DNA from: Accumulibacter sp.
GTDB lineage: Bacteria > Pseudomonadota > Gammaproteobacteria > Burkholderiales > Rhodocyclaceae
Reading direction: 5' to 3'
Assembly (NCBI RefSeq): GCF_023806635.1
Contig: NZ_JAMTDQ010000023.1
Span: forward strand, 1-64,000
DNA: 64,000 bases
Position 1 is the stretch's first letter; every line of letters starts with the position of its first letter. The translations under genes were made by a program, and so were the position numbers. Below the pieces are notes generated by a model. The model had not been told where the DNA came from. It did no database searches and was given only the letters and a program-made list of their open reading frames with translations. Positions 1-64,000 of the stretch are shown here, in pieces.

Positions 1-163
1 CGTTCGCGGGATGAGCGAGCGCCTCAGCCCTCTGGGAGAGGAAGACGTAACACCTCTGCGCGACCTCGACAAGTGGGTCCTTTGCCCGTTACGCTGCCAT
101 CTCTGGCAACAATGGGGTCGAGCGGGCTATCGGGAACTGCAAACGTGGCGTGTCTGTGCGTGA
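1..163 (+). CDS. Partial or relict ORF at the left edge
   Basis: The frame is open from the window edge with an ATG at 11 and a stop at 161-163, giving 50 residues from that ATG. The middle reads DKWVLCPLRCHLWQQWG, a Cys- and Trp-rich stretch of natural-looking composition. It could be the end of a gene that begins outside the window, or a truncated remnant. I do not recognise the family. A vague resemblance to the Cys-containing start of PD-(D/E)XK nuclease-type proteins is only an impression. No ribosome site is visible because the upstream sequence is missing. Confidence 0.2.
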   Translation, partial: VRGMSERLSPLGEEDVTPLRDLDKWVLCPLRCHLWQQWGRAGYRELQTWRVCA

Positions 164-850
164 AGCGTGGCATACCGGCAAGTCCGCACACGGTCCATGG
201 CGGGTGTCGCAGACGCCGGCCCTGTCGACCGCGCTCCCGTTGCGCTTCTTCGAACAAATGGAACTGCCGAGCCTTGCGCCGCGGTAGGAATTCAAGTCAT
301 CCAACCGTCGGATACGTGACCCGTTCGTCCGGTGGTGTGGGAGGGCTGGCGCCCGCCCTTGACCCGGGTCGCCAGCGGCCCTATTAATGTGTGCGCTCGA
401 TGGCAGCAATCCGGGGTACGAGTCGGTTCGACGGGTCACGTTAGCTTGCGGGGTCGAGCCGCCAAAATATTGCGCGACCTCTACCCGATGCCTCCCAGCC
501 CGCATCTTCTTTCATCATCCGGGGCGGCCGCAACTGCAATGACCGTTAGACGTCAGGTGTGTAGAGCAGAGTTGTCGCTCGGCAAGACTGATGTCCGGCA
601 GCAGCGGGTCAGGTGCTGCCATTGCGAACTGTCCCGGTAAATCTTATGAACGACAGCTTCCGGGTTGGACGTTCTCGGGCATCAGGGAACCTACTGCTGC
701 CGTTCGGGCTTGCTGTGTCGCGGGTCAGCAGTTCGACTGAAGACGACATTCAGGGCCGCAAGAATCCGTGGTACGTCCCTAATTTCCTAGCGAGGGAGGA
801 GGGCAGTTGCGCCGCCAATCAAGCGCGACCCGCGCTACGACCGTAGCTGT
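164..850. other. Stretch without a supported gene
   Basis: Several overlapping frames of 70-140 codons are open on both strands here, but all have Arg/Ser/Pro-rich composition typical of chance frames in GC-rich DNA. None has a convincing ribosome site or a recognisable motif. I see no tRNA, repeat array or clear terminator. It may be decayed accessory DNA. Confidence 0.5.
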
Positions 851-1639
851 TCAGGTGCGCTTGCGCTCGCGCCGACCACGACGGGCCAGCGCTATCGCGC
901 CCAAGCCGAGCAACGCCGAGGAGACCGACGTGGGTTCCGGCACGCTACCGCCGCCCGTACCGGCCTGGGGCGAGAAGGCCAGGTGGTCCACGACCCAGGC
1001 GTCTCGGTCGGTGCCGTCGAGCCTGACCGAGTTGATCAACGTGCCCCCGCTCGTGTCGATCCGGAAGTAGCCACGGCGTGCCGCCCCCGAGCCGCCGCCG
1101 GGGATGGTGTCTGCGAGAACGTTGTTGACGTAGACGTTTACGGCGTCCTCGTTCTGATGCAGGCTGAAGCCGACATGAGTAACATTCCCGGCGAAGTCGA
1201 ACTGAAGATTGCCCCAAGGCGCCCAGGTGTAGGGCATCGACTGGTTGTTCCAGGTATTGATCAAGGCATGACTTCCATCCCACAGGCTGGAGCAGGCAGC
1301 CGTTCCGCAGGGGAAGGTGCTGAACGCATTGCCGTTCGGATCTGCGAGCGGATTGAACAGGTTGGGCAGCGTGCTGGTCGGCCCGTAGCCGCCGAGACTC
1401 AAGTAGTTCGGACCGGAAGTGATCACGGCGCCGGAGGCGCTGACGGTGAGGCCGCTGGCGAGTTGTATGTCCTCGAAGTCCTCGATCGTGCTCCCGTAGT
1501 TCAGCCCGAGGGCAGTGTCGGACGCTCCCCAGTTCGACGGGGCAATTGTCGTGATCGTTACGACGGCTTGTGCTGTAGATGCGTACGCTAGAGCGCACAT
1601 GGAAGCGAGCCACACGCTGATGACGAATGTACGGTTCAT
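851..1639 (-). CDS. PEP-CTERM sorting domain protein
   Basis: This 262-residue secreted protein starts with a signal peptide (MNRTFVISVWLASMCALAYA, about 1-25). It ends with the PEP-CTERM signal: VPEPTS, a short hydrophobic helix and a basic tail (ARRGRRERKRT). Such proteins are cut and sorted by the exosortase system of exopolysaccharide-producing Gram-negatives. The body is Gly/Asn/Ser-rich and probably beta-structured, and its ligand is unknown. The ATG at 1639 has a GGAGAT ribosome site about 7 nt upstream, so I prefer it over an in-frame start 48 nt further out. The gene stands alone, and an inverted repeat lies directly upstream of the ribosome site. Confidence 0.85.
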   Translation of the reverse strand: MNRTFVISVWLASMCALAYASTAQAVVTITTIAPSNWGASDTALGLNYGSTIEDFEDIQLASGLTVSASGAVITSGPNYLSLGGYGPTSTLPNLFNPLADPNGNAFSTFPCGTAACSSLWDGSHALINTWNNQSMPYTWAPWGNLQFDFAGNVTHVGFSLHQNEDAVNVYVNNVLADTIPGGGSGAARRGYFRIDTSGGTLINSVRLDGTDRDAWVVDHLAFSPQAGTGGGSVPEPTSVSSALLGLGAIALARRGRRERKRT

Positions 1640-1657
1640 ACTGTATCTCCGTTCAAA

Positions 1658-1691
1658 ATGATTGGCATTAAGCAAAAATAATGCCAATCAT
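1658..1691 (-). promoter_or_regulatory. Perfect 13-bp inverted repeat before the PEP-CTERM gene
   Basis: Arms ATGATTGGCATTA (1658-1670) and TAATGCCAATCAT (1679-1691) are exact reverse complements around an 8-nt AT-rich loop. The dyad ends 18 nt before the start codon of the PEP-CTERM gene, in a locally AT-rich island. It could be an operator for a dimeric regulator or a hairpin in the 5' leader. No good -35/-10 pair is positioned around it. Confidence 0.65.
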
Positions 1692-1961
1692 AAATACATC
1701 GTAAAGTCAATGAGTTGTCGGCGCTGATAGTAATATGTGTAAAAATTCCCGACACCGAAAAAGGATAGGAAATTCAACCGCCATGCCGCGAGTATCCCGG
1801 TGCTTGCCGCTCATCGTCAACCCGGAATTGCCACCGAAATTCCGCCGTACTTTCGCAAGACCCGCCCTCCTTGCCTGCCAGCGCCCCGCAAGAGGCCGGC
1901 CGTCTGGCGTCTTGCAAGGCTCTGGCACAGGCTCACCCGGCGGACTGCTGGAAGGCCTCCG

Positions 1962-2227
1962 CTACCACGCGATGCGCTGATCGAATTCGAACGCCGGCAT
2001 CGGTTGCGCAAACGGGTCGGCGTCACTTGGGAGCGCCGCCGCCCACAGTGGCGGCCCGCCCGCTGGCGCCAGTAGGGGCGTGCGGTTGGCTCGCCGAGGT
2101 GCGTCAGAATCTTCTTCACCTCGCGGTCGGATCGTCAATGACGGCGATGATCCGCATCGTGCCGCCGCACTTGGGGCAGGTGAGCGGGAACACTTCGTAG
2201 ATGCGCGCCAGCAGCATCGTCCACACA
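1962..2227 (-). pseudogene. C-terminal remnant of an IS91-type transposase
   Basis: Read on the minus strand with frame changes, the sequence gives MLLARIYEVFPLTCPKCGG and TMRIIAVIDD, then KKILTHLGEPT in another frame. It then gives PAGGPPLWAA and ends FEFDQRIAW. The zinc-ribbon-like CPKCGG, the LTHLGEPT segment and the final FDQR-AW are the usual C-terminus of IS91-family (Y2 HUH) transposases. The N-terminal catalytic part is absent and at least one frameshift lies near 2115-2125. No element ends were identified. A different part of the same family survives at 14693. Confidence 0.75.
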
Positions 2228-2753
2228 TATTGTCAATGTGAAAGAAGCCCCCTTGAAGGCGAAGGAAGGCCTGACCGGCACCGGTCATGCAAGTTAGCTC
2301 TACGCTGGACGCCACAGAGCAACTCAGACGCCTGCACGAAAGAGGCGAGCCGGATTGGCATTTCGCACTGGTGGATGGAGTTGTTGGCCTGCGGCGAGAA
2401 TGGCTTGCTGGTGTCCGTCGTGGCGATGATCGGCTGTCACGCAGCGGCTGCCCGCTCGCCGCGGCGCCGCTCGTTCGGAGCGAATCGACCTGCCGGTCGG
2501 CGTCCGGACGCGGCATGAGGCCGAGCGTCTGTGGCAGTCGGGCCGCGTTGTCGGCCTCGGAGAAATTCCCGAGGACCTCGCGGCGTGCATCGACGACGAC
2601 GAACAGCCGGTAGCGGCCGGACAGGAGCACCTCGGGCGCTTTCCTTCTGATGACAGTCCCGGATGACGCTCCGGCAGTTTGTCGTCGCTGCGCGGGATGG
2701 CGCCGGATGAACTGCTGCCGGCTCATGCACGCTTGGCGGTGGCGTTCGACCGC
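2228..2753. other. Stretch without a supported gene
   Basis: Open frames exist on both strands, including a minus-strand one containing RYRLFVVVDARREVLGNF near 2560-2620. None shows a start, ribosome site or known motif. Being next to the transposase remnant, this is probably decayed mobile-element or flanking DNA. Confidence 0.45.
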
Positions 2754-3224
2754 TCATTCTTCGGCGTTGGTGACGCGGCCGCGAGGGCCGTGTTCGACGT
2801 AGAGAATCTGCGCCTTCTGCCATGCGGCAAGCTTCTCGGGATCGAGGGCGGCGCCGGTTGCGAGGCGGTCGATGCCGACCGGCCGCCAGCGGTCGTCGGC
2901 GGTGCCGATGCGCGCCTTCAGCCTTTCGCGCAGCGCGCCGACGAGATAAAGGAGAACGGCGACGCCGACGACGTAGGGCATCACCTGCATCAGTGCGAGA
3001 AAGGTGGCGAGGCTGATCTGACTCGGGAAGAGGATTTCCGGCAGGTCGTAGCCGAAATGCCGGCCGAGGGCGAAAAGAAAAGGGACCCACATGGCGAGCC
3101 AGAGAAGCCAGGCGAGCGAAGTGATGACGATAGCCGACATCCGCCGCAGCGGGTGCGCGAGGTCGGGACGCTCGATGATCAGCGGGAGGCGTCGGGCTTG
3201 ATGCCGCGGTCGGGACTCGTCCAT
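2754..3224 (-). CDS. pgaD: PgaD-like subunit of the PNAG synthase
   Basis: This 156-residue membrane protein corresponds to PgaD, the small partner of the glycosyltransferase PgaC. PgaC and PgaD together make and export poly-beta-1,6-N-acetylglucosamine across the inner membrane, and the complex binds c-di-GMP in E. coli. The typical N-terminal LIIERPDLAHP motif and two membrane helices (about 29-55 and 70-97) are visible. It is last in pgaABCD. The ATG used here lies 46 nt inside pgaC. A start right after the pgaC stop would need a non-ATG codon just before the IIERP motif, so the true start is uncertain. Confidence 0.8.
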   Translation of the reverse strand: MDESRPRHQARRLPLIIERPDLAHPLRRMSAIVITSLAWLLWLAMWVPFLFALGRHFGYDLPEILFPSQISLATFLALMQVMPYVVGVAVLLYLVGALRERLKARIGTADDRWRPVGIDRLATGAALDPEKLAAWQKAQILYVEHGPRGRVTNAEE

Positions 3225-4462
3225 CGGGCGCGTTTGTCGCTGTCACGGAAAAGGATCTTCGGCACGGCCACCACCGAGGTGGCGGCCGTGATGGCCCAGT
3301 AGATGATCGGATACCAGATCATCCAGAAGTAGTTCTTCAGCAGCCCCCGGTCGTAAGGCCGGTCGAGGACCAGGCTCAGCATGATCTGCAGCAGGCAGGT
3401 CGTTGCGATCAACAGCCCGGCCCACCCCAGCAGCAGGATCGGTGCGCTCTGCAGGTCGATCTGGAAGAACAGCAGGTCGACGACACGGTAGGTGGCGAGC
3501 AGTGCGAACAGGTAGGCCCAGGTGATGCTCATTGCGTATTCGACGCAGAGTGGCCACATTGCTGCGTTCTTCGGTGACAGCAGTTGCGGCGTGTAGTCGA
3601 GCAGCACCTGGGTGCCGCCCATCGACCAGCGCAGACGCTGCTTCCACAGCCCGCGCAGGGTTTCCGGCATGAGGATCCAGCACAGGGCGCGCGGCTCGAA
3701 GCGAACCTCCCAGCCGGCCAGTTGCAGCTTCCAGGAAATGTCGACATCCTCGGTCAGCTTTTCCGGGCTCCAGTAGCCGACCTCGTGCAGCGCGCTACGG
3801 CGGAAGGCGGCGATCACCCCGGCAACGGTGAAGATCAGTCCGACCGAGCGCTGGGCGCGCTTGATCAGGCCGACGATCGACGAGAATTCACCGACCTGGA
3901 TGCGGCCGAGCAGGGTCGACCGGTTGCGCACGCGCGGGTTGCCGGTGACGGCGGCGACGTCGGGCTCGTCGAAATGGCGCACCAGCCAGTTCAGGGCGCA
4001 GGGATCGAGGCGCGCATCGCCGTCGATGCCGACGAGGATTTCGGCTGCCGTCAGCAACGCGGCGGTGTTGAGGCCGACCGCCTTGCCCTGGTTGGCGACC
4101 TGATGGATGACACGCAACCTGGCGAAGCGTGCCGCCAGCGTGTTGAGCAGTTCGCCGGTGCGGTCGGTGCTGCCGTCGTTGATGGCGATGACTTCGTAGT
4201 TCGGGTAGCGCAGTTCCATCAGCGCTTCGACGGTTTCCTCGACATTCGCCTCCTCGTTGTAGCAGGGGACGAGGACGGCGATCAGCGGGTAGTCGTCGCG
4301 CGGCGGTGGCTGGTCGACGATGCGGTGCGGGCGACGCTCGAAACGCAGGTAGAACGCGATGCCGCCGATCATCCAGACGACCGACATCAGCACCGGGTAG
4401 AAAAAGACGTAGGCGAGGATGGCGCTCCAGAAATCGCCGGGCAGGACCGGCAGCGGGGTCAT
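3179..4462 (-). CDS. pgaC: Poly-N-acetylglucosamine synthase, GT2 family
   Basis: This is a processive family-2 glycosyltransferase of the inner membrane that polymerises GlcNAc from UDP-GlcNAc. In 427 residues it shows an N-terminal helix pair, VLVPCYNEE (64-71), NDGSTD (95-100), DGDA (147-150), TEDVD (237-241) and the product-binding QRLRW (275-279). C-terminal membrane helices follow. All catalytic motifs are intact. The start is fixed by the ATGA overlap with the pgaB stop. The reading frame continues upstream but is antisense-like and Arg-rich there. Confidence 0.93.
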   Translation of the reverse strand: MTPLPVLPGDFWSAILAYVFFYPVLMSVVWMIGGIAFYLRFERRPHRIVDQPPPRDDYPLIAVLVPCYNEEANVEETVEALMELRYPNYEVIAINDGSTDRTGELLNTLAARFARLRVIHQVANQGKAVGLNTAALLTAAEILVGIDGDARLDPCALNWLVRHFDEPDVAAVTGNPRVRNRSTLLGRIQVGEFSSIVGLIKRAQRSVGLIFTVAGVIAAFRRSALHEVGYWSPEKLTEDVDISWKLQLAGWEVRFEPRALCWILMPETLRGLWKQRLRWSMGGTQVLLDYTPQLLSPKNAAMWPLCVEYAMSITWAYLFALLATYRVVDLLFFQIDLQSAPILLLGWAGLLIATTCLLQIMLSLVLDRPYDRGLLKNYFWMIWYPIIYWAITAATSVVAVPKILFRDSDKRARWTSPDRGIKPDASR

Positions 4463-6000
4463 GGCAGTTGCGGCTGCCAGCGCAGCGAGAGGGAAGGGAA
4501 GAGCGGTCCCATCAGGCTCTCCGGCAAGCCGCCGACGCCGAACTGGCGGAAGCCGTCGGCCTCCAGGCGCCGCATGTGGCGGGCGACGGTCTCCGGCGGC
4601 AGCGAGGGGTCGAACTCGAAGAGGACATGCCGGGCCATCTCCCGGGGAACGGCGGCGATGTGTTCCTCGTTGGCAGGCAGCACCATCAGGTCGCCGGGAC
4701 GCAGGGCGGCCCATTGCGCCGGTGTCGGCGCCTGCTCCGGCGCCCAGGCGATCTGCAGCGGCCAGACCCAGCGTCCGGCCGCGTCGCGCAGGCGCTGGGC
4801 GGCGGCGCTGTCGGGCGCGGCGCGCACGCGCAGGCCGGCGAAATTGACCTGGCGGGCGAGGTCGGCGACCAGTTCCGGTTCAGCGAGCCAGGCGAGCGGC
4901 AGGTCGATGAAGACCGGCACGCCGGCGCGGCGCTCGGTCTGCCAGGCGATGTGGTTGAGCTTGTCCTCGGCGACCGGGCGCAATGCGGTCGGGAACAGCG
5001 CGATCTCGCGCCCGTCGCGTTCGACTGCGGGCTTTACGAAGGCGATGTTCGGGCTCAGCGTCAGCAGGCGGTCGAGGGTCGGCGACAGGCCGTCCTCTCC
5101 GGGCGGCCAGGTGCCGGGGTCGACTTCCACGCTGCGTGCCGGGTTGGCATCCCAGGTGACGCGCAGCATCTCGGCGAAGGCCTGCAGCGACGGGCTGTTC
5201 TCGATCAACTGGCGCTTCCAGGCGGGCTTCGGCGTGCCGGCATCGTTGAAGCCGTCGACCAGCGTCAGGCCGATCGGCATGCCGAGTTCGCTGGCGACTT
5301 CCTGGGCGGCCTGGTTGCTGCGGCCGTAGGGCCAGACGATGATCCGCGGGACCTTGCCGGTGTGCTGGCTGATGCGGTCGCGAAGATCGTGGCGCAGGCG
5401 GGCGAGGTAGGCCGCATCGTCCTCGTAACGGCCGTTGGCGTACAGGCGGGTGGTCGTCGCCGGCTGCGTGTTGCCCTGCGGGTTGGCGAGTATGCCGCGA
5501 TGCAGGCCGTAGGAATGCGAGGCGACCTCGACCAGCCCGGAGGCCTGCATTTCACGAACCTGCTCCCAGCTCAGGAACTTGCTGCGCGCCACCGGCTTGC
5601 CGTCGTAGTCGACGATCTGGCCTTCGGGGACGTCCATCCACTGGCCGACCAGGGCGATGACCGCCGGGTAGTTGAACAGCTTGAGCAGCGGAAAGACGCG
5701 CGTGTAGGCATCCTTGAAGCCGTCGTCGAAGGTCAGCAGGATGGCGTTGCGCGGCAATGGCGGGCCGCCGGCGCGGGCGGCGAGGATCTGGTCGATGCTG
5801 ACCGGGTGGAAGTCGTTGGCCCGCATCCAGGCGAACTGCCGGGCCAGATCGCTGGCGCGGACGGCGGTCGGGGTCAGCGGCTCGCTGTCGGCAAGCACCT
5901 CGTGGTAGCTCAGCGCCATGAAGCGGGCGTCGGCGGCGCTCGCCGGCGCGGCGGCAAGCGCCAGCAGGACGCCGAGGACGGTGCGGATCAGAAACGCCAT
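4459..6000 (-). CDS. pgaB: PNAG N-deacetylase PgaB
   Basis: PgaB partly deacetylates PNAG in the periplasm so that it can be exported. The polysaccharide-deacetylase domain shows SYHEV (31-35), LTFDDGFKD (89-97) with the metal/base Asp pair, SHSYGLH (161-167) and WPYG (223-226). The protein has 513 residues against about 670 in E. coli. The part after residue 250 is therefore much shorter than the E. coli glycosidase-like C-terminal domain. The signal peptide (MAFLIRTVLGVLLALAAAPASA) lacks a lipobox Cys, so the protein is probably soluble rather than a lipoprotein. It overlaps pgaA by 13 nt and pgaC by 4 nt. Confidence 0.9.
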   Translation of the reverse strand: MAFLIRTVLGVLLALAAAPASAADARFMALSYHEVLADSEPLTPTAVRASDLARQFAWMRANDFHPVSIDQILAARAGGPPLPRNAILLTFDDGFKDAYTRVFPLLKLFNYPAVIALVGQWMDVPEGQIVDYDGKPVARSKFLSWEQVREMQASGLVEVASHSYGLHRGILANPQGNTQPATTTRLYANGRYEDDAAYLARLRHDLRDRISQHTGKVPRIIVWPYGRSNQAAQEVASELGMPIGLTLVDGFNDAGTPKPAWKRQLIENSPSLQAFAEMLRVTWDANPARSVEVDPGTWPPGEDGLSPTLDRLLTLSPNIAFVKPAVERDGREIALFPTALRPVAEDKLNHIAWQTERRAGVPVFIDLPLAWLAEPELVADLARQVNFAGLRVRAAPDSAAAQRLRDAAGRWVWPLQIAWAPEQAPTPAQWAALRPGDLMVLPANEEHIAAVPREMARHVLFEFDPSLPPETVARHMRRLEADGFRQFGVGGLPESLMGPLFPSLSLRWQPQLP

Positions 6001-8000
6001 AGCAGCACCAGATTGGCGAAGGTACGGCCTTCGCGCGCGCCGTCGTAGGGGCGCAGCAGGCGGCCGATGCCGTAGCGGAGCGAGAGGTCGCGGTCGATTT
6101 CCCAGCGGTGGCCGTATTCGATCGCCTCGATCGCCCCGGAACCGTAGAATTCCTGCCAGTAGGTGCCGCCGGTCAGCGCGAGACGCTGGCGCAGGGAATG
6201 GTCGTAGCTGCGCCAGCTGAGGTGCTCGACGGCGGCCGTCAACCACAGCGAACGGTCGCTCTTCGGGTTGAAGTAATTGACGCTGGCATTGAGCGAGTTG
6301 CGCGAGGCGTCGGCGCCGAGGGTCGTCTCGAACATCCACTGCGGGCCGCTCAGCCAGCGCTCGAACCACAGGGCGTTGACGCCGCGGCGCAGGTTGCCGT
6401 CGGAAAAATCGCTGTAGTACGCCGCGACCCCGAGCTTGCGCGACTCGTGCTGGCGCCAGTCGACGCCGAGGCTGACGCGGCTGGCGTGGATGCCGTCGGC
6501 GACGGCGCGGAGAGGAATCTGGTTGGTCACGCTCTCGCCGGCGCCGTAGACGGTCCAGCGGTCGTCGGGCTGCCAGCGCGCGATGCCGGTGAAGCCGGCC
6601 TTGACCCCGTTGCCGCCGTTGACCTCGCCGGTCATCCGCCAGCCGAGGTGGCGCCATTCGGCGCCGGCGCCACTGCGGATCCAGGTCTGGTTGTCGCCGT
6701 TGAAATCGGCGCTGGCCGAGAAATTGTGGGCAAAGACCCGCCAGGTGTCGTTGATCGGCCGGCTGTAGAGGAAGCTGTCGATCGACCAGTCGCGGCTGCC
6801 GAAGTAATTGACGTCCTGCCCCTCGCCGTAGCCGGCTTCGACATGGAGTTCGTGACTGTCGTACAACTCGTGGCTGCGGCGGGCGCGGCGCACGGCGCCG
6901 TTGTCGGCGTCGAGGTCGCTGGCACGGTCGAGCGCGGCACGGGCGGCGGGCCAGTCCTGCAGGGTGAGAAGGTTCTCGGCAAGGTCGGCGTGCAGCGCCG
7001 GATTGAGCGGGTCGGTACCGATGGTCCGGCGCAGCATTTCGTCGCCCTGGTGCGGCCAGCCGCGGGCCAGCGCGAGGCTGGCCGACGATTGTCGGGCTTC
7101 GCTGTTGTGGGGAATCGCCGCGTGGCGGGCATCGATGCGCGTCTGCGCTTCACCGAGGCGGTCGGCGAAGATGCGCACGCGGTCGGCCGCGATGTCGGCG
7201 CTCAGGCGTTCGCCGTTGTAGCGGCCGTCGAGATGGCGGCGCTCCGGCAGGCGGGCGGCGTAGCGGTCGATGTGTCCGGTGGCGGCGTCCAGCTGCTCGG
7301 TCTCGACCAGGGCGTAGAAGAGCCCGAGGTTGCCGTCGAAATCGTCCGCATTGTCGGCGACCACCCGCTGGTAGAGGAGCAGCGCCTGCTGCGGGCGGCG
7401 CAGTTCGAGGTAGCTGCCGGCGACGTCGCGTTCCGCCCACAGGGGAACCGGAATGTCGCGTGCGAGCAGGGCCTCGTAGAGCGTGACGGCATCGGCGGCG
7501 CGGCGGCGGGCGGCGAGCGCGCTGAGGCGGTCGGTCAGGCGGCGCCGGTCTTCGGCGTCCGGCAGCTTGCCGGTGAAGAAGCCGGCGGCGAGGGCGTCGG
7601 TTGCGGTCAGCGCCATGTCGAGGCGCACAAAGCGTTCCGGTCCGCGCAGGGTGTTGCGGTCGACGATGCCGTAGCGGATGTCGAGGGCGATGATGTCGCC
7701 CTCCATTGCCCGCCGATCGGCTTCGGCAAGCGGCGCATCGAGCTCGGCGGCCTGCGTGAAGAGGCCGAGGCGCATGGCGGCCACCCAGGCAGCCTTGCGC
7801 GCCTCGACGTCGCCCGGCTGGGCTCGGAGGATGGCGAGCTGGCGGCCCAGCTCCGGCGCCCAGTCCTCGCCGCCGACGCCTGCGGCCGGCGCCGGGGCGG
7901 GGTGCCTGGCCCTTGGCGGCAGGACCCACTCCTCGCCGGCGCCCACGCTCGGCGCGGCAAGCGTGAGGCAAAGCGGCAAGGCGATGCGCAAGGGATTCAT
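5988..8000 (-). CDS. pgaA: PNAG export porin PgaA
   Basis: This is the outer-membrane exporter of deacetylated PNAG. The 670-residue protein has a signal peptide (about 1-21), an alpha-helical tetratricopeptide-rich half (about 40-390) and a C-terminal beta-barrel half. It closes with the outer-membrane signature ending LVLLWRF. It is the first gene of pgaABCD and somewhat shorter than the roughly 807-residue E. coli protein. The ATG at 8000 is the only start that gives a signal peptide; its ribosome site is weak. The 239 nt up to the next gene hold the operon promoter, which I cannot pin down. Confidence 0.88.
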   Translation of the reverse strand: MNPLRIALPLCLTLAAPSVGAGEEWVLPPRARHPAPAPAAGVGGEDWAPELGRQLAILRAQPGDVEARKAAWVAAMRLGLFTQAAELDAPLAEADRRAMEGDIIALDIRYGIVDRNTLRGPERFVRLDMALTATDALAAGFFTGKLPDAEDRRRLTDRLSALAARRRAADAVTLYEALLARDIPVPLWAERDVAGSYLELRRPQQALLLYQRVVADNADDFDGNLGLFYALVETEQLDAATGHIDRYAARLPERRHLDGRYNGERLSADIAADRVRIFADRLGEAQTRIDARHAAIPHNSEARQSSASLALARGWPHQGDEMLRRTIGTDPLNPALHADLAENLLTLQDWPAARAALDRASDLDADNGAVRRARRSHELYDSHELHVEAGYGEGQDVNYFGSRDWSIDSFLYSRPINDTWRVFAHNFSASADFNGDNQTWIRSGAGAEWRHLGWRMTGEVNGGNGVKAGFTGIARWQPDDRWTVYGAGESVTNQIPLRAVADGIHASRVSLGVDWRQHESRKLGVAAYYSDFSDGNLRRGVNALWFERWLSGPQWMFETTLGADASRNSLNASVNYFNPKSDRSLWLTAAVEHLSWRSYDHSLRQRLALTGGTYWQEFYGSGAIEAIEYGHRWEIDRDLSLRYGIGRLLRPYDGAREGRTFANLVLLWRF

Positions 8001-8239
8001 GGCGACGGATTGTAGCGTTTTCGGGGCACAGCGTCGGCGGCCCGGTGGCCGTCGCGCACCGCGCCTGCCAGAGTCGCCGGGTAGCCGTTGACCTGGCTCG
8101 GGAATACCCCGGTCAGCGTCGAGCCAGTCACGAAACGGCGCCTGCATCCCTCTGCAGGGGACGAATCAGTCTCGCCGACGACGACGGGAAATCGGCAGCA
8201 GCGAGATCGCGATTCATGCGTTTCCCCATGGTCGTTTCC

Positions 8240-8473
8240 CTATGTCAGCCAGCCGACGATCTTGTCGCGGCCCGGGATGCCGCCGGCGTGCACCACCCTG
8301 CCGTCGATGACGACGCCCGGCGTGCTCATGACGCCGTAGCGCATGATGTCCTTGATCTCCTCGACCTTTTCCAGTTGCACGGCGACACCGTTGGCGGCGG
8401 CAACTTCTTCGATCAGCTTGAGGGTGGTCTTGCAGTTGGCGCAGCCGGTGCCGAGTACCTTGATGCTTTTCAT
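8240..8473 (-). CDS. Small thioredoxin-fold protein with CANC motif
   Basis: This 77-residue cytoplasmic protein has the fold of the MTH895/TM0996 glutaredoxin-like family. The redox motif GTGCANCK is at 8-15, the cis-Pro STPGVVIDG at about 50-58, and it has no signal peptide. Members are commonly encoded beside COG0701 permeases, as here, where the permease lies upstream with a broken gene between. It probably keeps the permease or its metalloid substrate reduced, but that is inference. All key residues are present. Confidence 0.85.
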   Translation of the reverse strand: MKSIKVLGTGCANCKTTLKLIEEVAAANGVAVQLEKVEEIKDIMRYGVMSTPGVVIDGRVVHAGGIPGRDKIVGWLT

Positions 8474-8475
8474 GC

Positions 8476-8888
8476 GTGAACTCCGTGGTTGATGGTGCCG
8501 AAGAAGACGAAACCATGCCGTCCAGCAGGCCGGGCAGAGCGTCGCGCAGGGAGCGCAGGCTGGTGCCCGGAACCAGGCCGCCAGTCAGCCGCGACGGCAG
8601 CCGGTCGACCGGCGTCCACCCGGTCAGCCAGACGGACGACGACACCGCAGACGATGGCGGCGACCGCGCCGGGCACGGCACCCAGCCCGTGCAGGAAGGC
8701 GCCGCGCCGTCCGTCACCATGTGGCCGGCGTCGGCCGGAAGCGCCAGCGAAACACCGCGCCAGCCCGCGAGTGCCGCGACCAGAGCGAAGCCACCGGTCA
8801 GAGCAAGCGCGATGAACAGCCGCCAGCGCTGGTCCGGACTGCAGGCGTCGCCGCCATGGGCGTGAACCTGATCGTGCGCCTGGACCAT
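8476..8888 (-). pseudogene. Decayed CDF-family cation efflux gene
   Basis: In the minus strand the start MVQAHDQVHAHGG, then LFIALALTGGFALVAALAG and SLALPADAGHMVTDGAA, is the N-terminal His-rich loop and first two helices of a CzcD/ZitB-type cation diffusion facilitator. The reading then needs other frames for VAAIVCGVVVRLAD and LTGWTPVD, which match helix 4/5 regions of the same family. About 135 codons remain against roughly 300 in intact members. Frameshifts and an internal deletion make it non-functional. It sits between the permease and thioredoxin genes. Confidence 0.75.
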
Positions 8889-8914
8889 GCGAATCCGGCT
8901 CCGGCGGGCTGGCG

Positions 8915-9970
8915 TCACAGTACTGCATTGAACACGTAGCCGACCAGGAGAATGCCCGCTGCGACGACGGCGGCGAAGGTGGCGATCAGCTGCGGCTTGA
9001 GCACCTTGCGCAGGATGATCACTTCCGGCGCCGACAGTGCGATCACGCTCATCATGAAGGCGAGCACCGTGCCGAGCGCCGCACCCTTTCCGATCAGTGC
9101 TTCCACCACCGGGATGATCCCGGCGGCGTTGGCGTACATCGGCACGCCGATGGCGACGGCCGCGGGCACGGACCACCACGGTGCATCCTTGCCCATGATC
9201 GAGGCCATGAAATCCTCGGGCACATAGCCGTGGATTCCGGCGCCCAGCGCGATGCCGACGAGGACGTAGGGCCAGACCTTGCCGACGATCTCGCGCACGT
9301 GGTGGAAGCCACTGTCGATGCGCTCACCCCAGGGCATGCCGGAACCTTCGAAGGTCACGACCGCCTGCGTGCTCTGCATCGCACGCACCCAATCTTCGAG
9401 ATGGCGCTCCATGTCCAGCTTGCCGATCACGAGTCCCGCCACGATGGCGACCAGGAGGCCCATGCCCAGATACAGCGCTGCAACTTTCCAGCCGAACATG
9501 CCGAGCAGCAGCGCCAGCGCCACCTCATTGACCATCGGTGCAGAAATGAGGAAGGAGAAGGTCACGCCAAGCGGAACGCCAGCCTGCAGAAAGCCGATGA
9601 ACAGTGGCACCGCCGAGCAGGAGCAGAACGGCGTGACGATCCCCAGGATCGCGGCCATCGCGTTGCCAGCGCCCAGCCGCCTGCCGGAGAGCAGTGCCCG
9701 TGTGCGCTCCGGCGAGACGAAAGTATGCACGATGCCCATGACGAAGACGACCCCCGTGAGGAGCAGCAGGACCTTGGGCGTATCGTAGAGGAAGAACTGC
9801 AATGCACCGCCCAGATGGCTGTTGCGCGCCACCGGCAGCAGGACGACCAGCGCCTCGGAGAGCGGATTCAGTGCCTGATACAGCGCAAACCACAAGGCGG
9901 CGGCGACGGCCAGGAATGCATGGGGCTGGCGGTAAGGCCAGCGTCTGAGTTGCACGGCGAGTTTGGACAT
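8915..9970 (-). CDS. COG0701 (DUF318) permease, ArsP-like
   Basis: This 351-residue polytopic membrane protein belongs to the DUF318/YraQ permease family, which includes the organoarsenical exporter ArsP. About eight to ten hydrophobic helices are visible. The family signature TPFCSCSAVPLFIGFLQAG lies at about 113-131, with the conserved Cys pair and the following ISAPMVNE, and a second repeat contains GVPMYANAAGIIP. The partner thioredoxin suggests a redox-dependent metalloid or thiol substrate. No ArsR-type regulator is nearby. Substrate specificity cannot be read from the sequence. Confidence 0.85.
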   Translation of the reverse strand: MSKLAVQLRRWPYRQPHAFLAVAAALWFALYQALNPLSEALVVLLPVARNSHLGGALQFFLYDTPKVLLLLTGVVFVMGIVHTFVSPERTRALLSGRRLGAGNAMAAILGIVTPFCSCSAVPLFIGFLQAGVPLGVTFSFLISAPMVNEVALALLLGMFGWKVAALYLGMGLLVAIVAGLVIGKLDMERHLEDWVRAMQSTQAVVTFEGSGMPWGERIDSGFHHVREIVGKVWPYVLVGIALGAGIHGYVPEDFMASIMGKDAPWWSVPAAVAIGVPMYANAAGIIPVVEALIGKGAALGTVLAFMMSVIALSAPEVIILRKVLKPQLIATFAAVVAAGILLVGYVFNAVL

Positions 9971-10244
9971 GGAAAGTGTGCTTCCGGTTGCCGGCTGACT
10001 GCGAACGCCCGCGACCAGCGCTGGTGATTCAGTCGAATCCGTTGCCGGAGCTTGGGCGCCTGATCCGGTGCCCGATCACCAGCGAACTGAGGTATGCCGC
10101 GTTTCGCGTGATGCTGACGCCGATCGGACCGAGCGAGGGTCTGGCGGCGCCGGTGCCGCCGCCGCGCCGGCATGGCCACCGTCACGACAGCGAACTCCGG
10201 GCGGGGTAGCTGTCTTTGGCGACGCCCCGGATGTGCTCCGCGGC

Positions 10245-10988
10245 TCAGCCACCCGAGATCACCGCTTCGGGAATCGTGTAGTGCTCGTAGTCATTGACCT
10301 CGACCGACCAGTCATCGCCCTGTTTCACAGCCTTGATCCTGTCGTCGGGATTGGTGGTGACCTTGTCGCCCATGAAGGTCAGGATGCGTTTCAGACCACC
10401 CGGCGGCGTGACATGCACTTCGGCATTGCCGGGCTTGCCGCGGATCACGCCAAACTCGCACTGCATGGGCCGGCCCTTGCCCAGGGAACACGGCAGCGGC
10501 CCCGTGGCATGGTAGGGCGTGCCCTTCACCCTGGCATCGCTGGCCGGCGCCTTGCCGAGTTCGGATGCTTTCGGTGCGCCGGTGATGCCAACGGTCAGCG
10601 TGTAGCTGGCGGTCTCGTTGCGTCGCGCCGCGCTGCGCATCAGATAGACGCGCACCTTGTATTCGCCGTCGGCCGGCAGGTTGCCTGTCCACTCGTTGCC
10701 GCCGGTCGAACCGATGAAGATGGCCTCGTCGTTGCTGCCCGGCGGTAGCACGTTGAAGTAGTTGGCGCCATGGCCGGTCTTCAGCGTCACGCTCATCGTC
10801 TGCCCAGCCTTGGCGCGCAGGGTGTAGTCGATGGTCTGGCCGCCCTTGATCCTGCCTTCGATGGTCGCGGACGAGCGCCCTTTGGCGAAGTGGACGGCCT
10901 GGGTCTGGATCTCGCCGGCCTGTACGACGGGTGCGACAATCAGCCACAGGAAGGTCAGCACGGCTGACAACGCAGATGAATGATTCAT
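10245..10988 (-). CDS. Secreted protein, probable g-type lysozyme inhibitor-like
   Basis: This 247-residue protein has a clear signal peptide (1-24, cleaved after VVQAG). The first domain (about 30-135) carries QTIDYTLRAKAGQTMSV, ANYFNVLPPGS and KVRVYLMRSAARRNE. I recall this pattern from periplasmic proteins annotated as inhibitors of g-type lysozyme (PliG-like), which share a bacterial pre-peptidase-like beta-sandwich. The second half (about 150-245) has PCSLGKGRPMQCEFGV with a Cys pair and looks like a separate small domain. It is a single gene. Assignment is from recalled motifs only. Confidence 0.6.
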   Translation of the reverse strand: MNHSSALSAVLTFLWLIVAPVVQAGEIQTQAVHFAKGRSSATIEGRIKGGQTIDYTLRAKAGQTMSVTLKTGHGANYFNVLPPGSNDEAIFIGSTGGNEWTGNLPADGEYKVRVYLMRSAARRNETASYTLTVGITGAPKASELGKAPASDARVKGTPYHATGPLPCSLGKGRPMQCEFGVIRGKPGNAEVHVTPPGGLKRILTFMGDKVTTNPDDRIKAVKQGDDWSVEVNDYEHYTIPEAVISGG

Positions 10989-11350
10989 GGGATTCCTCGC
11001 TCAGGCAGGGTGTTGGACGGAGCAGGTCGTAGGGTACCAGATATTCGGCAGACATCGCTGGCGCCACCTGGTCTGCACCTCGACTGATGCTGGCGATGGA
11101 GTGGAAACGAACATGCGCTTTGCGCCGCGCAGCAAAGCGGTGGATGCAGGCGACCGCGCCGTGCCGGGAAGCGGTGTGCGCAGCGGGGCAGGAGCGGTGC
11201 GAGTGCGGTTGCACGGTTCGACAGGGGCTGGGCCGGAAGCCTCCTGGCGGCAGTCGCGGGAGAGTTCGAGCGAAGTGACGAGGTGCCGCTACCTGCGGCT
11301 ATACTCCACCGCGAATCGTTCGCCCTCCGCCTCCAAAACGCCTGCCGAAC
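10989..11350. other. Intergenic stretch
   Basis: This stretch lies between the secreted protein gene and the broken methyltransferase gene. No reading frame with family features, RNA gene or repeat was found. It must hold the promoter of the minus-strand gene, but no clear hexamer pair stands out. Confidence 0.4.
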
Positions 11351-11883
11351 ATGCCAGCACAGCTCCTCTGCGTCCTTGCCCTCTGCCTCCTGGTCCTCGG
11401 GCTGGCGCACCCCGTCCATTCCGCCAGAAACTGCGGCGACGAGGAGTTCCGCCTCGAACACGGGCACGACGCAAGGATGTCTTCTGGGCGCCGACGCCCG
11501 ATGACATGGTGATGCTGATGCTGCGGACCGCCAGGGTGACGCCGGCGGAGCTCGTCCATGACCTCGGTGCCGGCGAGGGGCGGATTCCGATCGCCGCGGC
11601 ACCTGCGTTCGGAGCTCGTGCGGTCGGCATCGAGTACTCGCCGGAGATCGCCGCGCTGGCGCGGCGCAACGCCCGGCGCGCCGGCCTCGATGGGCGGATG
11701 ACGATCGTCACCGGCGCCCCCTTCGTCGCGGACTTCTCCGTGGCGACGCCGCATTTCGACTACGTCCGGCCGGACGGCACGCCGGCAAGCGTCACCGTCA
11801 CCGCTACCGCCGACGGCCGGCGCCTTGTCGGGCAGCAGGAGCACCCGCAGGCCACCGGCAGCGTGCGCGGCGAGCGCCACTGA
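11351..11883 (+). pseudogene. Frameshifted SAM-dependent methyltransferase
   Basis: The ATG at 11351 opens a signal-peptide-like start (MPAQLLCVLALCLLVLGLAH) that runs into a stop at 11510-11512. From about 11470 a different frame continues with DVFWAPTPDDMV, ELVHDLGAGEGRIPIAAA and GIEYSPEIAALARRNA, the class I methyltransferase start and motif I. Intact relatives join these two parts in one frame, so a frameshift lies near 11470-11480. After DFSVAT the expected FLLP-type core is missing and a short unrelated-looking tail ends at 11883, which suggests an internal deletion as well. Confidence 0.7.
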
Positions 11884-11893
11884 AGCTGCCGCC

Positions 11894-13249
11894 ATGGACG
11901 CCCGCAGCGACGATCCCCGTCACTTGCTGCACACGACGGGTGCGGTCGCCATCGTCGTCGGCATCGTCGTCGGTGCCGGCATCTTCAAGACACCGGCCAT
12001 GGTCGCCGGCATCACGCAGGACCACGGCTGGCTGATCGCCGTCTGGCTGGCCGGCGCGCTCGTCTCGCTCGCCGGCGCGCTGTGCTATGCCGAACTGTGC
12101 GCGGCCCATCCGCATGCCGGCGGCGAGTACCACTTCCTCTGCCGCGCCTGGGGCAAGCACCTCGCCTTCCTCTACGCATGGTCGAAAGCGATGGTGATCA
12201 ACACCGGCTCGATCGCCCTGCTTGCCTACGTCTTCGGTGACTACATGACGCGCGTCGTCGATCTCGGCGCACATTCTTCGGCGCTCTGGGCGGTCGCCAT
12301 CATCATCGTGCTGACCGTCACCAACATCCTCGGGCTGACCATCGCCGCCCGTCTGCAGACGGCGATGGTGCTGCTGCTCGTCGGCGGGCTCGCGGCCGTG
12401 GTCGTCGCCGGATTCGCCGTGCCAGCCGCTGGCCTGACGACACAACAGGCGCCGACCTGGTTCGCCAGCACTCCGCCGGTCGGCATGCTCGGGCTGGCGA
12501 TGGTCTTCGTGCTACTCACCTTCGGCGGCTGGAACGAGGCGGCCTACCTTTCTGCCGAGGTACACGGCGGTCCGCGCGCCGTCGCCCGCGTGCTGATGCT
12601 CAGCCTGAGCCTCATCACGGCCCTCTACCTGCTCGCCAATCTCGCGTTGCTGCACGCCCTCGGCCTTGCCGGACTGGCCACCAGCAAGGCCGCCGGCGCC
12701 GAGGTGCTCGGCCGGCATTTCGGCGCCTGGGGCGAGCGCCTGCTCGGCGTGCTCGTCGCGCTTGCGGCCCTCACCAGCATCCATTCAACGATGATCGTCG
12801 GCGCCCGCAGCAACTATGCGCTCGGTCGCGACTGGGCGCTGCTGCGTCACCTCGGCCGCTGGCAGGCCGGACGGGGCACGCCGGTGAACAGCCATGTCCT
12901 GCAGATGGCCATCAGCCTCGCGCTGGTCGTCTTCGGCGCCTTCCAGGCCGATGGCTTCGAGGCGATGGTGGAGTTCACGGCGCCGGTCTTCTGGACCTTC
13001 CTGTTCATGGTCGGGCTGGCCGTCTTCCGGCTGCGCCGGCGCCACCCCGGCGTTGCGCGCCCGTTCCGCGTGCCGCTCTACCCGCTGACGCCGCTGCTGT
13101 TCTGCGCCGCCTGCGCCTGGCTGGCATGGTCGAGCGTCAGCTACGCCGCGATCAGGGCGGCGGTGCACGTATCGCTCCTGGTTATGCTGGCCGGTCTCGT
13201 CGTCCTCGGCGGGCTGCTGCTGCACGAGCGCCTCGCCCGCCACGCCTGA
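11894..13249 (+). CDS. APC-superfamily amino acid permease
   Basis: This 451-residue inner-membrane transporter has about twelve helices. The first helix carries the APC substrate loop VVGIVVGAGIFKTPA (about 18-32), followed by ALCYAELCAAHPHAGGEYHFL. The tail RPFRVPLYPLTP is typical of the basic/neutral amino acid transporter (APA/LAT) branch. It probably exchanges or imports amino acids; the substrate is unknown. The ATG at 11894 follows the methyltransferase remnant by 10 nt. The ribosome site is weak. Confidence 0.88.
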   Translation: MDARSDDPRHLLHTTGAVAIVVGIVVGAGIFKTPAMVAGITQDHGWLIAVWLAGALVSLAGALCYAELCAAHPHAGGEYHFLCRAWGKHLAFLYAWSKAMVINTGSIALLAYVFGDYMTRVVDLGAHSSALWAVAIIIVLTVTNILGLTIAARLQTAMVLLLVGGLAAVVVAGFAVPAAGLTTQQAPTWFASTPPVGMLGLAMVFVLLTFGGWNEAAYLSAEVHGGPRAVARVLMLSLSLITALYLLANLALLHALGLAGLATSKAAGAEVLGRHFGAWGERLLGVLVALAALTSIHSTMIVGARSNYALGRDWALLRHLGRWQAGRGTPVNSHVLQMAISLALVVFGAFQADGFEAMVEFTAPVFWTFLFMVGLAVFRLRRRHPGVARPFRVPLYPLTPLLFCAACAWLAWSSVSYAAIRAAVHVSLLVMLAGLVVLGGLLLHERLARHA

Positions 13250-13410
13250 GCACTGCTGCTCGCGCGGATCCATGAGGTCTTTCCGCTCGTCTTTCCACAC
13301 GGCGCAGGCGAGATGCGAATCAGCGCCGTCATCACTGGAGGCACTGGGCGGGCCGAAGTCGGAGGACTTTGCAGGGGCTCCCGGGTCCCAGTTCCACCTT
13401 GACGCAGCCA

Positions 13411-13440
13411 TTGACGGTGCTTGATGGGGGCTCATATACT
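13411..13440 (+). promoter_or_regulatory. Sigma70-type promoter
   Basis: TTGACG (13411-13416) and TATACT (13435-13440) are separated by 18 nt, a near-consensus pair by eye. A transcript would start about 13447, at or just before an in-frame GTG at 13448. It would either serve that small gene nearly leaderless or read through to the DUF4239 gene. Confidence 0.5.
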
Positions 13441-13447
13441 TTGCTCG

Positions 13448-13723
13448 GTGCCGTCGAATTTCCAGTCCTTCGGCCTCGACCGCTGCCCCGGCGTGATCAC
13501 CAGGCCGGGGCGCAAGCTAGAAACTGCGGGCATCGTCGACAAGCCGTGTGTTCTTCCGACCGCCAAGGGCGGCAGCGCAGCCGGCTGGGCGTTCTACGAC
13601 AGCAAGTGGAAGAAGATCGCGCCGAAGGCATTCATCTTCGGCGTTACTAACCCGGTGCAGGGGCAGTGCGTCACTTTCGCCGGCATCCCGATCACCGAGG
13701 GCCGGTCGCCGCATCCGCTCTAG
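13448..13723 (+). CDS. Small hypothetical protein
   Basis: About 91 residues from GTG 13448, or 99 from ATG 13424, which lies inside the promoter. Composition is more protein-like than the neighbouring chance frames: GIVDKPCVLPTAKGG, AGWAFYDSKWKKIAPKAF and GQCVTFAGIPITEG. It has two Cys and no signal peptide or membrane helix. I do not recognise a family. It could be a real small gene or the tail of a larger decayed one. No ribosome site is seen. Confidence 0.35.
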   Translation: MPSNFQSFGLDRCPGVITRPGRKLETAGIVDKPCVLPTAKGGSAAGWAFYDSKWKKIAPKAFIFGVTNPVQGQCVTFAGIPITEGRSPHPL

Positions 13724-13808
13724 GGCCTGACGACCGGCGATCGCGTCGGTCGCCCCGGCGTGCAGGCGGATCGAGTTTCTGGAGCGCTGCAACCGAGAGG
13801 AGTCCCGC

Positions 13809-14570
13809 ATGCATCCGTCCGTCATCGGCATTGTCGTCCTGGCCTTTACCTTCGCTGGCGTCCAGCTCGGCATGCGGTTGCGCAGCAGACTGCCCGACCA
13901 GCATCTGTCCGGGGACGCCCGCGACACCATCAAGCTGGGCATCGGCCTCGTGGCGACGGTGACCGCGCTGGTGCTGGGACTGCTCACGGCGTCGGCCAAA
14001 AGCAACTTTGATGCCATGGATGCGAACGTCAAGCATGCGGCGGCCGGCTTGCTGTCGCTCGACCGCACCCTCGCGCGCTACGGCCCTGAGGCCACGGAGA
14101 TCCGCCGGCAACTGCAGGAGGCGGTGGCGCAGCGGGTCGACAGCGTCTGGCAGGCGGGGCGTTCGGGCAAGGGCACAGTCGACCCCTCGCACTCGATGGA
14201 GGCGATCGAGCACATCTCCAGCGAGATACACCGGCTCACGCCCGCGACCGACGAGCAGCGGGCGCTGAAGACGCGCGCCGTGGCCGCGGCGGAGTCCCTG
14301 CTCGACGCGCGCTGGGTCGTCGTCGCGGGGACTGCCGCGCCGGTTCCCGTTGTCTTCCTGACTGTGCTCGTGGTCTGGCTGACGGTGACGTTCACCACCT
14401 TCGGCATGCTCGCGCCGCGCAGCCGGACCATCTTGCTCGTGCTTTTCGTCTGCTCGCTGTCGGTCTCGGGGGCCATCTTCCTCGTGCTGGAGATGAGTTC
14501 GCCCTTCGACGGCCTGATCTCGGTGTCGTCGGCGCCGATGGATTACGCGCTCTCGCACATGAACAGGTAG
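13809..14570 (+). CDS. DUF4239 (bestrophin-like) membrane protein
   Basis: This 253-residue protein has an N-terminal helix (about 3-20), a second helix (about 45-65, LVATVTALVLGLLTASAKS) and a soluble alpha-helical middle. Two to three C-terminal helices (about 180-235) follow, and the tail is SSPFDGLISVSSAPM. This layout and the SPF-G tail match the DUF4239/bestrophin-like family, whose function is unknown. A good ribosome site (GAGAGGAG) sits 6-7 nt before the ATG. It is monocistronic as far as seen. Confidence 0.8.
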   Translation: MHPSVIGIVVLAFTFAGVQLGMRLRSRLPDQHLSGDARDTIKLGIGLVATVTALVLGLLTASAKSNFDAMDANVKHAAAGLLSLDRTLARYGPEATEIRRQLQEAVAQRVDSVWQAGRSGKGTVDPSHSMEAIEHISSEIHRLTPATDEQRALKTRAVAAAESLLDARWVVVAGTAAPVPVVFLTVLVVWLTVTFTTFGMLAPRSRTILLVLFVCSLSVSGAIFLVLEMSSPFDGLISVSSAPMDYALSHMNR

Positions 14571-14692
14571 GCCCGGCGCGCGTACGGGGCAGCGACCGCG
14601 GGTCGAGAACGCGCGCTCGCAGTGCCGCTTGCCCGGGGCGTGGGGATCAGCGTGTACGCGGTTCTTTTCCAATACTCGCCACGAACGTCGGG
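14571..14692. other. Intergenic stretch
   Basis: A short GC-rich spacer between the DUF4239 gene and the IS91 fragment. Nothing further is recognisable in it. Confidence 0.3.
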
Positions 14693-14835
14693 ATGTACCA
14701 AATCTCGGTGCGCCAGTGGGCGCTGACGCTACCGATCCAGCTGCGCCTGCTGCTCGCGCCACAGCCGAGGCTGGTGGCGCCGGTGTCAACGGTCGTTCAC
14801 CGACTCATCAGGTGCATGCCTGGTTGGCGAGGACG
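14693..14835 (+). pseudogene. N-proximal fragment of an IS91-type transposase
   Basis: The frame reads VRQWALTLPIQLRLLLA, PQPRLVAPV and STVVHRLIR. This matches the segment VRQWVLS-P-PLR-L-A followed by a VVHRVI-like helix, which lies ahead of the HUH catalytic core in IS91-family transposases. About 45 codons survive. The rest of the gene, including the HUH and Tyr motifs, is missing downstream. Together with the C-terminal remnant at 1962-2227 it shows that IS91-like elements once visited this region. The two pieces are on opposite strands and need not come from one copy. Confidence 0.65.
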
Positions 14836-14981
14836 CGTGCGCCCCCGCTCCGGGAGATGCAGGGCGCCACCCTGGGCAAGGACGATCGCCAGGCTGAATC
14901 GGTGCCTGTCGAGCAGCGTTGGTCGTGTGGTTGGCGGCGGCTCTCAGGCCGTGGCCGGGTTGACATCCCGGGTCGAATGTT

Positions 14982-15692
14982 TCACGAGTCTCGTGTTTCC
15001 TGGCCGTCCAGTCTCTCGACCCGGGGTTGCCGGCTGCCCGCCCAGGTCAGGCGAAAAGACGCGGCGCGGCGCGGGTTGCCGACCAGCGCCGGCCGGAAGC
15101 AGGCGAGGTTGGTACCGCCGGCGCGGCGTACGCTCGGGTAGATGATTCCCAGCGAGCCGGCGTCGAGCAGTCGCGCCGCGAGACTCTGCGAAGCGACATA
15201 GCTGCCGGGGTCGAGGCAGGCGGAAAAAGCCGGCGCGTCGCGCAAGTCGTGGAACTCGCTGCTGAAGTCGGCGAGCAGTTCCTGGTAGTTGACACTGTCG
15301 TCGAAGCGGCCGATTTCCTCGTACTCGACGGTCTTGTGGAAAATGATCTCGGCGAGGGCCGTTTCCCGTTCGAAAGCGCAATACCAGGCGCCGCGCTCGC
15401 CGTCGTTGAAGCGACTGCCTTCGGGGCGCGGGTAGGTGAAGGCGGCATTGACGATGCGGAAGTTCGGCACCCCGAAAACCAGTTCGTCGACGCCGATTCC
15501 CGGCAGCCCGCCACGCTCGCCGATCAGTCTCTCGTTGGTGGCGTTGTCGAGTTCGAACAGGTCGCGCAGGTGGTCGAGGTTGTCGGAGATCGCGCTCAGC
15601 ACCGAATCCTCGCGCTCGGCAAAGCGCGATGGAATCAGCCGGACCGCATCGATCCGGCGCAGGCGCGCCAGGGGCGGCTCGGGCGGGCTCAT
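14982..15692 (-). CDS. RES-domain toxin (NAD+ phosphorylase family)
   Basis: This 236-residue protein is the toxin of an Xre/MbcA/ParS-RES module. Characterised RES toxins (MbcT, ParT-type) degrade or modify NAD+ or ADP-ribosylate a target. The conserved core is seen as RFNDGERGAWYCAFERETALAE (Arg, Tyr and Glu of the active site) and later YVASQSLAARLL with GGTNLACFRP. Length is normal for the family. Its ATG overlaps the antitoxin stop as ATGA, so the pair is co-translated, antitoxin first. Confidence 0.88.
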   Translation of the reverse strand: MSPPEPPLARLRRIDAVRLIPSRFAEREDSVLSAISDNLDHLRDLFELDNATNERLIGERGGLPGIGVDELVFGVPNFRIVNAAFTYPRPEGSRFNDGERGAWYCAFERETALAEIIFHKTVEYEEIGRFDDSVNYQELLADFSSEFHDLRDAPAFSACLDPGSYVASQSLAARLLDAGSLGIIYPSVRRAGGTNLACFRPALVGNPRRAASFRLTWAGSRQPRVERLDGQETRDS

Positions 15693-16126
15693 ATACCGCC
15701 GCGCCGCGCCTCGAGCAGTTTGCGAACCATCTGCATCGCCAGCAGGCCGCCGCCCAGCATGAAAGCGAGCGGCGAGCGGCCGGCAAAGATCCGGTTGCCG
15801 TTCGGCAGGCTGACCCACTCGTCGGCCAGCCTGTCGCCGTAGAGAATGTGCAGGGCCTTGTAGATGCCGATCAGGTAGGAGATGCGCGTGATCCGATCGA
15901 CTTCGAGCAGCCGGCCGGGGTTCTTCTTCCATTCGTAGAAGGCGCTGCTCGACAGGCCGCCGAGCAGCTCGCGCGCGTCTTCGTCGCGCAGCCGCCAGGC
16001 AGCGGCGAGATTGAAGAAGCCCAGCAGCGCCGACTTCGACAGACGCTCGCGCTCGGCGCGCGCATTGAGATCGACGAGAGCCGCCGGCTCGAAGCGGCTG
16101 GCGGGGTAAGCATAGGCAAGGTTCAT
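15689..16126 (-). CDS. Xre/MbcA/ParS-type antitoxin (DUF2384)
   Basis: This 145-residue cytoplasmic antitoxin neutralises the RES toxin encoded directly downstream and usually represses its own promoter. The C-terminal toxin-binding DUF2384 part contains RISYLIGIYKALHILYGD and ADEWVSLPN (about 83-111), then FAGRSPLAFMLGGGL. The N-terminal half is the helical DNA-binding region. I chose the ATG at 16126 because the AAGGAGCC ribosome site lies 8 nt upstream; a TTG one codon earlier is possible but less likely. Confidence 0.9.
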   Translation of the reverse strand: MNLAYAYPASRFEPAALVDLNARAERERLSKSALLGFFNLAAAWRLRDEDARELLGGLSSSAFYEWKKNPGRLLEVDRITRISYLIGIYKALHILYGDRLADEWVSLPNGNRIFAGRSPLAFMLGGGLLAMQMVRKLLEARRGGI

Positions 16127-16147
16127 CAAACGGCTCCTTTTCCGGAC

Positions 16148-16175
16148 AGTTTACACTCCGTTATCGTGATTGCAA
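16148..16175 (-). promoter_or_regulatory. Probable promoter of the toxin-antitoxin operon
   Basis: On the minus strand TTGCAA (-35, 16170-16175) and TAAACT (-10, 16148-16153) are 16 nt apart and lie just upstream of the antitoxin ribosome site. No obvious inverted repeat for autoregulation is seen. Confidence 0.45.
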
Positions 16176-16823
16176 GGCGAATTGCCGCGCAAGGATGACT
16201 TCGCTGAAAACCCTGTCGCGCTCGCGCGGGTTGTTTCTCCTCGGCACGGTCGTGCAGGCCGCGGATGCCTTCCGCAAGCTCCCGGAGCTCTGCCGCATCG
16301 TCGATGGACAGCAGGCAGGCAGCGCCCGCTCGTCTCCCGGCATCGCACGGATGCCGGCGCGGAAGGCGTGCTTCTCCATGTTCATCCCGGTCACCGTGTC
16401 GGCGATGCCGGGCTGCGAGGTGCAAACGCGAGGGAGGGGGATCCGGCGGTCAACCCGGATCCGCCACTTGCTTGTCAATCTCGCGTTGCTGCGTCGCCTC
16501 GGTGTCTCGATCGGCCCGTTCATGTTCACGGCGATCACGCCGCCGCCCGCGAACCGACAGCACCCTCCGACAGATCGAGCAGGTCGACCGAGACGGACGA
16601 CGCGGTCGCGCTGCCGCAGGATAGCGCGGTTCGCTTTGCGCTGCCCGGACGCAATCGGGACGATGCGCCTGGCTCGGAGAGCAGCGGCGACTCCCTGCGG
16701 CATGGCTCAGGCAAACCGGACCAACGGCCTGATCGTGCTGCGCGGTCGCTGTGGCTCGAAAGTGCAAAGCCTCATATACTCTCGGCATTCCCACACCTGT
16801 CCTCTGGCCTTGATCACGCCTTG
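16176..16823. other. Gene-poor stretch with relict sequence
   Basis: Apart from the cobO-like tail listed separately, no frame here is convincing. A TATACT hexamer at 16775-16780 lies 44 nt before the AAA ATPase start and could be its -10, but I see no good -35. Confidence 0.4.
16343..16414 (-). pseudogene. Relict C-terminal end of a cobO-like gene
   Basis: The minus strand encodes IADTVTGMNMEKHAFRAGIR followed by AMPGDE. This is nearly the same as the last residues of the intact cobO at 18714-19301 (DTVTEMNMEKHAFRAGIR, AMPGVEY). DNA identity is high but not perfect, with several third-position changes, so it is not a very recent copy. Upstream the frame reads unrelated sequence. It is a fragment of a second adenosyltransferase gene or an old partial duplication. 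Confidence 0.6.
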
Positions 16824-18104
16824 ATGTTCTCGCATATTCAGACGCGTCATTTCCGCAGCCTCAAGGCCGTCGATCAACGACTGGCCTCGATGCAGGCTTT
16901 GGTTGGCCCGAACGCCAGCGGCAAGACGACGTTTCTCGATGTCATCGGCTTGCTCAGCGATCTGGTCCGTCGCCGAGGCAACGTCCGTGAGACCATACTG
17001 TCGCGCAGCGCCAGCTTTCACCAATTGATCTGGCAGGGGCCGGGTGAGGACTCGCGGCAACGCGCAGCCTTCCAGCTTGCCGTCGAGGCACCCATACCCG
17101 CTGCCGTTCGTCTCCGCATGGCCGAGGACAAGCGCCGGTATACGCTGGTACGGTACGAGCTGGAGATTGGGCTGGACGTCGCAAGCAATGAACTGGGGCT
17201 CAACCACGAGACCCTCTGGTTGCGCACACCCGACGAAGAGCGGCGGCCGCTGCAGCGCGACATGTTCCCGCTGGTGCCCGTCGACGCGCCGACGATCCTC
17301 GTGGCCAAGGGGCGACCGGAGTGCAAGGTGGTGATGAAAAAGACGCCCGGAGGCAACGACAACTATTACACGGAGGGAGCGAAGTCCTACGCACCCTCGT
17401 TTCGCCTGGGGCGCAGCAAACTGGCGCTGGCGCACATTCCGGCTGACGAGGCGAGCTTTCCAGTCAGTTCCTGGTTTCGGGACCTGCTCGAAACAGGCGT
17501 GCGCAAGGTGGTGCTCAACAGCCAGATCATTCGTCAACCGAGCCCGCCAGGACTGGGCCTCGAGTTCCAGACCAACGGCTCCAACCTGCCATGGGTGATC
17601 GCCGAACTGCGCCGCGAGCCGCAGCGCTTTGCGGATTGGTTGGAGCACGTGCGTACGGCGCTCGAAGACATTGTCGACATCGATACGGTCGAGCGCCAGG
17701 AGGATCGGCACCGCTACCTGGTCATCAAGTACGCCAATGGTGCGGAGGTCCCTTCGTGGCTGGCTTCCGACGGTACGCTGCGGCTCTTGGCCTTGACGAT
17801 TCCAGCGTACCTGAAGGATCTCGATGGTGTCTTCCTGATCGAGGAACCGGAAAACGGCATACACCCGCGCGCCATCGAGACCGTCATCCAGTCACTGTCG
17901 TCGATCTACGATGGCCAGATGCTGATTGCCACGCACAGTCCTGTCGCACTGAACATGCTCGACCCGGCACAGGTCCTTTGCTTCGCCAAGGACCGGTCGG
18001 GAGCGACGGATATCGTTGCCGGCGACCGTCATCCGGCCCTGCAGCAATGGAAGCAGGGGCAACCGGACCTCGGAGTGTTGTTTGCTGCCGGTATTCTGAG
18101 CTGA
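16824..18104 (+). CDS. AAA family (RecF/OLD-like) ATPase, probable defence ATPase
   Basis: This 426-residue SMC/OLD-superfamily ATPase has Walker A GPNASGKT (28-35), a signature-like SDGTLRLLAL (315-324), Walker B VFLIEEPENG (336-345) and the switch His in ATHSPVALN (369-377). There is no nuclease or TOPRIM domain fused to it. Stand-alone ATPases of this type are usually encoded with a small partner protein and act in anti-phage or plasmid defence. Here the partner begins inside the stop codon (TGATG). The start was placed at the first Met before the FRSLK motif. Its precise system is unknown. Confidence 0.85.
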   Translation: MFSHIQTRHFRSLKAVDQRLASMQALVGPNASGKTTFLDVIGLLSDLVRRRGNVRETILSRSASFHQLIWQGPGEDSRQRAAFQLAVEAPIPAAVRLRMAEDKRRYTLVRYELEIGLDVASNELGLNHETLWLRTPDEERRPLQRDMFPLVPVDAPTILVAKGRPECKVVMKKTPGGNDNYYTEGAKSYAPSFRLGRSKLALAHIPADEASFPVSSWFRDLLETGVRKVVLNSQIIRQPSPPGLGLEFQTNGSNLPWVIAELRREPQRFADWLEHVRTALEDIVDIDTVERQEDRHRYLVIKYANGAEVPSWLASDGTLRLLALTIPAYLKDLDGVFLIEEPENGIHPRAIETVIQSLSSIYDGQMLIATHSPVALNMLDPAQVLCFAKDRSGATDIVAGDRHPALQQWKQGQPDLGVLFAAGILS

Positions 18105-18511
18105 TGCTGGATTTTCAGGGCTGTGGGCAGGAACACGAGACCCCACTGAACCTGGAAGCCAGTCTGGACGAGCAAGTGCAGCGCGTGTGGGGCGCGCGCG
18201 CCAAGGTGATCGTGATCTCGCCGGAAGTCGATATCTGGCTGTGGGGAGCCGACAACGCACTGCACGAAGTTCTGCAATGGCGGAAGGCCACCCCAATTCG
18301 CGACTGGCTGCATGCCCAGGGCTTTGATTTCGATGTCCAAGGCAAGCCGCGGCAACCGAAAGAGGCGATGGAAGCGGTTTGTCGCGAACAAAGGCTGCCC
18401 CGCTCTTCGGCCATCTACGAAAAGATCACCGGTCGCATCAGCCTTCAGCATTGCACCGATCCAACGTTCCAACGCTTGCGGAGGCAACTCCTTGGCTGGT
18501 TCGGGCACTGA
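18104..18511 (+). CDS. Small partner of the AAA ATPase, DUF4276-like
   Basis: This 135-residue protein is translationally coupled to the ATPase (TGATG overlap). It contains KVIVISPEVDIWLWGAD (about 34-50), GKPRQPKEAMEAVCR (about 80-94) and ISLQHCTDPTFQRLRRQL (about 113-130). The order of an acidic W-rich motif, PKEA and a final CTDPxF-LR motif resembles the C-terminal half of the DUF4276 and related TOPRIM-like partners of AAA defence ATPases. An N-terminal part of such proteins would have to lie within the ATPase gene, so this one is either short or truncated. Function is inferred from context. Confidence 0.65.
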   Translation: MLDFQGCGQEHETPLNLEASLDEQVQRVWGARAKVIVISPEVDIWLWGADNALHEVLQWRKATPIRDWLHAQGFDFDVQGKPRQPKEAMEAVCREQRLPRSSAIYEKITGRISLQHCTDPTFQRLRRQLLGWFGH

Positions 18512-18565
18512 TTTCAACCGGCCTTGGCGTTGGTCTGTCCGCCCACCTCGGATCGCCATTCACCA

Positions 18566-18694
18566 ATGCAGACCGAGCGCAACAACCGCCAAGAACGGAT
18601 CGACCGCCAACTCGGGCGCGCCGGATGGGCGTTTGACAGCCGGCGTCTGATCACCGAAAAGAACGCCAGGCAATGGCGGCGGAAAGGGCCGTGA
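18566..18694 (+). CDS. Tiny ORF resembling the start of a restriction-type protein
   Basis: 42 residues from ATG 18566: it includes NRQERIDRQLGRAGWAFDS and ends soon after. The pattern of a polar helix followed by L-RAGW is reminiscent of the N-terminus of type I restriction R subunits and related helicase-nucleases. Everything after about 40 residues is missing. It is probably the stump of a lost gene. A chance frame cannot be excluded. Confidence 0.25.
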   Translation: MQTERNNRQERIDRQLGRAGWAFDSRRLITEKNARQWRRKGP

Positions 18695-18713
18695 TGGCAG
18701 CCGGTCCACGTGC

Positions 18714-19301
18714 CTAGTATTCCACCCCCGGCATTGCCCGGATTCCCGCCCGGAAGGCATGCTTCTCCATGTTCATCTCGGTCACCGTGTCGGCGATCTC
18801 GCGCAGCGCCGCCGGCGCGCCGCGGCCGGTGACGATCACGTGCTGCAGCGGCGGCCGCGCCCGCAGCGCGGCGATCACTTCCGGCAACGGCAGCCAGTCG
18901 TACTTGAAGGCGTAGGTCAGTTCGTCGAGGATGACGAGGTCGATGCCGGGGTCGTCGAGGTGCGTGCGGGCAACCTGCCAGGCGGCAGCGGCGGCACGCG
19001 CGTCGCGTTCGCGATCCTGCGTCTCCCAGGTGAAGCCCTCGCCGCCGACGTGCCAGGCGACGCTGGCGTGGCCGCGGAAGAAGGCTTCCTCGCCGGTGTC
19101 CGATCGGCCCTTGACGAACTGGACGACGGCGGCGCGCAGGCCGTGTCCGAGCGCGCGCGCGAGGACGCCGAAGGCGGCGCTCGACTTGCCCTTGCCGTTG
19201 CCGGTATTGAGCAGCAGGATGCCGCGCTCGTGCCGTGCGGACTCGATCCGGCCGCGCACGATGGCCTGCTTCTTCTGCATCCGTTCCTCATGCGTCGGCA
19301 T
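18714..19301 (-). CDS. cobO: Cob(I)yrinic acid a,c-diamide adenosyltransferase
   Basis: CobO/BtuR adenosylates the cobalt of corrinoids using ATP. The 195-residue protein shows the P-loop NTGNGKGKSSAAFG (32-45), VQFVKG (about 60-65), DLVILDELTYAFKYDWL (about 120-136) and the family ending MNMEKHAFRAGIRAMPGVEY. It is full length. It overlaps cobD by 14 nt and is the last gene of a riboswitch-controlled bluB-cobD-cobO operon. A divergent relict of its tail lies at 16343-16414. Confidence 0.95.
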   Translation of the reverse strand: MPTHEERMQKKQAIVRGRIESARHERGILLLNTGNGKGKSSAAFGVLARALGHGLRAAVVQFVKGRSDTGEEAFFRGHASVAWHVGGEGFTWETQDRERDARAAAAAWQVARTHLDDPGIDLVILDELTYAFKYDWLPLPEVIAALRARPPLQHVIVTGRGAPAALREIADTVTEMNMEKHAFRAGIRAMPGVEY

Positions 19302-20361
19302 GCATCGCTCCTGGCCGGGTCACGGCGGCCTGCTGCGGCAGCGACTGCAGCGCGGCGTGCAGCCGCTGCCAGTCGTCCTCGCTGCCCGGCAGTCCGAAGC
19401 GCAGCAGGCCGTGCTCGGCGAACAGCCGCGTCAGGATGCCGCGGCGTGCCAGGTGGTCGTGGATCTGCGCGCTGTCGGCGCCGCACAGTGTTGCGAAGAG
19501 CGCCGTGCCGCGGACCTCGCCATGCGCTGCCAGCAGCCCGCGCAGGCGCTCGCCGGCGGCGAGCAGGCGGTGACGCGCCGCCTGCTGCCAGTCGAGGTCG
19601 GCCAGCGCCCGGCGCGCGACGCTCCGCGCCGGGCCGGAAACGGTCCACGGGCCGAGTTCGGTGCGCATGCGTCGCAGCAGGTCGGCTGCCGCGAAGACGA
19701 AGCCGACGCGCGCGCCGGCGAGACCGAAGAACTTGCCGAGTGAGCGCAGGACGATCAGCCGCGGCGCCGCCGCCGTGCCGGCGAGATCGGTGACGCTGTC
19801 GGCGGGAGTCGGGTCGATGAAGGCCTCGTCGACGATCAGCCAGCCACCGCGGCGGTTGAGTTCGCCGGCCGCGTCGAGCAGCGCCGCGCGCGTATGGGCG
19901 GTCGCGGTCGGGTTGTTCGGGTTGCACAGCAGGACGTAGGGGGTGGCGGCCGTGAGCGCCCGCGGCAGGCTGCCCTCGATCAGGCGCACGCGGTGGCCGG
20001 CGTTCCGCCAGCAGTGCGGATGTTCGGCGTAGAGCGGCGACAGGCAGGCGACGGCAGCGCGTGGCAGCAATGCTGGCAGGAGCTGGATCGCCGCCTGCGA
20101 GCCGGCGACCGGCAGCAGGCCGGGGTTGCCGTAGAGGCTGGCGGCGGCGGCTTCGAGTCCGTCGTCGTCTTCCGGCAGCCGCTGCCAGACGCTCGCCGGC
20201 AGCGGCGGGACCGGCCAGGGGTCGGGGTTGATGCCGGTCGACAGGTCGAGCCACGCCGCCGGTGGAGTGCCGTAGTGCGCCGCCGCGGCGCGCAGGCGGC
20301 CGCCGTGCTCAAGCATTGGCGCCGCCGGCAGGCGCGCGGGCCGGGTCGCCGGCGTGTCCAC
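19288..20361 (-). CDS. cobD: Threonine-phosphate decarboxylase
   Basis: This PLP aminotransferase-fold enzyme (CobD in Salmonella, CobC in Pseudomonas) makes (R)-1-aminopropan-2-yl phosphate, the linker of the cobalamin nucleotide loop. In 357 residues the N-terminus has HGGRLRAAAAHYG and DLSTGINP (39-46). CNPNNPTA (146-153) binds the cofactor, IVDEAF (176-181) follows, and the Schiff-base Lys is K210 in RSLGKFFGLAG. It is GC-rich even for this window. It lies between bluB and cobO. Confidence 0.92.
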   Translation of the reverse strand: MDTPATRPARLPAAPMLEHGGRLRAAAAHYGTPPAAWLDLSTGINPDPWPVPPLPASVWQRLPEDDDGLEAAAASLYGNPGLLPVAGSQAAIQLLPALLPRAAVACLSPLYAEHPHCWRNAGHRVRLIEGSLPRALTAATPYVLLCNPNNPTATAHTRAALLDAAGELNRRGGWLIVDEAFIDPTPADSVTDLAGTAAAPRLIVLRSLGKFFGLAGARVGFVFAAADLLRRMRTELGPWTVSGPARSVARRALADLDWQQAARHRLLAAGERLRGLLAAHGEVRGTALFATLCGADSAQIHDHLARRGILTRLFAEHGLLRFGLPGSEDDWQRLHAALQSLPQQAAVTRPGAMHADA

Positions 20362-20379
20362 GCCCAGTCCGGCGCTGCT

Positions 20380-21138
20380 TCATGCCGCCTGCCGCTGCAG
20401 CCGTTGCAGGCCGTCCTGCAGGCTGCTGACGGTTGCCGTCAGGGCCGCGTCGGGCGGCGTCCCCGTGGTGCTCCCCCACTGCTCGTAGTGGAGCAGTTCG
20501 GCGAGCGGCAGGCGCGGCAGCCAGCCGCAGCTCTCGAGTTCCGGCCGCTCGTTGAAGTGGCTGACCCAGCCGATGCACAGGTAGGCGATCGGCACGATGT
20601 CGTGCGGGATGCCGAGGGCGTCCTGCAGCGCCCGCTGCTCGAAGATGCTCACCCAGCCGACGCCGAGACCTTCGGCGCGCGCCGCGAGCCACAGGTTCTG
20701 GACGGCGCAGACGCTGCTGTAGAGGTCCATGCTGAGCATGTGCGTGCGGCCGAGGACGACCGGCCCGCTGCGCGAGCGGTCGCAGGTGATGCACAGGTTG
20801 ATCGGCGATTCGAGGATTCCCTGCAGCTTCATGCGGCTGTAGAGCGCGCGCTTCTCGTCCGGGAAGAGCCTTTCGGCCTCGGCATTGGCGGCGCGGAAGA
20901 CGTCGTGCACGCGCTGCTTGACCGCCGGCGAGCGGACGACGAGGAAGTTCCACGGCTGCATGAAGCCGACCGACGGCGCGTGGTGCGCCGCCAGCAGGAC
21001 GCGACCGAGGACGTCGTCGGCGACCGGGTCGGGAAGAAACTGGCCGCGCACGTCGCGGCGGCTGTAGATCGCCTGATAGACCGCTGCGCGGTCGGTGTCG
21101 GAGAAGGCGTGCGCCGCAGGCGCGCCCGGGTTTTCCAT
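20380..21138 (-). CDS. bluB: 5,6-dimethylbenzimidazole synthase
   Basis: BluB cannibalises FMNH2 with oxygen to make DMB, the lower ligand of B12. The 252-residue nitroreductase-fold protein shows AIYSRRDVRGQFLPDPV (about 23-39), HHAPSVGFMQPWNFLVV (about 52-68) and LWLAARAEGLGVGWVSIFE, all typical of BluB rather than other nitroreductases. An AAGGGGA ribosome site precedes the ATG. It is first in the operon, 57 nt below a cobalamin riboswitch. Presence of BluB implies the cell makes DMB aerobically. Confidence 0.93.
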   Translation of the reverse strand: MENPGAPAAHAFSDTDRAAVYQAIYSRRDVRGQFLPDPVADDVLGRVLLAAHHAPSVGFMQPWNFLVVRSPAVKQRVHDVFRAANAEAERLFPDEKRALYSRMKLQGILESPINLCITCDRSRSGPVVLGRTHMLSMDLYSSVCAVQNLWLAARAEGLGVGWVSIFEQRALQDALGIPHDIVPIAYLCIGWVSHFNERPELESCGWLPRLPLAELLHYEQWGSTTGTPPDAALTATVSSLQDGLQRLQRQAA

Positions 21139-21195
21139 CGATTCCCCTTCTGGAAAGACTGTGCGGCTGCCTGGCCGGGCAGCGTCCGTTCGTCT

Positions 21196-21352
21196 CCTGG
21201 CCGGTCTTCTGACTCGGATTCACCCGTGCGATGCGCCTTCCCGACTCGCGTCAGTGGCCAATGCATCGCCCGTCTTCCTCACAGCGCTGGGCACGTGGCG
21301 GACTTGCACCGCCTTCCCGATTCTCCGCGCGGCGTTGCCGGGCGGCACCTGG
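21196..21352 (-). promoter_or_regulatory. Cobalamin riboswitch
   Basis: Read on the minus strand it runs from CCAGGTGCC through GGGAAGGCGGTGCAAGTCCG, the AGCGCTGTGAGGAAGACG region and the B12-box core GCCACTG. It ends in GTGAATCCGAGTCAGAAGAC and CGGCC. These are the conserved blocks of the AdoCbl riboswitch in the right order. It ends 57 nt before bluB and should repress bluB-cobD-cobO when cobalamin is abundant, probably by hiding the ribosome site. Confidence 0.93.
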
Positions 21353-21581
21353 AGACTCCCGCCCGGATCAGCCCGGGCGACCGTGATGGTGCCACAAGCG
21401 GCGGATTTTTTCATCCGTCGCGGGGTTGGTCCGCGGGCGATGCGCCGCCTGGCCGTACGGTGCGGTTTCGCAGGGTCATCCGGTGCCTGCATCCGGACGC
21501 CGCCGGTGTGCGTATCAAGCGGTGCAGCGGCCACGCAGCGGGCGTTGTCGCCAGCGCACAGACCAAACGGAGGATCCAGCC

Positions 21582-22406
21582 ATGTCGCACAACGTTCCGG
21601 CGAAAGCCGCTTCGCTCGCACCACTCCTGCTCCTCGCCACGCTCGCACAGCCGGCGCAGGCAGCAATGAACCTGACGCTGCAGCCGGACGAAGCGGCCAG
21701 CCAGGACGTCTTCGTCTATGAGTTCGCGGTTCCCGGTGCCTTCGGCATCGCCACCGCCGCGCGCGTCACCAACCTCGACAGCCAGACGCTGAACAGCCTC
21801 GTCCCCCTGCCGGCGGTGCCCTTCGGCAATTTCCTCGGCAGCAGCAACACCGTACCGCTGATCGGTGCGCAGGGCGAAAGCCGGGCGCACGACACGCGCT
21901 CGCTGCTGCGTTTCGATCCGGGCGGGCTCGGCATCACCGCCGGGCAGGTGGTCAGCGCCAGCCTGAGGCTCTTCGCACTGCCCGGTCTGCCGCCGTTCGA
22001 CAATCCGACGCCGGCACAAGCGATCACCACCGACCTGCACCGCGTGACCGAGAGCTGGAGCGAGACCGGCGTCACCTGGGAGACGCAGCCGGCGGTCTCC
22101 GGGCCAGTGACTTCGGTGACGCAGGATGGCGTGAACCAGTGGGTTTCCTTCGACGTCACCGCTCTGGTTCGCGACTGGCTCGCCGATCCGGCCGGCAACT
22201 TCGGTGTCGAGCTGCGGCAACCGGATATCGTCATGGCTGCCTCCGGCAAGCCGCTCGCCTCGCTTTACGCGTCTTCCGCGTGGGCCGATGCCGGGTTGCG
22301 GCCGATGCTCGAGATCTCGGCGGTTCCCGAGCCCTCCACTCCGGTGCTGCTGGCGGGTGGCCTCGGGCTGTTTGGCTGGGTGAAGCGGCGCAGGCGGCAG
22401 GCCTGA
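21582..22406 (+). CDS. PEP-CTERM protein with DNRLRE-like domain
   Basis: This 274-residue secreted protein has a signal peptide (about 1-28, cleaved after AQPAQA) and a beta-rich body. The body contains RSLLRFDPGGL, SASLRLFAL, TESWSETGVTWETQP and VSFDVTALVRDWL, the hallmark strings of DNRLRE/disaggregatase-related carbohydrate-binding domains. It ends with PEP-CTERM: VPEPSTPVLLAGG, a helix, then KRRRRQA. A strong ribosome site (ACGGAGGA) lies 8 nt before the ATG. It probably sits in or on the exopolysaccharide matrix after exosortase processing. Confidence 0.88.
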   Translation: MSHNVPAKAASLAPLLLLATLAQPAQAAMNLTLQPDEAASQDVFVYEFAVPGAFGIATAARVTNLDSQTLNSLVPLPAVPFGNFLGSSNTVPLIGAQGESRAHDTRSLLRFDPGGLGITAGQVVSASLRLFALPGLPPFDNPTPAQAITTDLHRVTESWSETGVTWETQPAVSGPVTSVTQDGVNQWVSFDVTALVRDWLADPAGNFGVELRQPDIVMAASGKPLASLYASSAWADAGLRPMLEISAVPEPSTPVLLAGGLGLFGWVKRRRRQA

Positions 22407-22488
22407 AGCGGCCTGCCGGTGGTGGCATCCTGCCGGCGAGCGGCGGCGTGGCCGATTTGGGGCATTTCGCCGATCGACGGTGGCGGGG

Positions 22489-22523
22489 CGGAAACGAAAC
22501 GGGCAGAGCCGTCACTCTGCCCG
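22489..22523 (-). terminator. Rho-independent-like terminator
   Basis: CGGGCAGAG (22500-22508) pairs with CTCTGCCCG (22515-22523) around a 6-nt loop. On the minus strand it is followed by GTTTCGTTTC, a broken T tract. It lies 34 nt after the stop of the haem-domain cytochrome gene and, being a near-symmetrical hairpin, may also stop the facing PEP-CTERM transcript. Confidence 0.6.
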
Positions 22524-22557
22524 CCGCCGGGAAGCCTCCCGGCCAGTTGCCCTGCGC

Positions 22558-23397
22558 TTACTGCTTGGCGGCCTTGATGTCGCCGTCGGCGCCGACGCCG
22601 AGCGTGTAGCCCATCGAGACGTGGTGGAAGCGGCCGATCGCGTGGTCGCTGTGGATGGCGACGCCGATCGGCGTTGCCTTGCCCTCGGCGAGCGTGCCGT
22701 TGAGCTTGCGCGTGAAGGTGACGGTGTAGGTGTCACCGCTCTTGCTGCCCTCGGCCTTGACGCCGGCGCTGCCGCCTTCCATGCTGCGCTTGTCGGTCAC
22801 CGAGCCGTCAGCCGCCTTGGCGCCCTTGGCGCTCTTCCACTGCATCAGCTCGTAGGCGCCGTCCTTGGTGTATTTGGTCTTCTTGTCGTCGGCGCCGGGC
22901 ATCGTCCGCGCGTCGCCGTGGCAGCTGGCCCAGCAGCCGACCTGCGCGCCCTGGCTGACCTTGTCGTTGGCGAAGAGGACGGTCGCCTTGACCTCGTTCT
23001 CCTTGTCGGCCGGGTCGACGCCGCCGCCGGGTGCCTTGAAGGTCAGCCGGACGTAGAGGTTGTCCTTGTCGTAGGCAGTCTGCACGGCGACCGGGAAATT
23101 CATCGTCTTCGGCGCGCCCTTGGGCTCCAGATCCTTACCGGCGAGGCGCTTCATGTCGAAATTGAGGCCGCCCTTCTCCTCATGGCAGCCGACGCAGCTC
23201 TCGCCCTTGTTGAGGCCGGTGCGGCCGCTGTGGTCGGACTTCTTCATGATCCATTCGATCGGCGTCACGCCGGCGTGGAACACCTGGATGTCGCGCTTGG
23301 GAACCTTGCTCCAGTCGGGAGCGGCAGCCTGCGCGAGCTGCGGACCAAGGGCCAGCAGGGCGCCGAAGAGGGCCAGTGAAACGCTCGTTCTTTTCAT
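22558..23397 (-). CDS. Periplasmic haem-binding cytochrome (EBDH/DMSO-reductase-like haem domain)
   Basis: This 279-residue protein has a signal peptide (about 1-25). It carries one classical CXXCH (CVGCH, in NKGESCVGCHEEKGG) and one CX3CH (CWASCH, in VGCWASCHGDAR). The body, with TAYDKDNLYVRLTFKA and VAIHSDHAIGRFHHVS, matches the cytochrome c-552/DMSO reductase-like haem-binding domain, as in the gamma subunits of ethylbenzene dehydrogenase. It lies 108 nt downstream of a NapC/NirT-type gene, the likely quinol-side donor. The start has GGAG 6 nt upstream. Electron acceptor unknown. Confidence 0.8.
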   Translation of the reverse strand: MKRTSVSLALFGALLALGPQLAQAAAPDWSKVPKRDIQVFHAGVTPIEWIMKKSDHSGRTGLNKGESCVGCHEEKGGLNFDMKRLAGKDLEPKGAPKTMNFPVAVQTAYDKDNLYVRLTFKAPGGGVDPADKENEVKATVLFANDKVSQGAQVGCWASCHGDARTMPGADDKKTKYTKDGAYELMQWKSAKGAKAADGSVTDKRSMEGGSAGVKAEGSKSGDTYTVTFTRKLNGTLAEGKATPIGVAIHSDHAIGRFHHVSMGYTLGVGADGDIKAAKQ

Positions 23398-23505
23398 TTC
23401 GGACTCCACTCAAGGGTTGATGCGGTTGGTACGTGTCAGCGGCCAGGCGACGTCGATCGAACGTCCATGGCCGCGCCTGGGGCAAGGATGCTGCGGGGAA
23501 GGTGG

Positions 23506-24093
23506 TTACTCGTCGTCCTCTTCCGGCATGTTCTTCGGTTTCGAGTGCGCGATTCCCTTGTGGCAGTCGATGCAGGTCTTCTTGTCTTCCTGACCGATCT
23601 TGTGCATCTTGGAAGCACGCGCCTTCTGTTTCTCGATGTCCATCGCCGAGAAGGAGTGGCAGTTGCGGCATTCGCGAGAGTCGCTCGCCTTCATCCGGTT
23701 CCACTCGTTGGTCGCCAGCTCGAGCCGCTTGGCGTCGAACTTCTCGGGCGTCGAAATGGTGCCCATGACCTTGCCGTACAGCTCCTTGCTGGCGGCGATC
23801 TTGCGCATCATCTTGTGCCCCCAGTCCTTCGGCACGTGGCAGTCGGAGCAGTAGGCGCGCACGCCGGTGCGGTTGCTGTAGTGAATCGTCTTCTTGTACT
23901 CCTGGTACACGTTGTCCTTCATCTCGTGACAGCCGATGCAGAACTCGAGTGTGTTGGTCGCTTCCATCGCCGTGTTGAAGCCGCCCCAGAAGAAGATGCC
24001 GGCGAAGAAGCCGACCGACAGCAGCGCCAGCAGCGAGTACTTCGTGCTGGGGCGTTTGAGGCGGGCCCAGAACCCTGAGCTGTTATCGGTCAC
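23506..24093 (-). CDS. NapC/NirT-family tetrahaem cytochrome c
   Basis: This 195-residue inner-membrane quinol dehydrogenase has one N-terminal anchor helix (about 19-38) and four haem sites: CIGCH, CSDCH, CRNCH and CIDCH. The spacing and anchor match NapC/NirT/CymA proteins, which pass electrons from quinol to periplasmic reductases. The GTG start is supported by a GGGAGG ribosome site 7-8 nt upstream. The partner is the haem-domain cytochrome just downstream. The ccm genes that would mature both lie immediately upstream. The terminal reductase is not in the window. Confidence 0.9.
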   Translation of the reverse strand: MTDNSSGFWARLKRPSTKYSLLALLSVGFFAGIFFWGGFNTAMEATNTLEFCIGCHEMKDNVYQEYKKTIHYSNRTGVRAYCSDCHVPKDWGHKMMRKIAASKELYGKVMGTISTPEKFDAKRLELATNEWNRMKASDSRECRNCHSFSAMDIEKQKARASKMHKIGQEDKKTCIDCHKGIAHSKPKNMPEEDDE

Positions 24094-24176
24094 GCGACTA
24101 CCTCCCTGTCATTGTCATGCCGTCGGTCACCTGCCGAGGCTGCCCGAAGTCTAGCGGATGGGGCAGCGGCGACGGT

Positions 24177-24190
24177 TTGATCTAGGTTAA
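24177..24190. promoter_or_regulatory. Weak FNR/Dnr-type box
   Basis: TTGATCTAGGTTAA matches 8 of 10 positions of the FNR consensus TTGAT-N4-ATCAA. It lies 84 nt upstream of the NapC-type gene in an AT-rich gap. A Crp/Fnr-family regulator is encoded at 45965. Its use is inference. Confidence 0.35.
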
Positions 24191-24199
24191 CAAATGCAG

Positions 24200-24226
24200 G
24201 AAAGGGCGGCCCGCGTCAGGGCCGCC
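24200..24226 (-). terminator. Terminator hairpin after ccmI
   Basis: GGCGGCCC and GGGCCGCC form an 8-bp GC stem with a 6-nt loop directly after the ccmI stop. On the minus strand it is followed by CTTTCC, a poor T tract. It probably separates the ccm operon from the NapC gene. Confidence 0.45.
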
Positions 24227-24235
24227 GGCGGCCTC

Positions 24236-25450
24236 TCAGGGCTGTACCTGATCGATCACCAGGCGCAGCTGGCGGTTGCCCGGCTTGACGCCAGAGATGC
24301 GGCCGAAAAGGTCGCCGGACGAAGTACTGGCGTTGCCGGCGCGGGTGATGCGCGCCTCGACGCTGACGCTGGTGAAGTCGGAAATCTTCCGGCCGCCGGC
24401 GAGCGCCATCGAGTCGTCGAGACGGAAGTCGAGCGGCAGGTCGGCGACCGTCGCGCGCATCGCCGCCAGCGGCATGCGCGACCCCTCCTCGGCGCGGGCA
24501 AAGACGAAGACGACATCGTCCGGCTGCGCACGGCCGGCGAGCTTGCCGCTCAGCGTCACCTCGCCGGCGACCTGGCCCTTTCCGCTGCCGGTCTTCGCCG
24601 CCGCCTTGCCCCCGGCGGTGCGGGCGGCGGCGATCTCGCGTGCCTCGCCGATCGCCGCGGCGACCGTCTTCGCCTCGTCGCTGCCGGGTTCGAGCTGCGA
24701 CAGCAGGCGTGACCAGTGGTCGGCGGCAGCGGCGAAATCCTGCCGCTCGCGTGCTGCCGCGCCGGCGAGCAGCAGCGCCTGTGGTTCGTTCGGGTCGATC
24801 TGCAGCGCCCGCGTGATCAGTTCGCCCGCCTTGCCCTGCAGGCTGCCGCCATGCACCTGACTGAGCACCTCAGCGTAGTCGGCCAGCAGGCCGGCGTCCT
24901 GATCGACGACGCTGCCGGCGCGGGCGTAGGCGTCGGCCGCCTCGGGGTAACGCTCGAGAACTTTGTACGAGCGCGCCAGCATTACCCAGCCCTTGCCGTC
25001 TTCCGGGTTCTTCTTCAGTTTCTCGACCAGGCCGCCGATCATCGCGTCGATCTGCTCGGGAGCGATGCGCGCCTGTCGCTGCAGCGGGTCGAGAGCGCGC
25101 GGGTTGCCGAGCAGCGCATAGCCGGCAGCAGCGGCCAGCGGGATGACGAGGAGGAGCAGCAGTGCCGTTCGCCGGCCACCGCCTCGGGTCAGCGGTGCGG
25201 CTGGCTGCGCCTCGACCTCGTCGAGCAGGCGGCGCTGCAGTTCACTGCGCGCCTGCGCCTCCTCGGCGGCGCCGAGCGTGCCTTCGTTCCGCTCGCGTTC
25301 GAGCTCGGCGAGCTGGTCGCGGAAGATCGCCAGCTGGGCTTCGCGCCGGTCGGCGCCGGCGGCCGGTGGCGCCGACCGCCACAGCGGCGGCAGCAGGATG
25401 GCCAGTGCGGCGGCGAGCAGCAGCGCCGCAACGATGATGAAGGCAGTCAT
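24236..25450 (-). CDS. ccmI: Cytochrome c biogenesis protein CcmI
   Basis: CcmI is the apocytochrome chaperone of system I haem ligation. In 404 residues it has two membrane helices (about 3-24 and 94-113) flanking a cytoplasmic helical segment that starts RREAQLAIFRDQLAELERE. A periplasmic TPR domain (about 140-290) follows, and then a C-terminal domain containing GEVTLSGKLAGRAQPDDVVF. This is the full CcmI layout. It follows ccmH after a 125-nt gap and ends the ccm operon. Confidence 0.9.
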   Translation of the reverse strand: MTAFIIVAALLLAAALAILLPPLWRSAPPAAGADRREAQLAIFRDQLAELERERNEGTLGAAEEAQARSELQRRLLDEVEAQPAAPLTRGGGRRTALLLLLVIPLAAAAGYALLGNPRALDPLQRQARIAPEQIDAMIGGLVEKLKKNPEDGKGWVMLARSYKVLERYPEAADAYARAGSVVDQDAGLLADYAEVLSQVHGGSLQGKAGELITRALQIDPNEPQALLLAGAAARERQDFAAAADHWSRLLSQLEPGSDEAKTVAAAIGEAREIAAARTAGGKAAAKTGSGKGQVAGEVTLSGKLAGRAQPDDVVFVFARAEEGSRMPLAAMRATVADLPLDFRLDDSMALAGGRKISDFTSVSVEARITRAGNASTSSGDLFGRISGVKPGNRQLRLVIDQVQP

Positions 25451-25575
25451 GCTCGTCCTAGTCGAGACCGTTGCGGCCTGGATTCATGCGGCGTCTTCCC
25501 GGGCGGCAGACTGGAAACCGCCCGCTGGCGGTGGAATGAGGCGATGCCGGGCACCTGCGGCCCCGTCGGCAGAGT

Positions 25576-26061
25576 TCATGGCCGTGGCGGCGCGTCCGGA
25601 TCGTGCAGCAGCGCCTCGGCACGCCGCGTCTCGTCGGCGTTCAGCGGGCGCTGGTCGCGCAGTGTGCGCTCGCGCCGCCGCAGGTGGAGCAGCAGCGCGC
25701 CCAGGGCAGCGACGAAGAGCAGGCCGGGACCGAACCAGAGCAGCACCGTCGTCCCCTTCAGCGGCGGCCGGTAACGGACGAAATCGCCGTAGCGGCTGAC
25801 CATGAATTCCATGATCTCGGCGTCGCTGCGGCCGTCACGGATCAGGCTGCGGATCTCGCGGCGCAGGTCGTTGGCCAGTTCCGCGTTCGATCCGGACAGC
25901 GATTCGTTCTGGCAGACGAGGCAGCGCAACTCGGAGGAGATCGCCACCAGGCGCTTCTCGGTCGCCTCGTCGGCGGCCAGCAGCGCCGCCTCCCGGGCCT
26001 GCAGGCTGCTGCCGGCGACGCCGGTGAGGGCCAGGAAGACGATGAGCAGCCAGCGGTTCAT
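25576..26061 (-). CDS. ccmH: Cytochrome c biogenesis protein CcmH
   Basis: CcmH is a membrane-anchored periplasmic thiol oxidoreductase that reduces the apocytochrome haem-binding thiols. This 161-residue version has a signal sequence, the LRCLVCQNESLSGSNA motif (about 46-61) with both redox Cys, YGDFVRYRPPL, then one membrane helix and a short basic tail. It is the short form, matching the N-terminal domain of E. coli CcmH, with CcmI encoded separately. Its start overlaps the ccmG stop as ATGA. Confidence 0.93.
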   Translation of the reverse strand: MNRWLLIVFLALTGVAGSSLQAREAALLAADEATEKRLVAISSELRCLVCQNESLSGSNAELANDLRREIRSLIRDGRSDAEIMEFMVSRYGDFVRYRPPLKGTTVLLWFGPGLLFVAALGALLLHLRRRERTLRDQRPLNADETRRAEALLHDPDAPPRP

Positions 26062-26642
26062 CGGTTCAGCTCGGCGAGCAGCGGCAGGATCTTGCCGGAC
26101 AGGATGTCCGCCGTAACCGGGCCGGTGTGCTTCATCCGGATGATGCCGGCCTTGTCGATGACGTAGGTTTCGGGGACGCCATAGACGCCGTAGTCGATAC
26201 CGACGCGGCCGTCGATGTCGAGCACGGAGAGGGCGTACGGATCGCCATGCCGGGCCAGCCAGCCGCCCGCGCGCTCGATGGTCATCCTCTTCTCGGCGGC
26301 GGCGTCGAGCCTGCTGCTGTCGATCGCGCCGTCGCCGCGCACTTCCTTGTAGTTGAGGCCGATCAGCGGCACGCTCTGGCGTTTCGCCAGTTCGACGAGG
26401 AGCGGGTGCTCCTGCCGGCAGGAGACGCACCATGATGCCCAGACGTTGAGCAGCCAGGCCTTGCCGAGCATCTCCTGCGGCGAGAACTTCTGCTCCGGTG
26501 CATCCAGGCGCGCCAGCGAGAACGCCGGTGCCGGCTTGCCGACGAGCGGCGAGGGGACGTCGCGCGGGTTCAGGTTGAGGCCGACGGCGAGCAGGACGAC
26601 GAGGACGACGAAGCCGATCAACGGCCAGAGAAAGCGGTTCAT
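26058..26642 (-). CDS. ccmG: Thiol:disulfide interchange protein CcmG/DsbE
   Basis: CcmG is a periplasmic, membrane-anchored thioredoxin that supplies reductant for apocytochrome c. Its 194 residues show one N-terminal helix (4-24), GKPAPAFSL and the active site NVWASWCVSCRQEHP. The family-specific GVYGVPETYVIDKAG, with the cis-Pro, follows. The redox pair is Cys-Val-Ser-Cys. It follows ccmF after 10 nt and overlaps ccmH. Confidence 0.95.
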   Translation of the reverse strand: MNRFLWPLIGFVVLVVLLAVGLNLNPRDVPSPLVGKPAPAFSLARLDAPEQKFSPQEMLGKAWLLNVWASWCVSCRQEHPLLVELAKRQSVPLIGLNYKEVRGDGAIDSSRLDAAAEKRMTIERAGGWLARHGDPYALSVLDIDGRVGIDYGVYGVPETYVIDKAGIIRMKHTGPVTADILSGKILPLLAELNR

Positions 26643-26652
26643 GCGCGATCCC

Positions 26653-28656
26653 TCAACTGTTCTGCGCCACTGGCGTGGCAGCCGATGCCGGCTGTGCGGA
26701 GGACGCTCGTACCTTGATGCGGTAGCGACGATCGGTCATCGCGACCAGTCCGCCGATGGCCATCAGCACGCAGCCCCCCCAGATCCAGTCGACGAATGGC
26801 TTGTGGTAGACGCGCACCGCCCACGCCGCTTCCGGCCGCGACTTGTCGATCGGTTCGCCCAGCGAAACGTACACGTCACGCAGCAGGCCGGTATCGATCG
26901 CCGCCTCGGTCATCGGCATCGAAGACGCGACGTAGAAGCGCTTCTCGGGGTACATCTTGCGCAGCGTGCGGCCGTCGCGGATCAGCTCGACGTCGCCGAC
27001 CAGCGCGCGGTAGTTCGGGCCCTGCTGCTGGCGGACGCCATTGAAGCGGAAGACGTAGCCACCGACGCTGACGGTATCGCCGACGTCCATGCGCACGTCC
27101 TTCTCGGTCTGGTAGCCACCGACCATGGCGACGCCGACGATGAAGACGGCGATGCCGAGATGCGCCAGGTGCATGCCGTAGAAACTGCGCGGCTGCCGGC
27201 TGAGCGTCGGCAGCAGCGCCTTCCCGGCGCGCGTCGCCTGCACCCGCTGGTAGATGTTGAGCAGCGTGCTGCAGACGATCCATGCCGCCAGCAGCAGACT
27301 GAGCGCGACCAGGGGTTTCCATCCACCGGCGAGGAATGGTGCTCCGGCACCGACCAGCGCTGCCGTCAGGAAAGCCCAGCGCAGCGTCCGCAGCAGCTCG
27401 CCGAGGTCCGCCTGCTTCCAGCGGACGAAGGGTGCGACACCCATCAGGAACACTGCCGGCAGCATCAGTGGCACGAAGACGGCGTCGAAATAGGGCGGGC
27501 CGACCGACAGCTTGCCGGCGCCGAGGGCGTCGATCAGGAGCGGGTAGAGCGTGCCGAGCAGCACCGAGGCGCAGGCGACGACGAGCAGCACGTTGTTCGT
27601 CAATAACAGTGATTCGCGCGAAAGCAGGGCGAAGCGGCCACCGAGGCCGACCTTCGGCGCGCGCCAGGCGAACAGCGCGAGCGAGCTGCCGATGACGGCG
27701 ACGAGGAAAGCGAGGATGAAGATGCCGCGCCGCGGGTCGGTGGCGAAGGCATGCACCGAGGTCAGGACGCCGGAGCGGACGAGGAAGGTGCCGAGCAGCG
27801 ACAATGAGAAAGCCGAAATGGCGAGCAGGACCGTCCAGTTCTTGAAGCTGCCCCGCTTTTCGGTCACCGCCAGCGAATGGACGAGCGCCGTGCCGACCAG
27901 CCAGGGCATGAACGACGCGTTCTCGACCGGATCCCAGAACCACCAGCCACCCCAGCCGAGTTCGTAGTAGGCCCACCACGAGCCGAGGGCGATTCCCAGC
28001 GTCAGGAATATCCAGGCGGCCGTCGTCCACGGTCGCGACCAGCGTGCCCAGGCGGCGTCCAGTTGGCCGGAGAGCAGCGCGGCGATGGCGAAGGCGAAGG
28101 CCACCGAGAAGCCGACGTAGCCCATGTAGAGCATCGGTGGATGAAAGATCAGGCCGGGATCCTGCAGCAGCGGGTTGAGGTCGCGACCCTCCTCGGCGCC
28201 CGGCAGCAGGCGCTCGAAGGGGTTCGAGGTGAGCAGGATGAAGAGCAGGAAGCCGGCGCTGACCAGTCCGAGGACGCCGAGTACGCGCGCCACCATGTGA
28301 TCGGGCAGCTGTCGCGACAACAGGGCGACCGCCAGCGTCCACAGGACGAGCATCAGGACCCAGAGCAGCAGGGAGCCCTCATGTCCACCCCAGACGGCGG
28401 CGATGCGATACTGCAGCGGCAGCAGGGTATTCGAGTGCTGTGCGACGTAGAGCACCGAGAAGTCGTTCTGCACGAAGGCGGCGGTGAGGCAGGCGAAAGC
28501 GAGCGCCAGCAGCAGCGCCTGGACGATCGCCGCCGGGCGGGCGAGGGCGATCCACGGTTGCCGTCCGGAGTGGGCGCCGAGCAGCGGCAGCGTGCCCTGG
28601 GCCAGGGCGACGCAGAGCGCGAGAATGAGCGCGAAGGTACCGAGTTCCGGGATCAT
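26653..28656 (-). CDS. ccmF: Haem lyase subunit CcmF
   Basis: CcmF takes haem from holo-CcmE and joins it to apocytochrome c. The 667-residue polytopic protein starts MIPELGTFALILAL and has the WWD region (GWGGWWFWDPVENASFMPWL, about 226-245). Further features are WGGHEGSLLLW, the PPMLYMGYVG haem-handling segment, conserved periplasmic His, and a large C-terminal periplasmic loop (about 540-620). Length and motifs are normal. The ATG at 28656 was chosen over longer, unconserved N-terminal extensions. Confidence 0.95.
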   Translation of the reverse strand: MIPELGTFALILALCVALAQGTLPLLGAHSGRQPWIALARPAAIVQALLLALAFACLTAAFVQNDFSVLYVAQHSNTLLPLQYRIAAVWGGHEGSLLLWVLMLVLWTLAVALLSRQLPDHMVARVLGVLGLVSAGFLLFILLTSNPFERLLPGAEEGRDLNPLLQDPGLIFHPPMLYMGYVGFSVAFAFAIAALLSGQLDAAWARWSRPWTTAAWIFLTLGIALGSWWAYYELGWGGWWFWDPVENASFMPWLVGTALVHSLAVTEKRGSFKNWTVLLAISAFSLSLLGTFLVRSGVLTSVHAFATDPRRGIFILAFLVAVIGSSLALFAWRAPKVGLGGRFALLSRESLLLTNNVLLVVACASVLLGTLYPLLIDALGAGKLSVGPPYFDAVFVPLMLPAVFLMGVAPFVRWKQADLGELLRTLRWAFLTAALVGAGAPFLAGGWKPLVALSLLLAAWIVCSTLLNIYQRVQATRAGKALLPTLSRQPRSFYGMHLAHLGIAVFIVGVAMVGGYQTEKDVRMDVGDTVSVGGYVFRFNGVRQQQGPNYRALVGDVELIRDGRTLRKMYPEKRFYVASSMPMTEAAIDTGLLRDVYVSLGEPIDKSRPEAAWAVRVYHKPFVDWIWGGCVLMAIGGLVAMTDRRYRIKVRASSAQPASAATPVAQNS

Positions 28657-28672
28657 GGCTCTCTCGTCCGGG

Positions 28673-29152
28673 TCACTGTTTGGTCGTGCGGGCGGCGGCT
28701 TCGGCAGCCGCCCTGTTCGCTGCCGCCCGCTGGTGTGCATCGCCGAGCGCCTTGGCGGCTTCCGGCGGCATGTAGTTCTCGTCGTGCTTGGCGAGGACCT
28801 CGCTGGCGGTGAAGACGCCGTCTGCTGCGAGCTTGCCCTGCGCGACGACCCCTTTGCCCTCCTGGAAGAGGTCGGGCAGGATTCCCTTGTAGGCGACGGT
28901 CATGTCCTTCTCGGTATCGGTGACGACGAAGCGCAGCGTCACGCCGTCGGGCTGGCGTTGCAGCGAGCCTTCCTTGACCATGCCGCCGATGCGGAAGCTC
29001 TTGCCCTGCGGCGCCTCGCCGGCGGCGACCTGGGTCGGCGAGAAGAAGAAGACGAGGTTGCTGCGGAAAGCGTTGAGCACCAGGGTCGCGGCGATGGCGA
29101 GGATCGCCAGGCCGCCGAGGATGAGCGCGATGCGCTTGTGACGAGGTTTCAA
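28673..29152 (-). CDS. ccmE: Haem chaperone CcmE
   Basis: CcmE covalently carries haem in the periplasm between CcmC and CcmF. The 159-residue protein has one N-terminal anchor (about 8-28), the OB-fold with [14 protein letters not shown], and the haem-binding His in [12 protein letters not shown] (about 121-132). The Ala-rich tail is unremarkable. Its ATG overlaps the ccmD stop (ATGA). Confidence 0.95.
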
Positions 29153-29379
29153 TCGTTGCTCCCGTTTGCCATGCTCCGGTCGCCGGCGCTGGCTTGCCCG
29201 CGTTCCGCGGCTTCCGCCCGATGCTGCCGCCTGAGGCGGGCGATCAACCTCTTCCGACCCTGCAGCAGCAGCATCGGTTCCGCCACCATCAGCAGCGCCA
29301 TCACCAGCAGCGATCCCCAGACGTAGGGGCCATGCCGGCCCATCGCCAGGAATTCGGCGAGGCTGTTCCAGTGGATCAT
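29149..29379 (-). CDS. ccmD: Haem exporter accessory protein CcmD
   Basis: This small membrane protein of 76 residues, longer than many CcmD proteins because of a charged tail, helps release holo-CcmE from CcmABC. It has the family pattern [14 protein letters not shown] followed by one helix and the basic [12 protein letters not shown]. The first in-frame ATG that gives this start is one nucleotide after the ccmC stop. Confidence 0.85.
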
Positions 29380-29380
29380 C

Positions 29381-30130
29381 CTATGCCTTCCCGCGCAGCA
29401 GCGCGCGCACCCAGTCGGTGTGCCGCTCACGTTCGAGCATGATCACGCGCACGCGCATCAGCGCCACGGCGATGCTGTACATCCAGCAGGCGAGCGCGCA
29501 CAGCAGCATTCCCCAGAGCATCATCGCCGCCATGCTGGGTGCCCTGGTCAGGCTGACCGAAGCGCCCTGATGCAGCGTGTTCCACCACTGGACCGAGAAA
29601 TAGATGATCGGGATATTGACCACCCCGACCAGTGCCAGGATCGCGCCCGCCTTGTCGGCGCGGCGCGGGTCGTCGATCGCCGCCTGCAGGGCGATGAAGC
29701 CGATGTAGAGGAAGAGCAGGATCAGCTCGGAGGTCAGGCGGGCGTCCCAGACCCACCACGTGCCCCACATCGGCTTGCCCCAGAGTGCTCCGGTCCACAG
29801 CGAGAGAAAGGCGAAGAGGGCGCCGGTCGGCGCCAGCGCCGAGGCCATCATTCCCGACAGGCGGGTGTTGAAGGCGAGTCCGGTCGCCGCCCAGAAAGCC
29901 ATCACCAGGTAGATGAACATCGACATCCACGATGCCGGCACGTGCAGGAAGATGATGCGGTAGCCCTCGCCCTGCTGCGCGTCGGTCGGCGCCAGCAGGA
30001 AGCCGATGAACAGGCCGGCGACGCCGAAGATCGCGGCGAGTCCCCAGAACCATGGAATCATCCGGCCGGCGAGCGGGTAGAAGGTCTGCGGGCTGGCATA
30101 CCGGAACCAGTTGATCAGCTTGTTGCGCAT
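29381..30130 (-). CDS. ccmC: Haem delivery protein CcmC
   Basis: CcmC loads haem onto CcmE. It is a 249-residue six-helix membrane protein with the tryptophan-rich motif WGTWWVWDARLTSELIL (about 121-137) and conserved flanking His in FLHVPASWMS and WWNTLHQGAS. The start codon abuts the ccmB stop. Standard length. Confidence 0.95.
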   Translation of the reverse strand: MRNKLINWFRYASPQTFYPLAGRMIPWFWGLAAIFGVAGLFIGFLLAPTDAQQGEGYRIIFLHVPASWMSMFIYLVMAFWAATGLAFNTRLSGMMASALAPTGALFAFLSLWTGALWGKPMWGTWWVWDARLTSELILLFLYIGFIALQAAIDDPRRADKAGAILALVGVVNIPIIYFSVQWWNTLHQGASVSLTRAPSMAAMMLWGMLLCALACWMYSIAVALMRVRVIMLERERHTDWVRALLRGKA

Positions 30131-30799
30131 CTATTCCAGGGCGACTCTCAAGGCAGCCGCGGTTGGCCACGGCGCAAAGAACACACCGCCGAGCGCCAGG
30201 GCGCCGAGCAGCGACAGGTGGGCCTGCGCTCCGAGGCCGGTGACCGTCGCGTCGACGGCACCGGCGCCGAAGATCAGCACCGGGATGTACAGCGGCAACA
30301 CGAGCAGCGACAGCAACACGCCGCCACCGCGCACGCCGAGCGTCAGCGCGGCGCCGATGGCGCCGATCCCGGACAGCGCCGGCGTGCCGATCAGCAGCGA
30401 CAGCGTCAGCACCGCCAGCGCATCGCCCGCCAGGTCGAACTGGACTCCCAGCACCGGCGCCAGCACGACCAGCGGCAGCCCGGCGACCAGCCAGTGCGCG
30501 ATCACCTTGCCGAGGACGATCAGCGCCAGCGGTTGCGGTGCGAGGGCCAGTTGCTCGAGCGTTCCATCGCGATGATCGTCGGCGAACAGACGCGGCAGCG
30601 ACAGCATCGTCGCCAGCAGCGCGGCGACCCACAGGACGCCCGGCGCCAGTCGGCGCAACTGATCCGGTTCCGGCCCGACGCCGAGCGGGAACAGGCTGAC
30701 GACGATGATGAAGAAGAACGTCGCGGCGACGATGTCGGCCTGTCGCCGCATCGCCAGTCGCAGGTCGCGGCCGATGACGGCACGGATCAATGATAGCAC
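30131..30799 (-). CDS. ccmB: Haem exporter ABC permease CcmB
   Basis: This is the membrane subunit of the CcmAB ABC complex. The 222-residue protein has six helices and begins SLIRAVIGRDLRLAMRRQAD, with LPRLFADDHRDGTLEQLALA in the first loop. No ATG is available at the right place; the GTG at 30799 gives the normal length. The longer frame upstream is the shadow of ccmA. It lies between ccmA and ccmC with almost no spacing. Confidence 0.9.
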   Translation of the reverse strand: MLSLIRAVIGRDLRLAMRRQADIVAATFFFIIVVSLFPLGVGPEPDQLRRLAPGVLWVAALLATMLSLPRLFADDHRDGTLEQLALAPQPLALIVLGKVIAHWLVAGLPLVVLAPVLGVQFDLAGDALAVLTLSLLIGTPALSGIGAIGAALTLGVRGGGVLLSLLVLPLYIPVLIFGAGAVDATVTGLGAQAHLSLLGALALGGVFFAPWPTAAALRVALE

Positions 30800-30807
30800 C
30801 TGCCCGC

Positions 30808-31449
30808 CTACAATCGTTGCTGCAACGCAACGTCGTCGCCGAGCGTCAGCTCGCGGACGTTGCCGGCGGGTACCGCGACCGCCTGGTGGGTGGTCAGCAC
30901 CACCAGCCCGCCACGCTGCAGGTGGGCACCGACGAGCCCGGCGACGAGTTCGGTAGCCGCCCTGTCGAGCGCGACATAAGGCTCGTCGAGCACCCACAGC
31001 GCGCGCTTCTCGTGCACCAGGCGGGCGAGCGCGGCGCGTCGCTTCTGCCCCTGCGACAGGTAGCGGCAGGCCAGGTCTTCGCGGCCCAGCAGCCCGACCA
31101 GTTCGAGCGCGGCGAGTGCCGCGTCCTCGTCGAGCGGTTCCTGCGCCAGTCGCGCCGTCGACAGGATGTTCTCGAGCGGAGTCAGTTCCTCCTTGATCGC
31201 GTTCTGGTGGCCGAGAAAACACAGTTCGCTGCGGAATTCGTCGCCGAGTTGCGCGATCGGCCGGCCGCACCAGCGGATCTCGCCGCTGGCCGCTGGCGTC
31301 AGGCCGCACAGCATGCGCAGCAGGCTGGTCTTGCCGGATCCGTTCCTGCCCTGCAGGGCGAGCATCTCGCCACCTTCGAGACGGAAGCTGACGCCGGCGA
31401 ACAGGCAGCGTTCACCGCGCACACATTCCAGATTGGAAGCTTCGAGCAT
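30808..31449 (-). CDS. ccmA: Haem exporter ATPase CcmA
   Basis: CcmA powers release of holo-CcmE from the CcmABCD complex. The 213-residue ABC ATPase shows Walker A GRNGSGKTSLLR (about 34-45), the Q-loop GHQNAIK, signature YLSQGQKRR, Walker B LWVLDEPYVALD and the switch TTHQ. It is the first gene of ccmABCDEFGHI. It is divergent from hoxV, with an FNR-type box between. Confidence 0.95.
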   Translation of the reverse strand: MLEASNLECVRGERCLFAGVSFRLEGGEMLALQGRNGSGKTSLLRMLCGLTPAASGEIRWCGRPIAQLGDEFRSELCFLGHQNAIKEELTPLENILSTARLAQEPLDEDAALAALELVGLLGREDLACRYLSQGQKRRAALARLVHEKRALWVLDEPYVALDRAATELVAGLVGAHLQRGGLVVLTTHQAVAVPAGNVRELTLGDDVALQQRL

Positions 31450-31519
31450 GCCAGAGGGGGTCCGGGTCGGGGTCAGTGCCGGCGAGGGCGTATTGTGAAC
31501 GCGCGAGTTTAGCCCCGGA

Positions 31520-31533
31520 TTGACCGAAATCAA
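31520..31533. promoter_or_regulatory. FNR-type operator in the ccmA/hoxV divergent promoter
   Basis: TTGACCGAAATCAA matches 9 of 10 conserved positions of TTGAT-N4-ATCAA. On the plus strand a -10-like TAGTAT (31552-31557), or the offset TATCGT, lies about 26-29 nt from its centre. That is close to a class II activator layout for the hoxV-hyp operon. Its centre is 77 nt from the ccmA start on the other strand, so it may control both. Confidence 0.6.
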
Positions 31534-31587
31534 AATGGATTCAATGGTCTCTAGTATCGTTTGCGAGTGATTTCCGGGAGCGTGGCC

Positions 31588-32592
31588 GTGCACGAGGGTT
31601 CTCTGGATCTGGCATTGACCTGGGACGGGAAGCGGATCGTTGCCGCCACGGTGGTCTCGAAGCGGCCGCAGGTGGCGTCGTTGCTGCGTGGGTTGCCGGC
31701 GGCAGCGGTGAGCGACCGCGTTCTGCAGCTGTTCGGCATCTGTCGTCAGGCGCAGGCTGCCGCGGCCGCGTTGTGCGTCCGTTCGGCGCGCGGCGAACGA
31801 CTGGCGCCCGGTGCGCTCGACGAACTGGCGCTGCCGGTGGCGCTCGAGACCATTTCGGAGCACCTCTGCCACTTGCTGATTGCCTGGCCGAGCTTGCTCG
31901 CCGATCCGTCGCGGCCGCCCCGGGTGGCCGACTGCGGTGACTGGCGCCGTCGCCTGCGGGCCGCCGCCGACCGGCGGTCGGCGGCGGCCGTTGCGGCCGA
32001 TCTGGTGGGCTGGCTCGGCGAAGCCGACCTGCCGTCGCCCGGCGATGAGTCGCCACACGGCGCAGTGGCGCCGCTGCTGCCCCTGCTGCCGGCAGCCGAA
32101 TGGGCGTGCATGGAGTTGATGGAGGACTTCGCACTCCGACCGAACCTCGCCGGCGAGGTGGCCGAGACCGGCACCCTGGCGCGACAGGCGGGCGCTGCGG
32201 CGATCACCCGGCTGCTTGCCGCGGGCAGGCGGATCGAGGCGAGGCTGCGGGCACGCCTGCTGGAGCTGCACTCGCTGGCGGCGGCGCTGGCCGATCCGCC
32301 GCGCCTGTCGGCGCTGCTCGACGCCCGTCCGGTGCGCGCCGATGTCGGCCTGGCGCGGGTCGAAACGGCGCGTGGCACTCTCCTGCATCGTCTCGATCTG
32401 GCCGGCGATGGCGTCGGGCACTACCTGATCGTCTCGCCGACCGAATGGAACTTCCATCCGCAGGGCCCTTTCGTGCGCGAGATCGGTGGCTGCCCGGCGG
32501 ACAGCCGGCGGGCCGCGCGCTTCGCGGCCGAGCGGCTGGCGCTGTCGCTCGACCCCTGCGTTCCCTTCAGCTGCAGCTTCGTCGATGCATGA
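31588..32592 (+). CDS. hoxV: HoxV/HupK-type hydrogenase assembly protein
   Basis: This 334-residue protein is related to the [NiFe] hydrogenase large subunit but has lost its metal site. The tail shows PTEWNFHPQGPFVREIGG and ends [14 protein letters not shown], a decayed DPCxxC motif. No N-terminal CxxC pair is seen. HupK/HoxV proteins act as scaffolds for Fe(CN)2CO cofactor assembly with HypC/HypD. GTG 31588 has CGGGAG 7 nt upstream and is preferred; TTG 31561 or GTG 31567 are alternatives. It leads the hyp operon and overlaps hypA by 8 nt, the same place hoxV has in Cupriavidus. Confidence 0.8.
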   Translation: MHEGSLDLALTWDGKRIVAATVVSKRPQVASLLRGLPAAAVSDRVLQLFGICRQAQAAAAALCVRSARGERLAPGALDELALPVALETISEHLCHLLIAWPSLLADPSRPPRVADCGDWRRRLRAAADRRSAAAVAADLVGWLGEADLPSPGDESPHGAVAPLLPLLPAAEWACMELMEDFALRPNLAGEVAETGTLARQAGAAAITRLLAAGRRIEARLRARLLELHSLAAALADPPRLSALLDARPVRADVGLARVETARGTLLHRLDLAGDGVGHYLIVSPTEWNFHPQGPFVREIGGCPADSRRAARFAAERLALSLDPCVPFSCSFVDA

Positions 32593-32926
32593 GATGTCGC
32601 TTGCCGTCGGCATCGTGGACCTCATCGAGGAGGCAGCCAGGGCGCAGGGATTCCAGCGGGTGCTGACGGTGGCGATCGAGATTGGTGAGCTGGCGGCGGT
32701 GGAAGCGGAAGCCATCGGCTTCTGTTTTTCCGCCGTGACCCGCGGCACGCTGGCCGAAGGGGCGCGCCTGCAAATCGTGCATGTGGCGGGTGAAGGTTTA
32801 TGCTTTAATTGTCATCAGACGGTGCCGCTAGCGGCGCTGTACGACCCCTGCCCAGCCTGCGGCGGTCACCCGGTGCAGGCGACCGGTGGTACCGAGATGC
32901 GGGTCAAGGAGCTGGAGGTCGAATAA
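32585..32926 (+). CDS. hypA: Hydrogenase nickel insertion protein HypA
   Basis: HypA delivers nickel to the hydrogenase large subunit precursor together with HypB. The 113-residue protein begins MHEMSL, with His2 and Glu3 of the nickel site. Its zinc site is two CxxC pairs, CFNC (about 77-80) and CPAC (about 93-96). This is standard length and intact. Confidence 0.95.
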
Positions 32927-32943
32927 CAACAGGAGACAGCATC

Positions 32944-33927
32944 ATGTGTACGACTTGTGGTTGTGGCGTCGGGGACACCCGCGTCGCGGGCGAGCCGCTG
33001 CCGGCGAGCGGCGATGCGGCTGCATTGCCGGAGTCTGGGCAGGCACGGCGGTATCGCCCGGCAGTCGTGGCGACGCCGGTCGACCCCGACGGTGTGTCGA
33101 GCCGGAACGGGCATCACGGGCATCACGGGCACAACGAACACCACCCCCACCACGGGCATCACGGCGGGCCGGGTACGGCGACGACGCCGGCGCGCCTGGT
33201 GCAGATCGAGCGGGATATCCTGGCCAGCAACGACGCCCATGCGGCGGAGAACCGTCGCCGCTTCGAGGAGCAGGGGATCTTCGCGCTCAACCTGGTTTCC
33301 AGCCCCGGGTCGGGCAAGACCGCGCTGCTCTGCCGTACCATCGAACTGCTCCGTGGCCGCTTGTCGCTGGCGGTCATCGAAGGTGACCAGCAGACCAGTC
33401 GCGATGCCGAGCGGATTCGCGCGACCGGAGTTCCGGCATTGCAGATCAACACCGGCAAGGGCTGCCATCTTGACGCGCACATGGTCGGCCACGCGCTGCA
33501 ACGTCTGTCGCCGGGCGACGACTCGCTGCTGCTGATCGAGAACGTCGGCAACCTCGTCTGCCCGGCGGCTTTCGACTTGGGCGAGGCGCACAAGGTGGTG
33601 ATCCTTTCCGTCACCGAGGGCGAGGACAAGCCGCTCAAGTACCCGAACATGTTTGCCGCGGCTTCGCTGTTGCTGCTCAACAAGATCGATCTCCTGCCTC
33701 ACCTGAGCTTCGATGTCGACCTGGCCATCACGCATGCGCGACAGGTCAATCCGGCGCTGCGGGTGATGCGGCTGTCGGCGACCACCGGCGAGGGTTTCGA
33801 TGAATGGCTGGCCTGGCTCGACCAGGGGTGTGCCGCGGCGCAGCGGAGCAGGAAGACGACGATCGACGCGCTGCGCCGACGGGTCGCCGAGCTCGAGAAC
33901 CTGTTGTCCAGCGGCGCGAGGTGCTGA
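32944..33927 (+). CDS. hypB: Hydrogenase nickel GTPase HypB
   Basis: This GTPase drives nickel insertion. The 327-residue protein starts with the high-affinity nickel motif CTTCGCG (2-8), followed by a His-rich stretch (57-74) that can store nickel. The G domain has SSPGSGKT (119-126), [29 protein letters not shown] and NKIDLLPH. The ATG has AGGAGA 9 nt upstream. The His-rich repeat at DNA level (33112-33168) is a coding feature, not a separate repeat element. Confidence 0.95.
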
Positions 33928-33928
33928 G

Positions 33929-36229
33929 ATGGCCGAGCCGATGGTTTGCCAGAACATCCGCGTCAGCGGTGTCGTCCAGGGAGTCGGTTTCCGTCCCTTC
34001 GTCTGGCGCCTGGCCCGGGAGCTGGGTCTGGCCGGCTGGGTACGCAACGATTCGCGTGGTGTCGAGATCGAAGTGCGCGGCGCCGCCGAGCAGGTGAAAT
34101 CGCTGGTCGAGCGCCTGCAGCAGGAGGCGCCGCCACTGGCCCGGATCAATTCGGTGGTGGCACGTGATGCGGCACCGGCGCGCGCCGGCGACGGTTTCGT
34201 CATCATCGACAGCCGCAGCGGACGCGCGGCGACGATGATCGGTCACGACACGGCCGTCTGCCGCGACTGCCTTGCCGAGATGTTCGATCCCGCCAGCCGT
34301 CGCTGGCGCCACGCCTTCACCAACTGCACGAACTGCGGCCCGCGCTACACGATCAGCCGCGGCCTGCCGTATGACCGCTCGCGGACGAGCCTCAAGCCTT
34401 TCCCGATGTGTTCCCGCTGCCAGGCCGAGTATCGCCGCCCCGACGACAGGCGTTTCCATGCCGAGGCCAACTGCTGTCCGAAGTGCGGACCACAGCTGTT
34501 CCTGCTCGACGGCGAGGGGCACCGTCTGGCGGGTGATCCGGTCGCGCTGACGATCGATCTGCTGCGCGACGGCCGGGTCGTCGCCATCAAGGGGCTCGGC
34601 GGCTACCATCTCGTCTGCGATGCACGCAACACGGTGGCCGTGTCGCTGCTGCGCGAGCGCAAGCAGCGCGAGCAGAAGCCGTTCGTCGTGATGTTGGCCA
34701 ATCCGGCGTCGGCGGCATCCTTCGTCCAGATGGGCATCGGCGAACCCGGTCTGCTGACCCTGCCGACCCGGCCGGCGATCCTGATCCGCAAGCGCAGCGG
34801 TTGCGACGCCGCGCTGCCCGGGGTCGCGCCCGGGCTCGCCTGGCTGGGCGTCATGCTGCCGTACACGCCGCTGCACTTCCTGCTCTTCCACGAAGCGGCG
34901 AGGCGCCCGGCGGGACTCGGCTGGCTCGAGCGGGCGCAGGATCTGGCTCTGGTGATGACCAGCGCCAATCCCGGCGGCGAGCCGCTGGTGATCGGCAACA
35001 GCGAGGCGCTGCTGCGGCTCTACGGCATCGCCGATGCCTTCCTGATGCACGATCGCGACATCGTCACCCGTTGCGACGACAGCGTCGCGCGCATCACCAG
35101 CAGCGGTCTGCAGTTCATCCGCCGCGCCCGCGGCTACACGCCGCGGGCGATCAAGCTGCCGCGTTCGGGACCGTCGGTACTGGCGCTCGGAGGCTGGTTC
35201 AAGAACACGGTCTGCGTCACGCGCGGTGACGAGGCCTTCGTCTCGCAGCATGTCGGCGACCTCGACAACGCCGCCGCCTGTGACTTCCTCGACGAGACGG
35301 TGGCACAGATGATCCGGCTGCTCGGCGTCGAACCGGCGATCGTCGCGCATGATCTGCACCCGGATTTCCACTCGACGCGTTTCGCCACCGATTTCGCGCA
35401 GCAGTTGCGCCTGCCGTTGCTCGGCGTGCAACACCACCACGCGCATGTCGCCGCGGTGCTGGCCGAACACGGGATCGAGGGCAGCACGCTGGCGCTGTCG
35501 CTCGACGGGGTCGGCATGGGAACCGACGGTTCTGCCTGGGGCGGCGAACTGCTGCAGGTCGACGGCGCCCGCTTCGAACGACTCGGACATCTGCAGCCGC
35601 TGGCGCTGCCGGGAGGTGACCGCGCCGCCAGCGAGCCCTGGCGGATGGCGGCGGCGGCGCTGCATCGTCTGGGTCGCAACGCGGAGATCCGCGAGCGCTT
35701 CGCCGAGCAGCAGGCAGCGCAGGCGGTGGCGCAGATGCTCGTCGGCGACATCCATTGTCCGCCGACTTCGAGCATGGGCCGGATGTTCGACGCGGCGGCC
35801 GGCCTGCTCGGCATCAAGGCGGTGATGGCCTATGAAGGGCAGGCGGCGATGCTGCTCGAGAGCATGGCGCAGCGCTACGGCGACGTGCTGCCGCTCGATC
35901 AGTGCTGGACGATCGACGACGGCAGGCTGGACCTGCTGCCGCTGCTCGGCGCGCTCGCCGACGAGAAGGACGCCGAGCGTGGGGCGGCGCTGTTCCATGC
36001 GACGCTCGCCGCCGCCCTCGCCGACTGGCTGCGCGTGCTGGCACCCGAGGCCAGGGCGGTGGTCGGCAGCGGCGGCTGCTTCCTCAACCAGGTCCTGATG
36101 CGCGGACTGCGGGCCCGGCTCGGGGCGAAGGGGATGCAACTCATCGAAGCGCGCCAGGTGCCGCCCAACGACGGTGGCCTGTCGGTTGGCCAGGCCTGGG
36201 TTGCGCTGCAGCACCTGGCGAGCCATTAG
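33929..36229 (+). CDS. hypF: Carbamoyltransferase HypF
   Basis: HypF makes the thiocarbamate on HypE that becomes the cyanide ligands. The 766-residue protein has all domains in order. An acylphosphatase domain comes first (RVSGVVQGVGFRPFVWRL). Two zinc fingers follow (CRDCLAEMFD/CTNCGPRYT and CSRCQAEY/CCPKCGP), then a YrdC-like domain (KGLGGYHLVCDA) and a Kae1-like carbamoyltransferase domain with VQHHHAH and GGCFLNQVL. Two nucleotides separate it from hypB. Confidence 0.95.
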   Translation: MAEPMVCQNIRVSGVVQGVGFRPFVWRLARELGLAGWVRNDSRGVEIEVRGAAEQVKSLVERLQQEAPPLARINSVVARDAAPARAGDGFVIIDSRSGRAATMIGHDTAVCRDCLAEMFDPASRRWRHAFTNCTNCGPRYTISRGLPYDRSRTSLKPFPMCSRCQAEYRRPDDRRFHAEANCCPKCGPQLFLLDGEGHRLAGDPVALTIDLLRDGRVVAIKGLGGYHLVCDARNTVAVSLLRERKQREQKPFVVMLANPASAASFVQMGIGEPGLLTLPTRPAILIRKRSGCDAALPGVAPGLAWLGVMLPYTPLHFLLFHEAARRPAGLGWLERAQDLALVMTSANPGGEPLVIGNSEALLRLYGIADAFLMHDRDIVTRCDDSVARITSSGLQFIRRARGYTPRAIKLPRSGPSVLALGGWFKNTVCVTRGDEAFVSQHVGDLDNAAACDFLDETVAQMIRLLGVEPAIVAHDLHPDFHSTRFATDFAQQLRLPLLGVQHHHAHVAAVLAEHGIEGSTLALSLDGVGMGTDGSAWGGELLQVDGARFERLGHLQPLALPGGDRAASEPWRMAAAALHRLGRNAEIRERFAEQQAAQAVAQMLVGDIHCPPTSSMGRMFDAAAGLLGIKAVMAYEGQAAMLLESMAQRYGDVLPLDQCWTIDDGRLDLLPLLGALADEKDAERGAALFHATLAAALADWLRVLAPEARAVVGSGGCFLNQVLMRGLRARLGAKGMQLIEARQVPPNDGGLSVGQAWVALQHLASH

Positions 36230-36240
36230 GAGAGCGGGCG

Positions 36241-36489
36241 GTGTGCCTGGCGCTGCCCTGTCGAGTCGTCGAACTGTTGCCCGGCGAGCAGGCGACGGTC
36301 GATGTCGACGGCGTCGGCCGACGGGTTTCGCTGGCGCTCGTCGATGAGGTCGCGGTGGGCGATTACGTGATCGTCCATGTCGGCTATGCGCTGACCCGCC
36401 TCGATGCCGACGAAGCGCTCAAGACCCTGGCGCTGTTTGCCGAGCTCGGCCAGGCGGCCGCGCCGGAGCCGCCGGCCTGGAGCGCCTGA
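36241..36489 (+). CDS. hypC: Hydrogenase chaperone HypC
   Basis: HypC is the 82-residue chaperone that partners HypD in assembling the Fe(CN)2CO unit and hands it to the large subunit. It begins MCLALPCRV, where Cys2 is essential, and has VGDYVIVHVGYALTRLD. The GTG start has an AGGAGAG site about 7 nt upstream. Confidence 0.93.
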   Translation: MCLALPCRVVELLPGEQATVDVDGVGRRVSLALVDEVAVGDYVIVHVGYALTRLDADEALKTLALFAELGQAAAPEPPAWSA

Positions 36490-36547
36490 GGGCCGTGCCG
36501 CAGGAAGATGGCACCATGCCGGGAGCGCGCGCCGCTGGTGGCGCCAG

Positions 36548-37693
36548 ATGAAGTTCATCGACGAGTTCCGTGATCGGGAACTGGCGTACGGGCTGGCGGC
36601 GGCGATCGGGCGGGCGGCGCAGCCGCAGCGTGACTATCACTTCATGGAGTTCTGTGGCGGCCACACGCATGCGATCGCCCGTTACGGCGTCGGCGACCTC
36701 CTGCCAGTGAACGTGCGCTTGATCCATGGCCCCGGCTGTCCGGTCTGCGTGCTGCCGATCGGTCGCATCGACATGGCGATCCGCCTGGCGATGGACGAGG
36801 GGGTCATCCTCTGCAGTTATGGCGATCCATTGCGCGTGCCGGCTTCCGGCGGCCTGTCGCTGCTGCGGGCGAGGGCCGCCCTGGCCGGCGGCGGTGAGAT
36901 CCGGATGGTCTATTGCGCCGCCGATGCGCTGCGCCTGGCGCAGGAGAACGGGCAGCGGCAGGTGGTGTTCTTCGCCATTGGCTTCGAGACGACGACGCCA
37001 CCGACGGCGGTGGTCATCAGGCAGGCGAGGGCGCTCGGGTTGCGCAACTTCTCGGTCCTCTGCTGCCATGTGCTGACGCCGGCGGCGATCGCCAGCATCC
37101 TCGAGTCGCCCGAGGTGCGGCAGTGGGGCAGCGTCCGCCTTGACGGCTTCATCGGCCCGGCGCACGTGTCGACGATCATCGGCAGTCGGCCGTACGAGTT
37201 TTTTGCCGCCGAGTACCGCAAGCCGGTCGTCATCGCCGGCTTCGAGCCGCTCGACGTGATGCAGGCGATCCTGATGCTGATCGCGCAGGTCAATTCCGGC
37301 CGGGCGGTGGTCGAGAACGAGTTTGCCCGTGCCGTGACGCGCGCAGGCAACCGCAAGGCGCAGCAGATGGTTGCCGAGGTCTTCGAGTTGCGGCGCTCCT
37401 TCGCCTGGCGCGGACTCGGCGAGCTGCCGTACAGCGCGCTGCGCATCCGCCGCGAGTTTGCCGAATACGACGCCGAGCGTCGCTTCCCGATCAGCTATCA
37501 GGCGGTGCCGGACCATCCGGCGTGCGAGTGCGGCGCGGTGCTGCGCGGTGCGAGGAGGCCGCAGGACTGCCGCATCTTCGGCAGCGTGTGCACGCCGGAG
37601 AACCCGGTCGGTTCGTGCATGGTCTCGTCGGAGGGAGCCTGCGCCGCGCACTACTCCTTCGGCCGCTTCGCCGACGCGAAGGTGGCGCCGTGA
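36548..37693 (+). CDS. hypD: Fe-S scaffold HypD
   Basis: HypD carries the iron centre on which CN and CO are attached. In 381 residues it has FMEFCGGHTHAI, HGPGCPVCVLP, CCHVLTP, GFIGPAHVS and the C-terminal Cys cluster with CECGAVLRG, DCRIFGSVCTPENPVGSCMVSSEGACAAHY. All conserved Cys are present. Its TGA overlaps the GTG of hypE. Confidence 0.95.
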   Translation: MKFIDEFRDRELAYGLAAAIGRAAQPQRDYHFMEFCGGHTHAIARYGVGDLLPVNVRLIHGPGCPVCVLPIGRIDMAIRLAMDEGVILCSYGDPLRVPASGGLSLLRARAALAGGGEIRMVYCAADALRLAQENGQRQVVFFAIGFETTTPPTAVVIRQARALGLRNFSVLCCHVLTPAAIASILESPEVRQWGSVRLDGFIGPAHVSTIIGSRPYEFFAAEYRKPVVIAGFEPLDVMQAILMLIAQVNSGRAVVENEFARAVTRAGNRKAQQMVAEVFELRRSFAWRGLGELPYSALRIRREFAEYDAERRFPISYQAVPDHPACECGAVLRGARRPQDCRIFGSVCTPENPVGSCMVSSEGACAAHYSFGRFADAKVAP

Positions 37694-38739
37694 CGTCCGT
37701 GCGCAAGGCATACGGGCGACCGCTCGACCTGCGCCAAGGCCGCGTCGAGATGATGCACGGCAGCGGCGGCCGGGCGATGGCGCAACTGATCGACGAGCTC
37801 TTCGCCAGCCGCCTGGGCCACCCTCATCCGGGACAGGGCAACGACGCGGCGGTGTTGCCGGCGGTGGTCGGCAGGCTGGTCGTGTCGACCGACTCGCACG
37901 TCGTCTCGCCGCTGTTCTTCCCCGGCGGCGACATCGGCTGCCTGTCGGTGAACGGGACGATCAACGATGTCGCGGTCATGGGCGCGACGCCGCTCTATCT
38001 GGCTGCCGGTTTCATTCTCGAGGAAGGTTTCCCGCTCGCCGATCTGGTGCGCATCGTCGATTCGATGGCGGCGGCAGCGGCCGCCGCTGGCGTGCCGGTG
38101 GTCACCGGCGACACCAAGGTGGTGCAGCGGGGAAGGGGTGACGGAGTGTACATCACCACTACCGGCGTCGGCGTCGTCGCCGACGGCGAGGACTGGTCCG
38201 GCGACCGGGCGCGGCCGGGCGACGGCATCATCGTCTCGGGCGGCATCGGCGAGCACGGCATGGCGATCATGGCGCAGCGCGAGAGCATCGGCTTCGCCGC
38301 CGAAATCGTTTCCGATACGGCGCCGCTGCACGGACTGATCGCCGCCATGCGGGCCAGCGGTGCCGACATCCACGTCGTGCGCGACCCGACGCGTGGCGGT
38401 GTCGCCACCACGCTGAACGAGATTGCCCGCCAGTCGCGGGTCGGCATGATGTTGCGCGAGAGCGAGGTGCCGGTGCAGCCGCAGGTGGCGGCTGCCTGCG
38501 AGTTCCTTGGCCTCGACCCGCTCTATGTCGCCAACGAGGGCCGGTTGCTGGCCATCGTCGCCGCCGCCGACGCCGAACGGCTGCTGGCGGCGATGCGCGC
38601 GCATCCGCTCGGTCGGCACGCCGCACTGATCGGCAGCGTGCATGAGGATGCGCAGTGCTTCGTGCAGATGAGCACGACGCTCGGTGGACGGCGAATCGTC
38701 GACTGGTTGAGCGGCGACCAGTTGCCGCGCATCTGCTGA
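37690..38739 (+). CDS. hypE: Hydrogenase maturation protein HypE
   Basis: HypE dehydrates the C-terminal thiocarbamate to thiocyanate, the source of CN ligands. The 349-residue PurM-like protein has MMHGSGGRAM, GNDAAVLP, NDVAVMGATPLYL, GDTKVVQRG and DPTRGGVATTLNE. It ends in the essential PRIC. The GTG start overlaps hypD by 4 nt. Confidence 0.95.
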   Translation: MTSVRKAYGRPLDLRQGRVEMMHGSGGRAMAQLIDELFASRLGHPHPGQGNDAAVLPAVVGRLVVSTDSHVVSPLFFPGGDIGCLSVNGTINDVAVMGATPLYLAAGFILEEGFPLADLVRIVDSMAAAAAAAGVPVVTGDTKVVQRGRGDGVYITTTGVGVVADGEDWSGDRARPGDGIIVSGGIGEHGMAIMAQRESIGFAAEIVSDTAPLHGLIAAMRASGADIHVVRDPTRGGVATTLNEIARQSRVGMMLRESEVPVQPQVAAACEFLGLDPLYVANEGRLLAIVAAADAERLLAAMRAHPLGRHAALIGSVHEDAQCFVQMSTTLGGRRIVDWLSGDQLPRIC

Positions 38740-38752
38740 ACGGCGAGCGACG

Positions 38753-40479
38753 ATGCGCATCCTGCTCCTTTGCCATGCGTTCAACAGCCTCAGCCAGTGC
38801 CTCTACTGCGAGTTGGCCGGTCGCGGCCACGTGCTGTCGGTCGAGTACGACATCGCCGATTCGGTGGCCGAGGAGGCGGTGGCGCTCTTCCGCCCCGATC
38901 TGATCATCGCTCCCTACCTGCGGCGAGCGATTCCGGAAACGATCTGGCGTGCGCACTGCTGTCTCGTCGTCCATCCGGGAATCGTCGGCGATCGCGGGCC
39001 GTCGGCGCTCGACCGGGCGATCCAGGACGGCGAGCGTGCGTGGGGCGTGACCGTGCTGCAGGCGACCGGCGAGATGGACGCCGGTCCCGTCTGGGCGTCG
39101 GCGGTCTTCCCGATGCGTCTGGCCCGCAAGTCGAGCCTCTACCGCCACGAGGTGAGCGAGGCGGCGACCCGGGCCGTGCTGTGCGCGGTCGAACGTTTCT
39201 CACGCGGCGATTTCGTGCCGCTGCCGCCGTCGCAGACGGTGACCGCGGCGGGCGGCGAACTGCGGCCGCTGCTGCGACAGGCGGAGCGGGCGATCGACTG
39301 GCAGCGCGACGACAGCCGTCGCGTCCTCGCCCGTCTGCACGCTGCCGATGGCTTTCCGGGCGTCGCCGACGAGCTGTTCGGCGAGCCCTGTCTGCTCTTC
39401 GACGCCTGGCCCGAAGACATCCTGCGCGGTGGTCCTGCCGGCGCGGTGATCGCCTGGCGCGAGACGGCGATCCTGCGCGCCACCGTCGATGGCGCGGTGT
39501 GGATCGGCCATGTCCGCCGCTGCACGCCGCCTGATTCGCTGAAACTGCCGGCGGCGGAGGTCTTTGCCACGCAACTCGCCGGCATCCGCGAAGCGCCGCT
39601 GTCCGCGTCGCCCGCCGCCTGCTGGGCGGCGCCGCACCGTACCTGGCAGGACATCCGCTACGAGGAGGCCGATGACGTCGGCTTCCTGCATTTCGAGTTC
39701 TACAACGGGGCGATGAGCAGCCGCCAGTGCCGGCGCCTGCTGGCGGCCTACGACTGGGTCAGGCAGCGGCCGCTGCAGGTCATCGTCCTCATGGGCGGGC
39801 GCGACCTCTGGTCGAACGGCATCCATCTGCAGCAGATCGAGGCCGCCGAATCGCCGGCCGACGAATCATGGGCCAACATCGACGCCATCGACGATCTCGC
39901 CGAGGCGATCATCCGCACCGACGACCGGCTGACGATCGCCGCCCTGCAGGGAAACTGCGCCGCCGGCGGCTGCTTTCTCGCCCGCGCCGCGGACATCGTC
40001 TGGGCACGCGCGGGCGTCGTCCTCAACCCGCATTACCGCAACATGGGCAATCTGTATGGTTCCGAGTACTGGACCTACCTGTTGCCGGCCCGGGTTGGCG
40101 AGATGGCGGCGGCAGCGATCATGCAGCAGCGGCTGCCCTTGAGCGCCAGCGCCGGCGTCTCCGCCGGCCTGCTCGATGCCTGCCTGGCGAACGATCCGGA
40201 GTCCTTCCGCATCGACGTCGCGCGGCGCGCACGCGAACTCGCGCAGGCGCCCGGTCTCGCCAGCCGCCTGCGGGAGAAGCGCGCGCGCCGCGCGGCCGAC
40301 GAGCTGCAGCGGCCGCTGGCAGACTACCGCGCCGCCGAAATGGCTGAACTGGAGCGCAACTTCTACGGTTTCGACCCGAGTTACCACATCGCCCGGCACC
40401 ATTTCGTGCACAAGACCCCGCACTCGTGGACGCCCCGCCATCTGGCGATTCACCGCGAGCTTGGCTGGCAGCCTGCACC

Positions 40480-40483
<4 letters not shown>
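38753..40483 (+). CDS. hypX: CO-ligand synthase HypX/HoxX
   Basis: HypX makes the active-site CO from formyl-tetrahydrofolate under aerobic conditions. The 576-residue protein has an N-terminal formyltransferase-like domain (VHPGIVGDRGPSALDRAI, about 72-89; EMDAGPVW) and a C-terminal enoyl-CoA hydratase-like domain (QGNCAAGGCFLARAADIVWAR; LNPHYRNMGNLYGSEYWTY). HypX is typical of bacteria that mature hydrogenase in air, so this host probably does too. Its stop overlaps hoxA as ATGA. Confidence 0.93.
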
Positions 40484-41936
<1,453 letters not shown>

Positions 41937-41940
<4 letters not shown>

Positions 41941-42929
41941 AACTGATCTGGCTGCAGGCGGCGGGTTGCGGCGGCTGCACGCAGTCGCTGCTGGCTGGCG
42001 AAGGTCGCGACGGCGTGCTGGCGCAACTGGCAGAGAGCGGCATCGAGCTGTGTTTCCACCCCGCGCTGTCGGAGACCAGCGGCAGCGAGACGCTGGCGCT
42101 GCTCGGCGCCGCCGTCGCCGGCGAACTGCCATTCGACCTGCTGTGCATCGAAGGCGCGCTGCTGCGTGGCCCGAACGGCAGCGGCCGCTTCCAGACCCTG
42201 GCCGGCCGGCCGCTGATCGAGTGGGTGCGTGATCTGGCGCTGCGCGCCCGGCATGTGCTGGCGATCGGCACCTGCAGCGCCTACGGCGGCATCATCTCGG
42301 CCGGCGAGAACCGCAGCGAGGCCTGCGGCCTGCAGTTCGACGGCGATCAGGAGGGCGGGTTGCTGGGCATCGACTTCCGTTCCAGCTCGGGAATGCCGGT
42401 GATCAACGTCGCCGGCTGTCCGACGCATCCCGGCTGGGTCGTCGATACGCTGCTCGCGCTGGCGCTCGATGCGCTGGCTGCCGGCGACCTCGACGCCTGG
42501 CGGCGACCGCGCTTCTACACCGAGCAACTGGTGCACCACGGCTGCCCGCGCAACGAGTACTACGAGTTCAAGGCGAGCGCCCAGAAGCCCTCGGATCTCG
42601 GTTGCCTGATGGAGAACCTGGGCTGCAAGGGGACGCAGGCCAGTGCCGACTGCAACCTGCGGCCCTGGCACGGCGTCGGCTCCTGCCTGCGCGGTGGTTT
42701 TGCATGCATCTCGTGCACCGAGCCCGGCTTCGAGGAACCCGGCCACCCGTTCATGGAGACCGCCAAGATCGCCGGCATCCCGACCGGACTGCCGGTCGAC
42801 ATGCCGAAGGCCTGGTTCGTCGCGCTGGCCGCGCTTTCCAAGTCGGCGACGCCGAAACGGGTGCGCGAGAATTCGCGCTCCGACCATCCCCTGATCGCGC
42901 CGGGAGTCCGCAAGGGCGGCGGCAAGTGA
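41937..42929 (+). CDS. hoxB: Regulatory [NiFe] hydrogenase small subunit HoxB/HupU
   Basis: This is the small subunit of the H2-sensing hydrogenase. It has 330 residues with no Tat signal peptide, as expected for the cytoplasmic sensor type. Cluster ligands are present: AAGCGGCTQS, GTCSAYGG, GCPTHPGW, HHGCPRNEYYE with LGCLMENLGCKG, and CNLRPWHGVG with CLRGGFACISC. It is last in the operon. The expected large subunit hoxC and the kinase hoxJ are not downstream; the next gene converges 10 nt away. Confidence 0.9.
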
Positions 42930-42939
42930 GTGATGCCGC

Positions 42940-44373
42940 TCAGCGCTCCGCCAGCCACTGCAGCAGGGCGTCGATCGCCGGCTTGCCGAGCCTGGCTTTC
43001 GGGTCGTTGATCAGGAAGACGACGATCCAGCGCCTGCCGCCCTGATCGAGAAGGTAGCCGGCCACCGCCCGGACGCCCTCGAGGTAGCCCGTCTTGAGAT
43101 GCGCTCTGCCGCCGGCGGCACTGCCGTTGAGGCGCCGGTGCAGCGTGCCGTCGACGCCGGCGAGCGGCAGCGAGGCGATGAATTCGGGCATGACCGGGCT
43201 CTGCCAAGCGGCGTGCAGCAGCTGCGTCAGCCCCTCGGCCGAGATGCGCTCGCTGCGCGACAGCCCGGAGCCGTTGTCGACCACCAGTTCGGGCAGCTTG
43301 AGGCCCTTGGCCCGCAGCCAGGCTCCGACCTGCCGGCGTGCGCCGTCGGCGGTGGCGGGTCGCTCGCCATCGAGGCTGAGGAACAGCTGGCGCGCCATGA
43401 CGTTGTTGCTGTACTTGTTGATCTCGCGGATGATCTCGCCGAGTGGCGGTGACTCCTGGCTGGCGATCATGCTGGCCGTGCCCGGTGTCCGCCCGGCACG
43501 CACGCGGCCGCCGAAACTGCCGCCGAGCTCTTGCCAGAGGGCGCGGAAGAGTCCCTCGACCTGATTGTCGGCAGGCCAGGGCATGAGGTGCAGCGCCTTC
43601 TCGCCACAGGCCGCCGGGAAACTGCCGGCGAGTTCGATCGTCTGGCCGCTGACCGTCGTCCGGATCTGTTCGCGCCAGTCGCCGCAGCCCTCGTGCCCGA
43701 GGCTGATCCGGTTGCTGATGCGCAGGCCGTCGCTCGGCGTCTCGGCGATCACCCTGACCATCGACCGTGCGGCGTCAGCCTGCAGCGTCAGCCGGATGCT
43801 CGCCAGGTTGACCAGCAGCGCGTCGGGACCGGCGTTGTAGGGGCGCAGGGGCTGGCCGTCAAAGGCCCCGGGATCGTGTTCGGCGACGGCGAAAGCGCTG
43901 CGGTCGAGCACGACATCGCCCCTGATCTCGCTGACGCCGCGAACACGGATCTGCCGCAGGAGCAGCCAGAACTGCTCGAGGCCGAGCCTGGGATCGCCAC
44001 TGCCGCGCAGGTAGAGGTTGCCATCGAGCCGGCCGTCGCGGACGGCGGCGTCGGCGAGCGCTTCCGTGCGCCAGGTGTGGGCGGGGCCGAGCAGTTCGAG
44101 GCTGGCATAGGTGGTCAGCAGCTTCATCGCCGACGCCGGGTTCAGCGCTGTCCGTGCATTGTGGGCGAGCAGTGGTGCTCCACCCTCCACCGCCTGCACG
44201 ACGATGCCGACCGAGCGGACGGGAATTCCCGCCTGCTCGAGCGCGCGGCTGACGCTGGCCGGCAATTCGGCGGCAGCGACCATGCCCAGCCAGCCGGCGA
44301 GCATCAGCACGAGGGCGGCGCGGATCAAGCTGTTCGCCGTCCGGCTGCGGCAGTTCGCGGCCACATGCGGCAC
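42940..44373 (-). CDS. dacB: D-alanyl-D-alanine carboxypeptidase/endopeptidase (PBP4)
   Basis: DacB trims or cleaves peptidoglycan crosslinks in the periplasm. This 477-residue class C PBP has a signal anchor (about 15-35), SxxK as SAMK (81-84), SxN in KYSNNVMARQL and KTG in HLKTGYLEGVRAVAG. The large inserted domains between SxxK and SxN are present. It is convergent with hoxB and separate from the CYTH-CHAD gene. Confidence 0.92.
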   Translation of the reverse strand: MPHVAANCRSRTANSLIRAALVLMLAGWLGMVAAAELPASVSRALEQAGIPVRSVGIVVQAVEGGAPLLAHNARTALNPASAMKLLTTYASLELLGPAHTWRTEALADAAVRDGRLDGNLYLRGSGDPRLGLEQFWLLLRQIRVRGVSEIRGDVVLDRSAFAVAEHDPGAFDGQPLRPYNAGPDALLVNLASIRLTLQADAARSMVRVIAETPSDGLRISNRISLGHEGCGDWREQIRTTVSGQTIELAGSFPAACGEKALHLMPWPADNQVEGLFRALWQELGGSFGGRVRAGRTPGTASMIASQESPPLGEIIREINKYSNNVMARQLFLSLDGERPATADGARRQVGAWLRAKGLKLPELVVDNGSGLSRSERISAEGLTQLLHAAWQSPVMPEFIASLPLAGVDGTLHRRLNGSAAGGRAHLKTGYLEGVRAVAGYLLDQGGRRWIVVFLINDPKARLGKPAIDALLQWLAER

Positions 44374-44443
44374 CTCGGCGTGCTGGCGACGGCTCGCTGC
44401 AACCTCATCGGCGCCGGCTCAGGGCCGATCGCCGGCCCGGCGT

Positions 44444-45922
44444 TCAGCCATGTTCCCAAGGCGGCGGGTGGCTGAGGAACTCGGCCAGCAGCGGCTCCAG
44501 CTGCGTCAGCATCAGGTCGTTGCGACCCGCCAACCAGGCGCGCACGAGGTCGCTGTGGTGGCCCGGAACGGCCTGCAGGACGAGTTGCTCGGCGACCGTC
44601 GCGTCGTTCATCCGTCCGAGGAGGTCGAGGAGGCCGGCGGCACTCTGGTGGTAGCGCTGCAGCCGCTTCGCCGGGAACAGCGGCGCGAAGAACTCGATGG
44701 CGTAGCGCAGGCGTTTCAGGGCGACCCGCAGGGCGTGCCGGGCTTCCGGGTTCGAATCGCGGGTTTCGGCTGCGAGCGCGGCGACACGCTTCGCGCGCTT
44801 GTTCAGCGAACGGGGTGCAAAGGTCGTGATGGTGGGCTTTCGACTCTCCGGGAGCGCCAGCGTGGCGGCGGTGAACTCGAGCAGCAGCTGCGAGTAGGAC
44901 TCCGCCTTGATCGCCGCCTGCGCCGTCTTGCGGCAGGCGGTCAGGTGGTTGCGCGCCAGCGTCGACAGTCTCTGGACGTCACCATGATCGGGGAAGGCTT
45001 TGACGATCGGCGGCAGGATCTCGGTGATGAAGACATCCCAGTTGCGCGTGTCGCCGAGCTGGTTGGCCAGCGTCCGCCAGCGCGGGTCGAAGTTGCTGAC
45101 GTAGTCCTCGGGCAGCAGCGGTCGCCAAAGGCGGATCGCCGAGCGCAGGCGGCGGATCGACACCCGTGCCTGGTGGATGAACTCCGGGGTATCGGTTTCA
45201 CGGACGCCGCGTTCGTTGCCCTGCAGCTGCGACAGGCAGGAGAAAGCAGTGCTGCGAAAGACGCCGATGCTGGTCATCCCCATGCTCAGCGGGACTGGCC
45301 CCGCCTTGACGGGTGCCAGCTTGGCATCGTGCGCCAGACGGTAGCCGCGCTCGGCCTTGCTGGCGCCTTCAGGGTGCAGCGGCAGATCGGACTGCAGGGC
45401 CAGGGCGGCGGCGAAGAGGTCGCTGGCATCTCCCTCAAGCAGCTCGATTTCGAGTTCACAGATGCTTTCCTTGCGTTCGCCGGCGACGATCGTTCCGCGG
45501 TCGAGAGCAACCTCGATGCGGCTGCCCTCGCGCGGCGTCAGTACCCACAGGCTGCGCGTGAAGTCGGTGGTGAATACCGGGGCGAGCTCTGCTGTGGCCT
45601 CATCGAGGAAGCGGCGCAATTTGGGACTGTCGACATGGGTGAAGTCGAACTGCCCCGGCTGGCCGGGTACTTCCCATTCGCGGCGCTGCGCCAGTCCGCC
45701 GGGCGACGGGGCGTCGCTCTTGACGGTGAGCAGCCATGCCTCACCCTTCTGCCGGTAACGAACGGCGAGGCGCTTGCGCTGCAGTCGCTGGTCCGGGGTG
45801 TCGTAATAGGTATTGACCAGTTTCTGTCGCATCGGCTTGCTTGCGGCCAGCAGCGGGTGAGACGACAGGCGGCGTACGGCCGCTGCGGGCAGGCTCAGCT
45901 TGATCTCGGTTTCCAGTGCCAT
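44444..45922 (-). CDS. CYTH and CHAD domain protein (inorganic triphosphatase type)
   Basis: This 492-residue protein has an N-terminal CYTH triphosphate tunnel domain, with the ExExK signature in LETEIKLSL (E4, E6, K8) and AVRYRQKGEAWLLTVK. A C-terminal helical CHAD domain with scattered conserved His follows (EFIHQARVSIRRLRSAIRL; ARHALRVALKRLRYAIEFF). CYTH domains hydrolyse PPPi or related phosphates, and CHAD domains bind polyphosphate and localise to polyP granules. In a polyphosphate accumulator this is a likely granule protein. It lies 42 nt downstream of the Crp/Fnr gene. Confidence 0.9.
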   Translation of the reverse strand: MALETEIKLSLPAAAVRRLSSHPLLAASKPMRQKLVNTYYDTPDQRLQRKRLAVRYRQKGEAWLLTVKSDAPSPGGLAQRREWEVPGQPGQFDFTHVDSPKLRRFLDEATAELAPVFTTDFTRSLWVLTPREGSRIEVALDRGTIVAGERKESICELEIELLEGDASDLFAAALALQSDLPLHPEGASKAERGYRLAHDAKLAPVKAGPVPLSMGMTSIGVFRSTAFSCLSQLQGNERGVRETDTPEFIHQARVSIRRLRSAIRLWRPLLPEDYVSNFDPRWRTLANQLGDTRNWDVFITEILPPIVKAFPDHGDVQRLSTLARNHLTACRKTAQAAIKAESYSQLLLEFTAATLALPESRKPTITTFAPRSLNKRAKRVAALAAETRDSNPEARHALRVALKRLRYAIEFFAPLFPAKRLQRYHQSAAGLLDLLGRMNDATVAEQLVLQAVPGHHSDLVRAWLAGRNDLMLTQLEPLLAEFLSHPPPWEHG

Positions 45923-45964
45923 GCTTCATTGTCTCCTCTTGGTTGGTATGGTGTGGCCCCGGCC

Positions 45965-46672
45965 TCAGTGCTCGTGGCAACGCAGCTTCTCGACTTCCGG
46001 GATGTGAATCTTTCGTCCTTCCACGACGATCAATCCCTTTTCGGAGAGTTCGTGCAGGATGCGTGAGAAGTGTTCCTGCGTCAGGTTGAGACGGGAGGCA
46101 ATGACGCCCTTGTTGGTCGGCAGCGTCACGGTGATCGCCCGCTCGCCGCCGTTCGGGTACTCGCGCAACAGATAGCCGATGATCCGCTGCCGACCGGAGT
46201 GCAGCGAATAGGACTCGACATCGTTGATCAGGTGGTGCAGGCGCATCGACAACCCGGCAATCATCTTGCGCCCGAGTTTCGGATCCTTGTCCAGCTCGTC
46301 GAGGATCGCGGTCTTCGAGATGTGCAGCAACAGCGAGTCGGCGAGTGCCTGCGCGTAGACCATGAACGGCTTGTCCATGAACATGACGGCCTCGCCGAAG
46401 GTCTGGCCCTGGCCGACGATGTCGACGACCTTCTCGCCACCCTGTGGCGAGGTGAAGGCCAGCTTGACCTGCCCATAGACGATCAGGTAGAAGCCGGTCG
46501 GCGTGTCTCCCTTGTGGAACAGGATGTCGCCACGGGTCACGGTGATTTCACGCGAGCCGCGGGCCAGGCGGGCAATCTCTTCGGGTTCCAGTCCGTTGAA
46601 CAGCGGGACGTGCGCCAGCAGCGCTTCGATGTTGATGCCGTGTTGGTGTGGGTGAGCGTGTGGTCCGATCAA
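45965..46672 (-). CDS. Crp/Fnr family transcription regulator
   Basis: This 235-residue regulator has a cyclic-nucleotide-binding-fold sensor domain (LFNGLEPEEIARLARGSRE, GEKVVDIVGQGQTFGEAVMF), a dimer helix, and a C-terminal winged helix with the recognition helix in NLTQEHFSRILHELSEKGLI. The recognition helix resembles Dnr-type regulators rather than Crp. No N-terminal FNR Cys cluster is present, so it is not an oxygen-sensing FNR. An N-terminal HAHPHQHG stretch is His-rich. It may recognise the FNR-like boxes found in this window, but that is untested. Confidence 0.85.
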   Translation of the reverse strand: MIGPHAHPHQHGINIEALLAHVPLFNGLEPEEIARLARGSREITVTRGDILFHKGDTPTGFYLIVYGQVKLAFTSPQGGEKVVDIVGQGQTFGEAVMFMDKPFMVYAQALADSLLLHISKTAILDELDKDPKLGRKMIAGLSMRLHHLINDVESYSLHSGRQRIIGYLLREYPNGGERAITVTLPTNKGVIASRLNLTQEHFSRILHELSEKGLIVVEGRKIHIPEVEKLRCHEH

Positions 46673-46840
46673 GTCGGTCAGCGCGGGAGGGGTCGGTCGC
46701 CAATCTTCGCACGTGTCACCCCCGGCGGCAAGCTGCCGCCGGACGATCGGCGTTCCGGAGCGGTGCCATGATCGCCGCAGCCGCCGCTCGGGGCGCCGAC
46801 CGTGCCACGGCAGTTGCGCGAGCGCAGGGCCATACGGGAT

Positions 46841-47389
46841 TCAGGGGAAGCGGTCGGCAGCCGCCAGCGGCGGTGCGCCGGCATCCTTGCGGGCGAGAAT
46901 CGGCGGCCCATCGAGCGGCCAGTCGACGGCGATGTCCGGGTCGTTCCAGAGCAGGCTGCGCTCGTGTTCCGGCGAGTAGTAGTCGGTCGTCTTGTAGAGG
47001 AACTCGGCGCTTTGCGACAGCACCAAGAAGCCATGGGCGAAGCCCGGGGGAATCCACAACTGCCTCTTGTTCTCTCCGCTGAGTTCGTGACCGACCCAAC
47101 GGCCGAAGGTCGGCGAGTGCTGGCGCAGATCGACCGCGACGTCGAAGACCATCCCCTGCACGACCAGCACCAGCTTGCCCTGGGCCTTCGGCGGTAGTTG
47201 GTAGTGCAGTCCGCGCAGGACGTTGCGGGCGGAGCGCGAGTGGTTGTCCTGCACGAAGGAGGGTTCGAGGCCGGTTGCGCGGGCGAACGAGCGGGCATTG
47301 AAGCTCTCGAAGAAATATCCGCGTTCGTCGCCGAAAACTTCCGGTTCGATCAGCAGGACGTCGGGAATGGCGGTGGCGGTGACGATCAT
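46841..47389 (-). CDS. rfbC: dTDP-4-dehydrorhamnose 3,5-epimerase
   Basis: RfbC/RmlC epimerises dTDP-4-keto-6-deoxyglucose on the way to dTDP-L-rhamnose. The 182-residue cupin enzyme has FGDERGYFFESFNAR, FVQDNHSRSARNVLRGLHYQ with the catalytic His, and FAHGFLVLSQSAEFLYKTTDYY. It is the last gene of the block, about 130 nt after rfbD. The rfbA and rfbB genes needed for the precursor are not in the window. Confidence 0.93.
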   Translation of the reverse strand: MIVTATAIPDVLLIEPEVFGDERGYFFESFNARSFARATGLEPSFVQDNHSRSARNVLRGLHYQLPPKAQGKLVLVVQGMVFDVAVDLRQHSPTFGRWVGHELSGENKRQLWIPPGFAHGFLVLSQSAEFLYKTTDYYSPEHERSLLWNDPDIAVDWPLDGPPILARKDAGAPPLAAADRFP

Positions 47390-47520
47390 CCGTGCTCCGG
47401 TTCCTGTCTTCTCGCTGGCCGGGCTTCCCTGGTCGTCGAGGTTGCAGCGGCGGTCGCCACTCTGCTGCCGTCGGTGTGGGGCCGCGATGCGGCGAAGGGG
47501 AGCCGGCTGCCAGGCATCGT

Positions 47521-48417
47521 TCAGGTGCCGAGGATCTGCTGCAGAACGTGTCGCACGCCCCTATGCCAGTGTGGCAGCTCCAGGCCGAAGGCATGCTGCA
47601 GCTTGCGCGTGTCGAGTCGGGAGTTGGCGGGGCGGCTGGCGGCAGTCGGGTATTCGGCGGTCGAAATCGCCGTGATCGTTTCCGGTTTCGCCCGCAGCTG
47701 CCTGCCCGCACGGATCGCTTCGTCGACGACGAAGCGGGCGTAGTCGCACCAGTTGGTGTCGCCGCCGGCGACACAATGGTAGATTCCGTAGGGGAAGGCT
47801 TGCAGGTCGTCCGCTCGTTGCTGCTGGCGAACGAGGTGGGCGGTGATGTCAGCCAGCAGCGCAGCCGAAGTCGGGGTTCCCCACTGGTCGCCAACGACGC
47901 CGAGACTGTCGCGCTCGCTCGCAAGCCGCAGAATGGTCTTCGCGAAGTTGCCGCCGTGGGCACCGGCAATCCAGCCGGTACGCAGGATCAGGTGGCGCGG
48001 GGTGGCCGCCTGCAGGGCGACTTCGCCCTCACGCTTGCTCTGACCGTAGGCGCTGCGCGGTCGGGTTGCGTCCAGTTCATCGTAGGGACCTTCCTTGCTG
48101 CCGTCAAAGACATAGTCGGTCGAGTAGTGCACGACGAACGCGCCCAGCCGCGCCGCTTCCTCGCCGAAGACTCGTGGCGCGGTCGCGTTGACCGCGAAGG
48201 CCTGATCGCGCTCGGTCTCCGCTCGGTCCACCGCGGTGTGCGCTGCCGGGTTGACGATGATCGCCGGGCGGACCGCACGGACCAGTTGGCGGATGGCCGC
48301 GGGCTTGGCAAGGTCGCACTCCGCCCGGCCGATCGCGACGACCTCGCCAAGCGGCGCGAGCGCTCGCTGCAGTTCGAAGCCGACCTGGCCATTCTTGCCG
48401 CTGAGCAGGATCTTCAA
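47521..48417 (-). CDS. rfbD: dTDP-4-dehydrorhamnose reductase
   Basis: RfbD/RmlD makes dTDP-L-rhamnose with NAD(P)H. The 298-residue SDR has the nucleotide loop GKNGQVGFELQRAL near the start, VVHYSTDYVFDG, the YGQSKREGE catalytic Tyr/Lys motif, and RTGWIAGAHGGNF. No ATG is available; the TTG at 48417 gives the family's normal N-terminus. It begins 75 nt after a terminator that ends the tRNA-Arg transcript. Confidence 0.9.
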   Translation of the reverse strand: MKILLSGKNGQVGFELQRALAPLGEVVAIGRAECDLAKPAAIRQLVRAVRPAIIVNPAAHTAVDRAETERDQAFAVNATAPRVFGEEAARLGAFVVHYSTDYVFDGSKEGPYDELDATRPRSAYGQSKREGEVALQAATPRHLILRTGWIAGAHGGNFAKTILRLASERDSLGVVGDQWGTPTSAALLADITAHLVRQQQRADDLQAFPYGIYHCVAGGDTNWCDYARFVVDEAIRAGRQLRAKPETITAISTAEYPTAASRPANSRLDTRKLQHAFGLELPHWHRGVRHVLQQILGT

Positions 48418-48491
48418 GGTGGCAGGTGGTGTCGCCGCGCGGTTCGGTGGATGAAATAAGATTCTCGCATGGACGGCTGCCGGGAGGCGAC

Positions 48492-48516
48492 AAAAAAGCC
48501 ACCGCGACGGTGGCTT
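48492..48516 (-). terminator. Terminator after tRNA-Arg
   Basis: On the minus strand AGCCACC, a 5-nt loop and GGTGGCT are followed by six T residues. It lies 17 nt after the 3' end of the tRNA, an unusually clear intrinsic terminator for this window. Confidence 0.85.
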
Positions 48517-48532
48517 CAGTGTTTGCTGCCAG

Positions 48533-48609
48533 TGGCACGCCCGGAGCGATTCGAACGCCCGACCCCTTGGTTCGTAGCCAAGTACTCTATCCATCTGAGC
48601 TACGGGCGC
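48533..48609 (-). tRNA. tRNA-Arg(ACG)
   Basis: A 77-nt cloverleaf: acceptor GCGCCCG with CGGGCGT, and D arm GCTC-GAGT. The anticodon stem CTTGG-CCAAG has loop CTACGAA (anticodon ACG, 48573-48575). The T arm is GGGCG-CGCTC with TTCGAAT, followed by discriminator G and an encoded CCA. It reads CGN codons after A34 deamination. Confidence 0.97.
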
Positions 48610-48766
48610 CTTGCCGTGTTTGAGGGCAGGATTATACTGGGCGGATGGCGCGTGCTCAAGCACAATTTTGCACTCTTGTACTGTTTCCACCCGGATCACC
48701 CGCTTGCCGGGGATGTGAACGCGCGCGCCTGCGCGGTCGTGCGGGAGCCGGGTTCCGCTGCGCGTA

Positions 48767-49543
48767 TCAGGGCGTCGTCGCGCTCCGGCGCGACGCGCCA
48801 GCTGCCTCGGGTTCGGACTCTTCGAAGAGCATGAGCGATTCGCCATCGTCGATCGGTTCCGCTCGCTTCCCACCATCCTTTTCCCGCGGCACGATCTCCG
48901 ACGGGTTGCCACCCAGCAGGTGATACTGCTCGCGCAGGGTCTTGGCGTCCGGATTGTATTCGAGTCCGGTCCTGACCAGTTGCTTGGCCTCTGCCTTCTG
49001 TCCGGACCGAATCAGGTGCTCGGCCCAGTGCGAATATCCGGGCGAGTAATCGGGTTTCAGCGCCCTGGCCTCGGCGAAGGCCCTGCTCGCTTCCGGCGGG
49101 CGTCCGCGACGCAGTTCGATCTCGCCGATGCCGGCGTAGATCTCGGGGAGCAGGATGAAATCGCGGTTGCTGTTCCGGATCACATACCAGTAGTCGCCGA
49201 CCACGGTGCCGAGAAGGAACTGCCTTTCCTGTTCGGTGGTGCTGCTGCGCATCGCTCGCTGCAGGTTCAACTTCCCCCAGCAATAATGGTGCAAATGCCA
49301 GAAGGTCGGGCCCAGGATGGCGACCCAGCGCTTGGCTTCGGCGGACGGGGCGCCGGGCGTTCCGCTCCTGCCATGGCTTGCCGTGTAGGGGCAGTAGCTT
49401 GGGGCTGCGGCCATCTCGGCAGCCGTAACGTTCTTCACCTGCGCACTGGCGACCCCGGTCAGGCTCCACAGGGCGATGACGCAGGCAAGGCGTACGACTG
49501 GATGGTCAGGGAGGTGGCGGGACCGGTTGGCATCGCTGAACAT
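48767..49543 (-). CDS. Secreted TPR-repeat protein
   Basis: This 258-residue protein has an N-terminal signal peptide/anchor (about 16-34, ACVIALWSLTGVASA) and a Cys/His/Trp-rich segment (PTFWHLHHYCWGKL). Two to three tetratricopeptide repeats (about 130-215) follow, including IYAGIGEIELRRGRPPEASRAFAEARALKP. The tail is acidic and low-complexity. It is probably a periplasmic scaffold for the adjacent glycan machinery; function not recognised. The ATG was placed to keep the signal peptide. Confidence 0.75.
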   Translation of the reverse strand: MFSDANRSRHLPDHPVVRLACVIALWSLTGVASAQVKNVTAAEMAAAPSYCPYTASHGRSGTPGAPSAEAKRWVAILGPTFWHLHHYCWGKLNLQRAMRSSTTEQERQFLLGTVVGDYWYVIRNSNRDFILLPEIYAGIGEIELRRGRPPEASRAFAEARALKPDYSPGYSHWAEHLIRSGQKAEAKQLVRTGLEYNPDAKTLREQYHLLGGNPSEIVPREKDGGKRAEPIDDGESLMLFEESEPEAAGASRRSATTP

Positions 49544-49785
49544 GCTCGGCTTTCCTGTTCTCAGGTGGGGTGGTGGGAGGTCACGGTCAGCGCCGGTGGC
49601 TCGCTGCGCACTGCGTCCCGTTCGGGTTTGTGCCATCCTGGTCGAGGTGGCTGGCAGCGTATCGTGCCGGCGACGGTCTTGCAGCGCCGTCGGCATGATC
49701 CGGCGCACTTCGCATTCTAGCGGCACTCCGCGGAACATGGCAGCCTGCGCGCCGCAGCCGGACTGTGCTGCCGGAGATGTCGCCA

Positions 49786-50910
49786 TCAAGCAAGAGCGTT
49801 GGTTGCTTCCTGGATGATCCGTGCCTGCTCGTCCTCGAGACCGAGCCACAGGGGCATGCGAACCAGCCGCTCGGACAGTGAATCGGTATGACCCATGCTG
49901 CCGCAGATGCGTCCGAGTTGCTGGCCCATGGGCGCGCTGTGCAGCGGGACGTAGTGGAACACCGTGCCGATGGCGTGCGCTCGCATCGTTTCTATGAAGC
50001 GCGTTCGGCGTTCGAGGTCGGGCAGCAGCAGGTAATACATATGCGCGTTGTGCGAGCAGTCGCGCGGAATGATTGGCCGCCGGCAGGCACCCTTCTCCTC
50101 GGCTCGCCGGAACCACTGATGGTAGGTCGACCAGAGGGCAAGCCGGCGTTTGTTGATGGCGTCTGCTTCTTCCATCTGCGCCCAGAGGAAGGCGGCGATG
50201 ATCTCTCCGGGGAGATAAGAAGAGCCGATGTCGACCCAGGTGTACTTGTCGACCTGCCCACGGAAGAACTGACTGCGGTTGGTCCCCTTCTCGCGAACGA
50301 TCTCGGCCCTGGTCACCAGGCTGGCATCGTTGATCAGCAGTGCACCGCCCTCGCCCGAGATGATGTTCTTCGTCTCGTGGAACGACAGCGCTGCCAGGTG
50401 ACCGATGCTGCCGAGAGGCCGGCCCTTGTAGGTGGCCATGATGCCCTGCGCCGCGTCCTCGATGACCAGCAGGCCGTAACGTCGGGCAATGTCCATGATG
50501 CTGTCCATCTCGCAGGCGACTCCGGCATAGTGCACGGGTACGATCGCCCTGGTGCGCGGCGTGATGGCTTGCTCGATCCGTGTTTCGTCGATGTTGAGCG
50601 TATCGGCCCGGATGTCGACGAAGACCGGTACCGCACCCCGCAGGGCGAAGGCGTTGGCGGTCGAGACGAAGGTGTAGGAGGGCATGATCACCTCGTCACC
50701 CTCCTTGATGTCGGCCAGGATCGCCGCCATCTCCAGCGCTGCGGTGCAGGAGTGGGTGAGCAGGGCCTTGCGGCAGCCGATGCGGCTTTCCAGCCAGTTG
50801 TTGCAGTGCCGGGTGAACTGGCCGTCGCCGGCGAGGTGTCCGGCGGCGTGTGCCTGTGAGATGTACCAGAGTTCCTTGCCGGTCATGTACGGCTTGTTGA
50901 ACGGGATCAT
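49786..50910 (-). CDS. wecE: dTDP-4-amino-4,6-dideoxygalactose transaminase
   Basis: WecE/RffA converts dTDP-4-keto-6-deoxy-D-glucose and glutamate to dTDP-Fuc4N. This 374-residue PLP enzyme follows the E. coli WecE sequence closely: EVIMPSYTFVSTANAFALRG, PVHYAGVACEMD and EDAAQGIMATYKGRPLG. The catalytic Lys lies in SFHETKNIISGEGG, followed by EKGTNRSQFFRGQVDKYTW. All key residues are intact. In E. coli it serves enterobacterial common antigen, but no other ECA genes are here. It lies in the Arn-like glycan cluster. Confidence 0.92.
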   Translation of the reverse strand: MIPFNKPYMTGKELWYISQAHAAGHLAGDGQFTRHCNNWLESRIGCRKALLTHSCTAALEMAAILADIKEGDEVIMPSYTFVSTANAFALRGAVPVFVDIRADTLNIDETRIEQAITPRTRAIVPVHYAGVACEMDSIMDIARRYGLLVIEDAAQGIMATYKGRPLGSIGHLAALSFHETKNIISGEGGALLINDASLVTRAEIVREKGTNRSQFFRGQVDKYTWVDIGSSYLPGEIIAAFLWAQMEEADAINKRRLALWSTYHQWFRRAEEKGACRRPIIPRDCSHNAHMYYLLLPDLERRTRFIETMRAHAIGTVFHYVPLHSAPMGQQLGRICGSMGHTDSLSERLVRMPLWLGLEDEQARIIQEATNALA

Positions 50911-50977
50911 GAGTGTTGGTCCGAACGCGATGTCGAAGTGGGGCCAAGGCGAGGCGTGGGTCGGGCTTGCTTGTTGA

Positions 50978-51358
50978 TCAGCGAGTCATGATCACCAGGC
51001 CGGTGACCACCAGCAACGTGCCCAGGATTCGCTGCAGCGAAAGCGCCTCATTCAGAAAGACGACCGAGAAAGCCATGACGATGAGGAAGGCCAGGCTCAT
51101 GAACGGGTAGGCGTAGTTCAGGTCGAGGCGTGTCATGGCTGCCATCCAGGCCAGCGAGGCGAGAAAGGCGGACGCCAGGCCGGTCATGATCCATGGGTTG
51201 AGGAACTGCAGGAGCAGGAATTGCAGCTTGCCGAGCGTACCTGCGGGCATGGGGCCGACGCTGCCCATCTGCCACTTCAGAACGAGCTGGCCGTACACCG
51301 TGAACAGCAGCGTGAGCGCAATGTATACGTGTCCGGGAATGTCAAATCTCGCCTGCAT
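50978..51358 (-). CDS. Small EamA/SMR-like membrane protein
   Basis: This 126-residue protein with four helices has the EamA/small multidrug resistance fold: YGQLVLKWQMG at the end of helix 1, MTRLDLNYAYPFMSLAFLIV and ALSLQRILGTLLVVTGLVIM. Its size and position between an aminotransferase and a GT39 match ArnE/ArnF, the candidate flippases for undecaprenyl-phosphate aminoarabinose. GGAGAA 6-7 nt upstream supports the ATG. I infer a lipid-linked sugar flippase. Confidence 0.75.
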   Translation of the reverse strand: MQARFDIPGHVYIALTLLFTVYGQLVLKWQMGSVGPMPAGTLGKLQFLLLQFLNPWIMTGLASAFLASLAWMAAMTRLDLNYAYPFMSLAFLIVMAFSVVFLNEALSLQRILGTLLVVTGLVIMTR

Positions 51359-51602
51359 CGGGCTTTCTCCTCGTCAAGGTCCGCCAACCGGTGGTCTTGC
51401 CCGCGATCTGTCGGCGGGGGGTTGGCCTGGTGGTGCCCCGGCGATCGACGTCTGGCGGCGCTGCTGCTCGTCTTCCCTGGGAGCCTGCCGCGCGCAGACC
51501 GCGGCACCTCCAGCGGCGTCGCGAACGATAGCGCGAGGAGAAGCTGGTGAATGTGATCGAATGATCAGTCATCGTCAGATTTCCGCCGGCGCAGCACGCG
51601 CC

Positions 51603-53261
51603 TCAGCGCGCTTCCGCGTCGGCGGTGTCCGCCAGGCAATCGGCTCTGATGCCGTAGATCGTCGCCGGCAGGGGGCGTGCCAGCAAGTCCAGCTGCCTTG
51701 TCACCTTCTCGGCGATCACGGCAGGCAGGATCGCTGCGGCAGAACGCAGACCGCTGACGACCCATGAACCGAGTCCCATGCCGGCCGGCTCGAGTTCGCC
51801 GAGGCGGTGCCAGCAGCGGGGAAGACCATCCTGGCGTGAATACGGGCCCTGCTGGCCCCAGTCCGCAGTCTGGCGATCGAAAACCGCGTAGGCGACGAAT
51901 CCGTCGGCGTCCGCCTTCAAGGCCACGCCCGGGGCGTTTCGGGCGAGCAACTGGATATCGGCGATGCGTGGCGCATCGGCTGGGGACGTTGCGAACAGCC
52001 GGGCGTAGTTTCCGGTGCGGATGGCGCTGGTCATGCCGAAGACGACGCTGTCGGGACGCTCGCGGGCGTAATGAAGCGCCGCCTTGCTGTTCGCCACGAA
52101 GGACTGGATGACCTGTTGTTCAAGTGCGGTGCCAATGATGCCGAGGGGAATGATCGCCCCAACGGCGACCAGGGTCGCCAGGCTGCGGCCGAGGCGCGAC
52201 AGTGCATAGCCTGCCAGCAGGGAGAGCGGGGCGAGGAACACGATGGCGTAGTTCACCTGCTTGGTGATCAACAGCAGCGGTCTGAACGAGACGATGAACA
52301 GGCTGAAAACGCCGATCAGTCCGAGGCACCAGATGGCGATACGGGTCAGGCCGTCGTCGTGCCGATTCCGCGTCAGCCAGAGAAGGAGTCCCGCCACTGC
52401 CAGTGGCCCGAGCAGCCAGGTGTGCTTGATGTCGAGCAGGAGGAGCCGCAGGTAGAAGGTCGGGTCGTTGCTGCTGCTCACCTTCTGGACGTACTCGGCG
52501 GCGCCCGAGGTCGTCATCCGCCAGATCTTCCAGAAGTCGTCTTCCATGATCAGGAACAGCAGTCCGTTGAGCACGAGCATTGCCAGGAAGCCAGTGGCCA
52601 TCAGCAGCCACTTGCCATGCAGCCGCCTTTCGCGAACCACGTAGAGGGCAAAGACGAGGACGTAAACCAGCGCGACCGAGCTCTTGATCCACCAGACGAA
52701 GCCGGCTGCCAGCCCGGCGCAGAGGTAGTACGCTCGCCGACCGCTGCGATCGCCCTCGAAGAGGGCGAAGAAGCTCAGGCTGATGAAGAAGGCGAGTGGC
52801 GCGTCGGCCATCAGGCGCCCGGCATAGTGGGCGTGCAGGGGGGTGAAGGCGAGGACGAGTCCTGACAGCACGGCCGCCCGCTCGCCCCAGAAGCGCCGCG
52901 CGATCAGGTAGACGAGGGCGATTTCGCCCAAGGAGCAGAGCAGGGACCAGAGGTTGGCAACGAACTCGCTGCGGCCCAGCATCGAGACGAGGAAACCGAC
53001 CGGCAGGCTGATTCCCAGGCGAACGGCGCCGATGTAGTCGGAGCGCGCCCATTCTCCGTGCGCAATCTTCAGCGCCTGCTCGGTGTAGGTCACTTCGTCG
53101 GAACCGAAGCAGCCGGTGAAGAACGCCAGGCGCAGGGCCAGGGCAGCCAGGAGCAGCGCGGGGAGCAACCAGTGGGTGTTGTCCCGGGACGCACTCCCAC
53201 CCGCCGCGGGCTGGCCCGGCTGAACCGCGAAGACGGCGCGGCGCTGCTCGCCGCTGATCAT
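51603..53261 (-). CDS. GT39-family (ArnT-like) membrane glycosyltransferase
   Basis: This 552-residue polytopic protein with about eleven helices has the PMT/ArnT-type N-terminus. The first loop carries the catalytic acid region TGCFGSDEVTYTEQALKIA (about 50-68), followed by SRPV-like bundles and VLAFTPLHAHYAGRLMADAPLAFF. Such enzymes transfer a sugar from a polyprenyl phosphate donor to lipid A, glycan or protein on the periplasmic side. The start overlaps the stop of the amidohydrolase-like gene as ATGA. The acceptor is unknown. Confidence 0.82.
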   Translation of the reverse strand: MISGEQRRAVFAVQPGQPAAGGSASRDNTHWLLPALLLAALALRLAFFTGCFGSDEVTYTEQALKIAHGEWARSDYIGAVRLGISLPVGFLVSMLGRSEFVANLWSLLCSLGEIALVYLIARRFWGERAAVLSGLVLAFTPLHAHYAGRLMADAPLAFFISLSFFALFEGDRSGRRAYYLCAGLAAGFVWWIKSSVALVYVLVFALYVVRERRLHGKWLLMATGFLAMLVLNGLLFLIMEDDFWKIWRMTTSGAAEYVQKVSSSNDPTFYLRLLLLDIKHTWLLGPLAVAGLLLWLTRNRHDDGLTRIAIWCLGLIGVFSLFIVSFRPLLLITKQVNYAIVFLAPLSLLAGYALSRLGRSLATLVAVGAIIPLGIIGTALEQQVIQSFVANSKAALHYARERPDSVVFGMTSAIRTGNYARLFATSPADAPRIADIQLLARNAPGVALKADADGFVAYAVFDRQTADWGQQGPYSRQDGLPRCWHRLGELEPAGMGLGSWVVSGLRSAAAILPAVIAEKVTRQLDLLARPLPATIYGIRADCLADTADAEAR

Positions 53262-54049
53262 ACCGGCACCTGGTAGCCGGCAAACAGGCGTTCGAGGTTG
53301 CGGTACATGATGTTCTCGACACGGTGTGCTTCGATGCCCTCGCTGAGCAGGGCGAAGCGTTCGAGGATCCTCGCCGGCGGGTACTCGGGGAAGTCAGAGC
53401 CGATGGTGATCAACTGGTCGGTCGTCGAGAAGAGGTAGCGCATGTCGTCGTCGAGGCGGCTGCCGGCGTAGCGCATCAGCGTGAAGGAAAAATCGAGCAT
53501 CAGGTTCGGGTTGGCGCGCACGATCTCGAAGAGGTCGAGCATCGACGGACCGGCGGCGTGCAGCAGCAGGATGCGCGTGTCCGGGCAGGCGTTGGCGATG
53601 TAGTCGATGGTGTCGGGGGCATTGGTCGTCGCCAGTCCGCGACGCCGGAAGAGCGTGTCGAGCAGGATAACCAGCCCGTGCTCGGCTGCCGCGTCGAAGA
53701 CGGCGATGCATTTCGCGTCGAGCGGATCGTAGCCGTTCATGCGCGGATGCAGCTTGATGCCGGCGAAGCCCTGCGCTGCCAGTTCGGACACCACCGCCTC
53801 GACCCGGCGCAGCGTCGGCAGGGTGCGCGGGTTGAGCCCGGCGATCGGGACGAAGCGCTGCGGATGCGCGCGCGCCGACTCGATGATCACTTCGTTGTCG
53901 ACGTAATCGGCGATAGCCACCAGGCAGGCACGGTACACATCGGCCTCGTCCATGTCCTGCAACAGCCGCGCAAGCGTTGCGTCGTAGCGCCGCTCGCCGC
54001 ACCAGCTGCCGTCACGGGTGACGTGCGTCAGCGAGTCGAAGAACTTCAT
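53258..54049 (-). CDS. Amidohydrolase-fold protein
   Basis: This 263-residue TIM-barrel protein resembles amidohydrolase family 2: FAGIKLHPRMNGYDP, VILLDTLFRR, RILLLHAAG and LITIGSDFPEYPP (the C-terminal Asp of the family). The N-terminal metal motif, normally HxH, reads FFDSLTHV, so the first His is missing. It may use one metal, a different reaction, or be a binding protein. It is co-translated with the GT39 gene and 20 nt from the ATP-grasp gene, so it belongs to the glycan pathway. Confidence 0.72.
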   Translation of the reverse strand: MKFFDSLTHVTRDGSWCGERRYDATLARLLQDMDEADVYRACLVAIADYVDNEVIIESARAHPQRFVPIAGLNPRTLPTLRRVEAVVSELAAQGFAGIKLHPRMNGYDPLDAKCIAVFDAAAEHGLVILLDTLFRRRGLATTNAPDTIDYIANACPDTRILLLHAAGPSMLDLFEIVRANPNLMLDFSFTLMRYAGSRLDDDMRYLFSTTDQLITIGSDFPEYPPARILERFALLSEGIEAHRVENIMYRNLERLFAGYQVPV

Positions 54050-54069
54050 CCTGCTCTCCTTTCAGTCAA

Positions 54070-55287
54070 TCAGCCGATGCTGGTGAATCCGTCGTCGCCA
54101 GCCATGCGGACCCGCAACAGGGAAATGGCACGCCGGGCGATCTCAATGACCTCGGCCGGGTTGTCGGCGAGGCTGACAACATAGCCGGGGCGGCGATCCT
54201 TGTGCTCGAGCGGACCGACTTCATCACCGGCTTGCAGGTTGAAGTGGACTGCGACGACACCGGCAACCGCGGCTGCGGCGTCGGCCCCGCCGATTTCCGC
54301 TATCGTGCCCCGTGGCATGCTGAAGAACTCGATGTTTGCGGCTCGTGGCACCGCCAGCGGGTTGATGTGGACCGGCTCACCGAGTGCCCGTTCGATCATC
54401 GCCTGATTCACGTTGACCCCCGAGATGTGCGGCAGGACGTGGGTGTAGATCATGTCGCCGCCGCCGCGCGCAGCGATGTCAAGTGGCACCACGTGCTCGC
54501 CGCTGAGCATGAACTCGGCGTGGAATACGCCATCCTGGAGACCGAGCACCGACAGCGTGAAGCAGACCGTTGCCCGGATGCGCTCGAATTCGGCGTTTGG
54601 CAGCGCTCCCGGATAGTGAATGCGGGATGAGACGGTGAGCGAATCGGCAAACGGCACCTTCCGGGCGATGCCCAGGATCCGGGCCGTTCCGGCAACCACG
54701 AAGCCGTCGACGATGATCTCGCTGCCGTCGACGCAGCTTTCGATCAGAACCTCACCCGACCGCGAGCAGCTTCGCGCGAGACGGTAGGCGGCATCCAGTC
54801 CGTCCGGTCCGGACAGTCTGCTGACGCCTCGCCCCGACTGGCTGTCCACCGGCTTGACGATCAGCGGGTAGGCGACTTCTGCCGCCGCCGCCGTCAGACC
54901 GGCGGCCGACGACAGCAGGCGGTAACGGGGAACGACCATGCCGGCGGCGGCGGTCAGGCGACGCATCCGCCCCTTGTCGGTGAAATTGCGCGCCGTCTCG
55001 TAGCCGATTCCCGGCAGTCCGAGTCGCTCGGCGACGAAAGCGGCGGTCGCGACGCCGACATCGGTGGTGTCGCAGATGATGCCGTCGATGCGGTAGCGCG
55101 AGGCAAGCTGCAGCGTCGCTCCGCAGTCGGTGATATCGACCACCTCGTGCTCGTCCGCCAAGGCATAGGCTGGCCGCTCGCGATACATGTCGCTGACCAG
55201 CACGCGGTGCCCGAGGGCCTTGGCGAGTCGTACGGTCGGCAATTGCCATTGCCCGCCTCCCAGCACATGCAGCAGTTTCGCTTTCAT
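54070..55287 (-). CDS. ATP-grasp ligase
   Basis: This 405-residue protein has a pre-ATP-grasp Rossmann part (VLGGGQWQLPTVRLAKALGH, about 8-27) and an ATP-grasp core: YPLIVKPVDSQSGRGVSRL, VLIESCVDGSEIIVDGFV and DIAARGGGDMIYTHVLP. Enzymes of this fold join an acid to an amine or thiol using ATP. In a glycan cluster with an amino-sugar transaminase, amide formation on the 4-amino group or on a carried amino acid is likely. It overlaps the WbqC gene by 4 nt. Confidence 0.82.
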   Translation of the reverse strand: MKAKLLHVLGGGQWQLPTVRLAKALGHRVLVSDMYRERPAYALADEHEVVDITDCGATLQLASRYRIDGIICDTTDVGVATAAFVAERLGLPGIGYETARNFTDKGRMRRLTAAAGMVVPRYRLLSSAAGLTAAAAEVAYPLIVKPVDSQSGRGVSRLSGPDGLDAAYRLARSCSRSGEVLIESCVDGSEIIVDGFVVAGTARILGIARKVPFADSLTVSSRIHYPGALPNAEFERIRATVCFTLSVLGLQDGVFHAEFMLSGEHVVPLDIAARGGGDMIYTHVLPHISGVNVNQAMIERALGEPVHINPLAVPRAANIEFFSMPRGTIAEIGGADAAAAVAGVVAVHFNLQAGDEVGPLEHKDRRPGYVVSLADNPAEVIEIARRAISLLRVRMAGDDGFTSIG

Positions 55288-56030
55288 CCGGCGTTGCCCG
55301 CCACTGCCGCCGGCAGCCGCGCCAATGGGTCACGCCGGTCGCTGCGCCAGCCCCAGATGTACCACGGAGCGTCCGGGCCGACGCTGAACAGCAGATCGAG
55401 AATGGTGACTCCATGCACGAAGGGTGGATGCGGCTGGACGTATTCCGGGTAGCCAGAGTAATCCTGCCAATGCAGCTCGATTCCATGCTCCGCAAAACGA
55501 CTTTCTTCGATGTAGTCCCTGGCGGCTGGGCCTGAAAGGTAGGAGCTGGCCGCGCAGCGATCGAGGAGATCGAGAATCCGCTCCTGCTTGCTGCCGCGTG
55601 CAGCATAGGTTCGCGAGTCGGCAAACTCGCTCCGGATCCCCAGCATCTCGCGCGCGATCATCATGATCAGGTGCTGGTTGAGGTCGGACAGGTGGTCCCA
55701 GCGTCGACCGAGATAGACCTCCTGCAGAGACTCGCGGTAGGAGTGGAAGAATGGCGCCTTGCTGTAGGACTGTTCGATCGACTTCCAGTGCTTGCCTTGC
55801 CAACGTGGATCGGTCAGTCGCACGTCGCAGATGCGCTTGTCCTGGTCACCATCGGTCGGGACCGTCAACCACTCGGCGCCGCGCGTGGTCTTGATCCGGT
55901 TTCGATTGCGCCAGTCACGCCGCGTGTATTGAACGTCATCGTAGAACACGAAGAGGTCCACACTGTGGATGATGTCGAAGTAACCCTTCCACGGCAGGTA
56001 GTTGGATTGCAGGATGGCAACGGATTTCAT
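55284..56030 (-). CDS. WbqC-family protein
   Basis: This 248-residue protein begins with the WbqC signature AILQSNYLPWKGYFDIIHSVD (shown split: AILQSNYLPWKGYF, DIIHSVD). It continues FYDDVQYTRRDWRNRNRIK, KHWKSIEQSYSKAPFF and SVLDLLF-like VTILDLLFSVG. WbqC proteins occur in O-antigen clusters with acylated amino sugars; the biochemical role is not settled. It is co-translated with the ATP-grasp gene. Confidence 0.85.
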   Translation of the reverse strand: MKSVAILQSNYLPWKGYFDIIHSVDLFVFYDDVQYTRRDWRNRNRIKTTRGAEWLTVPTDGDQDKRICDVRLTDPRWQGKHWKSIEQSYSKAPFFHSYRESLQEVYLGRRWDHLSDLNQHLIMMIAREMLGIRSEFADSRTYAARGSKQERILDLLDRCAASSYLSGPAARDYIEESRFAEHGIELHWQDYSGYPEYVQPHPPFVHGVTILDLLFSVGPDAPWYIWGWRSDRRDPLARLPAAVAGNAG

Positions 56031-56202
56031 TTCAGGCTTCCCATCTCCTGCAATCGCGGGGCTTCGCTGTTGCGCTGAACGCTCCACCCTGCCGGAGCCT
56101 TCGCCGGGTTCCGTTCGACCGGGCCGCGCGCCCTGCAGCCGACGATGGCGGGGGGTGGCGTCCGGCGGCAGCGCGGCAAGCGGCGCGTGGGAGCTCTACG
56201 CA

Positions 56203-57186
56203 TCACCGGTGGATGTCCTTGACGATATAGTTCGGCCGGTTCTGGACCTGCGTGAAGACCTTGCCCAGGTAGACGCCGACCAGCCCGATGGCCATGGTCA
56301 GGATTCCCAGGCTCAGCGCCATCAGCCCCATGACCGAAGTGAAGCCGATCAGGGCATCGCCAAACAGCAGCTTTCTGATCATCAGGTAGATGACGTAGGA
56401 AAAGCTGACTGCGGTGACGAGGGCGCCAAAGTTGAACAGCCAGACCAGGGGTTGCGCCGAGAACGAACTGACCGCGTTGACCATCAGGCTGACGCGCTTC
56501 AGGAGCGTGTAGGTGCTCGCTCCCTCGCGCTGGCTCTTGCCCACTGCGATGCCGATCTGGTGAAAGCCGGTCCAGCTCATCATCCCGCCGAGGAACAGGT
56601 TGTGGTCGCCCAACTGCAGTAGCGCGTCGACGAAACGGCGGTTCATCAGGCGCTCGGTGACGATGTTCTCGGGAATCCTGGTTTCGCTCAGGAGGTTGAA
56701 TCCCTTCCAGAAGAGGCCGCCGCTGATCCGTTCGAACCAGCCCCCCTTGCGCCTCTCCTGATAACCGAAGACGATGTCACAGCCGGTCTCGCGCAGTTTG
56801 TCGTGGAATGAACACAGGCTCAACGGGGAGACCTCGAGATCGCAGTCGATCAGGAAAACCAGGTCGCCACGTGCCTGCCGCAGGCCCGCTTGCATGGCAT
56901 GGTGATGGCCAAAATTGCGTGACAGGTCCACGACCACGAGTTCCGCCAAGTCGTGGCGGCGTGCCAGCAAGTAGTCGAGGGAATCGTCAGGTGAGCCGTC
57001 GTTCACCAGGACGATTTCGAAGTCGCTGATGGCGAGCCGGCGCAGAGCCTCGAGGCAGCCGTCGAGGAAGTCTTCGAGAAAGGGCCGCGAACGGTACAGG
57101 GTGGAAACGATGCTGATCTGTGGTCGTGGCGCCTCAACAATCGGCTGCGGTGGGCCCTGGATCAGCGCGTGCAACGGTGTTGGCAT
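56203..57186 (-). CDS. GT2 polyprenyl-phosphate glycosyltransferase (GtrB/ArnC-like)
   Basis: This 327-residue protein has a GT-A domain: SIVSTLYRSRPFLEDFLD, FEIVLVNDGSPDDSLD, VVDLSRNFGHHHAMQAGL, and the DxD-like LVFLIDCDLEVSP. It closes with two C-terminal helices and YLGKVFTQVQNRPNYIVKD. This layout is that of GtrB, ArnC and DPM synthases, which put a single sugar on undecaprenyl phosphate. It is probably the committing step of the cluster. The ATG at 57186 lacks a ribosome site; start uncertain by some codons. Confidence 0.87.
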   Translation of the reverse strand: MPTPLHALIQGPPQPIVEAPRPQISIVSTLYRSRPFLEDFLDGCLEALRRLAISDFEIVLVNDGSPDDSLDYLLARRHDLAELVVVDLSRNFGHHHAMQAGLRQARGDLVFLIDCDLEVSPLSLCSFHDKLRETGCDIVFGYQERRKGGWFERISGGLFWKGFNLLSETRIPENIVTERLMNRRFVDALLQLGDHNLFLGGMMSWTGFHQIGIAVGKSQREGASTYTLLKRVSLMVNAVSSFSAQPLVWLFNFGALVTAVSFSYVIYLMIRKLLFGDALIGFTSVMGLMALSLGILTMAIGLVGVYLGKVFTQVQNRPNYIVKDIHR

Positions 57187-57524
57187 GGTCGGTGGTGTTC
57201 CACTATGGTATTGATGGCGAATGCTGTGGCGACCGGTATGGGCGGCTGCTGTCCTGCAGTCGCGTTTCACCGATCAGGACGCTGCAAATGATAACGCGTG
57301 GATCACATGCATCCAGCCAAATAAATCACGCGTTTAACCCTGCTGCCGTGCTGCCGAACTGCCGCCGCGAGTAGCGCCTGTTGCCGTACGGAGATTCGAC
57401 CGCATCGGCCAGCGTTGCATCCGGTCACTCGACTGCGGCGCCCTGCTGATCTCGTCAAGGCCGCAACCAGCGTGGCGTCGGAGCAAGCCGCGTCGCCACG
57501 CTGGGGCGGTCTCGGGACAGCGTT
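57187..57524. other. Intergenic stretch with AT-rich island
   Basis: No gene is seen. The part at about 57283-57345 is clearly richer in A and T than its surroundings (GATAACGCGTGG, CCAAATAAATCACGCG). It lies upstream of the minus-strand GT2 gene, so it probably holds the promoter of the glycan operon. Exact hexamers are not clear. Confidence 0.4.
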
Positions 57525-58169
57525 TCAGTCGCGGACGCGGCGCGCTGGCGTGCCGACGTAGAGGCCGGGCGCGTCCAGGTCGTGTACGACGACAGCGCCG
57601 GCGCCGGTGCGCACCCCGGACGCGATGTGGATTCCGTCCGAGACGACCGTCCGAATGCCCAGGAACACAGCCTCGTCGATCAGCACATTGCCGGCGATCA
57701 CGACACCGGGTGCCAGGAAGCAGTGGTCTCCCACGACGGAGTCGTGCGACAGCGAGCACGCGGGGTTGACGAACACGTTGCTGCCGATCCGGGCGCGCAG
57801 GTCAAGCGAGCAGGCGCCGAGAACGACGGAACCGGGGCCGACGTCCGTCATCGGTCCGCGCACCACGGACGGATGGATGAGCGTCGCCGGAGTCATGGCG
57901 GAGAGCAGCCGCCCGTACACCAGCGCGCGCCCAGTCATGCTCTGGTAGCCGATCCCGACAAGGAACGACGGCCATGCGTTTCCGCGCACGGCCGCCGCAT
58001 CGCAAGTCCCCCCCAGAACCTTCGCAGGACCGACATCCTCGCCTGCCGGGCGCCGGTCATCCAGGAACCCGGCAACATCGAATCCGCCCCATGTGGCGGC
58101 GTGCACCGCGATCTGCAGCGCCAATTCGCGAGAACCGGCGATGATGAGAGAGGGACGAGATCCGCTCAT
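57525..58169 (-). CDS. NeuD/PglD-like sugar O/N-acyltransferase
   Basis: This 214-residue protein has an N-terminal Rossmann-like substrate domain (LIIAGSRELALQIAVHA, VAGFLDD) and a C-terminal left-handed beta-helix of hexapeptide repeats. The catalytic His lies in VNPACSLSHDSVVGD, followed by FLAPGVVIAGNVLI and GAVVVHDLDAPGLYVGTPAR. PglD relatives acetylate the 4-amino group of UDP-4-amino sugars, which fits the WecE product here. It is upstream of the GT2 gene in the same direction. Confidence 0.87.
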   Translation of the reverse strand: MSGSRPSLIIAGSRELALQIAVHAATWGGFDVAGFLDDRRPAGEDVGPAKVLGGTCDAAAVRGNAWPSFLVGIGYQSMTGRALVYGRLLSAMTPATLIHPSVVRGPMTDVGPGSVVLGACSLDLRARIGSNVFVNPACSLSHDSVVGDHCFLAPGVVIAGNVLIDEAVFLGIRTVVSDGIHIASGVRTGAGAVVVHDLDAPGLYVGTPARRVRD

Positions 58170-58425
58170 GTGGCGAAAGCCTGTCACATCCTTGCAACGA
58201 CGTCGACCGCGGATCGACCGACCTGGCTGCCGACGTGCTCGATCGTTTCGCGTGACCCGCCGATGACCCGGCAGGGTGTGCGGTGCTGCGCGACACGAGC
58301 GCTGGGGAGCCGTTGCCCGGTCCCCGCCCAAGTGTTGCTGAAACGTTGGCGGGTGCTGCCAAGTGCTCTGCGTCGCGTCGACGCACAAGGGCCGTCGCAG
58401 GCACGGAGTCCCGTCCGCTGCGGAT
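58170..58425. other. Intergenic stretch
   Basis: No frame with family features. It separates the acyltransferase gene from the next minus-strand gene. Confidence 0.35.
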
Positions 58426-58986
58426 TCATGAAAACCCCGGCAGCCAGCCGCTCTCCGCGCGGCGGGTGACAGTTTCGAGCGTTCCCTGGAACAGGGCTTC
58501 GATGACCGGCGGTTCGCGCCATCGTTCATTGAGGAAGGTCAGGCCGACCTCCTCGACCAGGGCGCCGCGCCAGTAGTGATTGGCAATCTCGTCGAGGGCC
58601 GCCAGGCTGAGGCTGTGCGGCAGCCGCAGGTAGTCTAGCCAGCTCGAGTCATGGAAGGAGCAGACGTAGGCGCCCTTGCTGCGCGCACGCACGAGCGCCT
58701 TGCCGAAGACACGCGTCGGGTGCTTCTGGCGAAAGGTTTCGGCGTCGATGCGGGTGGCAAAGAGCAGCAGGGCATGCAGGCGGCTCGGGAACTGCCGGTA
58801 CAGGCGTTGCCGGAAATACTCGAGATGGTACTCGGCGAAGTAGTTCTGGACTGTCGTGAACTGGTCTTCCGGCAACGAGCGACCGAACGGATTGCCGACC
58901 AGGATGTCCCAGCCCGGCAGCTCGGCATCGTCATCGAGCCAGGCGTAGAGCTCGATCTTTGTACTGTCTTTGAGCAAGTGATCCAT
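58426..58986 (-). CDS. Hypothetical protein
   Basis: This 186-residue soluble protein has no signal peptide or membrane helix. Visible segments include DILVGNPFGRSLPEDQF, LHALLLFATRIDAETFRQKH and WRGALVEEVGLTFLNERWRE. The layout, a reporter of A-L-L-F-A-T then a Y-V-like core, vaguely recalls DUF2441 proteins, but this is not secure. The ATG at 58986 is preferred over a GTG five codons earlier; neither has a good ribosome site. It stands between the glycan cluster and proQ. Confidence 0.6.
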   Translation of the reverse strand: MDHLLKDSTKIELYAWLDDDAELPGWDILVGNPFGRSLPEDQFTTVQNYFAEYHLEYFRQRLYRQFPSRLHALLLFATRIDAETFRQKHPTRVFGKALVRARSKGAYVCSFHDSSWLDYLRLPHSLSLAALDEIANHYWRGALVEEVGLTFLNERWREPPVIEALFQGTLETVTRRAESGWLPGFS

Positions 58987-59087
58987 GGTTTTCTGCCACA
59001 CTGATGTGCCGTGGCTGCTTGCGTCCCACCGCCCATCCGCGACCGCGAGCCTCGTTGCGGCGGAAGCGCGAGGCTGCCACGGAGTGG

Positions 59088-59507
59088 CTAACGGTTGCGG
59101 TTGAACTTCTCCACGAGCAGGCCCAGTTTCTCGCCGGTCCGCCGTGCCTGTTCTTTCGCTGCGCGCTGCTGTTTGCGTTCTTCCGCCTGTTTCTGCAGTC
59201 GCTCCTTCACCACTTCGGCAGCATGACCGCGGTGTGCCGCGGTGACCTCACCGCTTCGCTGGCCATCGAGACCGAGGCGCTCGGTGGCTCCCGCCAGCGT
59301 CTTCAGGTAACGCAACGAGCGTGTATGCATCGCCAGGGCAATGCGCAGCGTCCTGCGATCGACGCCCGGCAGGCAACTCAGCAGTTGCTTGTCGATGCCG
59401 ATCGCCAGTGCCTGGCATTCGCGGAAGACCGGGAAGCGTTCCTGCAACTCTTTCAGGAGTTGGCGTGGGTCGTTCTCCGGGCCGGGTTTCGTGGTCGGCG
59501 TGCTCAT
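59088..59507 (-). CDS. ProQ/FinO-domain RNA chaperone
   Basis: This 139-residue RNA-binding protein has the ProQ/FinO fold over most of its length: LLKELQERFPVF, LAIGIDKQLLS, LRIALAMHTRSLRYLKTLA. A basic coiled tail (VVKERLQKQAEERKQQRAAKEQ) follows. Such proteins bind sRNA and mRNA 3' hairpins and act as global post-transcriptional regulators. It lacks the extra C-terminal Tudor-like domain of E. coli ProQ, as is common in betaproteobacteria. Confidence 0.85.
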   Translation of the reverse strand: MSTPTTKPGPENDPRQLLKELQERFPVFRECQALAIGIDKQLLSCLPGVDRRTLRIALAMHTRSLRYLKTLAGATERLGLDGQRSGEVTAAHRGHAAEVVKERLQKQAEERKQQRAAKEQARRTGEKLGLLVEKFNRNR

Positions 59508-59663
59508 GGTGATCGGTGTCCGAAAACTGGCTTGGCGTGGTGGTGTTATGGATATGCGTCGAAGGGGCCGGCAGATCGCTCTGCAAGCACCGTGCGTCGA
59601 TCGTCCGGCGCCTCGCCGATGCCCGCGCGGCGCTACGCCAGGACGAATGCAACCGACAGCCGA

Positions 59664-61649
59664 TCAGAAATGGATGCCGCGCATGATCTGCGAGAAGGCG
59701 ACCTGATCCGCCGTCTGCGGCGCGGGCTCGTTGGGTTTGTGCGCGGCGGCGCTGGAATCGGGGAACATGCGGAAGCTGGTGTTCATGACGATCTGCGCCA
59801 CCTTCGGCGTCAGCGAGTGCAGCAGGGCGCCGAAGATCCCCAGTCGGGTGGCGATGCGGACCGGCTTGTGGATGATCGCTTCGACGATCATGTCGGCGGC
59901 TTCGTCCGGGGTCAGCGTCGGCACCTGATCGTAGAGCTTGGTCGGGGCGATCATCGGGGTTTTCACCAGCGGCATGTTGATGGTGGTGAACTCGATGCCG
60001 CGATCGGCAAACTCCGACGCCGCGCAGCGCGCCCAGGCGTCCATCGCTGCCTTGGAAGCGACGTAGGCGGAGAAGCGGGGCGCATTGGTCAGGACACCGA
60101 TCGACGAGATGTTGATCACGTGGCCCTTGCGCCTGGCGATCATCGCCGGCAGGAACCCCATGGTCAGTCGCAAGGCGCCGAAGTAGTTGACCTCCATCGT
60201 CCGCTCGAAGTCGTGGAAGCGGTCGAAGGAGTTCTCGATGCCACGGCGGATCGAACGGCCGGCGTTGTTGACCAGGATGTCGACGCCGCCATGCTCCTCG
60301 TTCATGAACTTGACGAAAGCCTCGCACTGCTGCGGGTCGGCCACGTCCACTGCGTGCGTGATCAGGCGCAGCCCGGCTTCCTCGAACTCCTTGCGGACTT
60401 CGTCGAGCGCCTTCGCGTCACGGGCAATCGTCACGGCAATCGCCCCCGCTTCGGCCATCTTGCGGATCGTCGCCTTGCCGATCCCGGACGAGCCACCCGT
60501 GACCAGTACCACCTTGCCCTCGATCTGTCCGCGCAGCGTCCGGTCGATGAACAGGTCGGGGTCGAGATGTCGTTCCCAGTAATCCCAAAGGCGCCAGGCA
60601 TAGCTCTCGAGCGGCGGAACCGCTATGCCACTGCCCTTGAGCGCGCGCTGCGTCTCGCGGCAGTCGAAACGCGTCGGGTAGTTGACGAAATCGAGAATGT
60701 CATCGGGCAGGCCGAGATCCTTCATCACCGCCGTGCGGATGCGCCGCACCGGTGTCAGCGCGAACATCGCCTTGCGCATCGAGCGAGGGATGAAGCCGAG
60801 CAGGGCGGCATTGATGCGCATCGCCATTTCCGGCGCGTGTGCCGCGCGGGCGAAGGTGTTGAGCAGGTCGCCGACGCGCATCGGGGTCGGGTCCGTGAGA
60901 TGGAAGCACTGGCCATCCTCGTTCTCGAGATGCGCGATGTGGTCCATCGCGGCGACGACGAAGTCGACCGGCACGACATTGATGCGCCCGCCCTCGATGC
61001 CGATCGTCGGCATCCACGACGGGAACATCCGGCGCATCTTCTGGATCAGCTTGAAGAAATAGTAAGGGCCGTCGATCTTGTCCATTTCGCCGGTGCGCGA
61101 GTCACCGACGACGATCGCTGGACGGAAGATGCGCCACGGGACCTTGCACTCACGGCGAACGATGCCTTCGGAATCGTGCTTGGTGCGGAAGTACGGATTC
61201 TCGAGGTTCTCCGCTTCTTCGAACATGTCCTCGCGAAAGAGTCCTTCGAAGAGACCCGCGGAGGCAATCGAACTGACGAGGTGAAAGTGCCTGGCAGCGA
61301 GCTCCTCGGCCAGCCTGACGGTGTTGCGGGTGCCGTCGACGTTGGCTCGCTGCTGCTCCTCGGCGCCTGCCTTCAGATCGTAGATCGCAGCCAGGTGGAA
61401 GAAGTGGTCGATCCTGCCCTTGAGCTTGTGCACGTCCGCCTTCGCGACACCGAGTTCGGACTGTGTCAGATCGCCGACGATCGGGATGGCCCGGCTTTCG
61501 TCGCAGCCCCAGTAGTCGTACCATTCACGCAGGCGGGGCTGCTCGACGGCGCGCGTCAGGAAATAGACGGTGGCTTCCGGGCGCGCGAGCAGCCTGGCGA
61601 CGAGCCGCTTGCCGATGAACCCGGTGGCGCCAGTGACGAAGTAGATCAT
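59664..61649 (-). CDS. Two-domain fatty acyl-CoA reductase-like/SDR fusion
   Basis: This 661-residue protein joins two Rossmann domains. Residues 1-370 are a thioester-reductase/NAD-dependent epimerase-like domain (FVTGATGFIGKRLVARLL, IVGDLTQSELGV, NPYFRTKHDSEGIVR). Residues about 375-640 are a classical SDR (VLVTGGSSGIGKATIRKMAE, LVNNAGRSIRRG, INISSIGVL, YVASKAAMD). The same architecture is known from mycobacterial AcrA1 (Rv3391), a putative acyl-CoA reductase. GAGGAG lies 6 nt before ATG 61649, so I reject the ATG 33 nt earlier. The substrate is probably a fatty acyl thioester. Confidence 0.82.
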   Translation of the reverse strand: MIYFVTGATGFIGKRLVARLLARPEATVYFLTRAVEQPRLREWYDYWGCDESRAIPIVGDLTQSELGVAKADVHKLKGRIDHFFHLAAIYDLKAGAEEQQRANVDGTRNTVRLAEELAARHFHLVSSIASAGLFEGLFREDMFEEAENLENPYFRTKHDSEGIVRRECKVPWRIFRPAIVVGDSRTGEMDKIDGPYYFFKLIQKMRRMFPSWMPTIGIEGGRINVVPVDFVVAAMDHIAHLENEDGQCFHLTDPTPMRVGDLLNTFARAAHAPEMAMRINAALLGFIPRSMRKAMFALTPVRRIRTAVMKDLGLPDDILDFVNYPTRFDCRETQRALKGSGIAVPPLESYAWRLWDYWERHLDPDLFIDRTLRGQIEGKVVLVTGGSSGIGKATIRKMAEAGAIAVTIARDAKALDEVRKEFEEAGLRLITHAVDVADPQQCEAFVKFMNEEHGGVDILVNNAGRSIRRGIENSFDRFHDFERTMEVNYFGALRLTMGFLPAMIARRKGHVINISSIGVLTNAPRFSAYVASKAAMDAWARCAASEFADRGIEFTTINMPLVKTPMIAPTKLYDQVPTLTPDEAADMIVEAIIHKPVRIATRLGIFGALLHSLTPKVAQIVMNTSFRMFPDSSAAAHKPNEPAPQTADQVAFSQIMRGIHF

Positions 61650-61826
61650 CCCATTCTCCTCATGTCGGTAGTCTGTGGTCATGTTGCGTGCTCTCCCATC
61701 GCCCTCGGCTGGAGAAGCTTGCGCCGACCTTTAGTGTGCGTCCTCTAGATATTGTCACTAGACTCTCTTCCCAGGGCAAGCGAAAAACTTGTTGACCTCT
61801 TGATTATCGTCTTTAAGGAGACCGAA

Positions 61827-62420
61827 ATGGGCAGGAAACTCAAGGAACTGGCTGGTGATGTGAGCGAGAACCAACTGGCGTCGACCGTCAAGGAATCGGC
61901 CCAGCAGATCTGGCTGGCGGGCCTTGGCGCCTTTGCCAAGGCACAGGAAGAAGGCGGCAAGGTCTTCGAGGCGCTGGTGAAGGAAGGCGAGAGCATCCAG
62001 TCGAGGACACGCAAGATGACCGACGAGCGGATCGCGCAGGTGGCCGGCAAGGCAGCAGGTACCTGGGACCGGCTCGAGCAGGTCTTCGAGGACCGCGTGG
62101 CGCGTGCGCTGGGCAGCCTCGGCGTTCCGAGCAAGCAGGATATCGAGCGGCTGTCGCGGCGCGTCGTCGAATTGAGCGCGGCCGTGCAGGCGCTGACCGA
62201 AGGGAAGGCCGCGCCGAAGGCGGCTGCGCGGGCCGCCAGGCCGACAGCGCCGGCTACCGACAGCGCGGTCGCCGGGCTGGAAGAGAAGGCTCCCGCCAGC
62301 AAGCCGGCGACGGTACGGGCGGCACCACGCCGTGCCGCTGCCAAACCGACCACGGCCAAGGCGCCGCCGCCGGTGACGCCGGCCGACGTTCTGAACACGA
62401 TTCCACAGACCGGCGAGTAG
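61827..62420 (+). CDS. Phasin-type polyhydroxyalkanoate granule protein
   Basis: This 197-residue protein has an amphipathic helical phasin domain (about 15-125: IWLAGLGAFAKAQEEGGKVFEALVKEGE, KQDIERLSRRVVELSAAVQAL). The tail is Ala/Lys/Pro-rich with AAPRRAAAKPTT, like the DNA-binding tails of PhaI/PhaF-type phasins. It coats PHA granules and may tether them to the nucleoid. AAGGAG lies 7 nt upstream of the ATG. It is divergent from the reductase fusion gene. Confidence 0.88.
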   Translation: MGRKLKELAGDVSENQLASTVKESAQQIWLAGLGAFAKAQEEGGKVFEALVKEGESIQSRTRKMTDERIAQVAGKAAGTWDRLEQVFEDRVARALGSLGVPSKQDIERLSRRVVELSAAVQALTEGKAAPKAAARAARPTAPATDSAVAGLEEKAPASKPATVRAAPRRAAAKPTTAKAPPPVTPADVLNTIPQTGE

Positions 62421-62430
62421 GCTGGTGCGT

Positions 62431-62450
62431 GCGGGACCGCTACGTCCCGC
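62431..62450 (+). terminator. Hairpin after the phasin gene
   Basis: GCGGGAC, a 6-nt loop and GTCCCGC form a 7-bp stem 10 nt after the phasin stop. No T tract follows, so it may be a processing or stabilising hairpin rather than a true terminator. Confidence 0.35.
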
Positions 62451-62645
62451 TGCCCGCTTCTCGTTTCGGGCTCGGCCAACTCCGTGGGGACGGTTGCACT
62501 CCGCGAGTGGGCAAGCCCGCAGCATGCTTGGCTTGCCGCCGTGGACTTCTGACGTCGCTGTCGAAGCGAAGTCGACGGGCTTGCTCGCGAAGCCGTCGGC
62601 CAGCGACTGTTGCATGCCGTTTCCCCATCGCCAAAGGAACGACCG

Positions 62646-63863
62646 ATGAACGCTGCGACGATGCACCCATTGATTGGCCTCGCGCTTGCCGGCGGTGGCC
62701 CGGTTGGGGGAATCTATGAGGTTGGCGCGATGGCAGCTTTGGCAGAGGCGCTCGAGGGCGTCGACTTCACTGCCTTCGGAATCTACGTCGGCGTCAGTTC
62801 GGGTGCTTTCATCGCGGCGGCGGTGGCCAACGGGCTTGGGCCCGACAAGCTGGCGCGGATGCTGGTCGAGAACGACACGGACGAGGTGTTCGATCCCGAG
62901 ATGCTGCTGCGGCCCGCCTTCGGGGAGTACGTGCGGCGGGCGCTGGCAGTGCCGGTCCTGTTCTGGTCGTCGCTTCGCCAGTACCTGTCGGATCCGTGGC
63001 ATCTACGGCCGATCGAGGCCTTCCAGAGCATGAGTCATGCCATTCCGGCCGGCGTCTTCAACAGCGCCGGCATCGATCGACTGCTCCGCCGGCTGTTCTC
63101 CAGTGGTGGCCGCACGAACGATTTCCGGCAGCTGAAGCAGCGGCTGTTCATCGTCGCGACCGACCTCGACACCGGTGAGTCGGTTGCCTTTGGATCGCCC
63201 GAGCACGCCGACGTGCCGATTTCGGTCGCAGTGCAGGCCAGTGCCGCGCTGCCGGGACTGTTTCCGCCAGTGCGAATCGGCGAACGCTACTTCGTCGATG
63301 GCGCCCTGATCAAGACGCTGCACGCGTCCGTGGCACTGCAGGCCGGTGCCGAACTCCTCATCTGCATCAACCCGCTCGTACCCTTCGACTCGCGACTGGC
63401 TGCCCAGCGACCGCTGCACGAGAATCCTCCGCATGCGCCCGAGCACCTCGTCGACGGCGGCCTGCCGGTAGTTCTGTCGCAGACCTTTCGCGCCATCATC
63501 CATTCGCGGATGCGCACCGGGATGGATCGCTATCGGCACGAATTCAAGGGACGCGATGTCGTCCTGTTCGAGCCGACCCGCGACGATGTAGACATGTTCT
63601 TCACCAACGTCTTCAGCTATCGTGGGCGCAGCCGTCTCTGCGAGCATGCCTATCAGCGGACGCGCAGCGATCTCTACCGTCGCCGGCACGAGTTGCGGCC
63701 GATCCTTGCCCGCCACGGCATCGAGCTCAATCTGGGTGTGCTCAAGGACCACAGCCGTTCGTTGCTGCCGCACAAGCGCCGGCCCGACCTGGCAACGAGC
63801 GCGGGCGCGCTCGAAGCCTCCCTGGCGGATCTCGAGCGCTGGTTGCGGACGCAGGGAGACTGA
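62646..63863 (+). CDS. Patatin-like phospholipase
   Basis: This 405-residue protein has the patatin oxyanion motif LALAGGGPVGGIYEVG (about 13-28) and the nucleophile elbow GVSSGA (about 52-57). The catalytic dyad is completed by the Asp of FVDGALI. The C-terminal third is specific to a bacterial subfamily. It may act on membrane lipid, or on PHA-related esters given the phasin gene upstream. AAAGGAACG precedes the ATG. Confidence 0.88.
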   Translation: MNAATMHPLIGLALAGGGPVGGIYEVGAMAALAEALEGVDFTAFGIYVGVSSGAFIAAAVANGLGPDKLARMLVENDTDEVFDPEMLLRPAFGEYVRRALAVPVLFWSSLRQYLSDPWHLRPIEAFQSMSHAIPAGVFNSAGIDRLLRRLFSSGGRTNDFRQLKQRLFIVATDLDTGESVAFGSPEHADVPISVAVQASAALPGLFPPVRIGERYFVDGALIKTLHASVALQAGAELLICINPLVPFDSRLAAQRPLHENPPHAPEHLVDGGLPVVLSQTFRAIIHSRMRTGMDRYRHEFKGRDVVLFEPTRDDVDMFFTNVFSYRGRSRLCEHAYQRTRSDLYRRRHELRPILARHGIELNLGVLKDHSRSLLPHKRRPDLATSAGALEASLADLERWLRTQGD

Positions 63864-63972
63864 GGCACTCGCGTCGCCGTGGCGCCCGGCTGGCGGTACT
63901 GTCGACAAGGATTCCCTGGCACCACGCAGAGTGCTATTCTGGTTTCCGTGGAGAGGTCGACACGGAGAGCTG

Positions 63973-64000
63973 ATGGAGAGGAAGCCGAAGCGGCGTACGC
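63973..64000 (+). CDS. Start of a gene cut by the window edge
   Basis: ATG 63973 is preceded by ACGGAGAG, a good ribosome site, and opens MERKPKRRT before the sequence ends. Nothing can be said about its product. Confidence 0.3.

Follow-up and report, generated by a model that had tools for sequence, protein, structure and literature searches.

Here we present an analysis of a gene cassette from Candidatus Accumulibacter, a wastewater bacterium, which is likely to encode an Arn-like pathway that exports a single sugar, N-acylated Fuc4N. The cassette lies within a 64,000-nucleotide stretch of DNA, all of which is designated here as the window. Judged from gene content, the locus belongs to a broader family of variants in which the carrier part is kept and the N-acyl part is swapped. 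A literature search at the level of titles and abstract openings found no published system corresponding to the cassette.

Organization of the locus and its carrier genes

The features of the locus are as follows:

57525..58169, minus strand: NeuD/PglD/VioB-type sugar N-acyltransferase with hexapeptide repeats, 214 aa, accessory (TIGR03570, below cut-off)
56203..57186, minus strand: ArnC/GtrB-type GT2, polyprenyl-phosphate glycosyltransferase, 327 aa from the ATG at 57186 (PF00535)
55284..56030, minus strand: WbqC, proposed enzyme of 4-amine acylation (PF08889)
54070..55287, minus strand: ATP-grasp carboxylate-amine ligase, L-amino-acid-ligase type (PF18603, LAL_C2)
53258..54049, minus strand: AmdH, amidohydrolase fold, partner of the ATP-grasp (PF04909, Amidohydro_2)
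51603..53261, minus strand: ArnT-like GT-C (GT39/PMT) glycosyltransferase (PF13231, PMT_2)
50978..51358, minus strand: EamA/ArnE-ArnF-like small flippase candidate (PF00892, EamA)
49786..50910, minus strand: WecE, predicted dTDP-4-keto-6-deoxyglucose transaminase giving dTDP-Fuc4N (NCBIfam match)
48767-49543: TPR gene, between the Rml pair and the cassette
48533-48609: tRNA-Arg gene, between the Rml pair and the cassette
47521..48417, minus strand: RmlD, dTDP-rhamnose (NCBIfam, over cut-off)
46841..47389, minus strand: RmlC, dTDP-rhamnose (NCBIfam, over cut-off)

Every gene named in the earlier note, which had been made from the letters and translations alone, proved to be a genuine open frame of the minus strand at the place given there, and all were confirmed by family matches; PF08889, PF13231, PF18603, PF04909, PF00535, PF00892 and PF00132 (Hexapep) were all matched over their curated cut-offs. 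The ATGA coupling that it had described is also present, at two junctions rather than the several claimed (WbqC/ATP-grasp, 55284-55287; AmdH/GT39, 53258-53261), and the remaining intergenic gaps in the cassette measure 20 to about 340 bases. RmlD and RmlC (46841-48417), which also neighbour the cassette in loci L140-L142, are cut off from it by the TPR and tRNA-Arg genes and probably stand outside the cassette proper. RmlA and RmlB gave one match each over cut-off in the genome, both on a separate contig, C42.

WecE scored 623 and 629 bits, both over cut-off (TIGR02379 and NF008687; cut-off 375 for the higher score), and is 60% identical to E. coli WecE and 30% to ArnB. Among solved structures, the GT2 matched sll0501 at 5.9e-48, ahead of ArnC at 1e-33; it is 27% identical to E. 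coli ArnC and reached 126 bits against the NCBIfam ArnC model, the cut-off of which is 529. The EamA protein scored 33.8 bits against PF00892 and 44.6 bits against NCBIfam ArnF, under the cut-off of 99. The GT-C scored 53.5 bits against PF13231, and a phmmer search against solved structures found no relative of it. It carries a DE..Y motif as in ArnT, hhalign paired it with E. coli ArnT at a probability of 68.5%, and its low-confidence model (pLDDT 61) gave ArnT as the first-ranked Foldseek match (2.1e-4), with other GT-C enzymes also matched. The GT-C of sister locus L006 gave no DE..Y match, and that of L009 was left out of one comparison.

The earlier note had held that these genes repeat the set ArnB-ArnC-ArnE/F-ArnT. 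This stands as a likeness of function, in that the relatives of the GT2 include ArnC and the GT-C model, at low confidence, best matches ArnT, and we use the term Arn-like in this sense of analogy rather than of descent. When 13 window proteins were compared by BLASTP at 1e-3, none matched ArnA or ArnD.

A kept carrier unit and exchanged acyl genes

An ArnC-like GT2 is present in 32 of the 48 WecE loci that could be read in the order, and 28 of those 32 also carry EamA or GtrA, the latter standing in for EamA in some sister loci; the Arn-like unit of WecE, GT2 and small flippase proposed at the outset is therefore a recurring one. Relatives that can be cultured also carry a comparable unit, such as the Pelomonas/Roseateles type (L070/L071). 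WbqC and GNAT genes never occur together: the GT2-bearing loci comprise 13 with WbqC only, 16 with GNAT only and 3 with neither, and the corresponding totals for all 48 loci are 16 with WbqC and 17 with GNAT, again with no overlap. The Fisher p of 3e-6 for this exclusion is overstated, because the genomes are related. The mutual exclusion, together with acyl-activation genes in the sister loci, supports acylation at N4; the earlier wording, acylated or aminoacylated, thus holds for acylation, with aminoacylation one option among several. The GT2 is absent from 16 of the 48 WecE loci and from 3 of the 16 that bear WbqC (L047, L049 and L051, the last with a WecF-like transferase instead); the pathway can thus not be predicted from WecE or from WbqC alone. 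L048, with WbqC present and WecE uncalled by the gene finder, was left out of the 48-locus count.

Viewed from the side of WbqC, 80 loci were kept, with L138 (uncalled) left out; a DegT aminotransferase is found in 63 and one of WecE grade in 55, both raw counts without a background rate. For the 40 loci with at least 20 kb the counts, equally raw, are 35 and 30. The modules accompanying WbqC include an ATP-grasp-HAD fusion with a methyltransferase (10 loci), an ATP-grasp beside a metallophosphatase (6), FkbH with ACP (3) and a formyltransferase; the window type, ATP-grasp with AmdH, is a further one, with AmdH in only 3 of the 80. The earlier note had named a standard Wzx/Wzy O-antigen setting as the finding that would speak against its interpretation, and among 47 membrane proteins taken from the 32 loci with the GT2 there was one Wzy_C match and no Wzx family.

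Within the genus, the gene set that the earlier note had proposed looking for in related genomes was found: AmdH, ATP-grasp, WbqC, GT2, EamA and WecE form a cluster in 7 of the 28 Accumulibacter genomes, with the window counted, and all but WecE occur together in L065, where the contig ends before any WecE. Because of this recurrence, the cassette is more than a set of chance neighbours. Apparently identical contigs from two collections (L060/L140, L061/L144, L077/L146 and L009/L121) were each counted once. G690 (L147) has WbqC, ATP-grasp and AmdH and lacks the window-type GT39; G693 (L143) has GT2, EamA and WecE, with no WbqC, ATP-grasp or AmdH on its contig, which stops just past the GT2. 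When the TPR gene was used to anchor the comparison, 10 regions of cassette-less Accumulibacter genomes revealed no empty site; the TPR relatives there were only 42-61% identical, and no other genes of the site were present.

It might still be argued that WbqC, ATP-grasp and AmdH act on something unrelated to Fuc4N and were brought beside the carrier genes by chance gene exchange. WbqC is only 60-64% identical to four siblings, far below the genes around it, and relatives of AmdH and the ATP-grasp lie in nonulosonic-acid loci, where an ArnB-like aminotransferase takes the place of WecE. However, the ATGA overlaps couple WbqC to the ATP-grasp and AmdH to the GT39, and all 7 AmdH-bearing genomes among the 28 have WecE, GT2, WbqC and EamA alongside, so we hold this explanation to be very unlikely.

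Putative acyl chemistry of ATP-grasp, AmdH, NeuD and WbqC

By domain content the ATP-grasp is of the L-amino-acid-ligase type, with LAL_C2 (PF18603) at 65.5 bits and PF13535 at 59.1 bits. In the PDB it matched the L-amino acid ligase BL00235 (4.1e-17), with a D in place of the E of BL00235 in the aligned metal motif. Of 299 other genomes in the order, one had it at a threshold of 1e-30.

AmdH scored 61.1 bits against PF04909 (cut-off 26.4). The metal motif of this family is an HxH near the N-terminus; it is intact in the AmdH of L056 and L057, and one of its His residues is gone in the window, L060, L061 and L065, which read FDSLTH. AmdH adjoins the ATP-grasp in all 7 AmdH-bearing Accumulibacter genomes and likewise in L065; as the gene finder fused AmdH to its neighbour in some maps, adjacency was taken from a separate comparison. 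Outside the genus, a phylum sample of 298 other genomes gave AmdH in 2 (L056 and L057) and a class sample of 368 other genomes gave it in 5; of the 7 regions from the latter, one (L186) had the ATP-grasp and 6 lacked it.

These data bear on an alternative in which the acyl group is a transient protection, as in Arn, and AmdH, as the analogue of ArnD, strips the lipid-linked sugar before flipping, so that free Fuc4N reaches the acceptor. Its attraction is that each role would have a single counterpart among ArnB, the formyltransferase domain of ArnA, ArnC, ArnD, ArnE/F and ArnT, and ArnD carries the annotation of a putative deformylase acting on undecaprenol-linked sugar. Yet AmdH has no BLASTP match to ArnD, it lacks a His of the HxH and it is rare among WbqC loci. 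Furthermore, AmdH and ATP-grasp relatives occur with a methyltransferase in the nonulosonic-acid loci L056, L057 and L186, where no ArnC-like GT2, flippase or WbqC was matched (E of 1e-3 for L056 and L057, 1e-5 for L186). Because AmdH follows the ATP-grasp into loci without carrier genes, the ArnD analogue was set aside and AmdH probably serves acyl chemistry rather than ArnD-type deprotection; transient protection is thus improbable.

NeuD scored 148.4 bits against TIGR03570 (NeuD_NnaD), below the cut-off of 160.8. Its relatives in the PDB include VioB and the perosamine and bacillosamine N-acetyltransferases, and it has no match in the nearest relative of the window (L140/L060).

WbqC matched PF08889 at 262 bits. 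The family has been described as functionally uncharacterised in one paper, and that paper and a second both suggest a role in O-antigen production. The predicted structure (pLDDT 93.3) had BshC as its top solved match in Foldseek (probability 0.99, E of 5.6e-3, TM of 0.44 by query length). The structure alignment used 73 of the 79 called WbqC proteins plus that of the window; L109, L113, L115, L121, L127 and L137 were left out. Q8, K15, R43 and N44 proved invariant in it. WbqC is about half as long as BshC, which is a putative cysteine ligase onto the amine of an amino sugar; WbqC would likewise join a carboxylate and a sugar amine.

Homology of the two by sequence was unsupported: hhalign of two WbqC alignments (L173 left out of one) against 7 BshC sequences gave probabilities of 0.2 and 0.1%, and phmmer and profile searches of the PDB with WbqC gave no matches. 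A stretch HQPN...GY common to the L008 paralogue and BshC was spotted by eye.

As a more speculative and, taken whole, rather unlikely extension, WbqC may be a BshC-like, HUP-fold amide former that places an amino or hydroxy acid onto the 4-amine of dTDP-Fuc4N. Its exchangeable neighbours, whether an LAL-type ATP-grasp paired with AmdH, an ATP-grasp accompanied by a phosphatase and a methyltransferase, an FkbH-ACP pair, a formyltransferase or NeuD, would build or cap the group, yielding a combinatorially varied single-sugar surface label borne on undecaprenyl phosphate.

Proposed pathway and comparison with known systems

The gene families, the recurring carrier unit and the exchange of acyl genes are read directly from sequence; the reactions, the order of steps, the acyl group and the acceptor are what we infer from them. 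The starting dTDP-4-keto-6-deoxyglucose would come from RmlA and RmlB, whose genes lie in another part of the genome, and WecE would aminate it to dTDP-Fuc4N. The 4-amine would then be acylated by the group of WbqC, ATP-grasp and AmdH, possibly with NeuD: the carboxylate that the ATP-grasp may activate or ligate is probably that of an amino acid or a hydroxy acid, AmdH may trim or mature the acyl group, WbqC would be a central enzyme in forming the amide, and NeuD may cap the product. The GT2 would load the sugar onto undecaprenyl phosphate, and the EamA protein would flip the lipid-linked sugar so that it faces the periplasm; the ArnT-like GT-C would then hand it to an outside acceptor.

Gtr-type O-antigen side-branch sets consist of a GtrB-like GT2, a small flippase and a GT-C, and the cassette has a candidate for each of the three. 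It is thus conceivable, if doubtful, that the GT-C adds acylated Fuc4N as a side branch to an O-antigen or exopolysaccharide made elsewhere, a reading that overlaps the export pathway and differs in the acceptor alone. The substitution of GtrA in some sister loci and the position of RmlA and RmlB on C42 are in its favour. Unlike the Gtr systems, the window has EamA rather than GtrA, and the cassette includes genes for amino-sugar synthesis and acylation.

Enterobacterial common antigen shares with the proposed export pathway the nucleotide sugar made by WecE. Its acyltransferase RffC has a parallel in the GNAT genes of 17 of the 48 WecE loci, the one GNAT compared being weakly similar (22.8 bits). 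That system uses WecA, WecF, WzxE and WzyE, whereas an ArnC-type GT2 and no Wzx family were found here. In viosamine- and anthrose-type sugars the 4-amine of a dTDP-4-amino-4,6-dideoxyhexose bears an uncommon acyl group, as proposed here, and other acyl enzymes add it; we know of no transfer of such sugars via an undecaprenyl monophosphate carrier.

The Arn system, which places L-Ara4N on lipid A, also has an aminotransferase, an ArnC-like GT2, small EamA-type proteins and an ArnT-like GT-C. The cassette differs in starting with the WecE type, and so with dTDP-Fuc4N, in having one small flippase gene rather than two, and in adding WbqC, ATP-grasp, AmdH and NeuD. Under the proposed pathway the WbqC family, uncharacterised as it is, gains a concrete, testable role. 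The comparison also suggests that Arn-like undecaprenyl-phosphate pathways reach beyond masking lipid A with positive charge: many environmental bacteria seem to use this set of carrier genes to put a 4-amino sugar on display, with the acyl group swapped by cassettes, and such swapping would be, as a conjecture, a plausible source of surface variation towards phages, grazers or biofilm partners.

Cassette genes and their distribution

In the window, the genes at issue form a single run:

58169 to 49786, minus strand: cassette, in gene order NeuD, GT2 (ArnC/GtrB-like), WbqC, ATP-grasp, AmdH (amidohydrolase-fold protein), GT39 (ArnT-like), EamA, WecE

In the window sequence, ATGA overlaps join WbqC to ATP-grasp and AmdH to GT39, and elsewhere neighbouring cassette genes are 20 to about 340 bases apart. 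Downstream of the cassette come a TPR gene, a tRNA-Arg gene, RmlD and RmlC. WecE scores above its family cut-off and shares 60% identity with its E. coli counterpart. In the genome, RmlB and RmlA each have a single match above cut-off, both on contig C42, so dTDP-4-keto-6-deoxyglucose should be available. GT39 is above cut-off for PMT_2 and carries a DE..Y motif at residue 55, the counterpart of ArnT residue 31 (hhalign probability 68.5%). Its model is poor (pLDDT 61); Foldseek matches 1-18, ArnT first, are GT-C enzymes or GT-C-containing complexes.

WecE was found at E <= 1e-100 in 11 of 28 genus genomes and AmdH in 7 of the 28, the window's own being counted each time; all 7 are among the 11. 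In 7/7 of these AmdH-bearing genomes ATP-grasp adjoins AmdH, with WbqC, GT2, EamA and WecE nearby, and 6/7 have the window-type GT39. Outside the genus the window's type of ATP-grasp is rare, with one occurrence at 1e-30 in the 299 other genomes of the order sample. One uncultured Burkholderiales contig (L065) carries GT2, WbqC, a second GT2, ATP-grasp, AmdH and EamA in a different order and then ends. A paper on the genus names dTDP-Fuc4N among the nucleotide sugars in one of its figure legends and calls accessory nucleotide sugars irregularly distributed; its main text never mentions WecE, undecaprenyl or amidohydrolase (PMC12925313).

The TPR-repeat protein (48767-49543) adjoins the cassette in the window and six relatives (L140-L144, L147), even where other flanks differ (L147). 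NeuD (57525-58169) has no match in L140/L060, where about 470 bases separate GT2 from the next upstream gene, versus about 1240 in the window. In L142 (5695-9078) the stretch from EamA to WecE is interrupted by a further ArnC-like GT2, a GtrA-like protein and a large membrane protein, which gives the appearance of an inserted second carrier unit; L145 has a similar arrangement. WecE/WbqC loci also occur in records labelled Roizmanbacteria and archaeon (L069, L074), possibly through binning errors or transfer. At 38753-40483 (plus strand) the window encodes a protein that combines an enoyl-CoA hydratase domain with N and C domains of formyltransferase type, the domain set of the hydrogenase maturation factor HypX.

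WbqC and the exchanged, putative acyl modules

WbqC is the proposed enzyme of 4-amine acylation. It is 96% identical to the window's in the nearest named record, Candidatus Accumulibacter adjunctus (L060), and in the nearest relative, L140, apparently the same contig. In four siblings (L141, L142, L144, L145) it is only 60-64% identical, beside AmdH at 93-96% and WecE at 88-97%, so that WbqC itself (55284-56030) looks to have been swapped inside the operon.

The WbqC AlphaFold2 model (pLDDT 93.3, 74 sequences) had no Foldseek PDB match at E 0.001 or better. Weaker matches included a HUP-type cytidylyltransferase (probability 0.57), and a tyrosyl-tRNA synthetase (0.33). The first match was BshC (E 5.6e-3, probability 0.99, TM 0.44), a putative cysteine-to-GlcN-malate ligase whose in vitro activity had not been shown as of a 2015 review (PMC4360819). 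Profile comparison gave no support for kinship of WbqC and BshC; the modelled fold likeness fits the genetic evidence as a lead, not a demonstration.

The genes beside WbqC differ from locus to locus across the fetched loci (80 WbqC loci among the matches listed, plus the order and genus sets). An ATP-grasp-like/HAD hydrolase fusion with a methyltransferase occurs in at least 10 (L062, L063, L070-L072, L080, L087, L088, L090, L138), with families read in L063 and L087 and the others assigned by BLAST; in these two the ATP-grasp part is identified by its PylC-like N domain, by matches of carbamoyl-phosphate-synthase type and by a weak match to ATP-grasp_3. A metallophosphatase adjoins a shorter ATP-grasp in at least six (L018, L079, L086, L122, L139, L148; families read in L148, the phosphatase alone in L018). 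FkbH, which loads a glyceryl unit on ACP, accompanies an ACP in at least three loci (L117, L127, L142), two of them in Nitrosospira genomes and the third in an Accumulibacter, scoring 269 and 287 bits in L117 and L142 (cut-off 146.65), with L127 assigned by BLAST. Formyltransferase relatives are found in L028 and three named loci.

AmdH is 88-98% identical inside the genus; in the window group one of the two HxH histidines is missing, and D5, H9, K99, H101, D131, H164 and D219 are kept in 6/6 aligned sequences. Its relatives in L056, L057 and L186 are in loci that also contain NeuB, NeuA and ArnB-like aminotransferase matches and an ATP-grasp, with a methyltransferase of a single type (22% in L186); GT2, EamA, GtrA, WbqC and GT39 gave no match in L056 and L057 at 1e-3. 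Another six regions, whose AmdH matches are weak, had no ATP-grasp. Close AmdH relatives thus track ATP-grasp rather than the carrier lipid. The window's pair of ATP-grasp and AmdH is one more exchanged, putative acyl module.

The carrier unit across the order

Of 399 genomes searched in the order, 49 have WecE; 48 neighbourhoods besides the window's were fetched, and 48/49, window included, were readable. In 32 of these 48, an ArnC/GtrB-like GT2 is found no more than 10 kb from WecE, and 28 of the 32 carry an EamA or GtrA protein as well. The 32 comprise 13 with WbqC and no GNAT, 16 with GNAT and no WbqC, none with both and 3 with neither; all 48 include 16 with WbqC, 17 with GNAT and none with both, counts that are not independent because the genomes are related. 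The three WbqC-bearing loci lacking the GT2 are L047, L049 and L051. One of the GT2-bearing loci with neither WbqC nor GNAT, L006, has ATP-grasp beside GT2, a GtrA-like protein, WecE and a GT-C that lacks the DE..Y motif; L009, labelled as the same genus, has WbqC, NeuD and a GT-C 71% identical to that of L006.

Pfam was run on 47 membrane proteins of the GT2-bearing loci: 46 encoded within 10 kb, each 350 aa or longer with at least 6 predicted spans, and the L006 GT-C; the L009 GT-C was dropped. Pfam assigned PMT_2 to 6, ABC transporter regions to 6, MBOAT to 5 and Wzy_C to 1, and no Wzx family among the 47. Judged from sequence, the carrier unit is conserved while the putative acyl genes are exchanged.

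The earlier note had proposed an Arn-like pathway re-tooled for a modified Fuc4N exported on undecaprenyl phosphate. Its outline, with putative acyl chemistry and a putative acceptor, holds as the best explanation; the locus fits the description of one variant within a modular family more closely than that of a unique, re-tooled Arn locus.
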